A DNA stretch of 64,000 nt, taken from assembly GCF_000512895.1 (NCBI RefSeq), contig NZ_CP007033.1, forward strand, positions 1,413,001 to 1,477,000. The letters run 5' to 3'. Both the position numbers and the translations under genes were made by a program. Of the stretch, positions 1 through 64,000 are shown in pieces (position 1 is the stretch's first letter; every line of letters begins with the position of its first letter). This DNA is from Dehalobacter restrictus DSM 9455 (GTDB lineage Bacteria; Bacillota; Desulfitobacteriia; Desulfitobacteriales; Syntrophobotulaceae). The notes below the pieces were generated by a model. The model searched no databases and was not told where the DNA came from. It saw only the letters and a program-made list of their open reading frames with translations.

Positions 1-684
1 TTTATTGGCTTTATTAGTGCGGGGCTTCCCGTCGGTGTTACTTTCTCGTTTTTAATATCATCCCCCCTGGTGGATTTGGCTTCGGTGCTTTTGCTGGCAA
101 GTATCTTTAATTGGACCATTGCCATTGCCTACGTTGTCGTCGGCTTGATTCTGGCAGTGATCGGCGGAACCGTGATTAGCAAAGCAAAGCTGGAAAAGTA
201 TGTAGAACCGTTTGTATTCAGCAATAAAATGCCGGAAATAGAACCGGAGCAGTTAACAGCCCGGGAAAGGCTGGACTTTGCTAAAGATCAGGTTCGTGAT
301 ATTGTGAGAAGAGTGTGGGTCTATATTCTAATAGGTGTCGGTATAGGTGCCGTGATTCACAATTTTATTCCTGAAAACGTGATTTCCTTGCTTCTGGGTC
401 AGGATAAATGGTATTCGGTATTGCTGGCTACATTGGCAGGGGTTCCAATGTATGCGGATATTTTTGGGACGCTGCCGATTGCGGAAGCGTTAGTGGCCAA
501 GGGAGTTGGTCTGGGAACTGCTTTATCCTTCATGATGGCTGTAACTGCACTTTCTCTCCCGTCGTTGATCATGCTCAAGAAAGTTGTAAAAATGAAACTG
601 CTTATCATATTTGCAGGGATTGTAACCATTGGTATTCTTATCATCGGTTATACATTTAATGCCTTCGGATATTTGCTCATATAA
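1..684 (+). CDS. ArsP/DUF318-family permease, 5' end cut by the window edge
   Basis: The reading frame is open from base 1, so the N-terminus lies outside the window; 227 residues are visible. The protein is hydrophobic, with membrane segments at roughly residues 25-55 and 105-130 and two or three more to the C-terminus, separated by a charged cytoplasmic loop near residues 65-100. Motifs such as PLVDLA and GVPMYADIFGTLPI are typical of the permease family PF03773 (DUF318), which includes the organoarsenical exporter ArsP. Members often sit next to a small CxxC thioredoxin-like protein, as here. Substrate is not shown by the sequence: trivalent organoarsenicals are one possibility, but the family is broad. 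A GTG at 70 is an internal codon, not the start. Confidence 0.85.
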   Translation, partial: FIGFISAGLPVGVTFSFLISSPLVDLASVLLLASIFNWTIAIAYVVVGLILAVIGGTVISKAKLEKYVEPFVFSNKMPEIEPEQLTARERLDFAKDQVRDIVRRVWVYILIGVGIGAVIHNFIPENVISLLLGQDKWYSVLLATLAGVPMYADIFGTLPIAEALVAKGVGLGTALSFMMAVTALSLPSLIMLKKVVKMKLLIIFAGIVTIGILIIGYTFNAFGYLLI

Positions 685-729
685 GAGGTTATAATATTTG
701 AATTTTCAAGTAAAAGGAGTGTATTGAAT

Positions 730-969
730 ATGATGATTAAAATTTTAGGAACCGGCTGCAAAAATTGCGTTACCCTTGCTGAAAACACGAAAGCTGCTTT
801 GGAAGAGACGGGCATTGCTGCCGAAGTAATCAAAGTTACCGATATTAAAGACATCATGGCCTATGGTGTGATGTCCACGCCGGCCCTGGTTATTGACGAA
901 AAGGTGGTATCTTTTGGGAAAGTTCTAAAACCCAAGGAAATCGTAAAGATTCTAGAAACTGCGAAGTAG
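730..969 (+). CDS. Small thioredoxin-like (redox-active disulfide) protein
   Basis: A 79-residue protein with a GTGCKNC motif near the N-terminus, the CxxC redox centre of the small glutaredoxin-like thioredoxin family (TM0996/MTH895 type, 'redox-active disulfide protein 2'). The cis-proline signature is visible in MSTPALVIDE. The ATG at 730 is preferred because AAGGAG at 714-719 lies 10 bases upstream; an in-frame TTG at 724 is too close. It follows the permease by 45 bases and is probably cotranscribed with it, then ends at a strong terminator. Partnership with the permease, for example reducing an arsenical substrate or a metal centre, is inference from family gene order. Confidence 0.85.
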   Translation: MMIKILGTGCKNCVTLAENTKAALEETGIAAEVIKVTDIKDIMAYGVMSTPALVIDEKVVSFGKVLKPKEIVKILETAK

Positions 970-1037
970 AAAAAAATGAAGCTATCGCTAGCATTTGGCT
1001 TGTAGTGATTGAATAAAATAATTTTGGTATGATTAAA

Positions 1038-1072
1038 AGCGAGTACGATGAAAAAGTACTCGCTCGTTTTTT
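1038..1072 (+). terminator. Rho-independent terminator after the permease-thioredoxin pair
   Basis: A perfect 9-bp stem (1038-1046 with 1056-1064) around a 9-base loop, followed by CGTTTTTT. It closes the first transcription unit before the DegS-type kinase. Confidence 0.85.
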
Positions 1073-1183
1073 GCAGCTTACTGCAGATACTTTCATATTT
1101 CACACGTGTTTAAGTAGGAAATATCAAGAAAATGTCGAATCAAATATAATTAACCCATTCAAAGATTATTGGGGAGTTACGCC

Positions 1184-2305
1184 ATGGATAAATTAACAGT
1201 CATTTTTGAATCAACGCTCAAAGCAATCGAGAACAGTAAAGAAGAAATATTCAATATTTATGAGATGACCCGCAATGAAATACAACGGTTAAAAAAAGAG
1301 CTGGAATTTATGCGCAGGGAAATCGAAGACACCATCAAAATGGTGGATACCCAGTTTATGAAAGAAAAACGCTTCCGTCGGAAGCTGATGGAAGTCAACA
1401 AGAACTTCGATAAGTTCAATGAGAAGCAGATGCTCGAAGCGTATTCGGAAACAAAGGATGCACAGGTAGAGCTGCAACTGCTCCAGGCGAAAGAGCTTCA
1501 GCTGCGTTCCCGCAGGGATGAAATCGAAAGAACGTTAAAAAATTTGGATATCACAGTGATTAAGGCTGAGGACCTGATGAGCCAGGTCAGTCTTGCCCTG
1601 CGGCTTTTAAAAGAAGGAATCAGTGAGATCAGTCAGTTCTATAGCAGTGACCAGAGAAAAGAAACCGCTTTTCAGATCATCAAGGCCCAGGAAGAAGAAC
1701 GCCTGAGGGTCGCCCGTGAAGTTCACGACGGTCCCGCCCAGAGTCTGGCCAACATTGTTCTGCGTCTGGAAATAGCGGAGAAGCTTCTGGAGCTTGATCA
1801 CCGCCAGGTGAAAAAAGAATTGAAAGAACTGAATATGCTGGTCAGGGATAATCTGAAGGATATCCGCAGAATCATTTTCGGACTCAGGCCAATTCCTTTA
1901 AATGGGGCGGGAATTGTTGATACCATCAATCATTATATGAAAAATTTTGAAAAAACGTATGGGCTGACCTGTGAACTTATCGTGGAAGGACAAGAAAGGG
2001 AGCTTGATTCTTCCGTAGAAGTGGCCCTTTTCCGACTGGTTCAGGAAGGGATGACCAATGTGGCCAAACATGCGGAATCTCCGAAGTGCAGGGTTCATTT
2101 GAATTTTCAGGATGACAGAATTGTCGGTCAGATTATCGATGATGGTAAAGGATTTGATATCAGCAATGGCTTGGATAATTCCGGTGCCCATTTCGGCTTG
2201 ATTGGAATTAATGAGCGAATTCAGGCTTACTCCGGACAATTATCGATTCAATCAGAACTGGGCAAGGGCACTGTTGTTACGTTTAACATTCCATATTCTG
2301 AATAA
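1184..2305 (+). CDS. degS: DegS-type sensor histidine kinase
   Basis: A 373-residue cytoplasmic kinase without membrane segments. Residues 1-150 are a charged coiled-coil sensor region of the DegS family (PF05384). The HisKA_3 dimerisation/phosphoacceptor box follows, with AREVHDGPAQSL placing the phosphorylated histidine at about residue 181. The C-terminal HATPase domain shows the N box (MTNVAKHA) and G boxes (DDGKGFD, GLIGINERI). ATG at 1184 is chosen because GGGGAG at 1171-1176 is 7 bases upstream; an in-frame TTG at 1169 is not preceded by a site. The degU-like gene starts 17 bases after its stop. In Bacillus the pair controls exoenzymes, motility and competence; the regulon here is unknown, and the adjacent beta-CASP gene may be part of it. 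Confidence 0.93.
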   Translation: MDKLTVIFESTLKAIENSKEEIFNIYEMTRNEIQRLKKELEFMRREIEDTIKMVDTQFMKEKRFRRKLMEVNKNFDKFNEKQMLEAYSETKDAQVELQLLQAKELQLRSRRDEIERTLKNLDITVIKAEDLMSQVSLALRLLKEGISEISQFYSSDQRKETAFQIIKAQEEERLRVAREVHDGPAQSLANIVLRLEIAEKLLELDHRQVKKELKELNMLVRDNLKDIRRIIFGLRPIPLNGAGIVDTINHYMKNFEKTYGLTCELIVEGQERELDSSVEVALFRLVQEGMTNVAKHAESPKCRVHLNFQDDRIVGQIIDDGKGFDISNGLDNSGAHFGLIGINERIQAYSGQLSIQSELGKGTVVTFNIPYSE

Positions 2306-2322
2306 AGGAGGAAAGGATCAAG

Positions 2323-2961
2323 ATGATAAGGGTTGTAATTGCCGATGATCACCCGCTTCTCAGGGAAGGATTACGAAGAATTCTGGAATTTGAAGAAGGC
2401 ATTCAGGTTGTATCCGAAGTTGGAGATGGTCAAGGGGCAATTAATATGGCGAGGAAGACGCCGTTTGATGTTCTGCTGATGGATTTGAATATGCCTGGGG
2501 TAAATGGTCTTGAAGCCTGTAAAGTCATCAGAAGGGAATTCCCGAACATTGGGATTTTGATTCTTACTGTTGATGACTCGGATGAAAAGGTGTTCCAGGT
2601 ATTACAGCTCGGGGTAGCTGGATACCTGCTGAAAGACGTTATTCCGAAAGCTCTGGTTGATTCCATCCGCAAAGTATATGCTGGAGAACCCATTCTGTCC
2701 CCGTCGGTAACCGGCAAACTGCTTGGCCAGCTTTCCAATCCGAACAGTCCAAAAGATCATTTCGGATTAAGCAACAGGGAAATGGAGATACTTACCTATG
2801 TGGTCAAAGGCTCGTCAAACAAAGATATTGGCTTAACTCTGTTTATAAGTGAAAAAACAGTCAAAAATCATCTTTCCAGTATTTTTAGAAAACTAGAGGT
2901 TGAAGACCGCACCCAGGCTGCTTTGAAAGCAGTGAAGACGAAACTTATTACACTGGAATAA
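2323..2961 (+). CDS. degU: DegU-type (NarL/LuxR family) response regulator
   Basis: A 212-residue two-domain regulator. The receiver has the acidic pair in VVIADDHPL, phospho-acceptor D54 in LLMDLNMPG, and the conserved lysine in YLLKDV. The C-terminal LuxR-type helix-turn-helix (about residues 145-208) shows LSNREMEIL and SNKDIGLTLFISEKTVKNHLSSIFRKL, a canonical GerE-family recognition helix. The start is preceded by an AAAGGAGG site just after the kinase stop, so the two genes form an operon. Phosphorylation by the DegS-type kinase immediately upstream is the obvious assignment. Confidence 0.94.
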   Translation: MIRVVIADDHPLLREGLRRILEFEEGIQVVSEVGDGQGAINMARKTPFDVLLMDLNMPGVNGLEACKVIRREFPNIGILILTVDDSDEKVFQVLQLGVAGYLLKDVIPKALVDSIRKVYAGEPILSPSVTGKLLGQLSNPNSPKDHFGLSNREMEILTYVVKGSSNKDIGLTLFISEKTVKNHLSSIFRKLEVEDRTQAALKAVKTKLITLE

Positions 2962-3000
2962 ATTTTTTGTGGCTTCACAAGGCTGCAGAAGGGAATACGC

Positions 3001-4749
3001 ATGAAGCTTTGTTTTTATGGTGCCAGTCAGACTGTGACGGGGTCCTGTTATTTGCTGGAAACAACAGATACCAGAATCCTGATTGACTGTGGAATGTTTC
3101 AGGGTTCCAAAATCATGAAAGAACTGAATTACGGCGCGTTTCCGTTTGATCCCAACCTTCTTGACGCTGTGATTTTAACGCACGCCCATATTGACCATTC
3201 CGGGCTTATTCCGAAGCTCATCAAAAAAGGTTTCAGCGGGCCGATCTATGCGACGACGGAAACCATAGAACTATGTTCTGTGATGCTGCCGGACAGCGGG
3301 CACATCCAGGAAATGGAGGTCACCAGAAAAAACCGCAAGCAGAGCAGGATGGATGTTCCATTAATCGAACCGATTTACACGGTTGAAGATGCAGTGAATG
3401 CTCAAAAGCACTTTGTCGAGGTGGCCTATAATCAAAAGACCGCGATCTCGCAATCGCTGTCCTTTCAGTTTGCCGATGCCGGGCATATCTTGGGCTCGGC
3501 CCATGTCATTGTCAGCGTCAAAGAAAACAACACGATGAAAAACATTGCATTTTCCGGAGATATCGGGACTTCCGGTCAGCCTTATGTCGAAGACCCCAAA
3601 GGAATTAAAGAAGCGTGTATGCTTAAGGATCCTGATGGTATACGAGATGCCTGTATGATTGTGATGGAAACAACCTACGGCAATCGGATTCATCCGGATA
3701 AAACCAATCGAATGGAAAACCTGGCCAGGGTCATTAATAATGCCCACCAAAAAGGCGGCAATATTATCATTCCGGCTTTTGCTATAAATCGGACACAGGA
3801 CCTTTTGTACTACCTGCGCAAACTTCAAGATGACAAGAAAATTCCGGTAATGCCGATTTACATCGATAGTCCGCTGGCTGTTGCAGCGACGAGAATATTT
3901 GGGCGGAATACCCGGAATTTTGATCAGGAAACAAAGCAGCTGCTGGAGGCGGGACAAAGCCCGTTTGCCATGACGAATCTTCATTTGAGTGAAACCGCAG
4001 AGGATTCGATCCGGCTGAATGCGATACAGGGCGGCGCGATTATTATTTCGGCTAGCGGGATGGCTGATGCCGGAAGAATCAAGCATCATTTAAAACATAA
4101 TCTGTGGCGGCACGATGCCACGGTCATCTTTGTCGGTTATCAGGCTCAAGGGACACTTGGCCGGTTTTTAACTGACGGTGCCAAAGAAGTGACCATCCAT
4201 GGGGAGAAAGTGGCGGTCAACGCCGAAATCGTTGCGTTCCAAGGTTTTTCAGCGCATGCGGACCAGAATGAATTGCTGGCCTGGCTTAAAGCCGCCGGCG
4301 GCAACGCAGAGCATCTCATCCTGGTCCATGGCGAAGATGATGCGATTCAGGCGTTTTCATCTCTGGTCCAGCAAAAATTCGGAATTGCGTCAATCATTCC
4401 GGAACTGGGTGAATGCCTGGAGATAGCGGACGGTGAAATCAAGCGTCTGAAGCCTTCCAAGCCCTGGCTAAAGGAAATTGAAGATAGGATGGGTTATCCT
4501 GCGCCTCAGGAATGGCAGTCACATCTGTCCAAATCTGTTAAGCAAAGATCTTCAGAAGAAGGATCAGGGGGAAGAACGTTCAAACGCCGGAGAAAAGTTC
4601 TGCTTTCCGAAGCAAACAGAGCCTATACAAAACTGCGCAAAGACCTGAAACTATTCATTGATAGGAGCAATGAGCGCAAAGACTATGAAAACCTGATTGA
4701 TACCTTTGAGAGCATTTCTGATCTTTTAAAAACAAGAATGAAACGGTAA
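3001..4749 (+). CDS. Beta-CASP metallo-beta-lactamase-fold hydrolase (probable RNase)
   Basis: A 582-residue protein of the MBL-fold/RNA-specificity group (COG1236, YsxC/CPSF-type beta-CASP nucleases). The metal-binding motif HAHIDH begins at residue 61; AGHILGSAH is motif 3 and FSGDIG motif 4. The beta-CASP cap shows METTYGNR and IPAFAINRTQ, and the C-terminal motif is FSAHADQNE. Two features go beyond the usual core: a short internal tandem duplication just before the METTYG motif (DPKGIKEACM then DPDGIRDACM) and a basic 75-residue C-terminal tail with a KRRRK cluster, a plausible RNA-binding tail. It begins 39 bases after degU and could be in the same transcript. An RNA or DNA processing role is inferred from the family. 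Confidence 0.9.
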   Translation: MKLCFYGASQTVTGSCYLLETTDTRILIDCGMFQGSKIMKELNYGAFPFDPNLLDAVILTHAHIDHSGLIPKLIKKGFSGPIYATTETIELCSVMLPDSGHIQEMEVTRKNRKQSRMDVPLIEPIYTVEDAVNAQKHFVEVAYNQKTAISQSLSFQFADAGHILGSAHVIVSVKENNTMKNIAFSGDIGTSGQPYVEDPKGIKEACMLKDPDGIRDACMIVMETTYGNRIHPDKTNRMENLARVINNAHQKGGNIIIPAFAINRTQDLLYYLRKLQDDKKIPVMPIYIDSPLAVAATRIFGRNTRNFDQETKQLLEAGQSPFAMTNLHLSETAEDSIRLNAIQGGAIIISASGMADAGRIKHHLKHNLWRHDATVIFVGYQAQGTLGRFLTDGAKEVTIHGEKVAVNAEIVAFQGFSAHADQNELLAWLKAAGGNAEHLILVHGEDDAIQAFSSLVQQKFGIASIIPELGECLEIADGEIKRLKPSKPWLKEIEDRMGYPAPQEWQSHLSKSVKQRSSEEGSGGRTFKRRRKVLLSEANRAYTKLRKDLKLFIDRSNERKDYENLIDTFESISDLLKTRMKR

Positions 4750-4755
4750 AACGAA

Positions 4756-5346
4756 TCAGATCCAGGCATACTCCGAGGTCTGACGCTTAATCCCTGACAG
4801 AAAACGCATGATCTCTTCGCGCCGTTTGACAGCGATTCTCCTGCCGGTCTTGGAGTACACTTTTTTGGGCAGTGCTTCAGCAAAGGTCTGCGCCCGCATT
4901 AAAGCCTCATCGGGACTCGGGATCAGCTCGTCCTGTCCGACAAGGCTCAGTAGTTTCATTAATCCGATGTTTCCGAGATTATCGAGGATATTGGCGTCCC
5001 TTAAATAAATAGCCTCGTCACTGTTCCCCGGCTCGGAATAATACATGTGGCATTCAATGGCGTCCAGAATTTTTGCCAGTTTTTCCTGCTCAAAGTGATA
5101 GCTCTTCAACAGGTTCATCGCGACGCCTTTTGATCTGAGGGTATGATCGACGTTGGGAAGCGCGTACATCGGGTACTTTCCCGTATCGTGAAGCATTGCA
5201 GAAATATAAAGTACTTCATCATTCAGGTTGAGATGCTGAGATAATTCTTTGGATAAATGATAGACCCGCTGACAGTGTTTCCAGCCAAGAGCCGGATGAG
5301 CACCGGATTGGTTGATAATTTGAAATAGTTCTTTGGAGATATCCAT
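4756..5346 (-). CDS. HD-domain phosphohydrolase
   Basis: A 196-residue soluble protein with the metal-binding signature of the HD superfamily: a first histidine in KHCQRVYHL, the HD pair in AMLHDTGKYP, further histidines in ECHMYY, and an aspartate in LRDANILDNLG. The start at 5346 is chosen because AAAGGTGG precedes that ATG; a longer frame to 5403 would add 19 residues without a ribosome site. It is convergent with the beta-CASP gene, leaving only 6 bases between the stops. Substrate cannot be told; nucleotides or small phosphoesters are typical for the family. Confidence 0.85.
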   Translation of the reverse strand: MDISKELFQIINQSGAHPALGWKHCQRVYHLSKELSQHLNLNDEVLYISAMLHDTGKYPMYALPNVDHTLRSKGVAMNLLKSYHFEQEKLAKILDAIECHMYYSEPGNSDEAIYLRDANILDNLGNIGLMKLLSLVGQDELIPSPDEALMRAQTFAEALPKKVYSKTGRRIAVKRREEIMRFLSGIKRQTSEYAWI

Positions 5347-5548
5347 ATCCTGCACCACCTTTCTGTTAAGTATTACGGCAAAAAAACGCAAAAGTCCTTC
5401 CAATACATGGAAAAAATGTCGTCAAAAAAATTGTTTTTCCTCCTAAAATCTTTAGGATTTCAGGACAGTAATAGTGTAATATATAGAATAGTAGCAATAA
5501 TGCCAATAATTTTTTTCTAACATCAATGAATGGTATGAGGTGGTAGCA

Positions 5549-6292
5549 TTGTCAAAAAACAAGGTATACGGGGGCTTTTGTCAAGCTCTTTTATTTTCCG
5601 GTTCTGTTTCAATTCCTGATTTTATTCTTAATCATTATACGGAACTTGGAATCGGTCACAAGGAAATGATGCTGATAATTCATATGATGACTGAGTCAAG
5701 TACGAACAGTGATCGTATTGAGGAACAGATCACCAAGAAAATGGGACTCTCGCTTGAAGAATACAATATCATGATCCAGAATCTTCAGACCAGGGGACTG
5801 CTTTCTGTCAATAGTCGCAAAGCGAAAAACGGCACGAACCGTGAATATGATTTCAGCGGGCTGATCGATCAGTTATTGGAATTATGGGGAATCAATGAGT
5901 TTAAGCAGATGTCCTTAGGCAGTGAACGTAATGGCAAAACGAGCACAGAGAATATGCCGGACCTTTCTCAGGCTAAGCTGACTTCGCTGTTTGAACAGGA
6001 ATTAGGGAGGCCGTTAACCGGTCTGGAGTGTGAACATATTGAAAAATGGCTGATGGCCTCGTATTCCGAAGAACTGATAATTGAGGCTTTACGAAGAGGC
6101 GTTGGCGCCGGGATTCGGAGTTTCCGCTATCTCGATTCTATTTTAAGAGAGTGGGAGAAGAAGGGGATCAAAACGCGTCTGGAAGTCGAGGCTGAGGATC
6201 AGAATTTCCAGTCCAGACAAAACAGGAAAAATGTCAAGCCGTTGAAAGGCTTACCAAAAACGAAAAGCAAATATGATAATATTTATCTTTAG
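5549..6292 (+). CDS. dnaD: DnaD-type replication initiation protein
   Basis: A 247-residue protein with the two-part DnaD layout: an N-terminal winged helix (about residues 15-85, with SVSIPDFILNHYTELGIGHKEMMLI) and a C-terminal DnaB_2/DnaD domain ending in the hallmark region with YSEELIIEALRRGV and FRYLDSILREWEKKGI. The chosen start is TTG at 5549, five bases after AGGTGG; GTG at 5540 overlaps that site. DnaD links DnaA at the origin to the helicase-loading machinery and primes restart in Firmicutes. The helicase-loader-like gene at 6700 fits that role, although a palindromic repeat and about 400 bases lie between them. Confidence 0.9.
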   Translation: MSKNKVYGGFCQALLFSGSVSIPDFILNHYTELGIGHKEMMLIIHMMTESSTNSDRIEEQITKKMGLSLEEYNIMIQNLQTRGLLSVNSRKAKNGTNREYDFSGLIDQLLELWGINEFKQMSLGSERNGKTSTENMPDLSQAKLTSLFEQELGRPLTGLECEHIEKWLMASYSEELIIEALRRGVGAGIRSFRYLDSILREWEKKGIKTRLEVEAEDQNFQSRQNRKNVKPLKGLPKTKSKYDNIYL

Positions 6293-6360
6293 TAGCGCGT
6301 TCTGAGAATGATTATACAAATTGTAGAGATAAGCTCTTGTATATGAACTATTTTATTAGG

Positions 6361-6532
6361 GCTTGTCTGCGTGCCACAATTTCGCTTTCGGCCGTTGCGT
6401 CCTCCGTGACGCGTCGCTCCTTGCCATCCATGGCATCGCGACATTAGGCCATCCGTGGCCGTCAAAAGGCCGCGCTACGCACTCCATGCTCCGCTTGACG
6501 CTGGAACTGTGGCACGCAGACTAATAACAAGC
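6361..6532 (+). repeat. Palindromic intergenic element, copy A (longest)
   Basis: A 172-bp GC-rich imperfect palindrome between the DnaD-type and DnaC-type genes. Perfect 14-bp terminal inverted repeats lie at 6365-6378 and 6508-6521 (GTCTGCGTGCCACA and its complement). The interior holds an inner hairpin (TTGCGTC/GACGCG) and an extra 50-bp arm (about 6412-6470) missing from other copies. The 10-bp TTAGGGCTTG occurs at 6356-6365 and again at 6536-6545; the second may start a minute solo end copy (about 6537-6571). Related copies lie near 22.7, 27.2, 34.3 and 38.5 kb. No open frame inside it looks coding. Confidence 0.85.
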
Positions 6533-6673
6533 ATGTTAGGGCTTGGCTGTGATCCCCAGACTGATTATTGGCTTAGACAAGCAGGTCTGATCGTCGGAAT
6601 GTATCTCATTATTTGTGGGGTTATTTTAAGAACATTTTCTCGCATGTTAAAATGGTATTTGAAACATAAGTAG
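6533..6673 (+). CDS. Possible 46-residue single-pass membrane protein
   Basis: This frame starts at ATG 6533, right at the edge of repeat copy A, and encodes a short protein with one convincing membrane helix (AGLIVGMYLIICGVIL) and a basic tail (KWYLKHK). No good ribosome site precedes the ATG, and its first codons fall in a stretch resembling the end of the palindromic element. It could be a real small gene upstream of the helicase loader whose start has been remodelled by the repeat, or chance. The membrane-like composition is the only positive evidence. Confidence 0.3.
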   Translation: MLGLGCDPQTDYWLRQAGLIVGMYLIICGVILRTFSRMLKWYLKHK

Positions 6674-6699
6674 ATAGAGATCATTGAAAGGTAACGAGA

Positions 6700-7629
6700 T
6701 TGTTGTCAGAGGAGGGATTTGATCTGGAAAGAACGGATCGTATCATGGAGAGAGTGCTGCCGAATCAGGGAAACGCGAACATTGAAGATCGGACTGGAAT
6801 CCAGACTACAACGGATCTAAATCCAGTCAATCAGCAGAAAACGGAGTCAAAGGTTCAGTTAAATATTCAGCCTGAAATGAATACCGAGTCTGGTGCCGTA
6901 TGCCCGCTCTGCGGAGACAGGGGAATCGTCCTGAATGGAGATACGGCGGCACCCTGTTCGTGTATGGAGAAAAAGAGGATTGAAAACAGCTTTAAATATG
7001 CACGTTTGTCCAGGGAACTGATGAACTGCCGTTTTGAAAAATTCAGCCTCGAATACTATAGGAACGCAAACACACAGCAGGATCAGGAAGATTACCTGAA
7101 TGCCCAAAAAGCACTGAGGGCCGCCAGGGAATTTGTAAAAAATGTCCGGACAAATCCCCATGAAGTCGGGCTGCTCTTCACCGGCTCCGTCGGAAGTGGC
7201 AAAACGTTTTTGGCAGCTTCCATCGCGAATGAGATTCTGGAAAATAATCACAAGCTGCTCTTTTTGATTGTCCCGGACCTTTTGGATGAACTGCGCGCTA
7301 CATTCAGCAATAAAAGTGAAAATACGGAATACGACTTGCTGGATATTGCCAGAACCGTACCAATTTTGATTCTCGATGACCTGGGTGCGCATAATTATAC
7401 CGAATGGTCCCGCAACCGGATCTACTCTATCTTGAATTACCGTATGAACGAGCAGCTGCCGACTGTCATTACGACCAATCTTGATTTTGATGAGATCGAT
7501 CATTATTTGGGAGAACGGACCTGCTCCCGGCTTCTTCAGATGTGCAGGATTTTCCGCTTGTCTGCACCGCAGGACATCCGGATGCAGAATTATTTAAAAC
7601 GGGAAGGATTAAAAAAGGATAAAAAATAA
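6700..7629 (+). CDS. dnaC: DnaC/DnaI-type helicase-loader ATPase
   Basis: A 309-residue AAA+ protein of the DnaC/IstB family. The N-terminal part carries a cysteine cluster resembling a zinc knuckle (CPLC at about residue 68, then CSC), as in DnaI-type loaders. The ATPase core has Walker A GSVGSGKT near residue 163, Walker B ILILDDLG, and sensor 1 TVITTNLDFDE. The start is taken as TTG 6700, seven bases after AAAGG; the next in-frame ATG at 6745 lacks a site. With the DnaD-type protein upstream, it most likely loads the replicative helicase. No transposase is adjacent, so an IstB transposition role is unlikely. Confidence 0.85.
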   Translation: MLSEEGFDLERTDRIMERVLPNQGNANIEDRTGIQTTTDLNPVNQQKTESKVQLNIQPEMNTESGAVCPLCGDRGIVLNGDTAAPCSCMEKKRIENSFKYARLSRELMNCRFEKFSLEYYRNANTQQDQEDYLNAQKALRAAREFVKNVRTNPHEVGLLFTGSVGSGKTFLAASIANEILENNHKLLFLIVPDLLDELRATFSNKSENTEYDLLDIARTVPILILDDLGAHNYTEWSRNRIYSILNYRMNEQLPTVITTNLDFDEIDHYLGERTCSRLLQMCRIFRLSAPQDIRMQNYLKREGLKKDKK

Positions 7630-7715
7630 GAGTACAATCAGAAAAACGCTAAGATATTTTCCTAAGCTGTCTGCTTAAGGCGAATTTCCTCAAACCATAA
7701 GGATTTTTCGGGTAT

Positions 7716-7755
7716 AAACCTATGCATGTCCATGAAAAGCATGCATAGGTTTTCT
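7716..7755 (+). terminator. Perfect 13-bp hairpin, probable terminator after the helicase loader
   Basis: Arms 7716-7728 and 7740-7752 are exactly complementary around an 11-base loop. The downstream tract (TTTCTATT) is only moderately T-rich, so this may be a weak terminator or a leader structure for the gene starting at 7787. Confidence 0.6.
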
Positions 7756-7786
7756 ATTAGAAATGGTTTTATGGAGGTGCAGACAC

Positions 7787-8341
7787 TTGGCTAAATTCTT
7801 CATTATTAAAAGAAGGTATTTGTTTGTCGGAGGACTGGTCATATTGGTTGCTCTTATTGGCCTTATGGGCAGCTTGATCGGAAATACGGAGATCGTTTCC
7901 ACTCCGGAACAAACAGAACCTGAGATTAAAATTGTAAGTATTGATTTTGATCCTCAAATTGTCATCCGGGACATCACTTATGGGGAGGAAATGTTTAAGG
8001 GAGTTCAGATCCTACCGGCAAGTCATTTTAAAGTCTCTGCGATCATTCAAAACATGACCGAGAACACGATGACCAATGTGCCGGTTGTCCTGACCATTCA
8101 GTCCCTGGAAGATAAAAACAAACAGATCAGCAAGGAAGGGATTATACCGACACTGGAACCCGGAGCAACAGCTAAAATTGCCTTTGAAAATATTGAAGCA
8201 TTAGGTGATGCAACCGGTAAGAGTGCGACGGCAGGCCAGCATGAGATGGTACTGGCGATCAAAGCCAATCTTGAAGGCGGTGCGTCTCAAAATACGGAAG
8301 CCAGGGTGGTTTTCAATGTCGATTCGTCAATAAAGTCCTGA
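7787..8341 (+). CDS. Membrane-anchored extracellular protein, function unknown
   Basis: A 184-residue protein with a short basic N-terminus (FIIKRRY) and one hydrophobic segment at about residues 11-30, followed by an exported domain rich in beta-strand patterns. Phrases such as HFKVSAIIQNMTENTMTNVPV resemble Ig-like/CARDB-type domains that often sit on cell-surface proteins. The start is TTG at 7787 because GGAGGTG lies 8 bases upstream; the longer ATG frame from 7763 would place that site inside the coding region. It is not recognised as a named family. It ends just before a terminator and so appears to be a single-gene unit. Confidence 0.7.
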   Translation: MAKFFIIKRRYLFVGGLVILVALIGLMGSLIGNTEIVSTPEQTEPEIKIVSIDFDPQIVIRDITYGEEMFKGVQILPASHFKVSAIIQNMTENTMTNVPVVLTIQSLEDKNKQISKEGIIPTLEPGATAKIAFENIEALGDATGKSATAGQHEMVLAIKANLEGGASQNTEARVVFNVDSSIKS

Positions 8342-8421
8342 CTTTATCGAACCATGTAACCATAGTAAAACAAAGTGTAAGGAAAAATCATTGCTTAGAA
8401 GCTTATAAATATAGTATCATT

Positions 8422-8479
8422 AAGTGCCTGGTACCTTGTTATCCAAAAAATTCTTGGTACAAAGCACTTATTTTTTTTT
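8422..8479 (+). terminator. Terminator between the anchored protein and the ANTAR gene
   Basis: An interrupted stem, AAGTGC/GCACTT (8422-8427 with 8464-8469) continued by GGTACC/GGTAC, ends in an uninterrupted T run at 8470-8479. Because it lies about 60 bases before the ANTAR gene it could also act as a leader attenuator for that gene. Confidence 0.75.
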
Positions 8480-8539
8480 GCCTTGCCAAATAGTATAATA
8501 GAACTGTTGACCGATTTCTTGATGGAGTAAAGAGACTAA

Positions 8540-9106
8540 ATGAAAAGAGCCATACTGATTAGCCAGGAAAAACAAATTAATGAATTGAATGCCATCCTGC
8601 CTTTAGCCAATTATCAGGCGATTGCAAGGACCGACAGCGGTATAGAGGCTCTGCGCATGGCGCAGCGGGTTGAGCCTGACCTGATCATTTGCGGAGGGGA
8701 TATCCATGGGATTTCGCCGCTTGATCTTGTTCAGAATCTCGTACACGCCAATATTTGTCCGGTTATTTTCGTGCTTGATCAAAAGGATTATGTGAACCTG
8801 GATTTTGCGCTGAAAACCAATGTCCACCATATCATGACGGCTCCGCTCAGAGCGATAGATGTCGTCTCCGGGATCGCCCAGGCTGAACACCGGTTTAACA
8901 GAGAAATAGAACTGCGCAAAGAAATGAATAAATTAAATGATGAACTTAAAACAAGAAAACTGGTGTATCAGGCAATTTTAATCCTGATTGCAGCCGGGAC
9001 GGATGAAGAAACAGCCTATGCCTCGATTCGAACAGAAGCGATGACCTCAAGAAAAACAATTCGGGCAATCGCTGCCGAAGTCGTAAAAGGAACGTGGAGA
9101 CCTTGA
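8540..9106 (+). CDS. ANTAR-domain regulator with a degenerate receiver domain
   Basis: A 188-residue protein. The C-terminal 55 residues form an ANTAR RNA-binding domain (PF03861), with the helices and pattern ILIAAGTDEETAYASIRTEAM. The N-terminal 120 residues follow the receiver fold pattern but lack key residues: the usual phospho-acceptor aspartate in the PDLxxxD strand is glycine (PDLIICGGDIHG), the N-terminal acidic pair is missing (RAILISQEKQ), and the KP motif reads TAP. ANTAR proteins normally bind paired hexaloop hairpins and block termination when phosphorylated. This one is unlikely to be controlled by phosphorylation and may respond to a partner or ligand. It overlaps the next gene, so the three genes to 11174 form one unit. 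Confidence 0.85.
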   Translation: MKRAILISQEKQINELNAILPLANYQAIARTDSGIEALRMAQRVEPDLIICGGDIHGISPLDLVQNLVHANICPVIFVLDQKDYVNLDFALKTNVHHIMTAPLRAIDVVSGIAQAEHRFNREIELRKEMNKLNDELKTRKLVYQAILILIAAGTDEETAYASIRTEAMTSRKTIRAIAAEVVKGTWRP

Positions 9107-10107
9107 TAACAAAAAAACAATTTCTGATCCGGTTCATCGTTGGGAATATGTTGTTGTTCATCCTCTTAGGACCTTTCATTGTTTTTTACGGTCCTTTTCA
9201 TTCGTTGACTTATGTTACAGTCAGTACGATTCTGTCGTCCCGCCATCCTCAAGTCGCGGATTTTTTTTTAGCGGATCAAAAAATTGCTGAGATCACTCAG
9301 AAATATGGAAATACATCAGTTACCGTGGAACCTGTCATCCAGCATATTGACCATCAAATTGTGGATGAAGAAAACGGGATCAGGCTAGAGAATATTCAAG
9401 GTAAATATTTTAAAGGCATTGTCATGCTCGTACGTAATCCTCTTCAGATTGAAGTAGCGGCTACCAAAGAGATTGGCGTAGCCGGACAACGCTTATCAGA
9501 ACTGGTCACTGCGGAGGGTGCGGTAGCCGGTATAAATGGCGGAGGCTTTTATGATCCAAATTCTCAGGGGAACGGCGCTTATCCGGATGGGATCACCGTC
9601 AGGGATGGGCAGCTCATTCATGAAAACCTGAACGCAGAAAGTAGTGCGAATCTGATCGGTTTTAATAAGGAAGGCAAGCTGATCCTCCGGACAGTATCTG
9701 CCCAGGAACTCTCGTCCGGACTGATCGGGAACTTAGGGATTCAGCAGGCTGTCAGCTTCGAGCCAAACCTTATCCTGAACGGAGAACCTCAGATCAAAGG
9801 TGACGGAGGTCAGGGCCTTGCTCCCAGAACAGGAATCGGGCAAAAAGCCGATGGTACGGTTGTTTTTGTTGTGATCGACGGCAGACAGCCTGAATGGAGT
9901 ATGGGAGCCACACTGCGGGATCTGATGAATGTATTTATAGAATACGGGGCTGAAAATGCAGTGAATCTTGACGGCGGTTCTTCAACGGAATTGTTCTATC
10001 AAGGTCAGATTATCAATCAACTGTGGAACATCTACGGTGAACGTTATATGCCTACAGCTTTTGTGGTCATGCCAGGAAAGAATCAGAGTGGGGTGGGGCA
10101 GAATTGA
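9094..10107 (+). CDS. Exported phosphodiester glycosidase (NAGPA-domain) protein
   Basis: A 337-residue protein with an N-terminal membrane/signal segment (about residues 10-30) and a NAGPA domain (PF09992, 'exopolysaccharide biosynthesis protein' group) over about residues 130-330. Signatures are the glycine-rich INGGGFYDP, GNGAYPDGI, APRTGIG and NLDGGSSTELFY near the C-terminus. The domain cleaves sugar phosphodiesters in the animal uncovering enzyme and is thought to act on cell-wall glycopolymers in bacteria. The start is uncertain: GTG 9094 or TTG 9103, both overlapping the end of the ANTAR gene. The following gene overlaps its stop by 4 bases. Confidence 0.82.
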   Translation: METLITKKQFLIRFIVGNMLLFILLGPFIVFYGPFHSLTYVTVSTILSSRHPQVADFFLADQKIAEITQKYGNTSVTVEPVIQHIDHQIVDEENGIRLENIQGKYFKGIVMLVRNPLQIEVAATKEIGVAGQRLSELVTAEGAVAGINGGGFYDPNSQGNGAYPDGITVRDGQLIHENLNAESSANLIGFNKEGKLILRTVSAQELSSGLIGNLGIQQAVSFEPNLILNGEPQIKGDGGQGLAPRTGIGQKADGTVVFVVIDGRQPEWSMGATLRDLMNVFIEYGAENAVNLDGGSSTELFYQGQIINQLWNIYGERYMPTAFVVMPGKNQSGVGQN

Positions 10108-11174
10108 AAAGACGATGGATGATCTGGCTGATAATGCTTTCCCTGGTCTTACAGCTTGCTGTTTATGCGCTGCTGAACTGGAAAGCAGATCAGCTGTTAA
10201 ACCCTTCTTTGCACATTAATCAGGTTTATGTTTTGAAGACGGATCTCAGTCAGGCTGATAGTTTCATGCTGTCATACAATAAAAAGTTTTTGGCTTATCA
10301 AACTGGACGTTATCTTGAAGTCATTGACTTGACGACCAACACGAAAATTTTTGCGGAGAGTCCGGAAAAGGACACGGCAAAGATTGTTGGCTTCGCTTGG
10401 CTTCCGGACCGGAACGGTATGGTCTATCTGATAAGGGAGCAGAACAAGAACGCCGTAACAAGCTTATATTCAGTGGATTTCAGCACCGGCTCTTCTGAAT
10501 TGAACAGCTTTAAACCGATGCTGGACAGGGAATTAAGTCTTGCGGTCGATCAGGTGCTGCAAATTGAAATGTCGACGTATACGAACAAGCTATTTATCTT
10601 GTTTAAGGATGACAATCAGACTCACCAGCTGATTACAATGGATATTATGAAGACCCTGAACAGGGTGAATCAGCAGGGAGAAGAAATTCTAAACATTGCG
10701 GTTTCCAATAAATTCGGCAGCATCTATGCAGAGAGCAGAATGGGGATGAACAAGACGATTGATGTTTATCAGGCCGGCAGTAAGAATCATATTTCTGTTG
10801 ATCCTGAAGATACGCTGCTTGGCTGTCGTGACGACAAAATCTATGTTGGCAAAATCAGCGGGAACATTCTTCAGGAGGTGACCGTTTATCAAGTACAGCC
10901 ATCCGGCCCGGCGATGACGGAAACCGTGGTCTGGCAAGGGGAGATTCCGTATGCGGAGACAGAAACAAAAATCAGCAATACGAATCAGGTCATGATCAAA
11001 AGCAAGGGACGCCTGGACGTCATTTCCGCTAACGGTAAACATCAATGGCTGAGATTACCGGATGTGTCCGCTACAGAATCCAATACGGTCATCATCTTAG
11101 CTCCAACGGGTGATTTGTACCTGGAGCTTTTGCCGGGAAACGAGAAGTCTGTTTATTACTGGAGGGAAGTATAG
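10104..11174 (+). CDS. Exported protein of unknown function, possible beta-propeller
   Basis: A 356-residue protein with an N-terminal signal/anchor (about residues 4-25). The remainder has repeated strand-turn patterns with phrases such as YLEVIDLTTNTKI and GRLDVISANGKHQWLRL, resembling propeller-type or TolB-like blades, though no blade consensus is strong enough to name a family. It starts at a TTG that overlaps the stop of the NAGPA gene (TTGA), showing translational coupling, so it probably works with that enzyme at the cell surface. No catalytic motif was recognised. Confidence 0.7.
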   Translation: MKRRWMIWLIMLSLVLQLAVYALLNWKADQLLNPSLHINQVYVLKTDLSQADSFMLSYNKKFLAYQTGRYLEVIDLTTNTKIFAESPEKDTAKIVGFAWLPDRNGMVYLIREQNKNAVTSLYSVDFSTGSSELNSFKPMLDRELSLAVDQVLQIEMSTYTNKLFILFKDDNQTHQLITMDIMKTLNRVNQQGEEILNIAVSNKFGSIYAESRMGMNKTIDVYQAGSKNHISVDPEDTLLGCRDDKIYVGKISGNILQEVTVYQVQPSGPAMTETVVWQGEIPYAETETKISNTNQVMIKSKGRLDVISANGKHQWLRLPDVSATESNTVIILAPTGDLYLELLPGNEKSVYYWREV

Positions 11175-11211
11175 TTCATGTCAATTTTAAAGTTAACGAG
11201 GTACTAGTCCC

Positions 11212-11910
11212 ATGATGGAGCATATGCCTGAAAAGGTTTTAAATGAATATAACCGAGCTCGCTTAAATGAAGAAGCCGTAAATATTGAAAAAATAGTTTT
11301 CTATAAAACCGAAAGGCGTGTCAATCCAAAGCAGGAAACTCCATTCCTGTTAACAATCGGGGAACTGCCCGTACTGGTGTCTGCCCCGCATGCGGTCAGG
11401 CATTACAGGCAGAAAAAGATCCTGATGTCGGATCAGTTCACAGGCTCCGTTGTCTTCCTGTTAAACAAATTGACGGGATGCCATGCCATAGCAGCGACAA
11501 AGCTCTACGGCGGAGACCCGAATGCCGATAATCCCTGCTTGTATAAAGACCGGATCGCCGGCTTCTGCCGGGAAAAGAAAGTAAAGGTCGTTCTGGACAT
11601 TCACGGGGCTGCCCGGGAGAGAGATTTCGATGTGGATCTGGGCACGAATCAAAAGAAGAACCTGCTTGGAAAGGTGAATATTTTGGAAATCCTGGAACAA
11701 AACTTCCGGGATTTCGGCTTAGCCAGAGTTTCGACGGACTTTTTTGCCGCTTCCGACGCGAATACCGTCTCCCATTTTGTCTCACACGAACTGGGAATTC
11801 CGGCAGTACAGATAGAGATCAACAAACATTACCGGGTTCCAGCTCAAAATGGCCCTGGATTTCACCGTCTAATGGGTGCCCTGGCGGAAAGTGTAAAACG
11901 GATGACCTGA
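11212..11910 (+). CDS. N-formylglutamate amidohydrolase-like protein
   Basis: A 232-residue protein of the N-formylglutamate amidohydrolase superfamily (PF05013). Signatures are SAPHAVRHYR near residue 60, DIHGAARERDFDVDLGT in the middle, and a late AVQIEINKHYR. These provide the histidines and acidic residues that bind the catalytic metal in the family. The family ranges from histidine-catabolic HutG to amidases acting on wall peptides; no hut genes are nearby and the upstream genes are surface proteins, so the substrate is open. The start has an AGGTAC site 9 bases upstream of ATG 11212. Confidence 0.75.
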   Translation: MMEHMPEKVLNEYNRARLNEEAVNIEKIVFYKTERRVNPKQETPFLLTIGELPVLVSAPHAVRHYRQKKILMSDQFTGSVVFLLNKLTGCHAIAATKLYGGDPNADNPCLYKDRIAGFCREKKVKVVLDIHGAARERDFDVDLGTNQKKNLLGKVNILEILEQNFRDFGLARVSTDFFAASDANTVSHFVSHELGIPAVQIEINKHYRVPAQNGPGFHRLMGALAESVKRMT

Positions 11911-12021
11911 ACGCGCGAATGCGTACCAAAATTTTTCTGATCAGGAAATCAATAGCCAGGCACGATCTGTGAATTAATGAGATAGAATAAACCAACAATT
12001 GATGTTGGGGAGGTATCTTAT

Positions 12022-12426
12022 ATGATTCAGGGCACAAGCTCATTAACACAAGATTTAGTCAGGGCGATCAACGGAGAGTATAGTGCGATCGCCTGTTACG
12101 CGAAGCTGGCCGAAAAAGCGCCGAATCAGGAAATAAGAAAACAGATCCTGGAGATCCGCCAGGACGAGGTGCGGCATTATCACATATTTTCGCAGATATT
12201 TACTGAAATAACAGGGACAAAACCAAACCCTCAGATGACTGAAGAATGTCCTGCTGCTTACAGGGTGGCTTTAAAGTCTGCCTTTCAGGATGAGCAGCAT
12301 ACGGTTGATTTCTATCATAATGTTGCTGAAAAGACACAGGATCCTTTTATCAAGGAACAATTCAAAAGAGCAGCCGCCGACGAACAAAACCATGCAGTCT
12401 GGTTCTTGTGGTTTTTAAAAGTCTAA
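12022..12426 (+). CDS. Rubrerythrin-like ferritin-fold protein
   Basis: A 134-residue four-helix protein with the di-iron ligand pattern of the rubrerythrin/ferritin-like group: glutamates in INGEYSAI and RQDEVRHYH in the first half, and QDEQH and ADEQNH in the second. The C-terminal rubredoxin domain of classical rubrerythrin is absent. GGGGAGG precedes the ATG. Such proteins protect anaerobes from peroxide or store iron. The stop lies only 7 bases from the convergent MscS gene. Confidence 0.83.
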   Translation: MIQGTSSLTQDLVRAINGEYSAIACYAKLAEKAPNQEIRKQILEIRQDEVRHYHIFSQIFTEITGTKPNPQMTEECPAAYRVALKSAFQDEQHTVDFYHNVAEKTQDPFIKEQFKRAAADEQNHAVWFLWFLKV

Positions 12427-12433
12427 AGGAAGC

Positions 12434-13666
12434 TCACAGCCCCATATGCCGCAGATCGTATCCGGTGGGGCTCTGATAAATCCGCAGCTCAAACTCCGGA
12501 ACAATGGCCAGGATATGGTCAAAAATATCGGCCTGGACGGTTTCATAGCTTTCCCAGGATGTATCCTTGGTAAACGCATAGATTTCGATCGGAATCCCGT
12601 ACTCGGTCACCGGAAGCTGACGTGCCATCCGGGTCATTTCCGGGTGGATTTCCGGGTGGTTTTCAAGATAGGCCTGAAGGTAGGCCCGAAATGTACCAAT
12701 GTTGGTAAGTCTTCTGCCGTTTACGAGCTGAGCAGGATCAATGTTATGTTCCAGGTTGTATTTCTCAAGTTCCAGTTTTTTATTCTCGATATACTCAGAA
12801 AGATATCGGAATTCCTTGAACTTCTCCAGCATATCATCGGTGCAGAAACGGATGCTGGAACTGTCAATAAAAATGGACCTCTTAATTCTTCTGCCGCCGG
12901 ATTCCTGCATACCACGCCAGTTTTTAAAGGAATCGGAGATCAGGGCATACGATGGAATCGTTGTAATCGTATTATCAAAGTTTCTGACTTTGACGGTGTT
13001 CAGGGAAATGTCCGTAACGTCACCGTCAGCACCGTACTTGGGCATCTCTATCCAGTCACCGATCCTGAGCATATCATTGGAAGACAGTTGAATCCCCGCT
13101 ACCAGACCCAGAAGAGAATCCTTGAAGATCAAGAGGATGATTGCCGTTACTGCTCCAATTCCGCTTAGCAGAAGGAGAGGGGAACGGTCAATAATCGTAG
13201 AAATGATCCAGATGCCGCCGATGATCCAGACGACTATTTTCAGGGCCTGGACGATGCTGCGGATCGGTTTGAAACGGGAAGCTTCAAAAGTCTGATAAAT
13301 ATCGTCAATCGCGTCAAGCAAAGCAAGCATGGCCAATGTGCCGGCCATGATGATGTAAATAATCGCTATTTTTTGAATGGAAACGGAATATTCCGGGAAC
13401 AGTCCGGCTACGGCGTAGATTACAATTGCCGGGATCATATGCGCCAGGCGTCTGAAGACTTTCCTGCCAAGAAGCTTATCATCCCAGAGGATTTTGTTTC
13501 GATGGATGTAGAAAGCAAGGATTCGCAGGAAAACTTGCTTTGTAACGATGAAGGCCAAAATACTGATCAACAGAATCATAACCACCGCTGCAGCATTGGC
13601 GATCAGGACTGCAGCCGTTTCTTCAATTCCTTTGTAAATCAGCCATTGATCCAGATTGAATATCAT
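12434..13666 (-). CDS. MscS-family mechanosensitive channel (YbdG type)
   Basis: A 410-residue membrane protein. About five hydrophobic segments occupy residues 15-190; the MscS pore/beta domain follows, with FKDSLLGLVAGIQLSSNDMLRIGDWIEMPKYG split over the pore helix and beta domain and VKVRNFDNTITTIPSYALI, a typical MscS_TM/beta signature. The long cytosolic C-terminus (about residues 260-410) matches the YbdG/YnaI-like layout. The ATG at 13666 has AGAAGGTAG seven bases upstream, preferred over GTG 13672. It lies directly downstream of the UPF0182 gene and is probably in its transcript. It should open under osmotic downshock. Confidence 0.88.
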   Translation of the reverse strand: MIFNLDQWLIYKGIEETAAVLIANAAAVVMILLISILAFIVTKQVFLRILAFYIHRNKILWDDKLLGRKVFRRLAHMIPAIVIYAVAGLFPEYSVSIQKIAIIYIIMAGTLAMLALLDAIDDIYQTFEASRFKPIRSIVQALKIVVWIIGGIWIISTIIDRSPLLLLSGIGAVTAIILLIFKDSLLGLVAGIQLSSNDMLRIGDWIEMPKYGADGDVTDISLNTVKVRNFDNTITTIPSYALISDSFKNWRGMQESGGRRIKRSIFIDSSSIRFCTDDMLEKFKEFRYLSEYIENKKLELEKYNLEHNIDPAQLVNGRRLTNIGTFRAYLQAYLENHPEIHPEMTRMARQLPVTEYGIPIEIYAFTKDTSWESYETVQADIFDHILAIVPEFELRIYQSPTGYDLRHMGL

Positions 13667-13685
13667 ACGCACTACCTTCTACAAA

Positions 13686-16538
13686 TTAGTGACCAGCGTT
13701 CACGGTAGCCTCAACAGTGCCTTTAACAGAACCAGCGGAGGTATTCTCATCCGTCAAAAGCTCCTGACCGGTACCCAGCCCACTGTCCAGAGTGGAGCCT
13801 TCGTTGTTGATGGTTGTGAGCTGATTTTCCAAGGCATCGAGCATATCACGGATTTGTTTGATTTGATCCAGAACACCCTTCAGTTCTGTTTTCGAGGTAT
13901 CAGTCCCGTCCTCTGCACCGGATTCCTCAAGCGGTTTCTCCTGCAGCGTATTCAAAGACGGTACATAACGACCAAAGATTCCTTTCAGTCCTTCTTCCAG
14001 TGTATCGGCCATGACAATTTTATCTTCATAGACGACCACAATGCGCTTCATTTCAGGAATACTGCCGTTGGTCGTGGACTGCAGATAAATGGGCTCCACA
14101 AACAGGAAATTCCCGCCAATCGGCAATACCAGGAGATTTCCCCTGAGAACGCTCGATCCTTTTTGGTTCCATAATGCAAACTGTTGGGAAATTACGGGAT
14201 CCTGATCGATTCTGGACTCAACCTGGAATGGACCGTCAATCTCCATATTTTTAGGCATTTTATATAAGACGAGTTTGCCGTAATTCTCGCCGTCCATCCT
14301 GGCGGCGAGCCAAGCGACAAGATTATTCCGACTGTTCGTAGTACTTGAGGCCGGGGTAAAAGGCTGCATCAGTACAAATTCTTCGTTCGTTTCCCCGGGC
14401 AGTTTCATGATCACGTAATAGGGTTCCACATTTTGTTCCGATGAACCGTAAATTTCCTTTGCAACGTTCCAGGCATCTTCTTTATTATAGAATACTTTGG
14501 TGTTGGTCATATGAAACGTGTTCAGCATGTCACACTGGATTTTGAACATTGTTTCCGGATAGCGCAGGTGCGATTTTATAGAATAGGGCATTTCCGAAAT
14601 ACTTTTAAATACACCCGGGAAAATCCTTTGATAGGTCTGAAGAATAGGATCTTCTTTGTCGACCGCGTAGAAATCAACAGTCCCGTCATAAGCATCGACA
14701 ACGACTTTAACGGAATTGCGGATATAATTAAAATCCTGGGTGGAGTATTTGCTGGAGTAAGGAATGCTGTTCGTTGTCGTATAGGCATCAATGATCCATT
14801 TAATCTTGCCGTTGTCAATGATTGTATAAGGATCGTTATCATAGGTCAGAAACGGCGCCAATTTCTTGGCCCGCTCCAGAACATTCCGGTACAGAAGAAG
14901 CTTGCTTTCCGAAGTTACTTCTCCGGCTAGATAAAAACGCGGGGTCATCTGATGAAGAGACAGCATCAGTTTGTTAAAGGCAGTAAATGGGATACCTGTC
15001 TTGCCGGTATAGCTGCTTTCCGCATTTTCATTGCCTAGGGGATAATCAAATTCTTTGGATTTGGTGTTGGCGACGACCCAGTCATTCGTCAGTTCGCCAA
15101 AGTAGATTCGCGGTTCGGTAATCTTCAGTTCCGTATAGTCTGTTTGCGGCGGCACATTGCTTACTGCAAAAGCAGGAAGCCCTTTGGTGGTGACAGCATT
15201 GGCGAACGAAGCGGTTAAGCCGAAACCATGCGTGTATTTAAACCGGGTGTTAACAAAGGTCAAGGCTTTCGGATCGAGGTCCTGAAGCGAAATTTCCCTC
15301 GCCGAGAGCATTACCTGGCGATATGTATCACCAATCTTGTAGCGGTCCACATCAATATCATTAAATTTATAGTACTGGCGTATCCCTTGTTTTTGCGCGT
15401 AGATCTGCTGCATGGGGCGGGGATCATTCAGGCGGATATTATTCAGCGTTCCGAGTTCGTTTTTTAAGTCTTGTGCAGTAACCGTCTCAACCCCGGTGTA
15501 ATCCTGCTCCTTAATTTTATCCAAACCGTAGGCGTAGCGGGTCATTTGGATTTCACTGGCAATATACGGCGCTTCTTTTTGCAACTCGTTTGGAACGACA
15601 ACCAGGGACTGGAGCATGCTAGGAAAGATACCGGAAGTGAAAAACGAAAAGACAATCAAAAACGAGACCGGCAGGGTCAACAAACGGGAATCTTTTCGGA
15701 AAAAAGCGATAAGGGAAAACAGGAAACAGACCAGGCTCACAACGACGAGGATTTTAAAGACTGGAAGCGAAGCGTAAATGTCGCTGTATCCGGCACCGAC
15801 GACGTGACCTCGATGCGAGTAAACGATTTCATAGGCGCTGATATAGTAGCCAAAGCCTTTCAGCGCAAAAAGAAGGGTTAAAAGGATTCCAAGATGCCTT
15901 CTGGCTGTGGGACTGATTACAACAGCATCTTTCTTCCAAAACCGGATGGAATGGAAGCGGACGACCCCGGTCATAATATAAAAAAGCGCGGTAAACAGGG
16001 TTAAAATAAGGATTGGGGAGAAAAACGCGTTATAAATGGTCTCAAAGAAAGGAAGTTTAAACACAAAGAAACCAAGATCCTGATTAAACAGCGGGTCGGA
16101 ATAATGAAAGGAAGAGGCATTCACAAAGGACAGAAAATCAAGCCAGCCGGTAAAACCGACGATGAAACTCACAATAATACTGACCACGGCAGATAAGACA
16201 AGCAGGGAAACGGTAACCCTGCGCGGACTGACAGCAGGCGGAAGATTGACCTCTTCGACCAGTCTGATCCTTTTGCGGAATCTTTCATTGTAAAACGTAG
16301 TAAACGCATGTCTTCCCGACATCAGTGTCACGAAAATCACTAAAAACAACATCGTTCCGTTAATGGCCTGAATGAGTACTTTGCTGAAGAACGGTGTCCA
16401 GAAAAGAGTTGCGTACCCTAAGTCGGTAAACCACAGCCAGTCTTCGTAGAATCCGCTCAAGGCCGAAAGCACAGCAATAATAATGATGAGTAAAACGAGT
16501 ACCTTGAGAACAGGTTTAAAAATAGATTTTCCGCGCAT
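13686..16538 (-). CDS. UPF0182 large membrane protein
   Basis: A 950-residue protein of family UPF0182 (PF03699). The first 330 residues carry about seven membrane segments, beginning with VLKVLVLLIIIIAVLSAL; the rest is a large domain predicted to lie outside the cell, with family motifs such as FYEDWLWFTDLGY near the N-terminus and SYTGKTGIPF and RYPETMFKIQ later. The C-terminal 60 residues are acidic and low in complexity. ATG 16538 follows AGGAGGG by five bases; the longer frame to 16598 has no site. The function of the family is unknown. The mscS gene follows after 20 bases. Confidence 0.9.
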   Translation of the reverse strand: MRGKSIFKPVLKVLVLLIIIIAVLSALSGFYEDWLWFTDLGYATLFWTPFFSKVLIQAINGTMLFLVIFVTLMSGRHAFTTFYNERFRKRIRLVEEVNLPPAVSPRRVTVSLLVLSAVVSIIVSFIVGFTGWLDFLSFVNASSFHYSDPLFNQDLGFFVFKLPFFETIYNAFFSPILILTLFTALFYIMTGVVRFHSIRFWKKDAVVISPTARRHLGILLTLLFALKGFGYYISAYEIVYSHRGHVVGAGYSDIYASLPVFKILVVVSLVCFLFSLIAFFRKDSRLLTLPVSFLIVFSFFTSGIFPSMLQSLVVVPNELQKEAPYIASEIQMTRYAYGLDKIKEQDYTGVETVTAQDLKNELGTLNNIRLNDPRPMQQIYAQKQGIRQYYKFNDIDVDRYKIGDTYRQVMLSAREISLQDLDPKALTFVNTRFKYTHGFGLTASFANAVTTKGLPAFAVSNVPPQTDYTELKITEPRIYFGELTNDWVVANTKSKEFDYPLGNENAESSYTGKTGIPFTAFNKLMLSLHQMTPRFYLAGEVTSESKLLLYRNVLERAKKLAPFLTYDNDPYTIIDNGKIKWIIDAYTTTNSIPYSSKYSTQDFNYIRNSVKVVVDAYDGTVDFYAVDKEDPILQTYQRIFPGVFKSISEMPYSIKSHLRYPETMFKIQCDMLNTFHMTNTKVFYNKEDAWNVAKEIYGSSEQNVEPYYVIMKLPGETNEEFVLMQPFTPASSTTNSRNNLVAWLAARMDGENYGKLVLYKMPKNMEIDGPFQVESRIDQDPVISQQFALWNQKGSSVLRGNLLVLPIGGNFLFVEPIYLQSTTNGSIPEMKRIVVVYEDKIVMADTLEEGLKGIFGRYVPSLNTLQEKPLEESGAEDGTDTSKTELKGVLDQIKQIRDMLDALENQLTTINNEGSTLDSGLGTGQELLTDENTSAGSVKGTVEATVNAGH

Positions 16539-16735
16539 ATTTCCCTCCTGAGTTAAATTGTTCAAATCACAAAAAATATATGTAAACTTCTGCTTCATTT
16601 ATTTTTTGTTGTTGGCAATATATTCATAGTTTATCATAAAATTCATCTTATTGGCTTCCTGAAAATAAATTTCTGAGCTATACTTTTAATAAACAAGAAA
16701 TTAACCTGAGAATAAAACAAAAGGTTGGTGCAGCA

Positions 16736-17650
16736 ATGTATGATCTGATTATTATCGGAGGCGGCCCCGCAGGGCTTACGGCGGCCATTTATGCGGCAAG
16801 GGGCGGATTAAAAACAGCAGTTGTCGAATCCATGATGCCGGGCGGGCAGGCAGCGGCGACAGAAAAAATTGAAAATTATCCGGGATTTCCGGAAGGGATT
16901 ACCGGCTTCGATTTGATGAATGCTTTTTATAAACAAGCCATGAATCAGGGCGCCGAATTCATTTTCGAACCGGTCCTGCAACTGGATCTTCAGAAAGAAA
17001 TGAAGACGGTTGTGACCGGACAGCAAACCCTCGAAGCGAAAGCGATGATCATTGCTGCCGGATCCAAGCCGCGTTTTTTGGGCGTAGCGGGAGAAGATAC
17101 CTTTCACGGACGCGGCGTATCGTATTGTGCCACTTGTGATGGGGCGTTTTATAAAGGAAAGAAAGTCGCTGTCATCGGCGGCGGAAACGCCGCGCTTGAG
17201 GAAGGTGTATACCTGACAAAGTTTGCATCTGAAGTCTATATTGTTCATCGCCGAAAAGAATTCAGAGCTTCGCAGATCGCAGCCCAGAGGGCGAAAGAAA
17301 ACCCGAAGGTTAAGTTTGTCCTGGATAGTGTTGTCCAGGAGATCGCCGGTAAGGATAAAGTACAAAAAATAATTCTTAAGAATGCCGGTTCCGGGGCTGT
17401 GGAAGAAATCGAGGTTGACGGTGTCTTTATTTATATCGGCACCGAACCAAATACCAAGTTTACGTCAGAATACTTTGAAGTCGATCAATATGGGTATATT
17501 ATCACAGATGCTTTGCTGAAAACAAATATTACTGGGGTCTATGCGGCCGGAGATATCCGTAATACCCCTTTGAGGCAGGTTGCAACCGCAGTCGGGGATG
17601 GAGCGCTTGCGGCAGTTCAGGTTGAAAAGTTTCTGGCGAAAATGGAATAG
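16736..17650 (+). CDS. trxB: Thioredoxin reductase
   Basis: A 304-residue flavoprotein of the low-molecular-weight thioredoxin reductase family, full length. The N-terminal FAD-binding GGGPAGLTAA is at residues 8-17, the redox pair C131/C134 in SYCATCDGAFY, the NADPH-binding GGGNAALEEGVYL follows with the HRR basic motif, and the second FAD motif is VYAAGDIR near the C-terminus. It reduces thioredoxin with NADPH. No trxA is adjacent. Confidence 0.95.
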   Translation: MYDLIIIGGGPAGLTAAIYAARGGLKTAVVESMMPGGQAAATEKIENYPGFPEGITGFDLMNAFYKQAMNQGAEFIFEPVLQLDLQKEMKTVVTGQQTLEAKAMIIAAGSKPRFLGVAGEDTFHGRGVSYCATCDGAFYKGKKVAVIGGGNAALEEGVYLTKFASEVYIVHRRKEFRASQIAAQRAKENPKVKFVLDSVVQEIAGKDKVQKIILKNAGSGAVEEIEVDGVFIYIGTEPNTKFTSEYFEVDQYGYIITDALLKTNITGVYAAGDIRNTPLRQVATAVGDGALAAVQVEKFLAKME

Positions 17651-17740
17651 AAACACGTAAAAATAATCAGACAATTATTACCATGTACAGACACTTTAGC
17701 AGTGTTTCTCCATATCCTATAACAAAAAGGAGGTATGGAG

Positions 17741-18139
17741 ATGTACTTCGGAAGAAAATCCGGCTATATGAATCAGCCGCCGGCTGTAAATATGATGAAT
17801 CAGCCTGAGATGACTGGTATGATGAACCAGCAGGATATGATGGGCATGATGAACCCGGAAATGATGTCTCAGTATGAACAGATGGGTCCTGAAGGCATGT
17901 ATGCGGAGCAGACGCAGTCAGGGTATACCTGCGATCCATGCGGCTGTACACCTTATTATGAACACATGGAGGTTCATAAGCCGCTGCCGGAAGTTTATGT
18001 CGTTCAAAAAGGGGATACCGTTTACAAAATTGCGCAGAGATATGGACTGGATTGGCGTGAACTTGCTGGGTATAACCATCTAGGCAATCCCGATCTTATC
18101 TATCCCGGTGAAAGACTTTTTATTCCTCCCAGATATTAA
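17741..18139 (+). CDS. Methionine-rich LysM protein, probable spore-surface protein
   Basis: A 132-residue protein in two parts. Residues 1-54 are low complexity, with 15 methionines in repeats of the type MMNQxxM, and prolines and glutamines. Residues 85-132 form one LysM peptidoglycan-binding domain (VYVVQKGDTVYKIAQRYGL to PGERLFIP). There is no signal peptide, as for spore coat assembly proteins such as SafA that use LysM on the spore cortex; that assignment is inference. ATG 17741 is favoured over ATG 17735, which abuts the AAAGGAGG site. It sits 90 bases after trxB. Confidence 0.75.
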   Translation: MYFGRKSGYMNQPPAVNMMNQPEMTGMMNQQDMMGMMNPEMMSQYEQMGPEGMYAEQTQSGYTCDPCGCTPYYEHMEVHKPLPEVYVVQKGDTVYKIAQRYGLDWRELAGYNHLGNPDLIYPGERLFIPPRY

Positions 18140-18177
18140 GTGAATCATGTTCCCGCGTCAGGTGCGGAGGACAAAAC

Positions 18178-18238
18178 CGGCAGCCGGATACACATTCAGG
18201 GCTCTTAAGGTGCACACATTCCGGCTGCCGTCTTTCTC
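18178..18238 (+). terminator. Terminator after the Met-rich LysM gene
   Basis: An 11-bp perfect stem (18178-18188 with 18220-18230, CGGCAGCCGGA and its complement) around a 31-base loop, followed by TCTTTCTC. Confidence 0.7.
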
Positions 18239-18552
18239 ATGAATTTTCTAGTGAATGCCGATAAACATGGGCATTTTTAATCATTATGATGATTGGTGGA
18301 TGGAATGAATACGACATATAAGGAAGAATGCGCTTCTCCTCTTCTTGCAGCGCCAAAGACAAAATTTACATTGAATGCTTTCGTTTAATTGGGGGAGAAT
18401 AGATTCAAGCTCACAGATCTTAGCAAGGTGGTTTTTATCTAATTGCCATCGATAGTTAAGATTATGTGAGCTTTTGATGTTTTGGATCTTATCAACTTGA
18501 AAACATATGGTAAAATAGAAGCAGAGCATCATGACAGGAAAGGAACAACACC
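18239..18552. other. AT-rich leader region before the SpoVD-type gene
   Basis: About 310 bases with no credible gene; an 82-codon minus frame here has no ribosome site and no recognisable composition. It probably holds the promoter of the penicillin-binding protein, but no confident -35/-10 pair was identified. Confidence 0.4.
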
Positions 18553-20580
18553 GTGAAAAAAACGAAGCAGTATTTTTACCGGGAGTGGGTTATCTATGGC
18601 CTGCTCATCGGTTTGAGCGTTTTAATATTAGGAAGACTGTTTTACCTCCAGGTTATCAATTCCGCAGAGTTAAAGGCCAGAGGTGCGGATTTCCAGGCGA
18701 TAAGACAGACCATGCTTTATGAGCGGGGAACCATTATGGATGCACAGGGCAATGTGCTGGCGAAAAGTGTGCCGGTGAAGGATGTCTATGCCGATCCGAG
18801 AATGCTGGATAAATCCATTGCCAAGGATAAAACGCTGACAAGCGAACAAATATTACAAAAAAAAGAAAAAATCGCTGAAAATATTGCGGCCATTTTGGGG
18901 GAAGATAAAAATGATATTCTTACCCTACTGCGAAAAGACTTGGCATGGGTCAGCCTGAAACGGCAGGTAGATATCAGTACGGCGGAAAAAATTAAAGAAC
19001 TTGATATTCAAGGGATCGGCTTCAGTGATAATTATAAAAGAAGCTATCCGGCAGGGGAGATGGGAGCGGCGATCCTTGGTATTGTCAATATGGCTGGAGA
19101 CGGGGTTGAAGGTCTGGAGTATTCCTACAACGCCGAGCTTAAAGGGGAAGCAAATCTAGAGAATCCGGTAGAAACGGATCAAAACAATGAGATTCAGGAT
19201 AATGTACAGTCAGGGGACAATTTAACCCTGACCCTCGATTCCACCATTCAGCATCTCATTGAACACGAACTGGATGATATTGTCGCAGAAACCAAGCCAC
19301 AGAGAGCGGTTATCCTGGCCATGGATCCCAAGACCGGCAAAATACTCGGTATGGGCTCCAGACCGTCCTATGATCCGAGCAACTATGCCTCCACCAAACC
19401 GGATCAAAGGAAAAACCTGGCCATCAGCATGATTTATGAACCCGGGTCCACGTTTAAAATCATCACCGGATCGGCAGCACTCGAAGAAAATGCCATTAAT
19501 ACGACCCAACTCTTCAAAGATCCGGGCTATTGGGTTGTCGGGGGCCGCAGGATCACAAACTGGGATTCCGACAAAAAGGCGCATGGCAACATTACTTTCG
19601 TCGATGGCATGAAGCTGTCTTCCAACGTTGTACTTGCCCAGGTCGGACAAAAACTAGGCAGAGACCTATTCTATACATACTTAAAGTCTTTTGGCTTCGG
19701 AAGTCTGACAGATATTGATATTTCCGGTGAAGAAAGGGGCCTATTGATTGACAAGAGCAGGGTCAAAAGCCTTGAACTGGCGACCATGTCGTTCGGTCAG
19801 GCCAACCTTGTCACCCCGATCCAGCTCTTAACGGCGATCTGTGCGGTGGCCAACGGAGGCCAGCTCATGCAGCCGTATATTGTAGAAAACATTAAGAATA
19901 AGGACGGGGAGATCGTCAGTAAAACCCAGCCGAAGATTGTCCGTCAGGTTATTTCCAAGACAACCAGCAAGACCATGAGCGATATCCTCGTGAGTGTCGT
20001 AGACAGCGGTACCGGAAGCCGGGCTAAAATTCCCGGTATCAAAGTTGCCGGCAAAACGGGAACAGCCCAGAAAATTGATCCTGAAACCGGGAAGTACTCG
20101 GATACCGATTATATCGTCTCTTTTGTCGGCTATGCTCCGGCCGACGATCCAAAGATCGCAGTACTGGTAGTTATTGATACACCGCATGCACCGGTCATCC
20201 AGGGGGGGACACTCGGTGGACCGCGCGTTAAAAATATTATCGAGGGCACCCTGCAATATTATGGCGTGCCGGTTTCCGCTGAGACCCCGAGTGATCTTAC
20301 CAAGGTTGACCCTGACGTTCTGGCGGAGCAAGCGGCCGCGAAAAATGGTAATACGGAAGCAGACAAGAACAGTCCCCCTGCCAGACAGGCCGGGGAAGGC
20401 GAAGTGCTTGTACCTGATCTGAAAGGACTGACCATCAGACAAGCCGGCGAATTACTAGGAAAACTGGATTTGCGCTATGAATTTGGCGGCAGCGGCCTCG
20501 CCTATAAGCAGTCACCGGAGGCCGGCAAAGTTGTCAATCGGGGAGATACGATCGAAGTTCTGTTTGGGACAGGTGAGTAG
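18553..20580 (+). CDS. spoVD: SpoVD/FtsI-type penicillin-binding protein with a PASTA domain
   Basis: A 675-residue class B PBP. It has one N-terminal membrane helix (about residues 12-33), a PBP dimerisation domain, and a transpeptidase domain with active serine S299 in PGSTFK, the SSN motif in MKLSSNV, and KTGT in AGKTGTAQ. A single PASTA domain forms the C-terminus (VPDLKGLTIRQAGELL to VNRGDTIEVLFG). The PASTA tail and length match SpoVD and related FtsI proteins. No division or dcw genes are adjacent, which favours a sporulation (cortex synthesis) copy over the vegetative one. The start is GTG 18553 after AGGAAAGGAA. Confidence 0.88.
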   Translation: MKKTKQYFYREWVIYGLLIGLSVLILGRLFYLQVINSAELKARGADFQAIRQTMLYERGTIMDAQGNVLAKSVPVKDVYADPRMLDKSIAKDKTLTSEQILQKKEKIAENIAAILGEDKNDILTLLRKDLAWVSLKRQVDISTAEKIKELDIQGIGFSDNYKRSYPAGEMGAAILGIVNMAGDGVEGLEYSYNAELKGEANLENPVETDQNNEIQDNVQSGDNLTLTLDSTIQHLIEHELDDIVAETKPQRAVILAMDPKTGKILGMGSRPSYDPSNYASTKPDQRKNLAISMIYEPGSTFKIITGSAALEENAINTTQLFKDPGYWVVGGRRITNWDSDKKAHGNITFVDGMKLSSNVVLAQVGQKLGRDLFYTYLKSFGFGSLTDIDISGEERGLLIDKSRVKSLELATMSFGQANLVTPIQLLTAICAVANGGQLMQPYIVENIKNKDGEIVSKTQPKIVRQVISKTTSKTMSDILVSVVDSGTGSRAKIPGIKVAGKTGTAQKIDPETGKYSDTDYIVSFVGYAPADDPKIAVLVVIDTPHAPVIQGGTLGGPRVKNIIEGTLQYYGVPVSAETPSDLTKVDPDVLAEQAAAKNGNTEADKNSPPARQAGEGEVLVPDLKGLTIRQAGELLGKLDLRYEFGGSGLAYKQSPEAGKVVNRGDTIEVLFGTGE

Positions 20581-20618
20581 CTTCGATTGAGGGCTAACAG
20601 GGTACTAAGGAAAGGAAG

Positions 20619-21677
20619 ATGCACGTGCTAAGGAATTCCTTCGAGCTTGCGCGGGAACTTACCTGTTCGTTGACGGAAATGACAGGTGTTTCCGGATATG
20701 AACAGGGTTTAAAAACAACACTTCAGGATATTTTTGCGCCACTATCGACAGAGACTTTCTCTGATTTTATCGGCAATTTCTATGCGGTTAAGAAAGGAGA
20801 GCACAGCGGGAAACATTCCGTAATGCTCGCTGCCCATATCGACGAGATCGGGTTGATGATCACCCATATTGATGAAAGAGGATTTTTACACTTTGCCACG
20901 CTCGGCGGAATTGACCAGAGAACCTTGCTTTACCAGGAAATCCTGGTACACGGAAAGGGAGATCTGCGTGGCATAGTTTGCCTGGGATCTTCCCACAAGG
21001 ACAGCAAGAAGCGGCAGACCCTCGATATAGAGGACCTGGTGATCGATATCGGTCTTAATGATGCAGCGGCAGCTCAAATGGTTAAACCGGGAGATATCGC
21101 CAGCATCAAAAGGGGCCCGCTGCAGCTGCTTAACGACAGAATATCCGGCAAAGCGCTTGACGACAGAGCTGGAGTCGCAGTACTGGCGGTATGCCTGAAC
21201 GAACTGATGGGTATGAAACATCAGCATGATGTGGTAGCGGTCGCTACGGTTCAGGAGGAAGTGGGTTTAAGAGGAGGGCTTACCAGCTCGGAGCGGCTTT
21301 TGCCGTCGCTGGCAGTTGCCGTTGATGTGACGCATGCCCAAACGCTGGATACCAAAAGTCAGGTTTCCGCTGAACTGGCGAAAGGACCGGTGATCAGTCT
21401 CGGCCCGAATATCCATCCCTGGGTCTACGCCAGGCTCTCCGACAGTGCGCAGCAGAACAGGATTGTCTGTCAGCGGCAGGCAGTTCCAGGAGCGACAGGC
21501 ACCGATGCCAGAGTGATTCAGCTGACCGGTTACGGCATACCGACCGGGTTGGTGTCCATACCTCTCCGGTATATGCATACATCCGTCGAGACGGCCTCGC
21601 TGCAGGATATTGTTGAATGCGGCAAGCTGCTGGCGTATTTCATTGCATCGTTGCCGGAAGAATTGGAGGAAATCTAA
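20619..21677 (+). CDS. M42-family aminopeptidase, first of three
   Basis: A 352-residue M42 (glutamyl aminopeptidase/FrvX) metallopeptidase. Visible motifs are the metal histidine in AAHIDEIGLM, the bridging aspartate in ALDDRAGV, the catalytic EE in TVQEEVGLRG, the aspartate ligand in VDVTHA, and the last histidine in YMHTSVE. These enzymes form large tetrahedral or dodecameric particles that trim peptides in the cytoplasm. The next gene starts one base after its stop, so this begins an operon of paralogues. The ATG has AGGAAAGGAAG immediately upstream. Confidence 0.9.
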   Translation: MHVLRNSFELARELTCSLTEMTGVSGYEQGLKTTLQDIFAPLSTETFSDFIGNFYAVKKGEHSGKHSVMLAAHIDEIGLMITHIDERGFLHFATLGGIDQRTLLYQEILVHGKGDLRGIVCLGSSHKDSKKRQTLDIEDLVIDIGLNDAAAAQMVKPGDIASIKRGPLQLLNDRISGKALDDRAGVAVLAVCLNELMGMKHQHDVVAVATVQEEVGLRGGLTSSERLLPSLAVAVDVTHAQTLDTKSQVSAELAKGPVISLGPNIHPWVYARLSDSAQQNRIVCQRQAVPGATGTDARVIQLTGYGIPTGLVSIPLRYMHTSVETASLQDIVECGKLLAYFIASLPEELEEI

Positions 21678-21678
21678 C

Positions 21679-22734
21679 ATGCTGTTAAAAGAATTATCTG
21701 AGCTTAACGGCGTATCCGGTAATGAAAAGACTGTCAGGGATTTTATCCTGGAACATCTTAAAGACCGACTCCAAGACAATTTGAATTCGTGCAGGACAGA
21801 TCAGATCGGAAATCTACTGATAGAGAGAAAAGGGGTCGGCAAAGAGTTCGGTGAAAATCTGCCAAAAGTCCTGGTCTGCGCCCATATGGATGAAATCGGC
21901 CTGATGATTACGGAAATTACCGCGGATGGCTATCTGAAATTTCAGACTGTCGGCGGTATTGAACCAGGGATTTTGATTGCCAAGACCGTCGTATTCGACA
22001 GCGGTCTGCAAGGCGTCATCGGTTTGAAAGCCGTTCATTTGCAGAAAACGGAGGAAAGAAAAAAAATCCCGGATATCGAGGATCTCTACATCGATATCGG
22101 GGCATCTTCCAAGGCAGAAGTAGAAAATGTTGTGAAACTGGGCGATTACGTCACGTTCCCAACAGTATTTGAAGAGATTGGTTCAGGACTGTACAAAGGC
22201 AAGGCCCTTGATGACAGGGTAGGCTGCGCGGCGGTCATAGAGCTCTTAGAACAGGATTATCCCTGTGATCTGACAGCTGTATTCACAGTACAGGAGGAGG
22301 TTGGCCTGCGCGGATCGAAAGTGGTAAGCAATTATCTTCAGGCAGATCTGGCCCTGGTTGTTGAGGCGACAGGCGCTGCAGATTTTACTGAATCCGAACG
22401 GGAAAACTGGATTGTCACACTAGGAAACGGTCCGGCCTGTTCGCTGATGGATTCCGCAACCGTCTATAGACCTGGACTCGTCCAAAAAGTGATGGCTGCA
22501 GCTGCAAAAAATAATATTCCGCTCCAATTCAGACAAGGGGCTGCCGCGGCCAATGATGCAGGAAATATCCATCAGGCCGGTATCGGCATACCTACGATTA
22601 CACTCAGTGTACCGTGCCGGAATATCCATACGATGAGCTCCATTATTTGCCTAAAAGACTATCAGCACTGTATACAGCTTCTTCAATGCATTTTAAACGA
22701 CATTCACGATTTCTTAAATTTTAATATTTCTTAA
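21679..22734 (+). CDS. M42-family aminopeptidase, second of three
   Basis: A 351-residue M42 peptidase with the same metal set: CAHMDEIGLMI, KALDDRVGCAA, VQEEVGLRGSK, and the late RNIHTMSS histidine. In the position of the fourth ligand it reads VVEATGAADF where its neighbours have VDVTHA or NIDTTF, so that acidic ligand is shifted to glutamate. GGAGG lies 10 bases before ATG 21679; an upstream in-frame ATG within the first M42 gene is not a start. It is coupled to the first gene and followed by a palindromic repeat before the third. Confidence 0.9.
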   Translation: MLLKELSELNGVSGNEKTVRDFILEHLKDRLQDNLNSCRTDQIGNLLIERKGVGKEFGENLPKVLVCAHMDEIGLMITEITADGYLKFQTVGGIEPGILIAKTVVFDSGLQGVIGLKAVHLQKTEERKKIPDIEDLYIDIGASSKAEVENVVKLGDYVTFPTVFEEIGSGLYKGKALDDRVGCAAVIELLEQDYPCDLTAVFTVQEEVGLRGSKVVSNYLQADLALVVEATGAADFTESERENWIVTLGNGPACSLMDSATVYRPGLVQKVMAAAAKNNIPLQFRQGAAAANDAGNIHQAGIGIPTITLSVPCRNIHTMSSIICLKDYQHCIQLLQCILNDIHDFLNFNIS

Positions 22735-22738
22735 TATA

Positions 22739-22842
22739 GTCTGAGGACCACAGTTCGGTGAAAAGCGAAGCTGGATGCGGAGCGCGGCTCTTTGCGCCAA
22801 GGATGGCATAAGAGCCGAAAAGCGGTATTGTGGGCCTCGAAC
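22739..22842 (-). repeat. Palindromic intergenic element, copy B (inverted orientation)
   Basis: Read on the minus strand it matches the consensus of the other copies: CCACAATACCGCTT, an inner hairpin CGGCTCTT/AAGAGCCG, and CCGCGCT-type right half. Terminal arms 22739-22752 and 22829-22842 pair with three mismatches. It separates the second and third M42 genes, the only copy seen inside an apparent operon. Confidence 0.8.
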
Positions 22843-22896
22843 TTACCCGAGAAAATACATCTAATGGAATCCCTGATAAGAAGTAGGAGGCTCTTT

Positions 22897-23901
22897 ATGA
22901 GAGATACAAAACCTTTAGACTCTTTAGATTTCACCTTACTTCAGCAGCTCACCCAGACTTTTGGTCCTTCAGGCCAAGAACATAACGTTGCGGCGCTGAT
23001 TTTAGACCAGACAAAAAATGATGCTGATACCGCTTATACGGATACGTTGGGTAATCTGATTGTCAGAAAAAAAGGTTCTGGGAAGAAGATTATGATTGCC
23101 TGCCATATGGATGAAGTCGGCATCATGGTTACCCATATCAATAAGCAGGGCTATCTGTATTTTGCACCGGTTGGCGGTTTACGAGATCATGTTCTGCTCG
23201 CGCAGCGCTTTGTTTTTGCCAACGGAGCAGTAGGTGTCGTCAGCCGTGAAGAGAAAAAGAAGCCGGATGAAAATTCACCGGAACGGCTGTTCCTCGATCT
23301 TGGAGCAACCAGTGAGCAAGAGGCCAGAACGATGGTTCGGGAAGGCGATATGGCCGTATTCTCCGGAGCTTATCAGGAGACCAAAGACTGTATGATCTCC
23401 AAAGCGCTGGATAACCGGGCAGGCTGTTTTATCGCCTTGGAAGTATTGAAAAGAGTCAGCAGCCAGGATGATTTGTACTTTGTGTTTACTGCCCAGGAAG
23501 AAGTAGGCGCGCGCGGAGCAAAAACAGCCGCCTACGCGCTGGAACCGGATCTCGCTTTGAATATCGATACGACGTTCAGTTTTGATATGCCCAGGGAATA
23601 CGAGGTGCCGCGGACTTCTCTGAATAAAGGTATTGCGATTAAAGTGATGGACAGATCGATCGTCGTATCTCCCCAAATTAAAAACTGGATGGCCGAAATC
23701 GCCGAACAGCACGAGATACCCTATCAATGGGAAATCATTACAAACGGAGGTACCGATTCCGGCCCAGTTCACCTGACCAAAGGCGGGATCCCTACCGGGG
23801 GCTTGGCTGTTCCAGTCCGGCATCTGCATACGCCAGGGGAAATTGCGTCTAAAAACGATATTAGATCCGGTATATCACTGTTGCTTGCCTTACTTGAATA
23901 A
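22897..23901 (+). CDS. M42-family aminopeptidase, third of three
   Basis: A 334-residue M42 peptidase carrying ACHMDEVGIMV, KALDNRAGC, TAQEEVGARGAK, NIDTTF and HLHTPGE. The conserved catalytic pair and metal ligands are present, so it should be active. The start at 22897 follows GTAGGAGG by seven bases; the frame extends upstream into the palindromic repeat but that part is not coding. It differs clearly from the first two paralogues and probably cleaves different N-terminal residues. larB follows after 17 bases. Confidence 0.9.
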   Translation: MRDTKPLDSLDFTLLQQLTQTFGPSGQEHNVAALILDQTKNDADTAYTDTLGNLIVRKKGSGKKIMIACHMDEVGIMVTHINKQGYLYFAPVGGLRDHVLLAQRFVFANGAVGVVSREEKKKPDENSPERLFLDLGATSEQEARTMVREGDMAVFSGAYQETKDCMISKALDNRAGCFIALEVLKRVSSQDDLYFVFTAQEEVGARGAKTAAYALEPDLALNIDTTFSFDMPREYEVPRTSLNKGIAIKVMDRSIVVSPQIKNWMAEIAEQHEIPYQWEIITNGGTDSGPVHLTKGGIPTGGLAVPVRHLHTPGEIASKNDIRSGISLLLALLE

Positions 23902-23918
23902 GAGAGAGTAGGAATAAC

Positions 23919-24668
23919 ATGAAAGATAAAATCAAACAAATCCTGAATCAGGTTCAGGACAGTCAGATTTCAATCGATGAAGGCTTGCAGCAGCTTGAGC
24001 AGATGTACAGCTGTGACATGGGCTATGCGCGTTTGGATACTCACCGTCAGTATCGTAAGGGGTTTCCGGAAGCAATCTTTTGTCCGGGCAAAACGACAGA
24101 CCAAATTGTTCAGATTGCCAAAAAACTGCATGAGGTTTCCGATCAGAACGTACTCGCAACGAGGGCCGGCAGGGAAGTCTATGAGGCCGTCTGCCGGGAG
24201 ATCCCGTCGGCTGAGTTCAATGAAACCTCCCGCACGATTGTGATCAGAAAAGGGGTTCAAAGGTCTGTTGGCAATATCCTGGTTGTGAGTGCAGGTACTT
24301 CAGATCTGCCAGTTGCCGAAGAGGCAGCTGTAACCGCGGAGGCTATGGGCAATAAGGTCGAACGCATGTATGATACAGGCGTAGCAGGTCTTCACCGACT
24401 ATTGTCCCAATCGGAGCGGCTGCAGCAGGCCAAGGTGCTGATTGTTGTCGCCGGGATGGACGGCGTGCTGCCAAGTGTTGTCGGTGGACTGGCCGCCAGT
24501 CCGGTCATCGCGGTCCCAACAAGTGTCGGTTATGGCGCGAATTTTGGCGGACTCGCCCCTTTGCTTACCATGCTGAACAGCTGCTCGGAAGGAATCGGCG
24601 TTGTTAATATTGACAACGGGTTTGGAGCCGGGTATCTGGCTTCGCTGATTAATCAGGCGGGAATATAA
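23919..24668 (+). CDS. larB: LarB, nickel-pincer cofactor biosynthesis carboxylase
   Basis: A 249-residue PurE-like protein of the LarB family. Signatures are GYARLDTHR near residue 36, the phosphate-binding VVSAGTSDLPVAEEA, and the C-terminal MLNSCSEGIGVVNIDNGFGAG with a conserved cysteine at about residue 222, matching the reactive cysteine position of characterised LarB. LarB carboxylates nicotinic acid adenine dinucleotide in the first step of the nickel-pincer cofactor made by LarB, LarE and LarC. Neither larC nor larE is in the window, so the rest of the pathway must be elsewhere or this copy has another use. It closely follows the M42 genes. Confidence 0.9.
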   Translation: MKDKIKQILNQVQDSQISIDEGLQQLEQMYSCDMGYARLDTHRQYRKGFPEAIFCPGKTTDQIVQIAKKLHEVSDQNVLATRAGREVYEAVCREIPSAEFNETSRTIVIRKGVQRSVGNILVVSAGTSDLPVAEEAAVTAEAMGNKVERMYDTGVAGLHRLLSQSERLQQAKVLIVVAGMDGVLPSVVGGLAASPVIAVPTSVGYGANFGGLAPLLTMLNSCSEGIGVVNIDNGFGAGYLASLINQAGI

Positions 24669-24744
24669 CCAGACCTAAACAATAAAAGAATTTGTAAAAT
24701 TATAGCGATTATCTTAGTCTTAAATGGAGGAAGGAGGGGGAATC

Positions 24745-25470
24745 ATGGGAAGCAGCGGAATGGATATTCTGTTATTCTTTACAATCTATTCTTTTTTAGG
24801 CTGGATGCTGGAATCGGGGTTTGCCTGCATCGTCCATGGAAAATTTGTCAACAGGGGCTTTTTAGCCGGATTCTTTTGCCCGCTTTATGGTTTCAGCACT
24901 GTTTTAGTGCTTCTTTCTTCCGAATGGGCGAGTTCCGTCTTTGGAAGCTCACCGGCCGCAGTACTGATCAGTATTTTGATGGCTGTCCTGGTTGTTACCG
25001 GATTGGAATATCTGACGGGGTTTCTTCTGGAAAAAATATTTCACTACAAATGGTGGGACTACAGCAATAAAATCGCCAATCTAAAGGGGTATATCTGTCT
25101 GGAATATTCTGTACTCTGGGGTTTGCTGGCCTTTGTGCTGCTCCAGTATGTTCATCCGGTCATTTCTGCAAGGGTATTCTTGATACCGGCGGAAGTCAAG
25201 GCGTATCTGGTCATTGCGTTTGTTGTCTACTTTTTCGCAGATACAGTGAAATCTGTCGGCGATGCGCTGAATCTCAGGGAAGTCATTCTGAATTATGCCA
25301 ACGTCCCCGTAATCAAATATCGAGAAAAGGTATTGAAATACAAACGGTTTTTCCTGGCTTTTCCACGCCTGATGGTTTTGAATGCGGGTATCATTAACCG
25401 TGATGTAAGGAGCATCCTGAATGAAAGGCTTAACAAAATTAAGATCGAACTTAAAGACAGGTTTCAGTGA
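24745..25470 (+). CDS. CmpB-type membrane protein (putative ABC permease family)
   Basis: A 241-residue integral membrane protein of PF06541 (ABC_trans_CmpB, an unsupported 'ABC permease' name). It has about five hydrophobic segments in the first 170 residues, with the family hallmarks FLGWMLE, NRGFLAGFFCPLYGF and KWWDYS. The ATG at 24745 follows AAGGAGGGGG; the in-frame ATG at 24724 overlaps that region. There is no ATPase nearby. The function of the family is unknown. Its end overlaps the following HD gene by 50 bases in another frame. Confidence 0.82.
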   Translation: MGSSGMDILLFFTIYSFLGWMLESGFACIVHGKFVNRGFLAGFFCPLYGFSTVLVLLSSEWASSVFGSSPAAVLISILMAVLVVTGLEYLTGFLLEKIFHYKWWDYSNKIANLKGYICLEYSVLWGLLAFVLLQYVHPVISARVFLIPAEVKAYLVIAFVVYFFADTVKSVGDALNLREVILNYANVPVIKYREKVLKYKRFFLAFPRLMVLNAGIINRDVRSILNERLNKIKIELKDRFQ

Positions 25471-25954
25471 TTTCGATGAATACCGGGACTGTATTCAGGA
25501 ATTGATCATTAACGAAAAACTGTATGTCATGGAGAAGTATATTCATCATAAGCATATTACCTGTCTGGAACACAGCTTTTCCGTGTCTTACACCAGTTTT
25601 ATTCTTTGCCGTAGACTGGGGCTCGACTTCCGGTCTGCCGCGCGGGGCGGACTCCTGCACGACTTTTTTCTGTATGACTGGCATACGACGAAACCGGAAA
25701 AGGGGTTGCACGGATTTACCCATCCGTCAGCTGCCCTGGAAAATGCCGGAAAGTATTTTATTTTGAATGATGTGGAAAAGGACATTATTGTCAAGCATAT
25801 GTGGCCCTTAACTGTGAAACTGCCGCGCTATACGGAATCGTTTGTTGTCGCCTTCGCAGATAAATACTGCGCACTGTTTGAAATCATTATTCCAAGATCG
25901 GCGATAGCAAGGAAGGATTGTTTAAAAACGTTGATGATCACTAACCACAATTAG
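25421..25954 (+). CDS. HD-domain protein coupled to the CmpB-type gene
   Basis: A 177-residue HD-superfamily hydrolase with metal-binding residues in EHSFSV, GGLLHDFFLYD, GFTHPSAA, VKHMWP and FADKYCA. Such small HD proteins with an HTHP-like segment are frequent next to CmpB-type membrane proteins in Clostridia, and the 50-base overlap shows tight coupling. Its substrate is unknown. GTAAGGAG lies upstream of ATG 25421. A strong terminator follows. Confidence 0.82.
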   Translation: MKGLTKLRSNLKTGFSDFDEYRDCIQELIINEKLYVMEKYIHHKHITCLEHSFSVSYTSFILCRRLGLDFRSAARGGLLHDFFLYDWHTTKPEKGLHGFTHPSAALENAGKYFILNDVEKDIIVKHMWPLTVKLPRYTESFVVAFADKYCALFEIIIPRSAIARKDCLKTLMITNHN

Positions 25955-25964
25955 AGAGAAAATA

Positions 25965-26006
25965 AAAAACCAGGATAGTATCTCATTAGGTTATCCTGGT
26001 TTTTTC
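25965..26006 (+). terminator. Terminator after the M42-larB-HD unit
   Basis: A perfect stem AAAACCAGGATA/TATCCTGGTTTT around a short loop, ending in a run of seven T. It closes the unit that began at 20619. Confidence 0.85.
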
Positions 26007-26151
26007 ATGCAGTAATCCTTGAAATTTCCTGAAAGATTTGTTCTTTTCTGGGGACGCTATGTTCATATGCAAATACCAAAACAAAAACCAAAACAAAAAT
26101 GTGCGAATTAACATTTTAAAGCAGGAATATGTTCATTTACACGGAATATAT

Positions 26152-26167
26152 ATGTTTAAATAAACAT
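26152..26167 (+). promoter_or_regulatory. Inverted repeat just upstream of the gap ribosome site
   Basis: ATGTTTA-AA-TAAACAT, two perfect 7-base arms, ends three bases before GGAGG of the gap gene. It could be an operator or a leader structure. A run of CAAAACAAAA-like direct repeats lies at about 26076-26100. Confidence 0.4.
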
Positions 26168-26183
26168 TTGGAGGATGATATTT

Positions 26184-27194
26184 ATGTCCGTTAAAGTAGC
26201 AATCAATGGTTTTGGCAGAATTGGAAGGCTTTGTATGAGAGCTTTTCTTGAATCTTCAGGGGATTTGGAAGTCGTTGCAGTGAATGATCTTGGCAAAGCA
26301 GATATGCTGGCGCATTTGCTGAAATACGATTCTACCCACGGTACACTGCCTTACGATGTTATCGTCGAAGATGGTGTGATGAAGGTCAAAGGAAGCACCA
26401 TCAAACTTTTGGCCGAAAAAAACCCAGAAGAGCTGCCCTGGAAAGAACTGGGCGTCGATGTCGTGATTGAATCGACCGGAAGATTTGTGGACAGGGAAGG
26501 TGCAGGTAAACACCTGAAAGCAGGGGCTAAAAAGGTTGTTATTTCGGCACCCGGTAAAGATGAAGATCTCACGATTGTGATGGGTGTCAATGACGACAAA
26601 TATGATCCGGCCAAACATCATATCATTTCCAACGCTTCTTGTACCACCAACTGCCTGGCTCCTGTTGCGAAAGTGATTATGAAAGAATTTGGCATCGAGC
26701 ACGGAATGATGACGACAACGCACTCCGTAACCAATGACCAGAGAATTCTAGACTTTGAGCATTCTGACTGGCGCAGAGCCAGAGCTGCATTCCAATCAAT
26801 GATCCCGACAACCACAGGAGCGGCAAAAGCCGTGGCCCTTGTTTTGCCAGAGCTCAAAGGAAAGCTGAATGGTCTGGCAGTAAGAGTCCCGACACCGAAT
26901 GTGTCTTTGGTCGATTTTGTTGTGAATGTCAGCAAAGCGACGACGAAGGAAGAAGTCAATGCCAAGCTTAAACAGGCTGCAGAAGGTGAGCTAAAAGGAA
27001 TCCTTTCCTATAACGAACTGCCCCTTGTTTCGAGCGATTATAACGGCAATAACGCCAGTTCGATCGTTGACGGACTGTCCACAATGGTTATCGGTGATAA
27101 GATGATCAAAGTCCTGGCCTGGTATGACAATGAATCCGGCTATTCGAACAGGGTGATCGATGTGATCAAGATGATGGCTGCCCGCGGGTTTTAA
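26184..27194 (+). CDS. gap: Glyceraldehyde-3-phosphate dehydrogenase, type I
   Basis: A 336-residue NAD-type GAPDH. NAD-binding INGFGRIGR is at the N-terminus, active-site cysteine C153 in [12 protein letters not shown], its histidine partner in TTHSVTND, and the C-terminal [12 protein letters not shown] is intact. ATG 26184 is chosen because ATG 26175 touches the GGAGG site. It is preceded by an inverted repeat and followed by repeat copy C and pyk. The isolated gap, without pgk-tpi-gpm, suggests a central-carbon copy regulated on its own. Confidence 0.96.
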
Positions 27195-27202
27195 TTAATA
27201 TT

Positions 27203-27330
27203 GGGTTAGTCTCCATAATGGATAGCCGCTTTCGGCTATTGTGCCTTCCATGGCACAAAAAGCCGCGCTGCGCAATCCATGCTCCGCTTGGCGCTGGCTA
27301 TCCATTACGGAGACCTAGTCTGGGGTTAGT
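27203..27330 (+). repeat. Palindromic intergenic element, copy C
   Basis: Between gap and pyk. Terminal arms 27209-27226 and 27297-27314 pair over 18 bases with one mismatch (GTCTCCATAATGGATAGC). An inner hairpin TTGTGCC/GGCACAA sits at about 27239-27256. GGGTTAGT occurs at both edges (27203-27210 and 27323-27330), a possible target duplication. The arm sequence differs from copies A and D while the pairing is kept. Confidence 0.85.
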
Positions 27331-27397
27331 AGAAGAATCTTAAGTAAATGTTAATTTAGAATCGCAGTGTTAGCCGAATTCAGTAAGAGAGGGCGAT

Positions 27398-29128
27398 ATG
27401 ATGCGAAGAACCAAGATCATTTGTACGATCGGTCCTGCCAGTGAGCATCCGGATAAGATCAGACAGCTGATTCAGTCCGGCATGAATGTGGCCAGACTTA
27501 ACTTTTCTCACGGCAGTCATGAGGCGCATGGAAGAACAATTGTGAACCTCAGGGTTGCTGCAGAACAAACCGGTGTTAATCTGGGGATCCTGCTGGATAC
27601 CAAAGGTCCGGAGATTCGTACAGGCTTGGTTCCTGAGCAAGGGGTCCATCTGGAAAACGGAAGCAACTTTATGCTTGATCAGGATGAAAGCCTCGGTTCA
27701 GCTGAGCGGGTCTTTGTGACCTATCCGGATCTCTGGAGCGAGGTTGTGCCCGGAAATCATATTCTGCTGAGTGACGGGCTGCTTGACCTGGAAGTCACCT
27801 CAGCTGAGAATGGACAAATCACGACGATCGTCAGGAACGGGGGCCTGCTAAAATCCCAAAAAGGGGTCAATGTTCCCGGCGCCAGCATTCAGCTGCCGGC
27901 TCTCACGCTGAAAGATATCGAAGATATTCAGTTTGGGCTGCGAAACGGGATTGATTTTATCGCGGCTTCCTTTACCCGCAAGGCTTCGGATATTCTGGAA
28001 GTGCGGAAAGTTGTCGAGGAAGCGAACGCTGCGGTAAAGATTATCGCCAAGATTGAAAGTCATGAAGGCATACGTAATATCGACAGTATTTTGGAAGTTG
28101 CCGACGGTATTATGGTAGCCCGGGGAGACCTCGGCGTGGAGATCCCGGTGGAAGAAGTCCCAATTTTTCAAAAAGAGATTATTTGCAAATGCAATGCGTT
28201 GGGCAAAACAGTCATTGTAGCGACGCAGATGCTGGAATCGATGACGCACCAGCCGCGTCCGACCAGAGCAGAAGCAAGTGATGTTGCCAATGCAATTTTA
28301 GACGGCACGGACGCGATCATGCTCTCCGGTGAGACTGCAGCCGGTGAATTTCCGGTCGAAGCGGTACAGACAATGGATAAAATAACGCACAAGGCTGAAG
28401 GGATATTTTTTAAGACCAGTGCCCCGTTGGAAAAAGGACGCAATATTGCCGACGCGATCGGTCATGCCAGTTATACTATAGCAGCGGATCTGAACGCGGC
28501 CGCAATCATTACGCCGACCCAGTCCGGCAAAACAGCCAGAATGATTTCCCGTTACCGGCCGAAGTCGTTGATCATCGCAACAACGCCTTATCCCGAAGTA
28601 GCGAGAAGCCTGACCCTCAGCTGGGGTGTTCATACCATCATTGTCCCGGAAAGTACAGGAACGGACCAACTGCTTTCCGTTGCCGTGACAAGATCTTTGG
28701 ATCAGAAATTGATTCAAACCGGCGATGTTGTTGTGCTGACTGCGGGTGTCCCGGTCGGTAAAGTTGGCACGACCAATCTGATCAAAGTCCAGGTGGTCGG
28801 GAATGTGCTGGCAAGAGGTACAGGGATCGGACGAAGAGCTTATTCGGGGAAGGCAAGCAAAGCTAGCGATCCGGAGAAATTCAGCCAAGGGGATATTTTT
28901 ATAGCACCTTTTACCGATGCCGAGCAGCTGCCGGTTATGGCGAAAGCCGGTGCAGTTGTGGTTGAACGCGGAGGACTGACCTCGCATGCAGCCATCGTTG
29001 CTTTGGAATATGGGATTCCGGCAATCGTCGGAGCGGATGATGCTGTACAGAAGATTCAGGAAGGTGTTTTAATTACTGTAGACGCCTTGTCCGGCGTTGT
29101 TTATGAGGGCTCCGTTGCAATACTATAA
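27398..29128 (+). CDS. pyk: Pyruvate kinase with C-terminal PEP-utilising domain
   Basis: A 576-residue pyruvate kinase. The catalytic core shows NFSHGSHEAH, the KIESHEG active-site loop, VARGDLGVEIP and MLSGETAAG. The extra C-terminal domain (about residues 490-576), typical of Bacillus-group enzymes, includes the phosphohistidine-like motif GGLTSHAAIVALEYGIPAIVG. It converts PEP and ADP to pyruvate and ATP. GAGAGGG precedes ATG 27398. The DeoR-type regulator starts 94 bases downstream and may control this sugar-phosphate region. Confidence 0.96.
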   Translation: MMRRTKIICTIGPASEHPDKIRQLIQSGMNVARLNFSHGSHEAHGRTIVNLRVAAEQTGVNLGILLDTKGPEIRTGLVPEQGVHLENGSNFMLDQDESLGSAERVFVTYPDLWSEVVPGNHILLSDGLLDLEVTSAENGQITTIVRNGGLLKSQKGVNVPGASIQLPALTLKDIEDIQFGLRNGIDFIAASFTRKASDILEVRKVVEEANAAVKIIAKIESHEGIRNIDSILEVADGIMVARGDLGVEIPVEEVPIFQKEIICKCNALGKTVIVATQMLESMTHQPRPTRAEASDVANAILDGTDAIMLSGETAAGEFPVEAVQTMDKITHKAEGIFFKTSAPLEKGRNIADAIGHASYTIAADLNAAAIITPTQSGKTARMISRYRPKSLIIATTPYPEVARSLTLSWGVHTIIVPESTGTDQLLSVAVTRSLDQKLIQTGDVVVLTAGVPVGKVGTTNLIKVQVVGNVLARGTGIGRRAYSGKASKASDPEKFSQGDIFIAPFTDAEQLPVMAKAGAVVVERGGLTSHAAIVALEYGIPAIVGADDAVQKIQEGVLITVDALSGVVYEGSVAIL

Positions 29129-29222
29129 ACAAAGAACTGGCAGATCTAATACCTTGTCATACTTAAATAAACTTCAATATGGCAATAGCATGAAATGCAT
29201 ATGTAAAGCTGGAGGTGGGCAG

Positions 29223-29984
29223 TTGACAGCGGGCAGACAGGAAAAAATCAGATATTTGCTCCAAAAACACGGGCATTTGACGGTAGCGGAACTGGCTGCT
29301 GAGTTTAATGTTTCCGAAATGACCATACGCCGTGATCTTAAACAGCTTGCTTTGATGGGCTTGATTCAGCGGGAACACGGCAAAGCCGTTTATCCTCAAA
29401 ACCCTCAAATTAAGAATACCGTCTTTACTACGCGGATCGGCGAAGCCCAAAGTGAAAAGCTTAGCATTGGCCGAGCAGCTGCTGGTCTGATTAATGAAGG
29501 AGAATCCGTAATTCTAGATTCAGGAACGACGACACTGGCGATTGCGCTCGCCCTTGACATAAAATGCACGGTTGTAACGAATTCCCTTGCCGTTGCCGAA
29601 ATTCTCAGTATGCGTGAAGATATCACGACCGTCTTAACAGGCGGGGAAGTGCAAAGCACGACCTATTCGCTGCTGGGGCCGATGACCAGGGAAAACCTGG
29701 ATGGATTCTACGCGGACAAACTGTTTCTGTCGGCAACCGGCATCAGCACGGAAAAAGGTCTTTCGACATCGAGCATGATTGAATCCGAAGTCAAACAGGC
29801 CATGATTACTTCGGCCAGGGAAGTTATTCTTGTCGCTCACAGTGCGAAACTTGGTCATATTCTCTACCATACATTTGCTAAATGGGAAAAAGTGAATCAA
29901 TTTATCACAGATGCTGGAGCTTCTCCGGAACAAATAAAAAGAATTGAACAATATGGTGTAAAAGTCACGCTTACTTCTCCCTGA
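29223..29984 (+). CDS. DeoR-family transcriptional regulator
   Basis: A 253-residue regulator. The N-terminal DeoR helix-turn-helix is LTVAELAAEFNVSEMTIRRDLKQL followed by a wing GLIQREHGKAV. The C-terminal sensor domain carries the sugar-phosphate-binding features of the family: ILDSGTTTLAIA, VTNSLAVAEIL, and LTGGEVQSTTYSLLGP. TTG 29223 is chosen because GGAGGTG lies six bases upstream; the frame is open further upstream into the pyk end, but without a site. Members respond to phosphorylated sugars. Position after gap-pyk suggests, without proof, a glycolytic role. Confidence 0.88.
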   Translation: MTAGRQEKIRYLLQKHGHLTVAELAAEFNVSEMTIRRDLKQLALMGLIQREHGKAVYPQNPQIKNTVFTTRIGEAQSEKLSIGRAAAGLINEGESVILDSGTTTLAIALALDIKCTVVTNSLAVAEILSMREDITTVLTGGEVQSTTYSLLGPMTRENLDGFYADKLFLSATGISTEKGLSTSSMIESEVKQAMITSAREVILVAHSAKLGHILYHTFAKWEKVNQFITDAGASPEQIKRIEQYGVKVTLTSP

Positions 29985-29996
29985 GCATTACTTTTC

Positions 29997-30374
29997 TTAT
30001 ACGCTAGCACCGAATATTGCACCGGTAATCATCGGGATCAACCAGATAACCCACACAAGAATACTGAATTTATGAAATTTACCAATCATTTGCTCATTGT
30101 TTTTCATCAAGACGACTGTTGCCCAAATGGCATGAAAAAACATAATGATAATCGCCGCGAGACCGGTGAGACCATGAAAAGTGAATTGAAGCAGGCCTCC
30201 TACCATAAGTCCCATTGCCCCAGTTCCAATGGTATCGCAGATCAGGCCGCAATAAAAGGTTATGACATGCCACCATTTCAGTCTGCGTTGAAAATGCTCG
30301 CTCCAGACGCCGATGCTGTAAATCAGTAAAGCTAAAGAAATGAAAACCATTCCGATTAAACCATACGTACTCAT
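29997..30374 (-). CDS. HsmA/TIGR03987-family small membrane protein
   Basis: A 125-residue protein with four hydrophobic segments and conserved polar residues inside them (CDTIGTGAMGLMVGG, FHGLTGLAAIIIMFFHAIWA). This matches the TIGR03987/HsmA family of four-helix membrane proteins with conserved histidines, perhaps haem- or metal-related; function is unknown. It is convergent with the DeoR gene (12 bases between the stops). GGAGG precedes the start. Confidence 0.75.
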   Translation of the reverse strand: MSTYGLIGMVFISLALLIYSIGVWSEHFQRRLKWWHVITFYCGLICDTIGTGAMGLMVGGLLQFTFHGLTGLAAIIIMFFHAIWATVVLMKNNEQMIGKFHKFSILVWVIWLIPMITGAIFGASV

Positions 30375-30554
30375 TAATAATCCTCCTGTATGATCCAGTT
30401 AATGCTACTTTGTAACTATCATATCAGAAAGAGGTAAAAATGGTAATATGTAATGATTGCCCATCTCTCGCAATCATTTTTTTATCTGCGCAGAAGGGAA
30501 CTTGTCCTTCGTTGTAGAAAATTATATAGCAGTTCAGAATTCAGGAGGAAATTA

Positions 30555-31640
30555 ATGAATCAGCCACAATTCTTTGCAGGACAAAAACTTAATTTTACGA
30601 CTAACTCCGAATTGTTTCACGACATCTATACTGCAGAAATAAAGAATGTATTCCCTGACCGCTTGGAATTGGCAATCACTTTACATAAAGGTTATCTGCT
30701 GCTGATCCCGATTGGTACCGTGATACGCTGGCTGGTTTCCGATTCGAAAATCGTCCTTACATCCGAAGTGATTTCCCGGCAGCCGGCTCAGCAGAGCTGG
30801 TGCGTTACGATTCCAACTGTCCAGAGACAGCAAAAAAAATCCAGAGTCATTGCGATCGGCAGCGGTAAGGGAGGAGTTGGTAAAACTTCACTCGCTATCA
30901 ATTTGAGTATGGCTTTAAGCCAGCTTGGTAAAAGAGTCATTATCCTTGATGCCGATATTGGGATGGCCAATGTCGAATTATTGTTGAAATTGAATAATCC
31001 GCTGAACCTTACCCATGTCCTGAAAGGCGAGTGCACCTTAAAGGACATTCTGACTCCCGGCCCGGGAGGAATTAAGCTTCTGCCGGGTTCAAGCGGCATT
31101 TCATCATTAACAAATCTCAGTCCTCTTCAGTTTAACCGTATCATATCCGGATTTGCGGATCTGGAAGGTGAATGCGATATCTTTCTGATCGATACCGGAG
31201 CAGGTATTTCGGAAGTCGTACTTAAATTTTTGGAGGCTGCGGATGACCTGCTGCTGGTTACCACCACAGAACCGCACGCGATGATGGATACATACGGACT
31301 GACCAAAGCGCTGGCGTACCGCAATTCGAATATCCGTCCTTACCTGGTGATCAATCGCTGTGAAGATGAAGCCGAAGCGATAAAGTGCTGTGAAACATTT
31401 AAGAAAGCTTCGTCCAAGTATCTCAAGCTGCAGCCGGAACTGCTTGGCTGGATTTACGATGACAAAAAAGTCACAAAATCCTTAAAGAGTCAAAACCCCT
31501 TATTTTTATCCCAGCCTAATTCTGAATATGCAGTTCAGGTCCTCAGCATCGCCAAAACGCTTCTTGGGAAAAGAGTCACCCATGAAAGGTCCACGGGAAT
31601 TTTGTCCTTTATCAATAAAATTAAAAGAAATTTTGCCTAG
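30555..31640 (+). CDS. MinD/FlhG-type ATPase with an N-terminal YcgR-like domain
   Basis: A 361-residue protein. Residues 1-85 resemble the YcgR N-terminal/PilZN fold of flagellar brake proteins (FFAGQKLNFTT to LLIPIGTVIRWLV). From residue 95 it is a MinD-type deviant Walker ATPase: GSGKGGVGKTS at about residues 102-112, ILDADIGMANVELLL, LIDTGAGIS, and TTTEPHAMMDTYGL. The ATPase part is closest to FlhG/YlxH, which sets flagellar number. No flagellar genes are present. The start at 30555 follows AGGAGGAAATTA; the upstream in-frame ATG at 30453 has no site. Confidence 0.82.
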   Translation: MNQPQFFAGQKLNFTTNSELFHDIYTAEIKNVFPDRLELAITLHKGYLLLIPIGTVIRWLVSDSKIVLTSEVISRQPAQQSWCVTIPTVQRQQKKSRVIAIGSGKGGVGKTSLAINLSMALSQLGKRVIILDADIGMANVELLLKLNNPLNLTHVLKGECTLKDILTPGPGGIKLLPGSSGISSLTNLSPLQFNRIISGFADLEGECDIFLIDTGAGISEVVLKFLEAADDLLLVTTTEPHAMMDTYGLTKALAYRNSNIRPYLVINRCEDEAEAIKCCETFKKASSKYLKLQPELLGWIYDDKKVTKSLKSQNPLFLSQPNSEYAVQVLSIAKTLLGKRVTHERSTGILSFINKIKRNFA

Positions 31641-31765
31641 AATATAAGGAATTTCTCAAGGAATAAACGTGTGAGCCAATGAATTGGAAAATTCCTGTAT
31701 TTTCTTAAGGCTTAATTAATGGTATGATATAGCAGTGTACGAATGACAAGCTAAGGGAGGCGAGA

Positions 31766-33301
31766 ATGATTAGTAGAAAGATAAACAAAAATTATCTGGA
31801 CAAAATCATACAAAAATTTAAAAAAGCGAATACTGCAGAGGCTTTGGCTAAGCAAGCGAAAAAAATAAAATTTGGCATCGTGAACTTAGCAAATAAAATC
31901 GAATATAAAGAAATTTTTTCGAAGACGGCAGCAAAGATTAAAAATATTTCCTGGAAATCTCCAAAGACGATCGGGATCACCGTGCTGGCTTTGGCAGTGA
32001 TTTTCAGTGGTTGTTTTTATTTTAGCTCGACAACTCCGGCAGTAGGTATTGTTGTAAACGGTAAAAACATTGGTTATGCAGCAAGTAAGTCTGAGGCTAA
32101 ACGACTGGTTCAAGAGATTCTTACCCAGCAGGGGAACGCAGCCGGAACCGTTGCTCAGACCAGCGATACCATAGAATATAAAAGTCTAAGATTAAAGAAT
32201 GAAGATTATACCGGGCCGGTGTCTAAAGATGTTTTGGCAAATGCCATTAAGCCGTACGTCAATGGCTATGGGCTACAGGTGAATGGCAAAGTCGTGGTTG
32301 TTTTAGCCAACGAACAAGACATCAATACTTTGTTGAAAAAGTATGAGGATTATCAGACGAAGCCTTCGAAAAATAATACTGTTTCTTCAGTTAAAATTGT
32401 CGAACCGGTCTCCAAAATTGCATCAAAGGTTCACCCGAGTGAAGTCAAGACAGTTGATGCCGCTTTGGAAATCTTGGTTAAAGGCGATGTGGCAGAAACC
32501 ACGTATACCATTCAAGAAGATGATTCTTTATGGCTGATTGCCCGTAAGAACAATATGCTGACAGACGAAGTGATTGCTGCTAACCCGGGATTTACTGAAG
32601 ACTCAGTAATTCAGCCAGGACAGAAAATCAAGCTTGTTCAAACAAAGCCTTACCTTACAGTACGAAGTGAAGGTACGAAAGTAGTCAGTGAGGTTGTTCC
32701 GTTTGATGTGCTTTCCAAGACGGACAGCAGTCTCGGCTACGGCAAGAGTATCATCAAGCAGGCGGGTAAAGATGGTGAAAAGGCCGTTACATATTCGTAT
32801 GTTGAGGAAAATGGTAAAATGATCGAAAAGCAGGTTGTCAAGGAAGAAGTCGTCAATAAACCTGTAAATCAGATTGTTGCTAAAGGACCTGGCCGCTCAA
32901 TTGTCTATGTTGGGACATCCCGCGGATCCGGCAGTATCTCCGGTTTAAGCTGGCCCATCAGCGGAGGTATTACCTCCTATTATGGTTCTCGTCATGGCAG
33001 CTTCCATACTGGAATCGACATTGATGGAGTTACCGGCCAGCCCTATTATGCGGCAGCTTCCGGCACCGTTGTAGAAGCAGGATGGGATGGCGGATATGGA
33101 TACTGCATCATGATCGATCATGGTAATGGCGTATCTACCCGGTATGGTCACTCATCCAAACTGTTTGTCAGTGTCGGACAAACTGTATCGAAAGGCCAAA
33201 ACATCGGCAATGTAGGCTCAACCGGCAATTCAACAGGATCACATTTGCATTTTGAAGTAATCATTAACGGCAGTACTGTAAATCCTTTGAACTATCTGTA
33301 A
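31766..33301 (+). CDS. M23 wall peptidase with LysM and G5 domains
   Basis: A 511-residue secreted, membrane-anchored protein. A basic cytoplasmic region precedes one membrane helix at about residues 70-90. A LysM domain follows near residues 250-295 (TYTIQEDDSLWLIARKNN), then a G5-type domain near 300-375 (VVSEVVPFDVLSK to QIVAKG), and a C-terminal M23 zinc peptidase with HTGIDIDG, the HGNGV loop and HLHFEV. This is the layout of Clostridia spore/vegetative DD-endopeptidases. The metal ligands are intact. AGGGAGGCGAG precedes ATG 31766. A strong terminator follows. Confidence 0.9.
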   Translation: MISRKINKNYLDKIIQKFKKANTAEALAKQAKKIKFGIVNLANKIEYKEIFSKTAAKIKNISWKSPKTIGITVLALAVIFSGCFYFSSTTPAVGIVVNGKNIGYAASKSEAKRLVQEILTQQGNAAGTVAQTSDTIEYKSLRLKNEDYTGPVSKDVLANAIKPYVNGYGLQVNGKVVVVLANEQDINTLLKKYEDYQTKPSKNNTVSSVKIVEPVSKIASKVHPSEVKTVDAALEILVKGDVAETTYTIQEDDSLWLIARKNNMLTDEVIAANPGFTEDSVIQPGQKIKLVQTKPYLTVRSEGTKVVSEVVPFDVLSKTDSSLGYGKSIIKQAGKDGEKAVTYSYVEENGKMIEKQVVKEEVVNKPVNQIVAKGPGRSIVYVGTSRGSGSISGLSWPISGGITSYYGSRHGSFHTGIDIDGVTGQPYYAAASGTVVEAGWDGGYGYCIMIDHGNGVSTRYGHSSKLFVSVGQTVSKGQNIGNVGSTGNSTGSHLHFEVIINGSTVNPLNYL

Positions 33302-33310
33302 AACAGGAAT

Positions 33311-33342
33311 AAAATAGCGCTTGGACAAGCGCTATTTTTTTT
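33311..33342 (+). terminator. Terminator after the M23/LysM/G5 gene
   Basis: Stem AAAATAGCGCTT/AAGCGCTATTTT with a 4-base loop, running into T's. Confidence 0.9.
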
Positions 33343-33476
33343 AACTGTCTAGGTTATCGAAAAGCTGTACATTTTCCGATAGATCGAAGTGCAACCTAAG
33401 TTTTCTAAAAAACTTGACAAATAGGATGTAATTGGTAGGATTATTTATAATATCTTTTTTTGGATGGAGTGATAGC

Positions 33477-34334
33477 ATGCCATTTCAGATCGTAGTAGAC
33501 AGCGCTTCAGATATGCCAAGAGATCTAGCTGAAAAACTTGGGATTGTTGTTGTCCCGATGCCGGTAAATATTGATGGGGTTACCTATGCAGAAGGGATCG
33601 ATATTTTTCCGGACAAGTTTTACGCTAACTTCAAAGACTATAAAGAACTCCCGAAGACTTCGCAGCCTAATTTGAATCTCTTAAAGGACGCCTACGAAAA
33701 AGTATTGGCTGAAGGTAAAGAAGTCATTGCCATACACCTGTCTTCCGGCTTAAGTTCAACTTGTCAAACGGCAGTGATGGTGCGGGAAATGTGCAGCGCT
33801 TCGGAGAAAATACATATCATCGACAGCCTTGGTGCATCTTTGGGATTTGGGCTGCAGGCAATACTTGCGTCAGAAATACTGAAGCATACCGATACCTGGC
33901 AGGAGATTGAACCGCAAATCATGGAGATTAAAAATAAAATGCGGTACATTTTTACCATTGATACGCTGGAGTACCTTGTCAAAGGTGGAAGATTAAGCAA
34001 AACAGCCGGATTCGTCGCCGGACTTTTGGATGTCAAACCGATCCTGCACATGAATACGGAAGGAAAAATTGACGTATTTAACAAAGTCAGATCCAGAAAA
34101 GCTGCGATCCGCAAGCTTATTGAAATCATGAAAAATGAGATCGTTGAAGCAGAAAAGCAAGTGATCGGGATTTCTCATTCGGCATGTTTGGAAGAAGCCA
34201 AAGCCCTGGCTGAAGAAATCAAAAATACACTGCCGGTCAAAGACGTAATTATTAGTGATATTGGCTGTGTTGTAGGCAGCCATGTCGGACCGGGAACGCT
34301 GGCACTTTACTACCAGTCCGTTCCCAAGATGTAA
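33477..34334 (+). CDS. DegV-family fatty-acid-binding protein, first copy
   Basis: A 285-residue DegV protein (PF02645). Hallmarks are VVDSASDMPRDLAEKL at the N-terminus, TSQPNL in the lipid-headgroup loop, HLSSGLSSTCQTA, and the late GSHVGPGTLAL. DegV (FakB-type) proteins bind a fatty acid and present it to the FakA kinase. No fakA is in the window. ATG 33477 is preceded by GGAG; a longer frame from 33432 has no site. A TTGACA box at 33414-33419 is a likely -35. Confidence 0.9.
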   Translation: MPFQIVVDSASDMPRDLAEKLGIVVVPMPVNIDGVTYAEGIDIFPDKFYANFKDYKELPKTSQPNLNLLKDAYEKVLAEGKEVIAIHLSSGLSSTCQTAVMVREMCSASEKIHIIDSLGASLGFGLQAILASEILKHTDTWQEIEPQIMEIKNKMRYIFTIDTLEYLVKGGRLSKTAGFVAGLLDVKPILHMNTEGKIDVFNKVRSRKAAIRKLIEIMKNEIVEAEKQVIGISHSACLEEAKALAEEIKNTLPVKDVIISDIGCVVGSHVGPGTLALYYQSVPKM

Positions 34335-34338
34335 TAAA

Positions 34339-34465
34339 CCGGGTAGGTCTGAAGGCCACAATACCGCTTTCTGGCCGTTGCGTCCTCCTAGACGCAAAAG
34401 GCCGCGCTTCGCAATCCTGCTCCGCTCACAGCGGAACTGTGGCCTTCAGACTGATCATAAGTTTT
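34339..34465 (+). repeat. Palindromic intergenic element, copy D
   Basis: Between degV and miaB. Perfect 14-bp terminal arms (34347-34360 and 34438-34451, GTCTGAAGGCCACA and its complement). The inner hairpin is TTGCGTC/GACGCAA. The right edge CAGACTGATCATAAG resembles the edges of copies A and B, which marks the end of the element. Confidence 0.85.
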
Positions 34466-34540
34466 TTAAGTAAGTCTTCATAGCAACAGTTTTTATCTGC
34501 ATAAATATTATAGCTTTCAAGCAGAGGATTGATTGAATAC

Positions 34541-35875
34541 ATGTCGAACGAAATGAATAAGAAAGTGTGTACGATTTCGTATGGCTGTCAAATGTCCGAG
34601 CGGGATGCCGAGACCTTGACGGCCATTTCGGAAAAAAACGGGTACGCGCGCACCGAGAACCCTGAACAAGCCGATTTGATTATCATTAATACCTGCTGCG
34701 TCAGAGAAAGCGCCGAAAATAAAATTATTGGCAAAATCGGTCAATTGAAAAAACTGAAAGAAAAGAAACCGCAGCTCAAGATTGCGGTTGCCGGATGCAT
34801 GATTCAACAGCCCGGCCTTCTGGAAAAACTCCAAAAAAGAGCCCCTCATGTCGATATCTGGACAGGGACCTTTGATCATCATCAATTTGAAGGTTTGCTG
34901 AGAACAGCGGATCAGGGCGGAAAAGCCGCGCTTGTTTCCGAGGCGGCCTGTGAAACTACTGAGGTTGTTCCTTTGGCTGAAAAAGGAAAGCTCCGGATCA
35001 ATGTCAACATTATGTATGGCTGTGACAATTATTGTGCCTATTGCATTGTTCCTTATGTCAGGGGAAGGGAACGCAGCCGGCCGATGGACGTCATTCTGGA
35101 CGAAATCAGGACACTTGTTAAAAATGGCTGCCGTGATGTGACCTTGCTTGGCCAGAATGTCAATTCCTACGGAAAAAAAGACGGTTTTGCCTATGATTTT
35201 TCCGATTTGCTGACTGAAATCGATAAAATTGAAGGGCTTTACCGAATCCGGTTTATGACCTCTCATCCGAAAGATTTCAGTGATAAGCTGATCGAGACGG
35301 TAGCCCGCGGTGAGCATATCTGTGAACACTTCCATCTGCCATTCCAGGCCGGAAGCAATCAAGTGCTGGCGGCAATGAACAGAGGGTACACCAGGGGATA
35401 TTATCTGGAAAGAATTGCGCGTATTCTGGAAATTGTACCCGAGGCCCGATTGACAACCGATATTATTGTTGGGTTTCCCGGAGAAACGGAAGAAGATTTT
35501 GAACTGACGCTTGATCTTGTCAATACAGTGCCTTTCAACCAGGCTTTTACCTTCATGTTTTCCAAACGGTCCGGGACAGCGGGGGCGTTGCTTCAGGATC
35601 AGGTTCCGCTCGATATCAAGAAAAACCGTCTGCAGAGACTGATGGCGCTTCAAAATTCTCAGAGTCTGAGCTGGCGCCAGAAAATGATTGACAACCGCTA
35701 TGAAATTCTGGTGGAAGGACCCAGTAAGTCGGATCCTAAATATTTAACAGGCCGTACCAGAGGAAATGAGATTGTTGTATTCGAAAGCAGGGAGGACTTG
35801 GTTGGTTCACTTGTTTCGGTTACAATCAGATCTGCAAATTCCTGGACGCTTTTTGGGGAGCTAAGTGAACCATGA
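34541..35875 (+). CDS. miaB: MiaB, tRNA methylthiotransferase
   Basis: A 444-residue radical-SAM methylthiotransferase. The N-terminal auxiliary cluster cysteines are in SYGCQMSERDAE, NTCCVRES and AGCM; the radical-SAM CxxxCxxC is YGCDNYCAYCIVPY; and the C-terminal TRAM domain includes LVEGPSKSDP. It adds the 2-methylthio group to i6A37 in tRNA, the step after MiaA, which is encoded 10 kb downstream in the same direction. ATG 34541 is chosen; TTG 34529 is too close to the AGAGG site. mutS overlaps its stop by 4 bases. Confidence 0.95.
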   Translation: MSNEMNKKVCTISYGCQMSERDAETLTAISEKNGYARTENPEQADLIIINTCCVRESAENKIIGKIGQLKKLKEKKPQLKIAVAGCMIQQPGLLEKLQKRAPHVDIWTGTFDHHQFEGLLRTADQGGKAALVSEAACETTEVVPLAEKGKLRINVNIMYGCDNYCAYCIVPYVRGRERSRPMDVILDEIRTLVKNGCRDVTLLGQNVNSYGKKDGFAYDFSDLLTEIDKIEGLYRIRFMTSHPKDFSDKLIETVARGEHICEHFHLPFQAGSNQVLAAMNRGYTRGYYLERIARILEIVPEARLTTDIIVGFPGETEEDFELTLDLVNTVPFNQAFTFMFSKRSGTAGALLQDQVPLDIKKNRLQRLMALQNSQSLSWRQKMIDNRYEILVEGPSKSDPKYLTGRTRGNEIVVFESREDLVGSLVSVTIRSANSWTLFGELSEP

Positions 35876-38424
35876 ATACACCCATGCTGCAGCAATATCA
35901 AGAGATAAAGAACAGGGTACCGGATACGATCCTGTTTTTCAGGCTTGGTGATTTTTATGAAATGTTTGGCCAGGATGCCGAGACCGCTGCTCCGGTTCTG
36001 GAAATTGTGCTAACGGCGCGGGACGCAGGCAAGGGCCAGAAAATACCCATGTGCGGAGTTCCGCATCATGCCGTGGACGGTTATCTTCTGAAATTGGTCG
36101 CTGCCGGATTTAAAGTTGCCATTTGTGAACAAATGGAAGATCCTCAAGCCAGTAAAGGAATTGTCAAAAGAGACATTGTCCGGATTGTGACGCCGGGTAC
36201 GCTGGACAGTATCAGCTCGGAAACAAAGAACAACTTTCTGGCGTGTGTCTATAAGGAGAAAACGTGGGCGCTCGCTTATCTCGACATCACAACGGGTGAT
36301 TTCCGGATCATGGAGACGCCTTCCATTCAGATCCTGCAGGCAGAATTAAACCGTATTGCACCTTCCGAACTTATCCTGTCCAAGGACGTTGCGATGCTGT
36401 CCAAACTATTTACGGATTATTATTTGACAGCGATCGAAAAAAATTTGTTCCTGAGGACGGCTGAACTTAGTGAAAGATTTAAGAAGCAGGCAGAGCTTTT
36501 GCAGCAAATGCCGGTTGCCTGCAAAGCTGCAGCCGGACTTTGGCAGTATATCAGTCAGAATATCCCCAACTCGGGACAGGAACATATCCTGCGCATTTCG
36601 GTGAGCCAAAGCAGTACGGCAATGGTTCTCGACAAATGGACTAGAAGGAATCTTGAACTTGTCGAATCACTGCGAACCAGCGATGAGAAAGGGACCTTAT
36701 TTTCCACCCTGAATTTAACCAAAACGGCCTTTGGAGCCAGACTGCTCAGAAACTGGGTGCAGCAACCCTTACGCGATCCTGAAAGCATTAATGAACGACT
36801 GGCTTCTGTCGAAGAGTTAACACGGAATACTTTTTTACGCCAAGATATACAAAAAGCTTTGACAACAGTGTATGACCTGGAAAGGCTGCTTGGAAAACTG
36901 TCCCTCGGCAAAGCAAGTCCCCGGGATCTGCTGGCGTTGGGCAGCACGTTATCCTGCCTGCCTAAGGTCAGGGATTGCATCACTGACAACGGTTCTCAGA
37001 AATTAGCTAAATATCTGCCGTCCCTGGCAGGACTTGATGACCTTGCGCAGGAACTGCTTGCGGCCATAAACCCTGAAGCACCATACTCTCCGAAGGACGG
37101 AAATATTATTCAGAACGGCTATTCAGCAGAAATTGACAGTTTGCGGGCGATATCGTCCGGCGGCAAAGAATGGATTGCCCGCCTGGAAAATCAGGAAAGA
37201 GAACGCACCAGAATCCGTTCGTTGAAGATCGGCTTTAATAAGAACTTTGGGTACTTTATTGAAATCACCAATGCGAATGCCCATTTGATTCCGGATGATT
37301 ATCAGCGAAAACAGACGCTGGTCAATGCCGAGCGATTCATCACCCCGGAATTAAAAGAATACGAGCAGCGCGTCCTGACTGCGCAGGACAGGCTCAGTGA
37401 TCTCGAATATCAGCTGTTTTCTGTGCTTCGGGACAAGGTTCTGGCTTGTTCGCTGCTAATCATTAACGCTGCCCAGTCGTTGGCTGAAATCGATGTTTTT
37501 GTCTCCTTGGCCGGAACCGCCATTCAAAACAATTATGTCAAACCGGAAATACGCTCCGATGGGATCATTCATATTGTTGAGGGACGGCATCCGGTTGTGG
37601 AAAGAATCTGTGATACGTTTGTTCCGAATGATACGCATCTTACCCGTAATAAACACCTTGCACTGATTACCGGCCCCAATATGGCCGGGAAATCGACCTA
37701 TATGCGCCAGGTAGCCCTGATCGTTTTAATGGCCCAGATCGGCAGCTTCGTGCCGGCTCAGAAGGCCGCCATTTCGATCGCCGACTGTATTTTTACCCGG
37801 GTAGGAGCTGCCGATAACCTGGCAGCAGGGCAAAGTACATTTATGGTCGAAATGAACGAAGTCGCCCATATTCTTAAAAATGCCACGGCGGACAGTTTAA
37901 TTATTTTGGACGAAGTCGGCAGGGGAACAGCAACGTTTGACGGTCTCAGTCTGGCTTGGGCGATTGCCGAGCACCTGGTTGAAAACCCCGAAATTAAAGC
38001 CAAAACATTATTTGCGACACATTACCATGAGCTAACCGAATTGGAAGAACGTTATCCTGAAGTTTTTAATCTGCATGTGGCTGTTAGGGAACAGGGTGAC
38101 GATGTTGTTTTCCTGCATAAAATACTTCCCGGCAAGGCTGACCGGAGCTATGGCCTTCATGTGGCGAAGATTGCTGGCCTTCCGCCCCATCTCTTAAAAA
38201 GAGCGGCCATCATTCTCGGTGAACTCGAAAATTCCCCGACCCAGCGCAAGATAGTGAAAGCTGTTGATGCCAATATGCTGCAGCCGTCGCTGTTCGATAA
38301 CCAGAGCACGCATCCGATATTCAAGGAGCTTGAAGAGCTGGATCTGGATAATCTTGCACCGCGTCAGGCGATGGATTACTTGTATGATCTTATTAGCCGC
38401 GTTAAGGCTACGAAGATTATTTAA
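35872..38424 (+). CDS. mutS: DNA mismatch repair protein MutS
   Basis: An 850-residue MutS1 of full length. The N-terminal mismatch-reading FYE motif is in FRLGDFYEMFG; the ATPase has GPNMAGKST at about residue 601, DEVGRGTATFDG (Walker B) and TLFATHYHEL. Translation starts at the ATGA overlap with miaB. mutL follows 3.3 kb later after two unrelated genes. The C-terminal helix-turn-helix region is present. Confidence 0.97.
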   Translation: MNTPMLQQYQEIKNRVPDTILFFRLGDFYEMFGQDAETAAPVLEIVLTARDAGKGQKIPMCGVPHHAVDGYLLKLVAAGFKVAICEQMEDPQASKGIVKRDIVRIVTPGTLDSISSETKNNFLACVYKEKTWALAYLDITTGDFRIMETPSIQILQAELNRIAPSELILSKDVAMLSKLFTDYYLTAIEKNLFLRTAELSERFKKQAELLQQMPVACKAAAGLWQYISQNIPNSGQEHILRISVSQSSTAMVLDKWTRRNLELVESLRTSDEKGTLFSTLNLTKTAFGARLLRNWVQQPLRDPESINERLASVEELTRNTFLRQDIQKALTTVYDLERLLGKLSLGKASPRDLLALGSTLSCLPKVRDCITDNGSQKLAKYLPSLAGLDDLAQELLAAINPEAPYSPKDGNIIQNGYSAEIDSLRAISSGGKEWIARLENQERERTRIRSLKIGFNKNFGYFIEITNANAHLIPDDYQRKQTLVNAERFITPELKEYEQRVLTAQDRLSDLEYQLFSVLRDKVLACSLLIINAAQSLAEIDVFVSLAGTAIQNNYVKPEIRSDGIIHIVEGRHPVVERICDTFVPNDTHLTRNKHLALITGPNMAGKSTYMRQVALIVLMAQIGSFVPAQKAAISIADCIFTRVGAADNLAAGQSTFMVEMNEVAHILKNATADSLIILDEVGRGTATFDGLSLAWAIAEHLVENPEIKAKTLFATHYHELTELEERYPEVFNLHVAVREQGDDVVFLHKILPGKADRSYGLHVAKIAGLPPHLLKRAAIILGELENSPTQRKIVKAVDANMLQPSLFDNQSTHPIFKELEELDLDNLAPRQAMDYLYDLISRVKATKII

Positions 38425-38530
38425 CGGCATTTCTGTGTGTTATTGTGTAATATCGTAATGAGGTCTTTGTGCATTCTATAAATCAGTTATTATGTTGTGG
38501 CCTTTTTTGAAAGAACTAATCTCATTTGGG

Positions 38531-38617
38531 GCCTGTCTGGGTGCCACAATACCGTTTTCGGCTATTGTGCCCTCCATGGCGCAATAGCCGAAAACGGTAC
38601 TGATTACGCAGACCAAC
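38531..38617 (+). repeat. Palindromic intergenic element, copy E (nearly perfect hairpin)
   Basis: The shortest complete copy, between mutS and the hydantoinase-like gene. An uninterrupted 18-bp inverted repeat (38550-38567 with 38582-38599) surrounds a small loop region, flanked by GTCTG at 38535-38539 and CAGAC at 38609-38613 as in the other copies. The right-hand arm of the other elements has been replaced by a copy of the left one, and it may act as a terminator. Confidence 0.8.
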
Positions 38618-38700
38618 CCCATATAATAAAAATCATTAGATCTAAACATATTGATTTAACTGTTCAAACCAGCCTGAGCAAAACAGAAGGAGGAGATAAC

Positions 38701-40371
38701 ATGGCCAGCCTTATTGGCATCGATGTGGGCGGAACGTTTACCGATGCTGTCATGATCACGAATGGCGTGATCGAGCGTAAGGGTAAAATTCCGACCAATC
38801 AGGATGACATTCTGAATACACTTATCAGCGCCCTGGATTATCTCCAAATTTCCGAGGCTAAAAACATCGAAATGATTACCGTCAGTACGACGCTTGTAAC
38901 GAACGCGATTTTACAAAAACGATTGCCCGAGGTCAAATTGATCCTTTTTCCGGGGACCGGCATGAAGCTTTCCTCATTGCCTTGGCCGGTGGATTACAGT
39001 GTTTTAACCGGTGTTTTGGATTATCGCGGAAGGGTCGTTGTGCCAGCGGATCAATCAGAGTGGCAGACGCTTGCTGAAAAATTGAACAAACAATCCATTA
39101 AGCCGCTTACGGCCATTGTCAGCAAATTCTCCCATCGCAACAATGTCTTTGAGGAACAGCTGGCAGCATATTTGCATAGAGAGGCACCTGGAATTATAAC
39201 AGCTCTGGGAAGCCAGTCCGGGCAGGCCAATTTCTACCGCAGAAGTCTGACGACTTATCTGAACCTGGCCGCAACAGAATTGTTTCAGAACTTCGCTTAT
39301 CAGTTGAAAATGGCGGTTGAGGCAAGGGGATGTCGGGCGCCGATCCGGGTGCTAAAGGCGGATGGCGGGGTCTTGCCGCTGGCAAAGATCAGACCGGTTG
39401 AGTCGATTTACTCCGGACCGGCGGCAAGTGTACTTGGAACGCTCGCCCAGAGCAATCCGGAGGAATCCTATGTCGTTGTCGATATCGGCGGAACCACGAC
39501 CGATATAGGACTGGTATTATCCGGATCTCCGTTAATCAGCACCCACGGCGCGCAGATCGGACCCTTCCTGACGAATGTCCGCTCGCTGGCTGTACGTTCA
39601 GTCTCTATTGGAGGGGATTCAGCTGTCTGTCTGGAGCAGGGAGAGGTTATGCTGGCCGACTACCGCTTAGGTCCTGCCTACTGCATAGGAGGAATCAGCC
39701 CGACACCTACGGATGCGCTGCGCTACCTGAATCTGACGGATTACGGTGATCTGCAGCGGGCTGAAGAAGCGCTTGGCCTGCTCCTGCCCGAGAACCAAAG
39801 AACAGCATCTGCTCTGCGCCGGACAGCACAAATCATCGTTGGAAAAATGGTTGAAAAAATTGCCCGGGCCATTGAGCAGCTGCTAGAGGAATGGAAAACC
39901 GAGCCGGCCTATAAGGTCTGGGAAGTCATCCATCATCATGATGATTTTAAATTCTATATCCAGCTCAGCGGAGGAGGAGCACCGGGGCTTGAAGCAGCGC
40001 TGGAGAATCGGATGAGACTGCGGACGGTTCTGACTGAATTCTCCGAAGTTTCGAATGCCATCGGAGCATCGATGGCTAAACCAACCTTTTCCTGGACACT
40101 CCACCTGGATACGAAGTTCTCTATTTACAGGATAGAGGAAACCGGGGAGCAGGGCATTTGGACCGGACCTAAAAAACCCCATCGAGAAGTAGAAGATTTC
40201 TTGAAAGAATTAGCGCAAAAACAGGCAGTCGGTTTTGGAATAGAAACAGACGACCTGGAGAAAGAGATCTTTGATTATTTTCCGCTGGTTGAGAATTATC
40301 ATACGGTCGGCCAGATTGTCAAAGGTGCGATGCATGTTCCGCCGGGAGTCATTGGGAGGATACGGTCATGA
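38701..40371 (+). CDS. Hydantoinase/oxoprolinase (HyuA)-family protein
   Basis: A 556-residue actin-like ATPase-fold protein of the HyuA/acetone-carboxylase alpha group. The nucleotide-binding GIDVGGTFTDAV is at the N-terminus, VSTTLVTNAI follows, and VVDIGGTTTDIGLV is the second phosphate motif. It is shorter than full oxoprolinases and has no HyuB partner beside it, so the reaction is unknown. AAGGAGGAG precedes ATG 38701; the longer frame upstream runs through repeat copy E. Its stop overlaps the start of the deacetylase (ATGA), and together they lie between mutS and mutL. Confidence 0.82.
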   Translation: MASLIGIDVGGTFTDAVMITNGVIERKGKIPTNQDDILNTLISALDYLQISEAKNIEMITVSTTLVTNAILQKRLPEVKLILFPGTGMKLSSLPWPVDYSVLTGVLDYRGRVVVPADQSEWQTLAEKLNKQSIKPLTAIVSKFSHRNNVFEEQLAAYLHREAPGIITALGSQSGQANFYRRSLTTYLNLAATELFQNFAYQLKMAVEARGCRAPIRVLKADGGVLPLAKIRPVESIYSGPAASVLGTLAQSNPEESYVVVDIGGTTTDIGLVLSGSPLISTHGAQIGPFLTNVRSLAVRSVSIGGDSAVCLEQGEVMLADYRLGPAYCIGGISPTPTDALRYLNLTDYGDLQRAEEALGLLLPENQRTASALRRTAQIIVGKMVEKIARAIEQLLEEWKTEPAYKVWEVIHHHDDFKFYIQLSGGGAPGLEAALENRMRLRTVLTEFSEVSNAIGASMAKPTFSWTLHLDTKFSIYRIEETGEQGIWTGPKKPHREVEDFLKELAQKQAVGFGIETDDLEKEIFDYFPLVENYHTVGQIVKGAMHVPPGVIGRIRS

Positions 40372-41699
40372 ACAAGACAGGAATTATCTTCTTTCCGGCT
40401 TTTGACTGGTCTCTTGGGGAATTTCATCCGGAACGGGAAGAACGCTTGCTTTACACCCAGGAACAGATCTTTGAAGAAGGGATCATGGACCTTCCCCAGG
40501 TCAAGCAATACTCTCCCGGGGTGGCGGATCTTTTTGATGTCTTACGAACCCAGGCGATTTTTCCGGATCTCCAACAGCATAATCTCGATGCCCATCTGAT
40601 CGCTGTTGGAAGTTCGCTGGTTCTGGGCAACGCGCTGATGAAAAAGGAAATTACGAACGGCTTTGCGCTGGTGCGCCCGCCTGGCCATCATTCCGGAGCG
40701 ACAGTCTGGGGAAACAGAGGATTCTGCACCCTGAATAATGAAGCTATTTTAATTAATGTCCTTCGGGCCAAATACGGCATCAAAAAAATTGCCGTCATCG
40801 ATACGGATGTTCATCACGGTGACGGGACGCAGGATATTTTTTATCATGATCCGAATGTCTTTTATATATCGATCCATCAGGACGGCAGAACCATATTTCC
40901 CGGAACCGGATTTACGGAAGAGAAAGGTGGGCCGAATGCCTGGGGATCGGTACTGAATATCCCGCTTCTGCCGGGAGTTGGTGATGAAGGTTTCCTCTAT
41001 GCGCTGGAAAACTGGATTATGCCTGCAGTGGAAGCATTTAAACCGGATCTGATCATCAATTCCGCCGGACAGGACAATCATTTTACGGATCCGTTGGCTT
41101 CGATGAATGTGACGGCCAGAGGCTATGGCAAAATCACTGAAATGATCAAGCCCGATCTTGCAGTACTGGAAGGCGGATACGCGATTGAAGGCGCACTGCC
41201 CTATATTAATATGGCTATTTTCCTGGCGCTGGCCGGAGAAGATTATTCCGGGGTGGTGGAGTCGCAGAAACCTCAGAATACTGAAATTGGCGGTGATACG
41301 ATCCGCTCTTTTCTGACCGATTTGAAAAGAACGAATGAGGCTGTCCGGCCTTCCTGGGCTTTCCGTAAAGAACCGTTTTTGCCGACAGGTGACTGGGTAT
41401 ATTCCGAGAAAAGTATTTATTATGATACGGACGGATTTAAAGAGAACCGCAGGGAATACATCCGCAAATGCAGGCATTGCGGGGGGACGGTGCTGATGAT
41501 ATCCCAAAAACCGTCGGCTTTTCAAAAAGCGGTGCTTGTCAGAATTCCGTTTGAAGCATGTCCCGATTGCGAACAGGCCGGATACGACCTGGCAGAAACT
41601 TTTCAAAAATCAGAAAAAACCGTTCTACTGCAAAATCAACGGAGAGATCAAGTCCATTTTTGGACAGATGGTAGGGAAGTGAATCCATTTGGCGGCTAG
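40368..41699 (+). CDS. Histone-deacetylase-family hydrolase with a zinc-ribbon tail
   Basis: A 443-residue protein. Residues 1-320 follow the HDAC/AcuC/acetylpolyamine deacetylase fold: the paired histidines in RPPGHHSG, the zinc ligands in DTDVHHGDGTQD, the third ligand in AGQDNHFTDPL, and the catalytic tyrosine region LEGGY. Residues 340-443 are an extra domain with CRHCGG and CPDC, a likely zinc ribbon. In other bacteria the fold deacetylates acetyl-CoA synthetase, polyamines or other acetyl-lysines. Coupling to the HyuA-type gene and an 11-base overlap with mutL put it in the repair operon. Confidence 0.85.
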   Translation: MNKTGIIFFPAFDWSLGEFHPEREERLLYTQEQIFEEGIMDLPQVKQYSPGVADLFDVLRTQAIFPDLQQHNLDAHLIAVGSSLVLGNALMKKEITNGFALVRPPGHHSGATVWGNRGFCTLNNEAILINVLRAKYGIKKIAVIDTDVHHGDGTQDIFYHDPNVFYISIHQDGRTIFPGTGFTEEKGGPNAWGSVLNIPLLPGVGDEGFLYALENWIMPAVEAFKPDLIINSAGQDNHFTDPLASMNVTARGYGKITEMIKPDLAVLEGGYAIEGALPYINMAIFLALAGEDYSGVVESQKPQNTEIGGDTIRSFLTDLKRTNEAVRPSWAFRKEPFLPTGDWVYSEKSIYYDTDGFKENRREYIRKCRHCGGTVLMISQKPSAFQKAVLVRIPFEACPDCEQAGYDLAETFQKSEKTVLLQNQRRDQVHFWTDGREVNPFGG

Positions 41700-43734
41700 A
41701 ATTAAGCTCCTTGATGAGCATTGCATCAATCAAATTGCAGCCGGCGAGGTTGTGGAAAGGCCTCTTTCCGTAGTCAAAGAACTGGTCGAAAACGCGCTGG
41801 ATGCCGGTGCCCGAAAAATAGATATCAGTGTAGAGGGCGGAGGTACGGCCCTGATCAGAGTGAAAGACGACGGCGCCGGAATTCTGGCTGAAGATTTGCG
41901 TCTGGCAGTTCTTCCGCATGCTACCAGTAAAATATCGGCAATTACAGACCTCGATGACCTTAGGACACTGGGCTTTCGCGGAGAAGCGCTTCCGAGCATC
42001 GCTTCGGTATCCAAATTGAGTATTATGACGCGGACACCGGATGATGTCGCAGGACAGGAATTAAAAGTTGAGGGCGGCACGTTCCTTTCCATGACGGAAA
42101 TCGGATGCCCGCCGGGTACAGTCGTAACTGTCAATGACTTGTTTTATAATACACCGGCCAGACACAAGTTCCTGCGTTCAGCCGTTACGGAGTTTGGCTG
42201 GATTTCCGACATGGTCGGCAGGCTTTCCCTGGCTAGACCTGATGTTGCTTTTTCCCTGCGTCACCCGAATAATATCTTACTGCATACGCCTGGAAACGGC
42301 AGTCTTATCGAGGCTATAGCAGCCGTCAGTGGCAATGATGCTGCCCGTAAGATGCTGCCGATATCCTACCAGGATGAAAGCCTTGAGATTTCCGGTTATG
42401 TCAGCATGCCGGAGCATGTCAGGTCGTCACGCAGCGGTCTTACCTTTTTTGTTAACGGCAGGGTTATCCGTTCCCAGTTAATGAATCAGGCCATCAAAGA
42501 CGGTTATCATACGCTGATTCCTGCTAATACCTATCCGGTATGCGTTATTTCGCTGAACTTGCCTCCTTCAGATTATGATGTCAATGTTCATCCAGCCAAA
42601 CTGGAAATTAAATTTAAAGAAGAAAAAAACTTAAGCAGAAAGATTGCGGAGGTTATCCGGAAGAACCTTCTGGACGGTGTTCCAATGCGGAGATATTCCT
42701 TTACGGAAAAAACAAGGACATCAGAATCCGGTCCGTCTAAACCCAGTCCGTCTCAATGGGAACAGCTCAAGATATTATACCGGCCATTGGAATCGAATAG
42801 GTCAGAACAAAGCTCTCCGGCGTACGATCCTGATACACCAATCATCCCAGAAAATCAGTCTTTCAGGGACGTAGAGAAGATAAAAGAACATCATTACCCA
42901 TACATTAACGGACAGCTGTCTGAACAGCAGCCAGACCAGACGGAATACATTTCTGGCAGATTATCCGGGGGTATACGAGAAAGTATAGCGGATCGGGTTC
43001 CTGAGCGTATTTCTGATATGATTTCTGATCGTAATTCAGAGATTGCTCCGAACCGTAATCTTGAGCGCATCACGGACAATATTACGGATAGCCTCCCTGA
43101 TAAAATTGCTGAAGTATCTCAAACTTTGCAGCAGGATAAGGAAACCGTATCGAAATTCCTGGAATTGAAAGCTGTCGGCCAAGTTTTTCATATGTATATT
43201 CTTGCTGCAGACGACAAGAATCTGTATATTATAGATCAGCATGCAGCCCATGAGCGCATCAGATACGAAAGCCTGCTTCAGCTTGCCAGACAACGCGAGA
43301 CAGCAAGCCAGCTCCTTTTGATTCCGGAGACGGTAGAACTTACAGTTCAGGAGGAGCAGATCCTGCTTGCGCATTTTGACGAGCTGCATGGAATGGGCTT
43401 CATTTTTGAACACTTCGGAGACAGGACGTACTTTCTGCGGGGGATTCCGCTGCTAGATAGCCTGGAATCACCGGGGAAGATGTTCAAGGTCTTTATCGAT
43501 GAAATTCTGAACACATCTTTTTCTCCATCCTTGGAGAAACTTCTGGAAGAGTGGATCATGATGCTGGCCTGCAGGTCGGCTGTCAAAGGCAAAGAGCGCT
43601 TAATGGTTCAGGAAATGGATGAAATCATACAGAAATTGGGCAGAGCAGATAATCCTTACTCCTGTCCCCATGGCCGGCCTACGATCATTCAGATATCCGA
43701 GAAAGAACTCAATCATAAGTTTGAGAGGGAATAA
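41689..43734 (+). CDS. mutL: DNA mismatch repair protein MutL with endonuclease motif
   Basis: A 681-residue MutL. The GHKL ATPase occupies the first 330 residues (NQIAAGEVVERPLSVVKELVENALDAG, split between motif I and its lead-in, then DDGAGI and RGEALPSI). The linker (about residues 340-480) is variable and contains repeated SD/RIxD units. The C-terminal domain has the metal-dependent endonuclease motif DQHAAHERIRYE at residue 516, with ACRSAVKG and CPHGRPT, so this is a nicking MutL as in species without MutH. The start is TTG 41689 after AGGGAAG, inside the end of the deacetylase gene. Confidence 0.96.
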   Translation: MAARIKLLDEHCINQIAAGEVVERPLSVVKELVENALDAGARKIDISVEGGGTALIRVKDDGAGILAEDLRLAVLPHATSKISAITDLDDLRTLGFRGEALPSIASVSKLSIMTRTPDDVAGQELKVEGGTFLSMTEIGCPPGTVVTVNDLFYNTPARHKFLRSAVTEFGWISDMVGRLSLARPDVAFSLRHPNNILLHTPGNGSLIEAIAAVSGNDAARKMLPISYQDESLEISGYVSMPEHVRSSRSGLTFFVNGRVIRSQLMNQAIKDGYHTLIPANTYPVCVISLNLPPSDYDVNVHPAKLEIKFKEEKNLSRKIAEVIRKNLLDGVPMRRYSFTEKTRTSESGPSKPSPSQWEQLKILYRPLESNRSEQSSPAYDPDTPIIPENQSFRDVEKIKEHHYPYINGQLSEQQPDQTEYISGRLSGGIRESIADRVPERISDMISDRNSEIAPNRNLERITDNITDSLPDKIAEVSQTLQQDKETVSKFLELKAVGQVFHMYILAADDKNLYIIDQHAAHERIRYESLLQLARQRETASQLLLIPETVELTVQEEQILLAHFDELHGMGFIFEHFGDRTYFLRGIPLLDSLESPGKMFKVFIDEILNTSFSPSLEKLLEEWIMMLACRSAVKGKERLMVQEMDEIIQKLGRADNPYSCPHGRPTIIQISEKELNHKFERE

Positions 43735-43771
43735 GTCAAATAAATAACATAATGGCAGAACGGATAAGATC

Positions 43772-44602
43772 ATGGATCAAATGGATAATGTGATTGCCTA
43801 TAAACGGTCAGATGAAAAACTTAAACTGCAGCTTGAAAAGCTCAGTATGCAATCCGGGATAAAAATTGTTCCGATGGATGCCTTATCAGAAGCTGATGGT
43901 CTTCCGATACTTCGTTACGTTAAACAGAAGCTCTGTCTTGAAGATGATGGAGAAAGACTCTTTTTCCATCCAAGTATGGCGTTATTAAGGATGATCAATA
44001 TCCTGCGTGGCGTACCGGATCGTTTTCTTCAGGCAGTGAATCTTGAGGCCGGGGACATTTTTCTTGATGCGACCATGGGTCTTGCGTCGGATACACTGAT
44101 CTCGGCGTACGCCGTCGGTTCCAATGGAAGCGTACTTGCTGTGGAAAGCTCGCCGCTGATCCATTTTTTGGTTCAGGATGGTCTGGATCAGGTTAAGCAG
44201 TTTAAACCTGCCAAGAAACTATCTCAGGTAAAGGCCCAGGCCTGGGTGGAATTGAGCCAGGCCACTTCCTGCATTGAAACGGTCTGGGCAGATCATACCA
44301 GGATATTGGAAGGGCTGCCGGATGCATCTGTAGATGTCGTCTATTTTGACCCAATGTTCCGTGTTACGGTTAAAGAATCTTCCTCGATCCGGCCGCTGAA
44401 GAAATGGTCCAATCCGAATCCTTTGGATAAAGATACGATCCGGGAGGCATGCCGCGTGTCCAGGAAAAGAGTTGTGTTGAAAGAACGAAAAGGCAGCAGT
44501 GAATTTACCCGGCTTGGTTTTTATGTTAAAGAGAAGAATAAATACAGCCCTGTGGATTTTGGTATCATCGATTTAACTAGGGTGGGGGAGGGTTTCCAAT
44601 GA
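43772..44602 (+). CDS. RsmJ-like SAM-dependent methyltransferase
   Basis: A 276-residue protein of the DUF548/RsmJ type. The SAM-binding region shows FLDATMGLASDTLISAYAVG, the acidic ribose contact VLAVESSPL, and the catalytic motif YFDPMF, which resembles the YxDPMFP of RsmJ, the 16S rRNA G1516 N2-methyltransferase. The rRNA target is inference. miaA overlaps its stop by 4 bases, so it belongs to the same transcript as the tRNA and rRNA modification genes here. Confidence 0.8.
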   Translation: MDQMDNVIAYKRSDEKLKLQLEKLSMQSGIKIVPMDALSEADGLPILRYVKQKLCLEDDGERLFFHPSMALLRMINILRGVPDRFLQAVNLEAGDIFLDATMGLASDTLISAYAVGSNGSVLAVESSPLIHFLVQDGLDQVKQFKPAKKLSQVKAQAWVELSQATSCIETVWADHTRILEGLPDASVDVVYFDPMFRVTVKESSSIRPLKKWSNPNPLDKDTIREACRVSRKRVVLKERKGSSEFTRLGFYVKEKNKYSPVDFGIIDLTRVGEGFQ

Positions 44603-45540
44603 ATCCCCTGATCGTTATTATCGGACCGACAGCAGTCGGCAAGAGTGCTCTTGGCATTGAACTGGCACTCAGGCTGCACGGAGAAATTATTTCCGGAGAT
44701 TCCGTTCAAGTTTACCGGAAGCTTGATATCGGATCAGCAAAACCATCTAAGGCTGAACAGAAGGGTGTACCGCATCATCTGATCGATCTGCTTGATCCGG
44801 CTGAACCGTTTACAGTGGCAGGATTTCAGTCTCAGGCCAGAGAATGGATTGAGAATATTCAAGCCAAAGGGAAAATCCCGATTATCGTTGGCGGAACTGG
44901 ACTTTACATTCGTTCAATTTTGGATGAATTTGAATTTCCGGAAGAAGGATCGGACCCAATCAAGCAAAAGTGGCTGGCTTATGCCAATCAGCATGGCAAT
45001 AAGGAGCTGCATCTAAGACTCGCGGAATGTGATCGGGCTTCTGCCGAAAAACTTCATGTGAACGATACGGCAAGAATCGTCAGAGCCCTGGAAATCTTTG
45101 AATTAACCGGTAAACCATTATCTGAACAAAGGTCATACATGGAAAAAATGTATGCTGAATTGGATGAATCGGTCATTTATTTAGGGCTGACGGCTCCAAG
45201 AGACGTGATTTATGAACGAATCAATGATCGTTGCCGGAAAATGGTAGATTGTGGTATAATCGAAGAGACTCTACGTTTACTTCAGGAGGGTTATTCACCA
45301 AGGCTAAAATCTCTTCAAACCATCGGCTATCGTCATGTCGTTTATTTTTTAAGAGGTTTGGTCACTCAAAAAGAAATGCTGCGTCTGCTTCAGAGAGATA
45401 CCAGGCACTTTGCCAAAAGACAATTAACCTGGTTTAAGAGGGATCCCAGAATCAAATGGTATGACTTGACAGAATGTTCGTCTCAACAAATTCTTGACGA
45501 AATTTGCGATTCTCTTGACTTGCGCAGTGATGGAAACTAA
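44599..45540 (+). CDS. miaA: MiaA, tRNA dimethylallyltransferase
   Basis: A 313-residue transferase, full length. The P-loop is GPTAVGKSALG; family motifs SGDSVQVYRKLDIGSAKP, PHHLIDLLDP, GGTGLYIRSIL and the C-terminal RRL-type region (RQLTWFKRDPRIKWYD) are present. It prenylates A37 of tRNAs reading UNN codons, producing the substrate of MiaB. It is translationally coupled to the methyltransferase and followed by hfq, a classic neighbour pair. Confidence 0.97.
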   Translation: MNPLIVIIGPTAVGKSALGIELALRLHGEIISGDSVQVYRKLDIGSAKPSKAEQKGVPHHLIDLLDPAEPFTVAGFQSQAREWIENIQAKGKIPIIVGGTGLYIRSILDEFEFPEEGSDPIKQKWLAYANQHGNKELHLRLAECDRASAEKLHVNDTARIVRALEIFELTGKPLSEQRSYMEKMYAELDESVIYLGLTAPRDVIYERINDRCRKMVDCGIIEETLRLLQEGYSPRLKSLQTIGYRHVVYFLRGLVTQKEMLRLLQRDTRHFAKRQLTWFKRDPRIKWYDLTECSSQQILDEICDSLDLRSDGN

Positions 45541-45587
45541 GGTAAAATTAGACAATAAGAAAAATGGTGATGGAGGTAAAAAATAAA

Positions 45588-45833
45588 ATGAATAAATCAC
45601 CGATTAACTTGCAGGATGTTTTCTTGAACCAAATCCGTAAGGATAACATACCTGTTACGATCTATTTGGTCAATGGATTCCAGCTCAAAGGATTAGTCAA
45701 AGGCTTTGATAATTTCACGGTTGTTCTGGACTACGAAGGCAAACAACAAATGGTATATAAACATGCCATTTCTACCATAATGCCAATGAGACAAGTCAAT
45801 TTAAATGCCTTAGTCGGGGAAATGACTGAATAA
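45588..45833 (+). CDS. hfq: RNA chaperone Hfq
   Basis: An 81-residue Sm-like protein. The Sm1 motif ([29 protein letters not shown], broken into helix and strands) and the Sm2 KHAIST motif of Hfq are present, with a short C-terminal tail as in Firmicutes. ATG 45588 is used; TGGAGGT lies 11 bases upstream. It ends the long unit that began with miaB, before a terminator. Confidence 0.96.
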
Positions 45834-45915
45834 TTTCCTGCTGGGGCCATAATTGGACTGGGACCATATAGCTGATAGATATCACTGAGACATAGAAAAG
45901 AAAAGAAATGAATAG

Positions 45916-45958
45916 AACATCGTGTTGTGTACCCTACATAGCACGATGTTTATTTTTC
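45916..45958 (+). terminator. Terminator after hfq
   Basis: Stem AACATCGTG/CACGATGTT (45916-45924 with 45942-45950) with a 17-base loop, followed by TATTTTTCTT. Confidence 0.8.
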
Positions 45959-46050
45959 TTATTATTTATATTTTTCCCAAATTAATGATTCACCTTTTTC
46001 ACGCTTCGCTATATATATATAATGACGTTCTTATGGGGGGTGCTTCTTTT

Positions 46051-46953
46051 ATGTCCATTAAGATAACCTTCAGATCAAATCTTCCGCCGGTACTCCAAAC
46101 CCAGCCAATGACATCAGAACCTGAGTTGCCGGACTATGCCGGCAGCAGTAACAAAAAGACTGAAGAAATCATTACGGAACTCGATAGTTTAATTGGCTTA
46201 GAGTCAGTAAAAAAACTGATTCATGAGTTGTATGCTTTTGTAGAAATCTGCAAACGACGGGAAAAAGAGAAGCTGAATACGGAGCCTTTAGTCTTACATA
46301 CCGTTTTTAGCGGCAATCCGGGTACAGGAAAAACCACAGTCGCAAGGCTGATCGGAAGATTGTTTAAGGAAATGGGCGTTTTGCCGAAAGGACATATTAT
46401 CGAATGTGAAAGAGCAGATCTTGTTGGGGAGTATGTCGGACATACAGCCAATAAGACCAGAGAATTGGTTAAAAAGGCGCTCGGCGGGATCCTGTTTATT
46501 GATGAAGCCTATTCTCTGGCAAGGGGTGGGGAAAAGGATTTCGGCAAGGAAGCAATTGATGCCTTAGTCAAAGCGATGGAAGACCATAAGGATAACCTCA
46601 TCCTTATCCTTGCCGGATATAAGGTTGAAATGGATGCATTCATAAAGACAAACCCTGGTTTGCGGTCGCGCTTTCCGCTCCATATCGATTTCCCGGACTA
46701 CTCTCTAGATGAACTGATGTCTATTGGTGAACAGATGCTGACAGGTAGGCAATATACATTTTCTCCGCAGGCAAAAATTGTGTTCCGAAGAAACCTGCAG
46801 AATATGAATGCCATACAGCCTTATTCCGGTAATGCCCGGATGGTGCGCAATTTTGTGGAAAAAGCGATTCGCAGACAGGCCGTCAGACTCTACAGGCAGC
46901 CGAATCTGTCCAGGGAAGATTTAATGTGTATCAAAGAAGTGGATATTTCTTGA
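46051..46953 (+). CDS. spoVK: SpoVK-type AAA+ ATPase
   Basis: A 300-residue AAA protein of the SpoVK/CbxX group. Walker A GNPGTGKTTVA, Walker B GILFIDEAYSL and the arginine-finger region GLRSRFPLHI are present. In Bacillus spoVK is expressed in the mother cell and helps spore maturation, and it follows miaA-hfq at a distance. ATG 46051 lies after a GGGGGG stretch at 46035-46040; the longer frame from 45922 starts inside the hfq terminator and is not used. Confidence 0.9.
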   Translation: MSIKITFRSNLPPVLQTQPMTSEPELPDYAGSSNKKTEEIITELDSLIGLESVKKLIHELYAFVEICKRREKEKLNTEPLVLHTVFSGNPGTGKTTVARLIGRLFKEMGVLPKGHIIECERADLVGEYVGHTANKTRELVKKALGGILFIDEAYSLARGGEKDFGKEAIDALVKAMEDHKDNLILILAGYKVEMDAFIKTNPGLRSRFPLHIDFPDYSLDELMSIGEQMLTGRQYTFSPQAKIVFRRNLQNMNAIQPYSGNARMVRNFVEKAIRRQAVRLYRQPNLSREDLMCIKEVDIS

Positions 46954-47032
46954 TCGGGGGCATTTACCCTTTTACATATCAACGAGAAGAAGATACAATA
47001 TGCCTATAACCGCATAAATCCGGAGGAATAAA

Positions 47033-48118
47033 ATGGGAAAGACAAATCAATTAGGATTATCATTTTTAGACCGGTTTTTGACATTTTGGATCTTTATTGC
47101 GATGGCTATTGGCGTTTTTGGAGGTTATCTGTTCCCAAACCTTGCTGTATCGTTGGGTGAGTTCAGCACGGGTACGATTTCCTGGCCGATTGCCATCGGA
47201 CTCATTGTAATGATGTATCCTCCGCTGGCCAAGGTAAAATATGAAGAGATCGGCAAAGTCGTACAAAATAAAAAAGTCTTCAGCTTTTCGCTGCTTCAGA
47301 ACTGGATTATCGGACCGGTTTTAATGTTCATACTGGCTATCGTGTTTTTGAGAGATATGCCAGGTTATGCTATTGGTTTGATCATGATCGGTTTAGCTCG
47401 CTGTATTGCCATGGTCATTGTCTGGAATACGCTCGCGAAGGGTGATAATGAGTATTGTGCCGCACTCGTGGCCCTAAACTCCATATTCCAAATACTCTTG
47501 TATTCAGTTTATATCTATCTTTTTGTTACTTTAATTCCTAAATGGCTTGGCCTTTCCTGGGGTGGGCAAATCGTGGATGTTTCGATATGGGATGTTGCTA
47601 AAAGTGTTCTGATTTACTTGGGGATTCCTTTTGCAGCGGGTTTTATTACTCGTTTTAGATTGATCCGAGTTAAGACAAGAGAATGGTACGAGAATGTATT
47701 TATCCCTAAAATTTCACCGTTAGCTTTGATCGCCCTGCTCTATACAATCGTTATTATGTTTATGACCAAAGGGCAGGAGATTGTCACCAATCCAATGGGA
47801 GTCGCAAGAATAGCCATTCCCTTATTGATCTATTTTGCAGTCATGTTTTTTGTCAGCTTCTTTATGTCTTACAAAGGCGGCTTTCAATATGACCAGACGG
47901 TAACACTGGCTTTTACAGCAGCAAGCAATAACTTTGAACTGGCGATTGCTGTAGCTGTAGCGGTATTTGGCATCGCCTCCGACGTAGCTTTTACAGCCGT
48001 TATTGGGCCGTTGGTGGAGGTGCCAGTCATGATTGGCCTAGTGAATTCAGCACTTGCCTTAAAAAACAAATTTTATGACCAGCAGGGTTGGCCACGTAGG
48101 CATAAAGAAGAGCTTTAA
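47033..48118 (+). CDS. acr3: ACR3-family arsenite efflux carrier
   Basis: A 361-residue carrier with ten hydrophobic segments and the ACR3 features: the conserved cysteine in [18 protein letters not shown], and the late [23 protein letters not shown] with FEL and acidic pore residues. It exports As(III), and often Sb(III), using the proton gradient. No arsR or arsC is nearby. It lies between spoVK and the ynbB-like gene, which are otherwise near neighbours in spore formers. CCGGAGG precedes ATG 47033. Confidence 0.93.
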
Positions 48119-48283
48119 CCAATGCCGGAAAAGATAAAAGTAGCCTTTAATACATTTGATTTTTCTAAATAAAGTCTTATGTGTCTCTGCCTTGATCGTT
48201 AAGTTATATTTTTTCGTATATTGAAAAGTAAGCCAATTCGATGTAGTATTTTAGAAGAACTTTACTTAATGGAGGATAGTTTT

Positions 48284-49543
48284 TTGTCCGATTTGAATTT
48301 ATCCGCGAAAATTACAGACGCGCTGTGCTATGCTGAACAGGTTTTGGCAAAACAAACCTGTATCATAAATCCAATCATTGAGAAGAACCATCAACGTGTC
48401 CTCAAAGCTTTCCAGGAGGCCAGAGTCTCAGCCTATAATCTGAATGGAACAACCGGCTACGGACTTGGCGATTCCGGGAGAGAAAAACTTGATACGGTGA
48501 CCGCATCCATCATGGGTACTGAAAAAGCCATCATCAGGCACCAGTTTGTATCGGGTACCCATGCGATTGCATCCGCGCTCTTTGGTGTTCTCCGGCCTGG
48601 AGATCATTTTATTTCTGTTACCGGGATGCCGTATGATACGCTTCAGCAGGTGATCGGAATCAAAAACAACATTTCCGGCAGCCTGGCTGACTGGGGAGTG
48701 TCCTTTGATATCCTGCCTTTGGATGCTGATAGTCAGATTCAAATGGAAAAACTGGCTGCGATGGTGACTCCGCAAACGAAGCTGTTTATCATCCAGCGTT
48801 CCAAGGGTTATGAATGGAGAAATTCTGTTTCAATTGCCCAGATCAGTGAATTTGTTGGCTATGCCAAAACGCATTTTCCAGAGATCGATATCTTCGTCGA
48901 TAATTGCTACGGCGAGCTTGTTGAGGATCAGGAACCCGGACATGTGGGGGTAGACCTGCTGGCAGGATCACTAATCAAGAATCTCGGAGGCACGCTGGCC
49001 CCGACAGGCGGCTACATCGCCGGCAGAGAAGATTTGGTCACGAAAGCCGCTGCCAGGTTTACCGCACCCGGCATCAATGCCGATGTCGGAGCAACCCTCG
49101 ATAATCTTCGGCTCATGTACCAGGGATTGTATTTCAGCCCGCTGACGGTCAGTGAAGCGATCAAAGCTGCAGTTTTTTCCTCGGCCTTCTGGTCAAGACT
49201 GGGTTTTGAAGTCCATCCAGGTCCGAAGGATCTGCGGACGGATATCATTCAGGCGGTAAAACTGAATTCCAAAGAAAAGATGCTGGCCTTTTGCCAGGGT
49301 CTCCAGAAAGGTTCGCCGATCGATTCACATGTTCTGCCGCTGCCTTCGGAGATGCCAGGCTATACGGACGAAGTGATCATGGCTGGAGGAACTTTCATTC
49401 AGGGGGCCACGAGCGAATTTTCTGCCGATGGTCCGATCAGAGCCCCTTATGCCATATATATGCAGGGCGCGATTTCTCATATCTATGTGAAAAACGCTAA
49501 TCTTTCAGCTGCGCAAATGCTTGAACAAAATCATCTGTTATAA
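48284..49543 (+). CDS. ynbB: Methionine gamma-lyase-like PLP protein (YnbB / aluminium-resistance family)
   Basis: A 419-residue fold-type-I PLP enzyme of PF06838. Family signatures are NGTTGYGLGDSGREKLD, RHQFVSGTHAIASALFG, DNCYGELVEDQEPGHVG and the lysine site GSLIKNLGGTLAPTGGYIAGR. The reaction is unproven despite the 'Met gamma-lyase' and 'aluminium resistance' labels. TTG 48284 is chosen because GGAGGA lies seven bases upstream. Its position after spoVK matches the spoVK-ynbA-ynbB order of Bacillus. Confidence 0.92.
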   Translation: MSDLNLSAKITDALCYAEQVLAKQTCIINPIIEKNHQRVLKAFQEARVSAYNLNGTTGYGLGDSGREKLDTVTASIMGTEKAIIRHQFVSGTHAIASALFGVLRPGDHFISVTGMPYDTLQQVIGIKNNISGSLADWGVSFDILPLDADSQIQMEKLAAMVTPQTKLFIIQRSKGYEWRNSVSIAQISEFVGYAKTHFPEIDIFVDNCYGELVEDQEPGHVGVDLLAGSLIKNLGGTLAPTGGYIAGREDLVTKAAARFTAPGINADVGATLDNLRLMYQGLYFSPLTVSEAIKAAVFSSAFWSRLGFEVHPGPKDLRTDIIQAVKLNSKEKMLAFCQGLQKGSPIDSHVLPLPSEMPGYTDEVIMAGGTFIQGATSEFSADGPIRAPYAIYMQGAISHIYVKNANLSAAQMLEQNHLL

Positions 49544-49584
49544 CGGTCTAAGCTAATAACGCGCCGGAAGCAGGGATAGTCAAT

Positions 49585-50121
49585 ATGGTAAGAATAAGAC
49601 GCGATATGATGAACAATCCGTATAGCCAATTTCTTCAGGAAATCATTGAGATTATCCTGATCGTTTTTGCCTTGTCCTGGCTGCTAAAAACTTATCTGAT
49701 CGGATTTGCCCATCTTGAAGGAGCGGAAATGATGCCGTCACTTTCGCTGGACAGCCAGGTGCTGGTTGAAAAATATTTTTACCGCAGCATTGACGCTTTG
49801 GACAGAGGAGATGTCATTCTCTATTCAGATAACGGTGTAGAAAGCATCAAACGGGTAATCGGCTTACCAGGTGAGAAAGTAGAAATTAAAAACGGTTATA
49901 CGTATATTAATAGCAAACCAATTTACGAACCTTATGCTAATACACCAAAGACATATACATTTTCAACGGTTGTTGTGCCGGAAGACCATGTTTTTACGTT
50001 GAATGACAATCGGGCGAGTAAGAATGATTCCCGTTCATTCGGCAGTGTTCCGGTTCAGAGCATTGAAGGCAAAGCCCTATTCTGCTACTGGCCGCTGAGC
50101 AGTGTTCAGATCCTGTTGTAG
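49585..50121 (+). CDS. Signal peptidase I homologue lacking the catalytic serine
   Basis: A 178-residue single-anchor protein of the S26 signal peptidase family. It has one membrane helix (about residues 16-40) and the periplasmic boxes: the general-base lysine K89 in SIKRVIGLPGEKV and box E as LNDNRASKNDSRSFGSV. In box B, where GxSMxPT should hold the nucleophile, it reads GAEMMPSL, placing glutamate at residue 48 where serine is required. The codon is an unambiguous GAA. It is therefore probably inactive as a standard signal peptidase and may be a pseudoenzyme or use another nucleophile. Its neighbours are ynbB and ddl. Confidence 0.8.
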   Translation: MVRIRRDMMNNPYSQFLQEIIEIILIVFALSWLLKTYLIGFAHLEGAEMMPSLSLDSQVLVEKYFYRSIDALDRGDVILYSDNGVESIKRVIGLPGEKVEIKNGYTYINSKPIYEPYANTPKTYTFSTVVVPEDHVFTLNDNRASKNDSRSFGSVPVQSIEGKALFCYWPLSSVQILL

Positions 50122-50309
50122 GGCCATGTCGATCCATCATTTTAGATTGACAAGGTACTATTTTTACTTAACAAGATGTAAGGAACGGAGCATATGAATA
50201 AGAATGATTAAGGGTAATTTTACCTGGAATCTTAATTTTACCTGTAATCTATCGTAAAAAAATAACCGGGAATTTAGACACGGTATGAGTTGAAGGGAGT
50301 ACAATCAAA

Positions 50310-51404
50310 ATGAACAACAAAACGAAAGTGCTTGTTATCTTTGGCGGTCAATCGGGGGAGCATGAAGTTTCGGTCATTTCTGCAGCGTCAGTCATCAAAG
50401 CGCTACATGCTGACCGGTATGAGATTCAGACCATCGGGATCACCAAGGACGGAAGCTGGTATTGGGGGGCAAGACCGGAAGCGTGGAAGGAAGCTAAAGC
50501 CGATATCACGAACGGCGCCAAGCAGGTCGCAGTCGTTTTGAACCCGCAAAAACCTTACTTTCAGGCTATAGACGGAAGCGAACTGCCGGATCAGGGCAGA
50601 TGTGATATTATTTTTCCGGTCATGCATGGCCCCAAAGGGGAAGATGGTACGATTCAGGGGCTTTTCGAAATGGCGGGGTTCCCATATGTTGGTTCAGGTG
50701 TGCTGGGTTCTTCTCTCGGAATGGACAAAGACCGGATGAAGGCCGTTTTCAAAGAAGCCGGGCTGCCGATAGTGCCGCACCTTACCTTGCTTCGAAGTGA
50801 AATCAATGCTGCTCCCAAAGCAGCGGTGAAACGCATCTCAGACAGCATTGGTTTTCCATGTTTTATCAAACCAGCCAATCTTGGTTCCAGTGTCGGTATT
50901 TCCAAAGCTGAAGACGATAAGCAACTGCTGGAAGCTTTGATCTACGCAGCAAAATTTGACCGGAAAATTGTGATCGAAAAAGGTGTGAAGGCAAGGGAAG
51001 TTGAATTGAGCGTCCTTGGCAATGAAAGTGCCAAAGCCTCCATCCCCGGTGAAATTAAACCGACCAAAGATTTTTATGATTATGAAGCTAAATACCTGGA
51101 TAATAGCTCAGAATTGATTATTCCAGCCATATTGAGCCAGAAATTGATTGAACAGCTTCAGTCCTATGCAGTGACTGCTTTTGAGGCCGTCGGCGCTTCG
51201 GGGCTAAGCAGAGTTGATTTCTTCGTTACTGAAGACAAGCAAATCTTTATTAATGAAATCAATACGATGCCTGGCTTTACGCAAATTTCGATGTACCCGA
51301 AACTGTGGGAAGCCAGCGGCTTAAGTTACAGCCTGCTTCTTGATGAACTGATCAGACTTGGATTCGAAAAATTCAAGGATGATGCCGATAGAAGACTTTC
51401 CTGA
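50310..51404 (+). CDS. ddl: D-alanine--D-alanine ligase
   Basis: A 364-residue ATP-grasp ligase. Motifs include GGQSGEHEVSV at the N-terminus, the GPKGEDGTIQGLFE region, PCFIKPANLGSSVGI and the metal site NEINTMPGFT near the C-terminus. It joins two D-alanines for peptidoglycan precursors. GAAGGGAG precedes ATG 50310. A terminator shared with lexA follows. Confidence 0.96.
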   Translation: MNNKTKVLVIFGGQSGEHEVSVISAASVIKALHADRYEIQTIGITKDGSWYWGARPEAWKEAKADITNGAKQVAVVLNPQKPYFQAIDGSELPDQGRCDIIFPVMHGPKGEDGTIQGLFEMAGFPYVGSGVLGSSLGMDKDRMKAVFKEAGLPIVPHLTLLRSEINAAPKAAVKRISDSIGFPCFIKPANLGSSVGISKAEDDKQLLEALIYAAKFDRKIVIEKGVKAREVELSVLGNESAKASIPGEIKPTKDFYDYEAKYLDNSSELIIPAILSQKLIEQLQSYAVTAFEAVGASGLSRVDFFVTEDKQIFINEINTMPGFTQISMYPKLWEASGLSYSLLLDELIRLGFEKFKDDADRRLS

Positions 51405-51488
51405 GTACATCTCCTAAAGTGAGTCTATCCTTAATCAGGTGACCGCAAACAAGAATTTCTTCTTATAATACTTCAAGTCTTACCCGCC

Positions 51489-51526
51489 AAAAAAGGGCGC
51501 AGCAGATAAATATTTCTGCTGCGCCC
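51489..51526 (-). terminator. Strong terminator between ddl and lexA
   Basis: A 12-bp perfect stem (51495-51506 with 51515-51526) with an 8-base loop. On the minus strand it is followed by a run of six T (51489-51494), so it primarily ends lexA; the plus-side tail is weaker. Confidence 0.85.
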
Positions 51527-51550
51527 TCGCTTTCTCCCCCGTATTATGTA

Positions 51551-52177
51551 TCAGTGGATATCTCGGAACAGTCCGATCACTTTGCCGAGAATGGTTACGT
51601 GATCGGAATAAATCGGCGCCATATACTGATTCTCCGGCTGGAGCCGGATCTGGTTCTTTTCTTTGTAGAAACGCTTGACTGTGGCTCCGTCCTCCGGTCC
51701 GTCTGAGACTAAAGCAACAACAATATCGCCGTTGCTGGCATTCTGCTGTTGTCTGACCAGAATTAAATCATCGTCAAAAATACCGGCATCGATCATGCTT
51801 TCGCCCTGAACCTTGAGCATAAAGACCGTGTCTGATTTTACCATATCATACGGAACAGGGAAGGAATCCTCAATGTTTTCTATGGCTAGGATCGGTTCAC
51901 CAGCGGCAACATGTCCAACTACTGGAACGTGAACGATTTTTCTGGAATTATATTCGCCGAAGGAATCGAGGACTTCTATGGCCCTTGGCTTCGTAGGGTC
52001 TCGTCTGATATATCCTTTTTCTTCGAGAATGTTCAGATGATTATGCACAGTCGAACTTGATGAGAGCCCAACAGCTTCGCCTATTTCACGGACCGAAGGG
52101 GGATAACCTTTTAAGGCAATCTCCTTCTTGATAATATCCAAAATCTGCATCTGACGTGAGGACAGATCCGAAGTCAT
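51551..52177 (-). CDS. lexA: SOS repressor LexA
   Basis: A 208-residue LexA. The N-terminal winged helix-turn-helix has [25 protein letters not shown]. The autocleavage site is A92-G93 in VAAGEP, with catalytic S127 in VQGESMI and K168 in ATVKRF. RecA-bound cleavage derepresses the regulon. The start lies 9 bases after AGGAGGG on the minus strand. LexA boxes in the divergent promoter show autoregulation and control of the yneA-like gene. Confidence 0.97.
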
Positions 52178-52225
52178 GACATCCCTCCTGATTATTTATT
52201 TTGAATCAATATTTGGTCTAGCTAG

Positions 52226-52254
52226 ATCGTAACATAAAAATTGGAAAAAGGCAA
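52226..52254 (-). promoter_or_regulatory. Likely lexA promoter
   Basis: On the minus strand TTGCCT (52249-52254) and TACGAT (52226-52231) are spaced by 17 bases. The first LexA box overlaps the -35 element, a standard arrangement for repression. Confidence 0.5.
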
Positions 52255-52265
52255 ACAAATGTTCG
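52252..52265 (-). promoter_or_regulatory. LexA box 1, before lexA
   Basis: On the minus strand CGAACATTTGTTTG, close to the Gram-positive consensus CGAACRNRYGTTYC, over the -35 of lexA. Confidence 0.65.
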
Positions 52266-52274
52266 TGATTTTTC

Positions 52275-52303
52275 TTGACACGAACGTTTGTTCGTATTAT
52301 AAT
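52275..52303 (+). promoter_or_regulatory. Near-consensus promoter of the yneA-like gene
   Basis: Consensus TTGACA (52275-52280) and TATAAT (52298-52303) with a 17-base spacer, which is occupied by a LexA box. The gene starts at 52351. Confidence 0.9.
52281..52294 (+). promoter_or_regulatory. LexA box 2, perfect palindrome in the promoter spacer
   Basis: CGAACGTTTGTTCG: both CGAAC/GTTCG half-sites are intact. It lies between -35 and -10, so LexA binding would block polymerase. Confidence 0.9.
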
Positions 52304-52315
52304 CAAAACATAAAT

Positions 52316-52329
52316 AGAACATATGTTTG
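52316..52329 (+). promoter_or_regulatory. LexA box 3, downstream of the -10
   Basis: AGAACATATGTTTG matches GAAC-N4-GTTT about 13 bases after the -10, a plausible second operator for the yneA-like gene. Confidence 0.65.
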
Positions 52330-52350
52330 ATCTAATGGAGGTTGATGATC

Positions 52351-52668
52351 ATGATTGCAGTATCCAGATCCTATATGCGTTATAGAAGAAATTCAACTAA
52401 AATTGTATTTGTATTGGGGCTGTGCCTAACAATTATTGCTGCACTTTTAATGTCTCTGGTGGTAAATTATCTAACTGCTGAAAATTCCAACCCTACATCA
52501 TATAAGGCGATCACAATACAACAGGGAGATACGTTGTGGGAACTTGCTGCAGAATCCAACTACAGCAGTGATATCAGTGCACTGGTGGACAAAACCATGC
52601 GCTATAATAACCTACGCAGCACGTATATTGAACCAGGACAGGTGATCTATATTCCGGTTCGGTCATAA
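52351..52668 (+). CDS. yneA: YneA-like SOS cell-division inhibitor
   Basis: A 105-residue protein with one N-terminal membrane helix (about residues 17-40, IVFVLGLCLTIIAALL) and a C-terminal LysM domain (ITIQQGDTLWELAAES to PGQVIYIP). This is the architecture of YneA, the LexA-controlled division suppressor of Bacillus, and it sits divergent from lexA exactly as there. Three LexA boxes and a strong promoter lie between them. ATG 52351 has GGAGGT eight bases upstream. By analogy it delays septation after DNA damage; the mechanism here is inferred. Confidence 0.88.
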   Translation: MIAVSRSYMRYRRNSTKIVFVLGLCLTIIAALLMSLVVNYLTAENSNPTSYKAITIQQGDTLWELAAESNYSSDISALVDKTMRYNNLRSTYIEPGQVIYIPVRS

Positions 52669-52765
52669 TTTAGAATTTAGTTTATCATTAACGATAACGA
52701 TCTTTCAATTCTTACGAACTTTAATTATGTCTCTATATTGTCTATATTTTAGTCTATATTTTAAT

Positions 52766-52797
52766 ATAACCTCCATATATACAACTATGGAGGTTAT
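52766..52797 (+). promoter_or_regulatory. RBS-sequestering 12-bp perfect hairpin
   Basis: Arms 52766-52777 and 52786-52797 are exactly complementary (ATAACCTCCATA and TATGGAGGTTAT) with an 8-base loop. The right arm contains the GGAGGT ribosome site of the M23 gene at 52804, so the folded RNA should hide it. Confidence 0.75.
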
Positions 52798-52803
52798 TGT
52801 TAT

Positions 52804-53595
52804 ATGAAACTCATTAAACAATTAAAAAAGACAATATGGCCTGATTCTATCGTATTGATCATTTTTGTGATGATTGCTATCACCGTCATTATTGTCAAGC
52901 AAATAGTCATCCATGATGAATCAAAATCAGACGCCTATAACGATCTTTCACTTATATCCTCGGAAGTTGTTATTCATTTTCAGAAAGTAAAACTGGACTC
53001 ATGGAAGGACTATGTAGCTATTATTCATGTTTGCGATCCAACAGCAAATCGCCTCGTTCAGCAGCTGGATAATGGAATTAACTTCAATAATCTTGACTGG
53101 TCCGGACTAAATAGCGAAGAATTCAAACAAGTAAAATATTACCATTATTTACTTGATCAGTATCTGTTCTTTACGCCGGGAGAATATCAGTTCCCACTTC
53201 AGGAACCTTCGCATTATACAGATACCTATGGTGCCGATAGGGAGGGGGGACAGCGAAAGCATGAAGGTACAGATATTTTTAATCAAAAGGGTACGCTAAT
53301 ATTCAGTGTATGCAATGGTACACTGGAAAGGATTGGATGGAATAGGCTTGGTGGAGAGAGGGTGGGCGTAAGAGGCCAGGACGGAAACTATTATTACTAT
53401 GCCCATCTGGACACGGTCAATGAAGCATTGGTTGTCGGGAACAGCATTTCCAAAGGAGAACTGATCGGAACAATGGGGAACACAGGTGACGCAATTACAA
53501 CTCCTGATCATTTGCATTTCGGAATCGAACTGCCGAATGGCAAATGGATCAATCCATATTCCTGGTTAAAAGTTTGGGAATATAACAGTCGCTAA
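52804..53595 (+). CDS. M23-family (LytM-type) wall peptidase
   Basis: A 263-residue membrane-anchored protein: helix at about residues 16-35, a linker domain, and a C-terminal M23 peptidase. The metal set is HEGTDIF near residue 158, the AHLDTV histidine, and DHLHFGIEL; these match the HxxxD and HxH zinc ligands, so it is probably active. It lies 135 bases after the yneA-like gene, behind a hairpin that contains its ribosome site. Conditional translation is inferred. It may remodel the septum or the spore wall. Confidence 0.85.
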   Translation: MKLIKQLKKTIWPDSIVLIIFVMIAITVIIVKQIVIHDESKSDAYNDLSLISSEVVIHFQKVKLDSWKDYVAIIHVCDPTANRLVQQLDNGINFNNLDWSGLNSEEFKQVKYYHYLLDQYLFFTPGEYQFPLQEPSHYTDTYGADREGGQRKHEGTDIFNQKGTLIFSVCNGTLERIGWNRLGGERVGVRGQDGNYYYYAHLDTVNEALVVGNSISKGELIGTMGNTGDAITTPDHLHFGIELPNGKWINPYSWLKVWEYNSR

Positions 53596-55181
53596 ACAGC
53601 TAGTCGATCAGCACGCAGCCAACATCGGCAATCGTATTTTGTCCTAATAATAAGGAATACCGTTCGCCACAAACATTGCTGACGACGATGTATATGTAAA
53701 GCTACACCATGTGTCTTATAAAATCCATATTAGTCCGATAATAAATATTATGTAAAGTAAAGTGTAATGCAAAGATGGGATAATGCGTTGAGGATTGTAA
53801 TCAGCAATAAATCTGTTATGTCGCACTGCTCCGGTGTTTTTGATTTATTGTTTGTCATACATTTTATTCTTTGCTCTTGCTTGGACTTTTGTTTTACTAA
53901 GCTTTTGTTAATTATATAACTTCTATTCTTGTCACGCGTATATCTTTTTCATAGCCCTTGTATTTTTCATATTTATTTCTGCTATGTCTGCCTGGCCTGT
54001 TTTACTTTATCAGTCTTTTTTCTATATTTTATCTGAATAATTGCTTTTCTTTTTTTTGCCAAAAAATGCTTCTGAATAGCAGCCCCAGATTTGCCCTGTA
54101 AGGCGTTAAAATGTATTGGGTAAGGTATTTGTACCTTGGAATATTTGTACGCTTAATTGAGTTAATCAATATCGAGGCAATTTTAGTTCTTTTGTGATTT
54201 GTAACCAGATTCTGGTCTAATTGCAAAGCTTAAACTTTATCCTAAAGTTTAATAATTTTCGTTAGATTAAATATAAAGTAATTTTAATCCTCATATTTAG
54301 AATTATTCAATTATATAAATATAAATGGAAAATGAGTTCTGGGATTTTCGATTAAACACGCCAGTCGATAGGATTAATTATTTCATCGTTATAGGTCAAT
54401 TAGATAAAATATCTACTAATTAAAAAAGGATATTACATTTTGATTAAGAAATCTCATTGATTTAAGTTTCCCCTCTTTTAATAAGTGATATATTTCACAT
54501 GTTATATTAATATTACTTCTAAATTTCGATATGTCTTTTTACTTTCAAATCTGTATAAAAATGAAATTATTAATATTTCCCTGGCTTATCAAAACAAAAT
54601 AATATAAGGCCCCTGCCCTATCAAGACTCTTTGATCGATCCTTACAAATTGTTTGAGCTTTTAATAAGAATTAGCGGTATTCTTATTTTAGACCCGACCG
54701 GTCGTCAGTATTTAAAGCTCACATTTGTATAATTTACATTCAATATAAACATATTCCATCCCATCAGGCCGTTTTATCGTTGCTATAATATCTTTTCCAC
54801 CGTCGCAAGTTGGTGGAGTCCATTTTGTGTCAATTCGTCAATATGTCACTCATTCGACCGGCCTCAAGTCAAATAAACTTTTATTACTTTTTCCCAAATA
54901 TGGTTCGGGAATACTTCCTTTAGGTGTAATTAATTATCTAACATAATAGACAGCAGGTCTATATCTAATCTCTAACTATCAACAGCATAATAACATATTA
55001 TCCATTTTCATTCTTGAGCATTTGTATTTTTACTACGTCCCCTTCCTGAATCACCTGTAAGGGGATATAAGACTTTCGATTTTTTTCATCAAATTCCTTG
55101 TTATTTTTCTTTGAATAATTCACTTCTTTTATACAAATATTAAATTGACTTAGTTTCATTCAGTAGAAGGAAGGGATTATT
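53596..55181. other. AT-rich stretch without convincing genes
   Basis: About 1.6 kb with a clearly higher AT content than either side. Only short frames occur; a 65-codon minus frame at 54029-54226 has no ribosome site. Small structures are a 9-bp hairpin (54663-54671 with 54679-54687) and the perfect 10-bp palindrome CGACCGGTCG at 54695-54704. It may be decayed coding DNA, hold non-coding RNA, or contain the promoters for the genes to the right. Confidence 0.6.
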
Positions 55182-55328
55182 ATGGATAATAATAAAAATA
55201 GAATCAAAGACAGAGAAAAAAGCAATGCTGAATTAAGAAAAATGAAACCAAAAGATAACGCAGATGTAGGAATTATTAACGGCAATAAAATTGGTGTACA
55301 TGATGGCAAACATGAAAAGAGTAAATAA
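55182..55328 (+). CDS. Small lysine-rich protein, 48 residues
   Basis: An ATG with GAAGGAAGGG eight bases upstream opens a 48-codon frame at the end of the AT-rich region. The product is basic and hydrophilic, with an N-terminal half rich in Asn, Lys and Arg and a C-terminal half NGNKIGVHDGKHEKSK. There is no hydrophobic segment. The good ribosome site and the composition, unlike the surrounding noise, support a real gene; no family is recognised. Confidence 0.5.
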   Translation: MDNNKNRIKDREKSNAELRKMKPKDNADVGIINGNKIGVHDGKHEKSK

Positions 55329-55369
55329 TGCTCTTTCAAGAATCTTTTGGCTTTAGTTAGCTATTTTTA

Positions 55370-56227
55370 TTACCTTAATGCTTTTTGCGTGTAATAAACA
55401 ATGCCAATGGTACCTGGACCAACATGCAGGCCAATGACCGGTCCGATAGCTATGATATCTATGTTAACTTTCAACTTTTCTTTAATCAGTTGTGCAAGTT
55501 CCTTTGCTTCGTCCAGACAATTGATATGATGAATAATGACCTCTCCTAAACCATATTTGCTTATGTTATCCAGCATGATATCAATCATCGATAATACTGC
55601 CTTTTTCTTCGTTCTTACTTTTGTTACAACGGTCGTTATGCCGTTTTCCACAGTCAGAATCGGAATAATCCCAAATAAGTCACCAATTAAAGCACTGGCC
55701 CCGCCAATTCTGCCGCCTTTTTTTAGGTATTTGAGGTTTTCAGGAATAAATAAGAACCTACTTCTTTGAATATTTTCTAACGCTGCTTCTTTAACTTCCT
55801 CTAATGTCTTATTTGCTTTTGCTTCTCTTGCAGCCATAATGACCGCTAACCCTAGCTGCATGGAATTTGACCTAGAATCAATGATCTCTATCCTGGCATT
55901 TTTATGCTTCTCTAATACCATCTCTTTCACTAATTGCCCTGTTGAAAAGGTCCCGCTCATTTCTGAAGATAAGAAAATACAGCAGAGGCTATCTCCCTTC
56001 TCGATTACCGCAAGCATTTCATTATATAACTCGCCAATAGAAGGCTGCGAAGATGTCGGAATTCCATAAGAATCCATTTTTTTATAAAACAGATCGTTAT
56101 CGATATCTACTTCTCGTATACTGTCACTCCCAAATGAAAGGCTCAAAGATACCATTCTAATATTTAGTTCTTCTTTGATTTCCTTACTTATATAGCTTGT
56201 ACTGTCAGTTAGAACCTGTACTGCCAT
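55370..56227 (-). CDS. DegV-family fatty-acid-binding protein, second copy
   Basis: A 285-residue DegV protein with LTDSTSYISKEIKEEL, TSQPSIGELYNEM, LSSEMSGTFSTGQL and the late GLHVGPGTIG. Sequence divergence from the 33.5-kb copy suggests a different bound fatty acid. It reads leftward toward the small ORF, with which it is convergent. Confidence 0.9.
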   Translation of the reverse strand: MAVQVLTDSTSYISKEIKEELNIRMVSLSLSFGSDSIREVDIDNDLFYKKMDSYGIPTSSQPSIGELYNEMLAVIEKGDSLCCIFLSSEMSGTFSTGQLVKEMVLEKHKNARIEIIDSRSNSMQLGLAVIMAAREAKANKTLEEVKEAALENIQRSRFLFIPENLKYLKKGGRIGGASALIGDLFGIIPILTVENGITTVVTKVRTKKKAVLSMIDIMLDNISKYGLGEVIIHHINCLDEAKELAQLIKEKLKVNIDIIAIGPVIGLHVGPGTIGIVYYTQKALR

Positions 56228-56400
56228 CTGTTTATCTCACTTTCTTTATTGGCCTATTTTCTATTTCGACAATTATTTTTCTTTTTTATCATATAATGTA
56301 AAACACTGCTTGTCTATTATTGTTCAAAATATACTTCTAAAATGCCTATTATTGTGAATACTACATCCAGATAATTTTGCTTTTTTAGGGGGAATTCCGT

Positions 56401-57333
56401 TTGAAACATATTGAAGTATTTGGTACGGAAAAATTAGCTCGTTTACGTAAAGTCATTCTTCATAAGCCCCAACAGTCTTTGAATTTAGTCAATCCGGCAA
56501 ATTATCAGGAATGCTTATTTAATTTTGTCCCTGATATTTTTCAATATCAGTTGGAACATGACCGGTATGCTGACCTTCTGCGCTCTCAAGGAATTGAGGT
56601 ACTCAACCTTCAGGATTATGTACAGAAGAATAGAACGCTCATGGATTCTCTACCGAATTTACCCTATCTTAACGATACTTGCCTGATTACAAGTCAAGGA
56701 GCTATCCTCTCCAAGATGTGCCCCGGCAGCCGCGCAGGAGAAGAAAAGGTTGTCGGAGAAGCTCTGGAGAATCTCGGCATTCCCATCTTTCATGCCTTTG
56801 AGGGTGAGGATCAATTTGAAGGGTGTCTGGCAATTTCGCCTGAAATTCTTTTTTTAGCGGATACCGAGCGGCATGCTCAAAAAACACTCGAAGAATTTTT
56901 CAATAAAGCACTCCATCTTTTTTCGCAGATCATCTATGCGGAGATTCCCCAGGAAAGACGGTATATGCACCCTGATATGATTTTTGGCAGAATCAGTGAA
57001 AGTCTGGCCTTAGCTTATTTGCCGGCTTTTTTGAAAACATATCTGATTACCGAAAAGCAGCGCACGGAAATTAATATACGGGATTATCTTGCTCACCGGG
57101 AAATGGAACTTATTGATATCTCCGACCAGGAACAGCAGTTATGGGGCTGCAGTTTTGTTTCTGTGGATGCTAATATTCTCATCCATTATGATATTGCCTT
57201 AAATCTTAGGACCCAAAATGAGCTGAGCCGCAGAGGGGTGGAAATGATTCCCTTCCATCCTGAGGCCTTATTAGCTGGGGGCGGAAGTCTCCGCTGCCTG
57301 ACTTTGCGCGTTTGGCGAGACTCTAATCTTTAA
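56401..57333 (+). CDS. Arginine-deiminase-like guanidine-modifying protein
   Basis: A 310-residue protein of the arginine deiminase superfamily, well short of typical ADI (about 400 residues). The superfamily key residues appear in order: LPNLPYLNDT with the substrate aspartate, FEGC with the glutamate, MHPDM with histidine H190 and its partner aspartate D192, and GGGSLRC with the nucleophilic cysteine C299. Next to these it differs: EGGD has become EGCL and MHLD has become MHPD. No arcB, arcC or transporter is adjacent. It could hydrolyse arginine or another guanidine; inactivity cannot be ruled out. It starts at TTG 56401 after a GGGGG site. Confidence 0.75.
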   Translation: MKHIEVFGTEKLARLRKVILHKPQQSLNLVNPANYQECLFNFVPDIFQYQLEHDRYADLLRSQGIEVLNLQDYVQKNRTLMDSLPNLPYLNDTCLITSQGAILSKMCPGSRAGEEKVVGEALENLGIPIFHAFEGEDQFEGCLAISPEILFLADTERHAQKTLEEFFNKALHLFSQIIYAEIPQERRYMHPDMIFGRISESLALAYLPAFLKTYLITEKQRTEINIRDYLAHREMELIDISDQEQQLWGCSFVSVDANILIHYDIALNLRTQNELSRRGVEMIPFHPEALLAGGGSLRCLTLRVWRDSNL

Positions 57334-58506
57334 CTAAAGACTTCTCAGAGCGTCAATCGGATTTAATTTACTGGCTCTTCTCGCAGGCATATAGCCAAAG
57401 ATAATTCCGACGACAGCTGAAAACCCTACCGCTAAGATAACGGTGGATAATTGCATGGTGTAACCGACACCAATCAGGGTGGAAGCAATATAGGCGATGA
57501 CACTTCCCAAAATCAAGCCGATGAGCCCGCCAAAAATGGAGAGAAAGATCGATTCGATTAAAAATTGCACCTGGATTCTATTGGGGGTGGCTCCCAGGGC
57601 TTTGCGCAAACCGATTTCCGTCGTGCGCTCGGTAATCGATACCAGCATCATATTCATGATCCCAATCCCGCCTACAACCAGAGAAATAGCGGCAATTCCT
57701 CCTAAGAGCAGTGACATCATCCCCATCATAGACTGAAAAAAAGCAATAATATCTCCCATGTTGAACACAGAGTAAGCCTGATCGTTATAGTTAAAAGCAG
57801 TGTTTAAAACCCCTTTAATGTCCAATACCGTATCATCGGCTAAGCTTGTATCCACTAAAAAGACATCAAGAGCAGTGATATTTTTTACACCCAGACTGCG
57901 AAGTGCAGTCGTATACGGGATTACGATCGTGTCATTTGTGGAGGTGATGCTAAAACCGCTTGATGGAGCCATTGTACCAATGATCTGATAAGTTGTTCCG
58001 TTGATGATCAGGTTTTTTTCAAGGGGGTCGACTCCATAAAAGAGTGCGGTTACAAGTTCCTGCCCGATAACGGCAACCTGGTTTTTACTCCGAATATCCA
58101 GGATATTGATGGCTCTGCCTGATTGGAGCAGGCTTTTATTCGATTGAAAGTACACCTCATTTTTTCCCTGAACATTGATATCTTCTTTGACTTGGTCCTG
58201 GTAAACAATATTGGTTTTGGTTAACACAGTCGGTGATACGCCTTTGATATTTTTAAGATGAGCAATGTTTTTCATATCTTCCTCGTTTAGTCCTTGTTTC
58301 AGCGGAGTACCCATTGCATTGACCGTAATTTTATTAGCGCCGAGGGAGGTCACTTGTTGACTGATGCTGTTGGTCGCACCCTGAACAATGGTTATAAGCG
58401 CAATGATTGAGGCCACACCAATGATAATACCCAGCATGGTTAAGAACGAGCGAAGTTTATTGGTGACGATGTTTTTCCAGGACATCATGATACTTTCCCA
58501 CAGCAT
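57334..58506 (-). CDS. MacB-type ABC transporter permease
   Basis: A 390-residue permease: an N-terminal helix, a large extracellular MacB-PCD domain (about residues 45-250), and three C-terminal helices of the FtsX fold, with ITERTTEIGLRKALGATPN and MPARRASKLNPIDALRSL, both typical. It lacks an attached ATPase, as in Gram-positive MacB systems. It is convergent with the ADI-like gene with no gap and begins one base after the ATPase stop. Confidence 0.92.
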   Translation of the reverse strand: MLWESIMMSWKNIVTNKLRSFLTMLGIIIGVASIIALITIVQGATNSISQQVTSLGANKITVNAMGTPLKQGLNEEDMKNIAHLKNIKGVSPTVLTKTNIVYQDQVKEDINVQGKNEVYFQSNKSLLQSGRAINILDIRSKNQVAVIGQELVTALFYGVDPLEKNLIINGTTYQIIGTMAPSSGFSITSTNDTIVIPYTTALRSLGVKNITALDVFLVDTSLADDTVLDIKGVLNTAFNYNDQAYSVFNMGDIIAFFQSMMGMMSLLLGGIAAISLVVGGIGIMNMMLVSITERTTEIGLRKALGATPNRIQVQFLIESIFLSIFGGLIGLILGSVIAYIASTLIGVGYTMQLSTVILAVGFSAVVGIIFGYMPARRASKLNPIDALRSL

Positions 58507-58507
58507 A

Positions 58508-59191
58508 TCAAGCTCCCTCCCCCTCTGTTAAGTTTCCATCCAAAATATGAACAAGGCGTTTGGCGTGACGCGCAATATTTTGATCATGGGTTATCATAAT
58601 GATGGTTCTGCCTTCATGATTTAATTTTTCGAAAAGATCCATGACCTGATTGCCGGTTTTTTGGTCCAAGGCTCCGGTTGGTTCATCCGCAAGCAGAATA
58701 GTCGGGTCGGTAACGATTGCCCGGGCGATGGCCACCCGTTGTTGTTGTCCGCCTGAAAGTTGATTGGGGAGGCTTTCTAGCTTGTCTTGAAGTCCAACAC
58801 GCGTGAGAATGGCCTTGGAGCGTTTTAGGCGTTCCACGGGAGACAGACCGCTATAAATGAGTGGAAGCTCGACATTTTGCTGGGCAGTCATGCGCGGCAA
58901 AAGTTGAAAGTTTTGAAAAACGAAGCCAATCTCTTTGTTCCGTACTCTGGCCAATTCAACCTCATTCAAATCGTCGATATCGTTGCCGGATAGAAAATAT
59001 TTGCCGGTTGACGGGACATCCAAACAGCCGATGATATTCATCAGCGTAGTTTTTCCTGAACCGGAGGGACCAAGAATGGATAAGGATTCGCCTGAACGGA
59101 TAGTAAGATTGACATGATGCAAAACTTGAAGTTCCTCTTCTCCCATGAAGTAGCTTTTACAAACATCTTGCATCTTAAGGATTTCCGTCAT
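58508..59191 (-). CDS. MacB/LolD-type ABC transporter ATPase
   Basis: A 227-residue ATPase. Walker A is GPSGSGKTT, the signature [15 protein letters not shown], Walker [13 protein letters not shown], and the H-loop MITHD. The start at 59191 follows AAGGAGG; the longer frame has no site. It overlaps the end of the adaptor gene by 17 bases. Together with the permease and adaptor it should export peptides, lipids or drugs. Confidence 0.95.
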
Positions 59192-60065
59192 TGATCTGGC
59201 CTCCTTGCATTCTGCCGCCAAAGGTCAAATTATTTGCTGTCGTTGTTTTGGGATAATAGATGGTTTCTCCTACGGCTACCCCTTTTTTGATTTCTACGGT
59301 TTGGCCGTCATTAACACCGGTAGTAATCTCCGTATGCACGACGGCATTGCGTTCCCCTTCTTTGAAGACGAAGGGCGTGTTGTTAGCGTCAAACTGGATC
59401 ACTGACATGGGCAGGGTAACCACTCCGACGGCTTTTTGATTTTGGATGGTTACTTCTGCCGTCATGCCGATGCGTAGACTTGGATCTTTATTAATGTCAA
59501 CAGCCGCCGTAAAGTAGGTCACACCACCTGCAACCGTACCTTCTCTGGAAATACTGCAGATTGTACCCTTCAGTTTTTTTTGAATAGCGGCAATTTCAAT
59601 ATTTGCTTCGTTGCCTGTCTTTATGGCAGGGAGATCATATTCATCGACTTTGATACTAATCTGAAGGTTGTCATAATCAACGATGTCCATGAGCATTGTA
59701 CCGGCCATGACCTGGGACCCCTCTTCCGCGGTCAGGTTTGTTATTTCACCATTAATTTTGGCTTTTATCGCCTCACCGGTTGTTGTTTTAAGTAAGATAT
59801 CTCCTTTTTTAACCGTATCCCCTTCTTGAAAATTAAGCTTTGAAACCTGCATGATTTTTTCTGACATGACGGTTTGACGGTTTTGGGTTTCAATATTTCC
59901 GGAAAATGTATAATTGGTCGTGATATCCCCCTTTTGGGCAGTTACACTATCATAGGAAAAAGGTTTTGGTCGTAAGAGGTAAGCCGACGCAACACTAATA
60001 ACGACAAGGGTGATCAAGCTATAAATCATCCATTTGCGGATTTTTGATTTTCTTTTTGTTTTCAT
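59175..60065 (-). CDS. MacA/HlyD-type periplasmic-adaptor-like protein
   Basis: A 296-residue membrane fusion protein. One N-terminal helix (MIYSLITLVVISVASAYLL) precedes a lipoyl-like/barrel-sandwich domain (GDTVKKGDILLKT and AEEGSQVMAGTMLMDI) and a beta-barrel with membrane-proximal domain. It has no long coiled-coil, as usual in Gram-positive adaptors. GGGAGG precedes the ATG at 60065. First gene of the three-gene export operon. Confidence 0.9.
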   Translation of the reverse strand: MKTKRKSKIRKWMIYSLITLVVISVASAYLLRPKPFSYDSVTAQKGDITTNYTFSGNIETQNRQTVMSEKIMQVSKLNFQEGDTVKKGDILLKTTTGEAIKAKINGEITNLTAEEGSQVMAGTMLMDIVDYDNLQISIKVDEYDLPAIKTGNEANIEIAAIQKKLKGTICSISREGTVAGGVTYFTAAVDINKDPSLRIGMTAEVTIQNQKAVGVVTLPMSVIQFDANNTPFVFKEGERNAVVHTEITTGVNDGQTVEIKKGVAVGETIYYPKTTTANNLTFGGRMQGGQINDGNP

Positions 60066-60185
60066 TTTAGGTGCCTCCCGTTTAGCAAGTGCCTCCATTT
60101 ATTTAGAAGCATTCAAATATTTAAATATTTTTTGTTTCGCTTAGTATGAACGAAAAAGTTCAATTCAATTAATTCATTATGATTA

Positions 60186-60240
60186 CATAATCGCCGCTCC
60201 TTACCATCTATGGCAGTGAGGTATAAGGCCATCTGTAGGC
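60186..60240 (+). repeat. Decayed fragment of the palindromic element, copy F
   Basis: TCGCCGCTCCTTACCATCTATGG and the following 30 bases match the extra inner arm of copy A (CGTCGCTCCTTGCCATCCATGG and GGCCATCCGTGG) with scattered mismatches. No terminal arms remain. It lies between macA and truA. Confidence 0.6.
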
Positions 60241-60243
60241 AAA

Positions 60244-60277
60244 TAAAAAAAGCAAGAACCATACAGTTGATTCTTGC
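60244..60277 (-). terminator. Terminator of truA
   Basis: On the minus strand GCAAGAA/TTCTTGC with a 12-base loop is followed by a run of seven T (60244-60250). Confidence 0.75.
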
Positions 60278-60357
60278 CTTTTGCTTACTCGGTTTATATT
60301 TGTTTCCTCAGTTATATTTGTAAATCTTGAATTTTATTCTCTTTGCTATAATAATGG

Positions 60358-61092
60358 TTAGTACTGTACATCGACTAAGCATAAACCTTTGGCTTGTGCC
60401 AAGGGCCCTGCTTCCCAACGTTTCTTTTCCTGTAAGATTTTTTTGACATCGTTCGGCTGCAACGTGCCTTTTCCTACTTCGAGCAGCGTTCCAACGATAA
60501 TTCTTAGCATATTCCATAGAAAGCTATTGCCGTTAAATTCAATTTTAATAAGGCCTTTATTTTCGTTAATCAAAATAGAATTGATTGTTTTAACAGTGGA
60601 TTTAGCACTGCGCTCATTTGTAAAGCTCTGAAAATCATGCGTTCCAATGAGCAGTTCTGCAGCAGTCCTCATTTGTTCCAGATCCAGCTTATCCGCTAAG
60701 TGATAGGTATATTTTCTGTTAAATACATCCCTGAATTTATTATTATTGATGGTATAAACATACGTTTTTGCTTTGACGTTATATCTGGCATGAAATCTTT
60801 CAGATACTTCTTCCATTGATTTTACAACAATATCTTCCGGTAAAAATTCATACAAATAGGCTAAGATCTTCTTGGTCTTGAAGGTAGATGTTGTATGGAA
60901 ATTAGCAATGTAATTTTCGGCGTGTACCCCGGCATCTGTCCTTCCACAACCGATAACCTGAATCTTCTCCTCTGCCATTTTTGCTAAGACAGTTTCAATT
61001 TTACCTTGAATGGTCAGATCGGTATCTTTTTGTTTTTGCCAACCTTTATATTTGGTCCCATCATAGGCGATTGTCATTCTTAAATTTCTCAT
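60358..61092 (-). CDS. truA: tRNA pseudouridine synthase TruA
   Basis: A 244-residue TruA with catalytic D53 in GCGRTDAGVHA, the MRIAYDG-like start (MTIAYDGTKYKGWQKQ) and the C-terminal NSFLWNMLRIIVGTLLEVG region. It makes pseudouridine at positions 38-40. The usual ribosomal-protein neighbours are missing, so this may be a second copy. The stop is followed by a terminator. Confidence 0.93.
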   Translation of the reverse strand: MRNLRMTIAYDGTKYKGWQKQKDTDLTIQGKIETVLAKMAEEKIQVIGCGRTDAGVHAENYIANFHTTSTFKTKKILAYLYEFLPEDIVVKSMEEVSERFHARYNVKAKTYVYTINNNKFRDVFNRKYTYHLADKLDLEQMRTAAELLIGTHDFQSFTNERSAKSTVKTINSILINENKGLIKIEFNGNSFLWNMLRIIVGTLLEVGKGTLQPNDVKKILQEKKRWEAGPLAQAKGLCLVDVQY

Positions 61093-61203
61093 TTAGAGTC
61101 TGCCTTTCTATATTTTTTTAAATGTCTTAATTATCCCTAGAATAACTTACTACAATGATCAACATAATAATAATGAAACAAAAACAATTTGGAGGTGTGT
61201 TCC

Positions 61204-61401
61204 ATGTTTGGGACTGTTAAGTGGTTCAACTCTGAAAAGGGATTTGGATTTATCGAAGGAGATGGCGGACAGGATGTGTTTGTTCATTTTTCATCTATTA
61301 AATCCCAAGGATATAAATCGCTCAATGAAGGTCAAAAAGTACAATTTGATGTAGAAAAAGGACAACGCGGGCTCCAGGCAACAAATGTAACTCTTTCTTA
61401 A
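61204..61401 (+). CDS. csp: Cold-shock protein (CspA family)
   Basis: A 65-residue OB-fold RNA chaperone with RNP1-like KGFGFI and RNP2-like DVFVHFSSI, full length. ATG 61204 has GGAGGT seven bases upstream; the in-frame GTG/ATG frame start further upstream is not used. A terminator follows. Confidence 0.95.
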
Positions 61402-61415
61402 AAATATATCTTTAT

Positions 61416-61450
61416 AATAGCACTGTTTGTTTTTATACGGTGCTATTTTT
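61416..61450 (+). terminator. Terminator after the cold-shock gene
   Basis: Stem AATAGCAC/GTGCTATT (61416-61423 with 61440-61447) with a 16-base loop, running into TTT. It may also serve the convergent gene. Confidence 0.75.
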
Positions 61451-61453
61451 CGG

Positions 61454-61711
61454 TTATGGTACTTTGGGGTAGGTCTCAGATGCGTTATTCAAAGCCTGAA
61501 GTGCTTGTTCTTCAGGCATATTTCCAATTATGGCAGCACATTTGTTACACAGTATTTTTCCTTTACCTTGAAAAGCACTAATACTTCTTTCATCACTGCA
61601 AGCGTTACGGAATATCGGCACATTACAGAATTCACATCGTTGAAATTCAGCATCCTGATGACCTTTAAGATAACCTTGAGCATTACTGCGTCTTAATTTT
61701 TGATGTCTCAT
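61454..61711 (-). CDS. Small zinc-ribbon-like protein
   Basis: An 85-residue protein with CEFC and, 30 residues later, CNKC, a zinc-ribbon spacing. The N-terminal half is basic (RHQKLRRS). GGAAGTG precedes ATG 61711. Function is unknown. It is convergent with the cold-shock gene. Confidence 0.65.
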   Translation of the reverse strand: MRHQKLRRSNAQGYLKGHQDAEFQRCEFCNVPIFRNACSDERSISAFQGKGKILCNKCAAIIGNMPEEQALQALNNASETYPKVP

Positions 61712-61785
61712 TTTTTTCACTTCCACAAAAAAGTTAATGTTATTTTGTCCAAAATCCAAGTTCTTGAATAAGGGAAAAGAAAAAG

Positions 61786-61801
61786 GGTTCGGAATCGAAC
61801 C
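61786..61801 (-). promoter_or_regulatory. Leader hairpin with T tract upstream of the zinc-ribbon gene
   Basis: On the minus strand GGTTCG-ATTC-CGAACC is followed by CCTTTTTCTTTTCCC. It resembles a weak terminator located about 75 bases before the gene start, possibly an attenuator. Confidence 0.35.
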
Positions 61802-62112
61802 TCTTAGTTTTACTTTATTAATCTAAACTCATTATAACATAAAAATGTTTTCTTTACTATAACAGCCGAGCTTGCATCAATCAACCATTCTAGCATGGAC
61901 ACGGGTATTATTAGGTATTTATCTATTTCTTACCGAAACCAAAAGAGAAATAAAAGGCAGCCTTTGGTTATGGTATGTTATGGATATCTAGAGGTGGCAA
62001 ATAATAAAAGGTATCTTTTTAAAATTTAGGATAAGAATAATACTGTTCATTAAAAATAATAAAAAGGTATTCGAACTCTTCGAATTAAGCATTACACGTG
62101 AGGTGATATTAC
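61802..62112. other. AT-rich divergent promoter region
   Basis: Separates the zinc-ribbon gene from the glutamate-synthase-like gene. No gene or clear promoter pair was identified; TTCGAA occurs twice near 62070-62085. Confidence 0.4.
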
Positions 62113-63603
62113 ATGAATAAAGATTCGGGAGATTTCAGTTTTTCTTTTAAGGCTCTCGGCTCCATTGCAGCCATTTTAACAGCTGGTTACGCCATAGGAC
62201 ATCACAAAGAACAAAAGTCCCTAAAAATCCGCCGCTCAAGAAATCGAAAAATAATGCTGGCATCTTTACCGCTAGCTTTATTAACTACCGGACCACTAAC
62301 GCGTAAGTTAATTCAAAAAAATGTAGCAAAAGCAATTACTATTTTAACAACAGATGAATACGGTAAAAACGTCATGGAGCTATGGACTGCCATTCATCGG
62401 GCCGGTGTTCAAAACATTGTTGAAAACAACTTAAGGGCAACACAAGGGACAACGATTAACAGGCCAATTGGCAGTTCAAAAAGGTTTGACGGGTTCGATA
62501 ACCTTATGTTTGTTCCACCTCAAATGACGATGCTCTCTAAATCAGGCGATACCGCAGTTGACATGAAAGTGACACTGGGCCCTAAGGCAACCAAGCCTCT
62601 TACGGTCAATATACCTCTTCTTATTTCTGGAATGGCTTATGGAATCGCTCTAAGCGAGCCAGCAAAAATAGCTTTAGCCAGAGGAGCAAAACTAGCAGGG
62701 ACAGCTACAAACTCCGGTGAAGGCCCCTATCTGAAAGAAGAACGCGATGAAGCGGATAAATATATTCTGCAAATTGCCAATTGGCCATGGGGATTACGCA
62801 CGGATCAAGAGATTGCCTCTGCGGACATGCTGGAAGTACATATTTCGCAAGGAGGGCAGAAAGGCGTCTTCTATGTAGCTCCGGATGAAATTAAAGGCAA
62901 AGCACGTAAACTTATGGGCTTATCCCCCAATCAAGGGATATCGGGTCTACCTGCTCCTCCCGGTGTACAAAGTGCCGCAGATTGGCCCATACTGGTCAAT
63001 AACCTGCGTAATAAAGCGAATGGAATACCTATTGCTCTGAAATTGATGTCCACAGACAAAATTGAAGAAGATTTAGGTTTAGCTGTAGATGCAGGGTTTG
63101 ATGTCATTGCCGTCGACGGAACGCAAGGCGGATCGCTTGTTTCCAACCCCACGATGCAGGATGACTTTGGAATTCCCAGTCTCCATGCGTTAGTTCGCGC
63201 GGTCCGTTACTTACAAAACCGCGGAGTTCGAGAGCAGATAAGTCTGATTGTCTCTGGCGGCTACTTTAATCCCGGAAGCTGTTTAAAAGCACTTGCGCTT
63301 GGTGCCGATGCTATTTATCTGGGTACCGTCCCCTTATATGCCTTAGCCAACAAGCAGCATCAAAAAGTAATCCCCTGGGAACCTCCTACAGTCCTTGTTA
63401 GCTATGCATCGAAATATAACAAAAAGCTAAACATAAACTTAAGCGCTGAAAGAGTATCCAATGTCTTACGTTCTATGGCTGTTGAAATGGAACAAGCCAT
63501 TCGTGGCTTGGGGAAAGCTTCTGTTAAAGAGCTAAGCCCTAGCGACTTAGTGGCGCTTGATACGTTCTCTGCTGAATTAGCAGGGGTAAAAAGAGCATAT
63601 TAG
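62113..63603 (+). CDS. FMN-binding glutamate-synthase-like protein, membrane anchored
   Basis: A 496-residue protein. Two hydrophobic segments near residues 13-30 and 55-70 anchor it, and about residues 100-490 match the FMN domain of glutamate synthase (PF01645): ISGMAYGIALSEPAKIALARGA, NSGEGPY, EVHISQGGQKG, VDGTQGG and the flavin-phosphate loop GGYFNPGSCLKALALGADAIYLG. The C-x5-C-x4-C triad for the 3Fe-4S cluster of GltB is missing: that region reads VPLYALANKQHQK. It resembles the YerD-type group of spore formers. The electron donor and substrate are not known. GTGAGGTG precedes ATG 62113. Confidence 0.85.
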   Translation: MNKDSGDFSFSFKALGSIAAILTAGYAIGHHKEQKSLKIRRSRNRKIMLASLPLALLTTGPLTRKLIQKNVAKAITILTTDEYGKNVMELWTAIHRAGVQNIVENNLRATQGTTINRPIGSSKRFDGFDNLMFVPPQMTMLSKSGDTAVDMKVTLGPKATKPLTVNIPLLISGMAYGIALSEPAKIALARGAKLAGTATNSGEGPYLKEERDEADKYILQIANWPWGLRTDQEIASADMLEVHISQGGQKGVFYVAPDEIKGKARKLMGLSPNQGISGLPAPPGVQSAADWPILVNNLRNKANGIPIALKLMSTDKIEEDLGLAVDAGFDVIAVDGTQGGSLVSNPTMQDDFGIPSLHALVRAVRYLQNRGVREQISLIVSGGYFNPGSCLKALALGADAIYLGTVPLYALANKQHQKVIPWEPPTVLVSYASKYNKKLNINLSAERVSNVLRSMAVEMEQAIRGLGKASVKELSPSDLVALDTFSAELAGVKRAY

Positions 63604-63608
63604 TTTAA

Positions 63609-63782
63609 TTATAAACCTAGAATTTGCTTGAATTCTTCTTTTAACTGTTTCTTAAACTGTAGATTCGGCTTCACGGTTACCTTATTTTCGCGCAATTGAG
63701 GCAGAATCTTGAGGAACCCGTAGTATTCTTTTTCAGCTGTTTCAATAATTTCCTTTACCTTATAAGATTTTCGCATATTCAT
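63609..63782 (-). CDS. Small conserved-looking protein, 57 residues
   Basis: A hydrophilic, charged protein (KVKEIIETAEKEYYGFL, LQFKKQLKEEFKQIL) with two probable helices. ATG 63782 is preceded by GGGGAGGGG, a strong site. It lies 16 bases after the stop of the GAF-domain gene and is likely cotranscribed with it. Function is unknown. Confidence 0.6.
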   Translation of the reverse strand: MNMRKSYKVKEIIETAEKEYYGFLKILPQLRENKVTVKPNLQFKKQLKEEFKQILGL

Positions 63783-63798
63783 CAATCCCCTCCCCCTC

Positions 63799-64000
63799 TT
63801 AAATATCTCGTTCACGATTAATTACCAATTCCTCATAGGCTTCGTTGTTATGACAGATGTTGTTCCAGATACTATCGATGATCATAGCATCGACCTGCTG
63901 AAACAGATACTTTTCGCTTTGAACGTAGATGATGGCGCATATCTCACTTCTAAAGAATAAGGGAACAGCCATAATTGATGCGTCGTCGCTGATCCTAAAG
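63799..64000 (-). CDS. GAF-domain protein, C-terminal end only
   Basis: On the minus strand an open frame enters from the right edge and ends at 63799, giving about 66 residues: ASIMAVPLFFRSEICAIIYVQSEKYLF followed by a helix with EEL and a charged tail. This matches the last strands and helix of a GAF domain (VPLxxxxxxxGxxYVxS pattern). The rest, possibly a kinase or cyclase output domain, lies beyond the window. Confidence 0.7.
   Translation of the reverse strand, partial: FRISDDASIMAVPLFFRSEICAIIYVQSEKYLFQQVDAMIIDSIWNNICHNNEAYEELVINRERDI

Follow-up and report, generated by a model that had tools for sequence, protein, structure and literature searches.

A dispersed, structured repeat of Dehalobacter restrictus that appears related to the TwoAYGGAY RNA motif and was probably spread as a mobile element

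Among described RNAs, the one closest to the repeats analyzed here is the TwoAYGGAY motif (Rfam RF01731), for which binding by CsrA was earlier proposed from motif matching (PMC4333381). A hairpin with an ANGGAN hexaloop is common to the RNAs bound by the protein RsmE, and for CsrA the consensus obtained by SELEX is RUACARGGAUGU (PMC7652899). As regards mobile DNA, a bacterial IS630-family element has been described as duplicating its target TA (PMC2170065), and a preference of IS630 for TA within CTAG is stated in the title of a paper cited there. No description of repeats of this kind in Dehalobacter or Desulfitobacterium was found in the literature.

The window analyzed is a stretch of 64,000 nucleotides (bases 1413001-1477000) of the D. 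restrictus DSM 9455 genome, which is a single contig of 2,943,336 bp; window genes near the repeats include a spoVD-like gene, mutS and miaB. An earlier note, made from the letters of this stretch alone, had described five full copies of a palindromic element, and all five were found within a few bases of the places it gave. Copy A (6359-6526) is the 168-nt form with an extra module, and its RNA-sense strand, taken as the homologous strand in Rfam and model matches, is (-), opposite to the (+) strand of the original description. The same reversal applies to copy B (22734-22848, RNA-sense (+), described as (-)), copy C (27203-27319, RNA-sense (-), described as (+)) and copy D (34341-34456, RNA-sense (-), described as (+)), and copy E (38529-38618) is listed as (+) with no RNA-sense strand assigned. 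The core blocks reported as common to the copies do recur, each of them only in some: CCACAATACCGC in copies B and D and, as CCACAATACCGT, in copy E; GGCCGCGCT in copies A and D; and CCATGCTCCGC in copies A and C. The outer arms were said to differ between copies and yet to pair within each, and this holds for copy A (GTCTGCGTGCCACA/TGTGGCACGCAGAC), copy D (GTCTGAAGGCCACA/TGTGGCCTTCAGAC) and, with one A.C mismatch, copy C (GTCTCCATAATGG/CCATTACGGAGAC), which carries a second arm type, GTCTCCATAATGGATAG. A stray right arm, CCCCAGACTGAT, stands just 3' of copy A at 6554-6565 and was probably left behind by an older copy.

The extra module of copy A is an optional hairpin of 51 nt (6412-6462, strand (-)) with GGA loops on (-), delimited by aligned copies with and without it and missing at the same site in strain G004. 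The stretch 60186-60240, which had been taken for a fragment of the family, is instead a free-standing relative or copy of this module (about 60193-60240, strand (-), by inspection) and does not belong to the core.

A covariance model (R1) was built from 18 copies, and the genome-wide search that the earlier note had proposed was run with it; the search gave 97 rows, which come down to about 70 distinct copies after merging of shadow matches on the other strand, plus matches in relatives. The typical repeat is about 116 nt long, or 167 nt with the extra module, and every copy in the genome is intergenic. Neighboring genes, whose directions come from a simple longest-ORF rule and not from an annotation, are co-directional at 50 copies, convergent at 14 and divergent at 2 (66 copies with both neighbors assigned), and the 50 divide into 28 versus 22 by copy orientation, an evenness that does not favor a cis-acting RNA.

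The copies sit after stop codons or between co-directional genes, and this placement, with 2 of 66 between divergent genes, agrees with a bidirectional transcription terminator, one of the functions suggested at the outset, although any insertion that keeps away from promoters would equally be expected to spare divergent spacers. A T-run after the outer stem is absent on either side of the listed copies, no U-tract being found directly after the stem in any of their flanks on either strand. Two window copies contain terminator-like calls, which are weak, lie inside the element and do not exceed chance, and the region as a whole has 20 such calls versus 16.9 +/- 4.4 in shuffles, which is no excess, so that the terminator is hardly supported and can be considered very improbable. 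Integron attC-like sites were dropped as a candidate, no such core sites having been seen on inspection.

Covariation was counted in an alignment of 55 copies (42 from this genome and 13 from other genera) made without structure, using a structure derived from the family consensus and comprising 32 pairs and 1749 pair cells. Standard pairs make up 92.3% of the cells versus 78.7% in 500 shuffles, none of which came as high, and compensatory cells with both sides changed number 234 versus 62, in a control that ignores relatedness and whose strength is not a probability. Compensatory changes are found in 22 of the 32 pairs. With the partners slid by 1-3 columns, 29-44% of the cells are paired, in a control that keeps relatedness but favors a structure derived from the same sequences. 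The compensatory pairing first noticed in a few copies is therefore confirmed across the family, far above both controls. Some outer arms without any sequence likeness to the common type still pair, and in the long outer stem the sequence drifts while the pairing is kept. In 17 of 18 copies, the more stable fold is that of the strand opposite to the one originally described. As to wobble pairs, one alignment has 55 A.C versus 37 G.T on the originally described strand, and a second one (the 1749 cells) has 52 G.U versus 30 A.C on the opposite strand, a weak bias that is suggestive only and slightly favors the latter, which is also the strand of TwoAYGGAY.

At the gathering threshold, Rfam yields no match in the whole window. 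A permissive search of one copy returned TwoAYGGAY at 23.8 bits on the opposite strand, and the best TwoAYGGAY score in this genome is 32.9 bits versus the gathering cut-off of 43 bits. This cut-off is passed in 10 of 41 relatives, with several copies in one genus of the same order, and at one locus of a related genus (L219) R1 scores 80.9 bits and TwoAYGGAY 45.2 bits at the same place, on opposite strands. R1 also matches the TwoAYGGAY locus L218 (E 8e-8), and the RNA-sense model R2 matches TwoAYGGAY loci of other genera (L218, E 6e-8; L206, E 3e-7), with E-values that come from short model calibrations and are rough. The reading of the repeat as a structured RNA, already considered in the earlier note, is supported by these matches in both directions, on the strand opposite to the one the note had used, and judging by them we regard the family on that strand as a divergent relative of TwoAYGGAY. 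As the window copies score below the Rfam cut-off, they are called relatives and not members of the motif. The second GGA hairpin of the family is short, and several copies have CGA in place of GGA. In another genus of the same order (L200-L217), TwoAYGGAY copies form part of a larger palindromic repeat, whose conserved outer arms, GGGACGCAGTGTGACA .. TGTCACACAAGTCCC, are its own; the Rfam motif may thus more generally represent the core of a dispersed repeat.

The loop of the main hairpin is ANGGAN or one base shorter. GGA is present in 54 of the 55 aligned copies; the A and the GGA are nearly fixed and all four bases occur at each N. By its sequence, the predicted loop has the shape bound by CsrA/RsmE, and in some TwoAYGGAY copies of other genera GTACAAGGATGTAC across the loop is a full match to the SELEX consensus of CsrA. 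The genome has one csrA, and the gene directly 5' of it is presumably fliW. Among the 41 relatives csrA was found in 37; none was found in G018, a genome with about 50 copies of the repeat and an assembly that is 84% complete. That the RNA of the family offers GGA hairpins to CsrA is a conjecture with some support.

The best-defined units come from the congener G003, in which six copies make up units of 199 bp with inverted ends and CTAG at the borders. Identity among them is 95-98.5% within the unit and 13-40% over the 60 bases alongside. One unit sits in a TATCCCTAG array, where removing the unit together with one TA restores the phase; this is the only clean case of TA duplication. CTAG-type ends on both sides were seen in 11 of the 15 G003 copies sampled, and in the genome of DSM 9455 near matches to the unit ends (up to 4 mismatches in 15) occur in 11 left and 14 right flanks versus about 0.9 and about 1.5 in shuffled flanks; round the window copies transposon ends are not recognizable. 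IS630-family elements of G003 also stand at CTAG, with different ends, one of them abutting a copy, and the right end of a decayed element of this family resembles that of the 199-bp unit. An intact IS630-family element of G003 was rejected as the parent of the unit, its ends being different. Going by their ends and target, the 199-bp units can be classified as IS630-type MITEs and the family as mobile, and the MITE-like element that was originally suspected is borne out by the CTAG units, the TA duplication and the above-chance ends in this genome. Other CTAG-bounded repeats of G003 (L180, L192) contain hairpins whose TCC/GGA loops are those of the 51-nt module, as if hairpin modules had been exchanged between MITE families.

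In two stretches of this genome (L054 1356-3119 and L055 1340-3101, genome positions 656002 and 1843286), a core copy is located just 3' of a DDE_Tnp_1_6/DUF772 transposase gene. The block containing them is duplicated with 99.9% identity, has an edge resembling an inverted repeat and is apparently part of an IS1182-like insertion sequence, and the same arrangement is present at L147 in G003. Since the core is found both in CTAG units and beside this transposase, it is carried by two or more kinds of mobile element. Another family of the order is represented by G068, with 38 copies that have other flanks and no CTAG ends, and by its congener G067, with none. Because the G068 copies have no CTAG ends and those of the window are unrecognizable, IS630-type ends do not explain all of the dispersal.

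Closely spaced copies are nearly always in the order (+)..(-), for example 1052090/1052332, 2276583/2276917 and 1744011/1744305 in the genome, with right ends facing each other and in one case meeting at CTAG, and no (-)..(+) order was seen. The pairs could result from repeated insertion at a CTAG recreated by each insertion, which leaves the fixed order unaccounted for. Intergenic palindromes paired in this order, as in REPINs, are also what would be expected of a REP-type element moved by a RAYT (Y1 tyrosine) transposase, the partner envisaged by the earlier note. Y1_Tnp was, however, not found in the three copy-rich strains G001, G002 and G004 (68-79 model matches each), and the best-defined units show DDE-type features, namely inverted ends and TA duplication in CTAG, which argues against such a partner to the point of making it extremely improbable.

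All five window sites are filled in two close strains, and for this reason the window insertions are not recent. At the site of copy C, the flanks in G001 are similar and enclose a core with a different arm type, and at the site of copy D, G004 has an internal deletion. At the site of copy E, 3' of mutS, two close strains possess a complete (+) copy followed at some distance by a (-) copy or the outer arm of one. By this comparison copy E is a fusion joining the outer halves of a (+) and a (-) copy, a fusion/deletion derivative of a (+)..(-) pair. Between strains, the arms at this site show two compensated differences and zero uncompensated ones. A captured gene between paired copies was dropped as an idea, the sole ORF-like stretch there (G004, mutS site) having no Pfam match. 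In a different genus a copy likewise lies shortly 3' of mutS (G018:C56:4205-4316, L136), as in the Dehalobacter strains (window 38529-38618).

The differing core at site C and the compensated arms at site E bear on the main rival to the RNA reading, which is folding at the DNA level, or copying between arms or copies. The repeat would then be a purely selfish DNA element without RNA function, its pairing kept for folded DNA in transposition or replication, by template-switch copying of the arms, or by core exchange between copies. The mobile unit of G003, the absent orientation bias, the patchy distribution in G068 and G067 and the rarity of wobble pairs on both strands (52 G.U and 30 A.C among 1749 cells) agree with it as well. 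Pairing or arm copying alone does not, however, predict a loop in which A and GGA are nearly fixed and both N are free; the homologous motif in other genera carries the same loops, and the slight wobble excess is on the TwoAYGGAY strand. We consider a selfish element of this kind quite possible, if somewhat doubtful.

The reading we prefer, with a probability of roughly 0.68, is that the family is a dispersed structured repeat, a divergent relative of TwoAYGGAY, which was spread as a non-autonomous mobile element and has a putative CsrA-binding RNA. In G003 and in a few copies here, the core is enclosed by a short unit whose inverted ends stand at CTAG; an IS630-family transposase would have moved this unit in trans, and the window copies would be old insertions that have lost recognizable ends. 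With less certainty, the structure, once transcribed, may act as an RNA presenting GGA hairpins to CsrA, and this would be the reason why the stems are kept as structure and the loop as sequence. A more far-reaching version, in which a transposable element carries putative CsrA-binding RNA decoys, the approximately 70 copies tune or titrate the global regulator, and TwoAYGGAY overall is a mobile regulatory RNA and not a fixed leader, seems rather unlikely to us; if it were true, each insertion would add GGA-hairpin sites to transcripts.

The preferred reading connects a mobile repeat with an Rfam motif whose function is unconfirmed, and provides about 70 natural variants of a TwoAYGGAY-related motif in one cultured, environmentally useful bacterium, by which the CsrA-binding proposal for Clostridia becomes directly testable. 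The family further exemplifies sequence drift in a mobile element that is under strong structural constraint, and a mobile repeat of this sort may scatter a regulator-binding RNA, in the form of putative CsrA sites, round the genome.

In comparison with known systems, the family shares with TwoAYGGAY (clan CL00106) a long closing stem round hairpins with AYGGAY-type loops, on the same strand and with models matching in both directions, but its copies in this genome remain below the cut-off, GGA is not constant in its short second hairpin, and the family has a transposable unit and a copy number of about 70 per genome. The CsrA/RsmA-binding small RNAs CsrB, RsmY and RsmZ likewise have GGA in hairpin loops, with the main loop of the family fitting ANGGAN; unlike them, the family is a dispersed repeat and not a dedicated sRNA gene, and its CsrA binding is only predicted. 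REP/REPIN elements with RAYT are similar as intergenic palindromes in inverted pairs and differ by their Y1 partner, which was not found for the family in the three copy-rich strains. ERIC, NEMIS/Correia and RUP elements are, like the family, intergenic, about 100-170 nt long, foldable and MITE-like, a likeness by description only, and to our knowledge they are not relatives of TwoAYGGAY. With MITEs of the IS630 (Tc1/mariner) type the family has in common, in G003, a short non-coding unit, inverted ends, a CTAG target and TA duplication, whereas its unit differs in carrying a conserved covarying core common to repeats with other ends.
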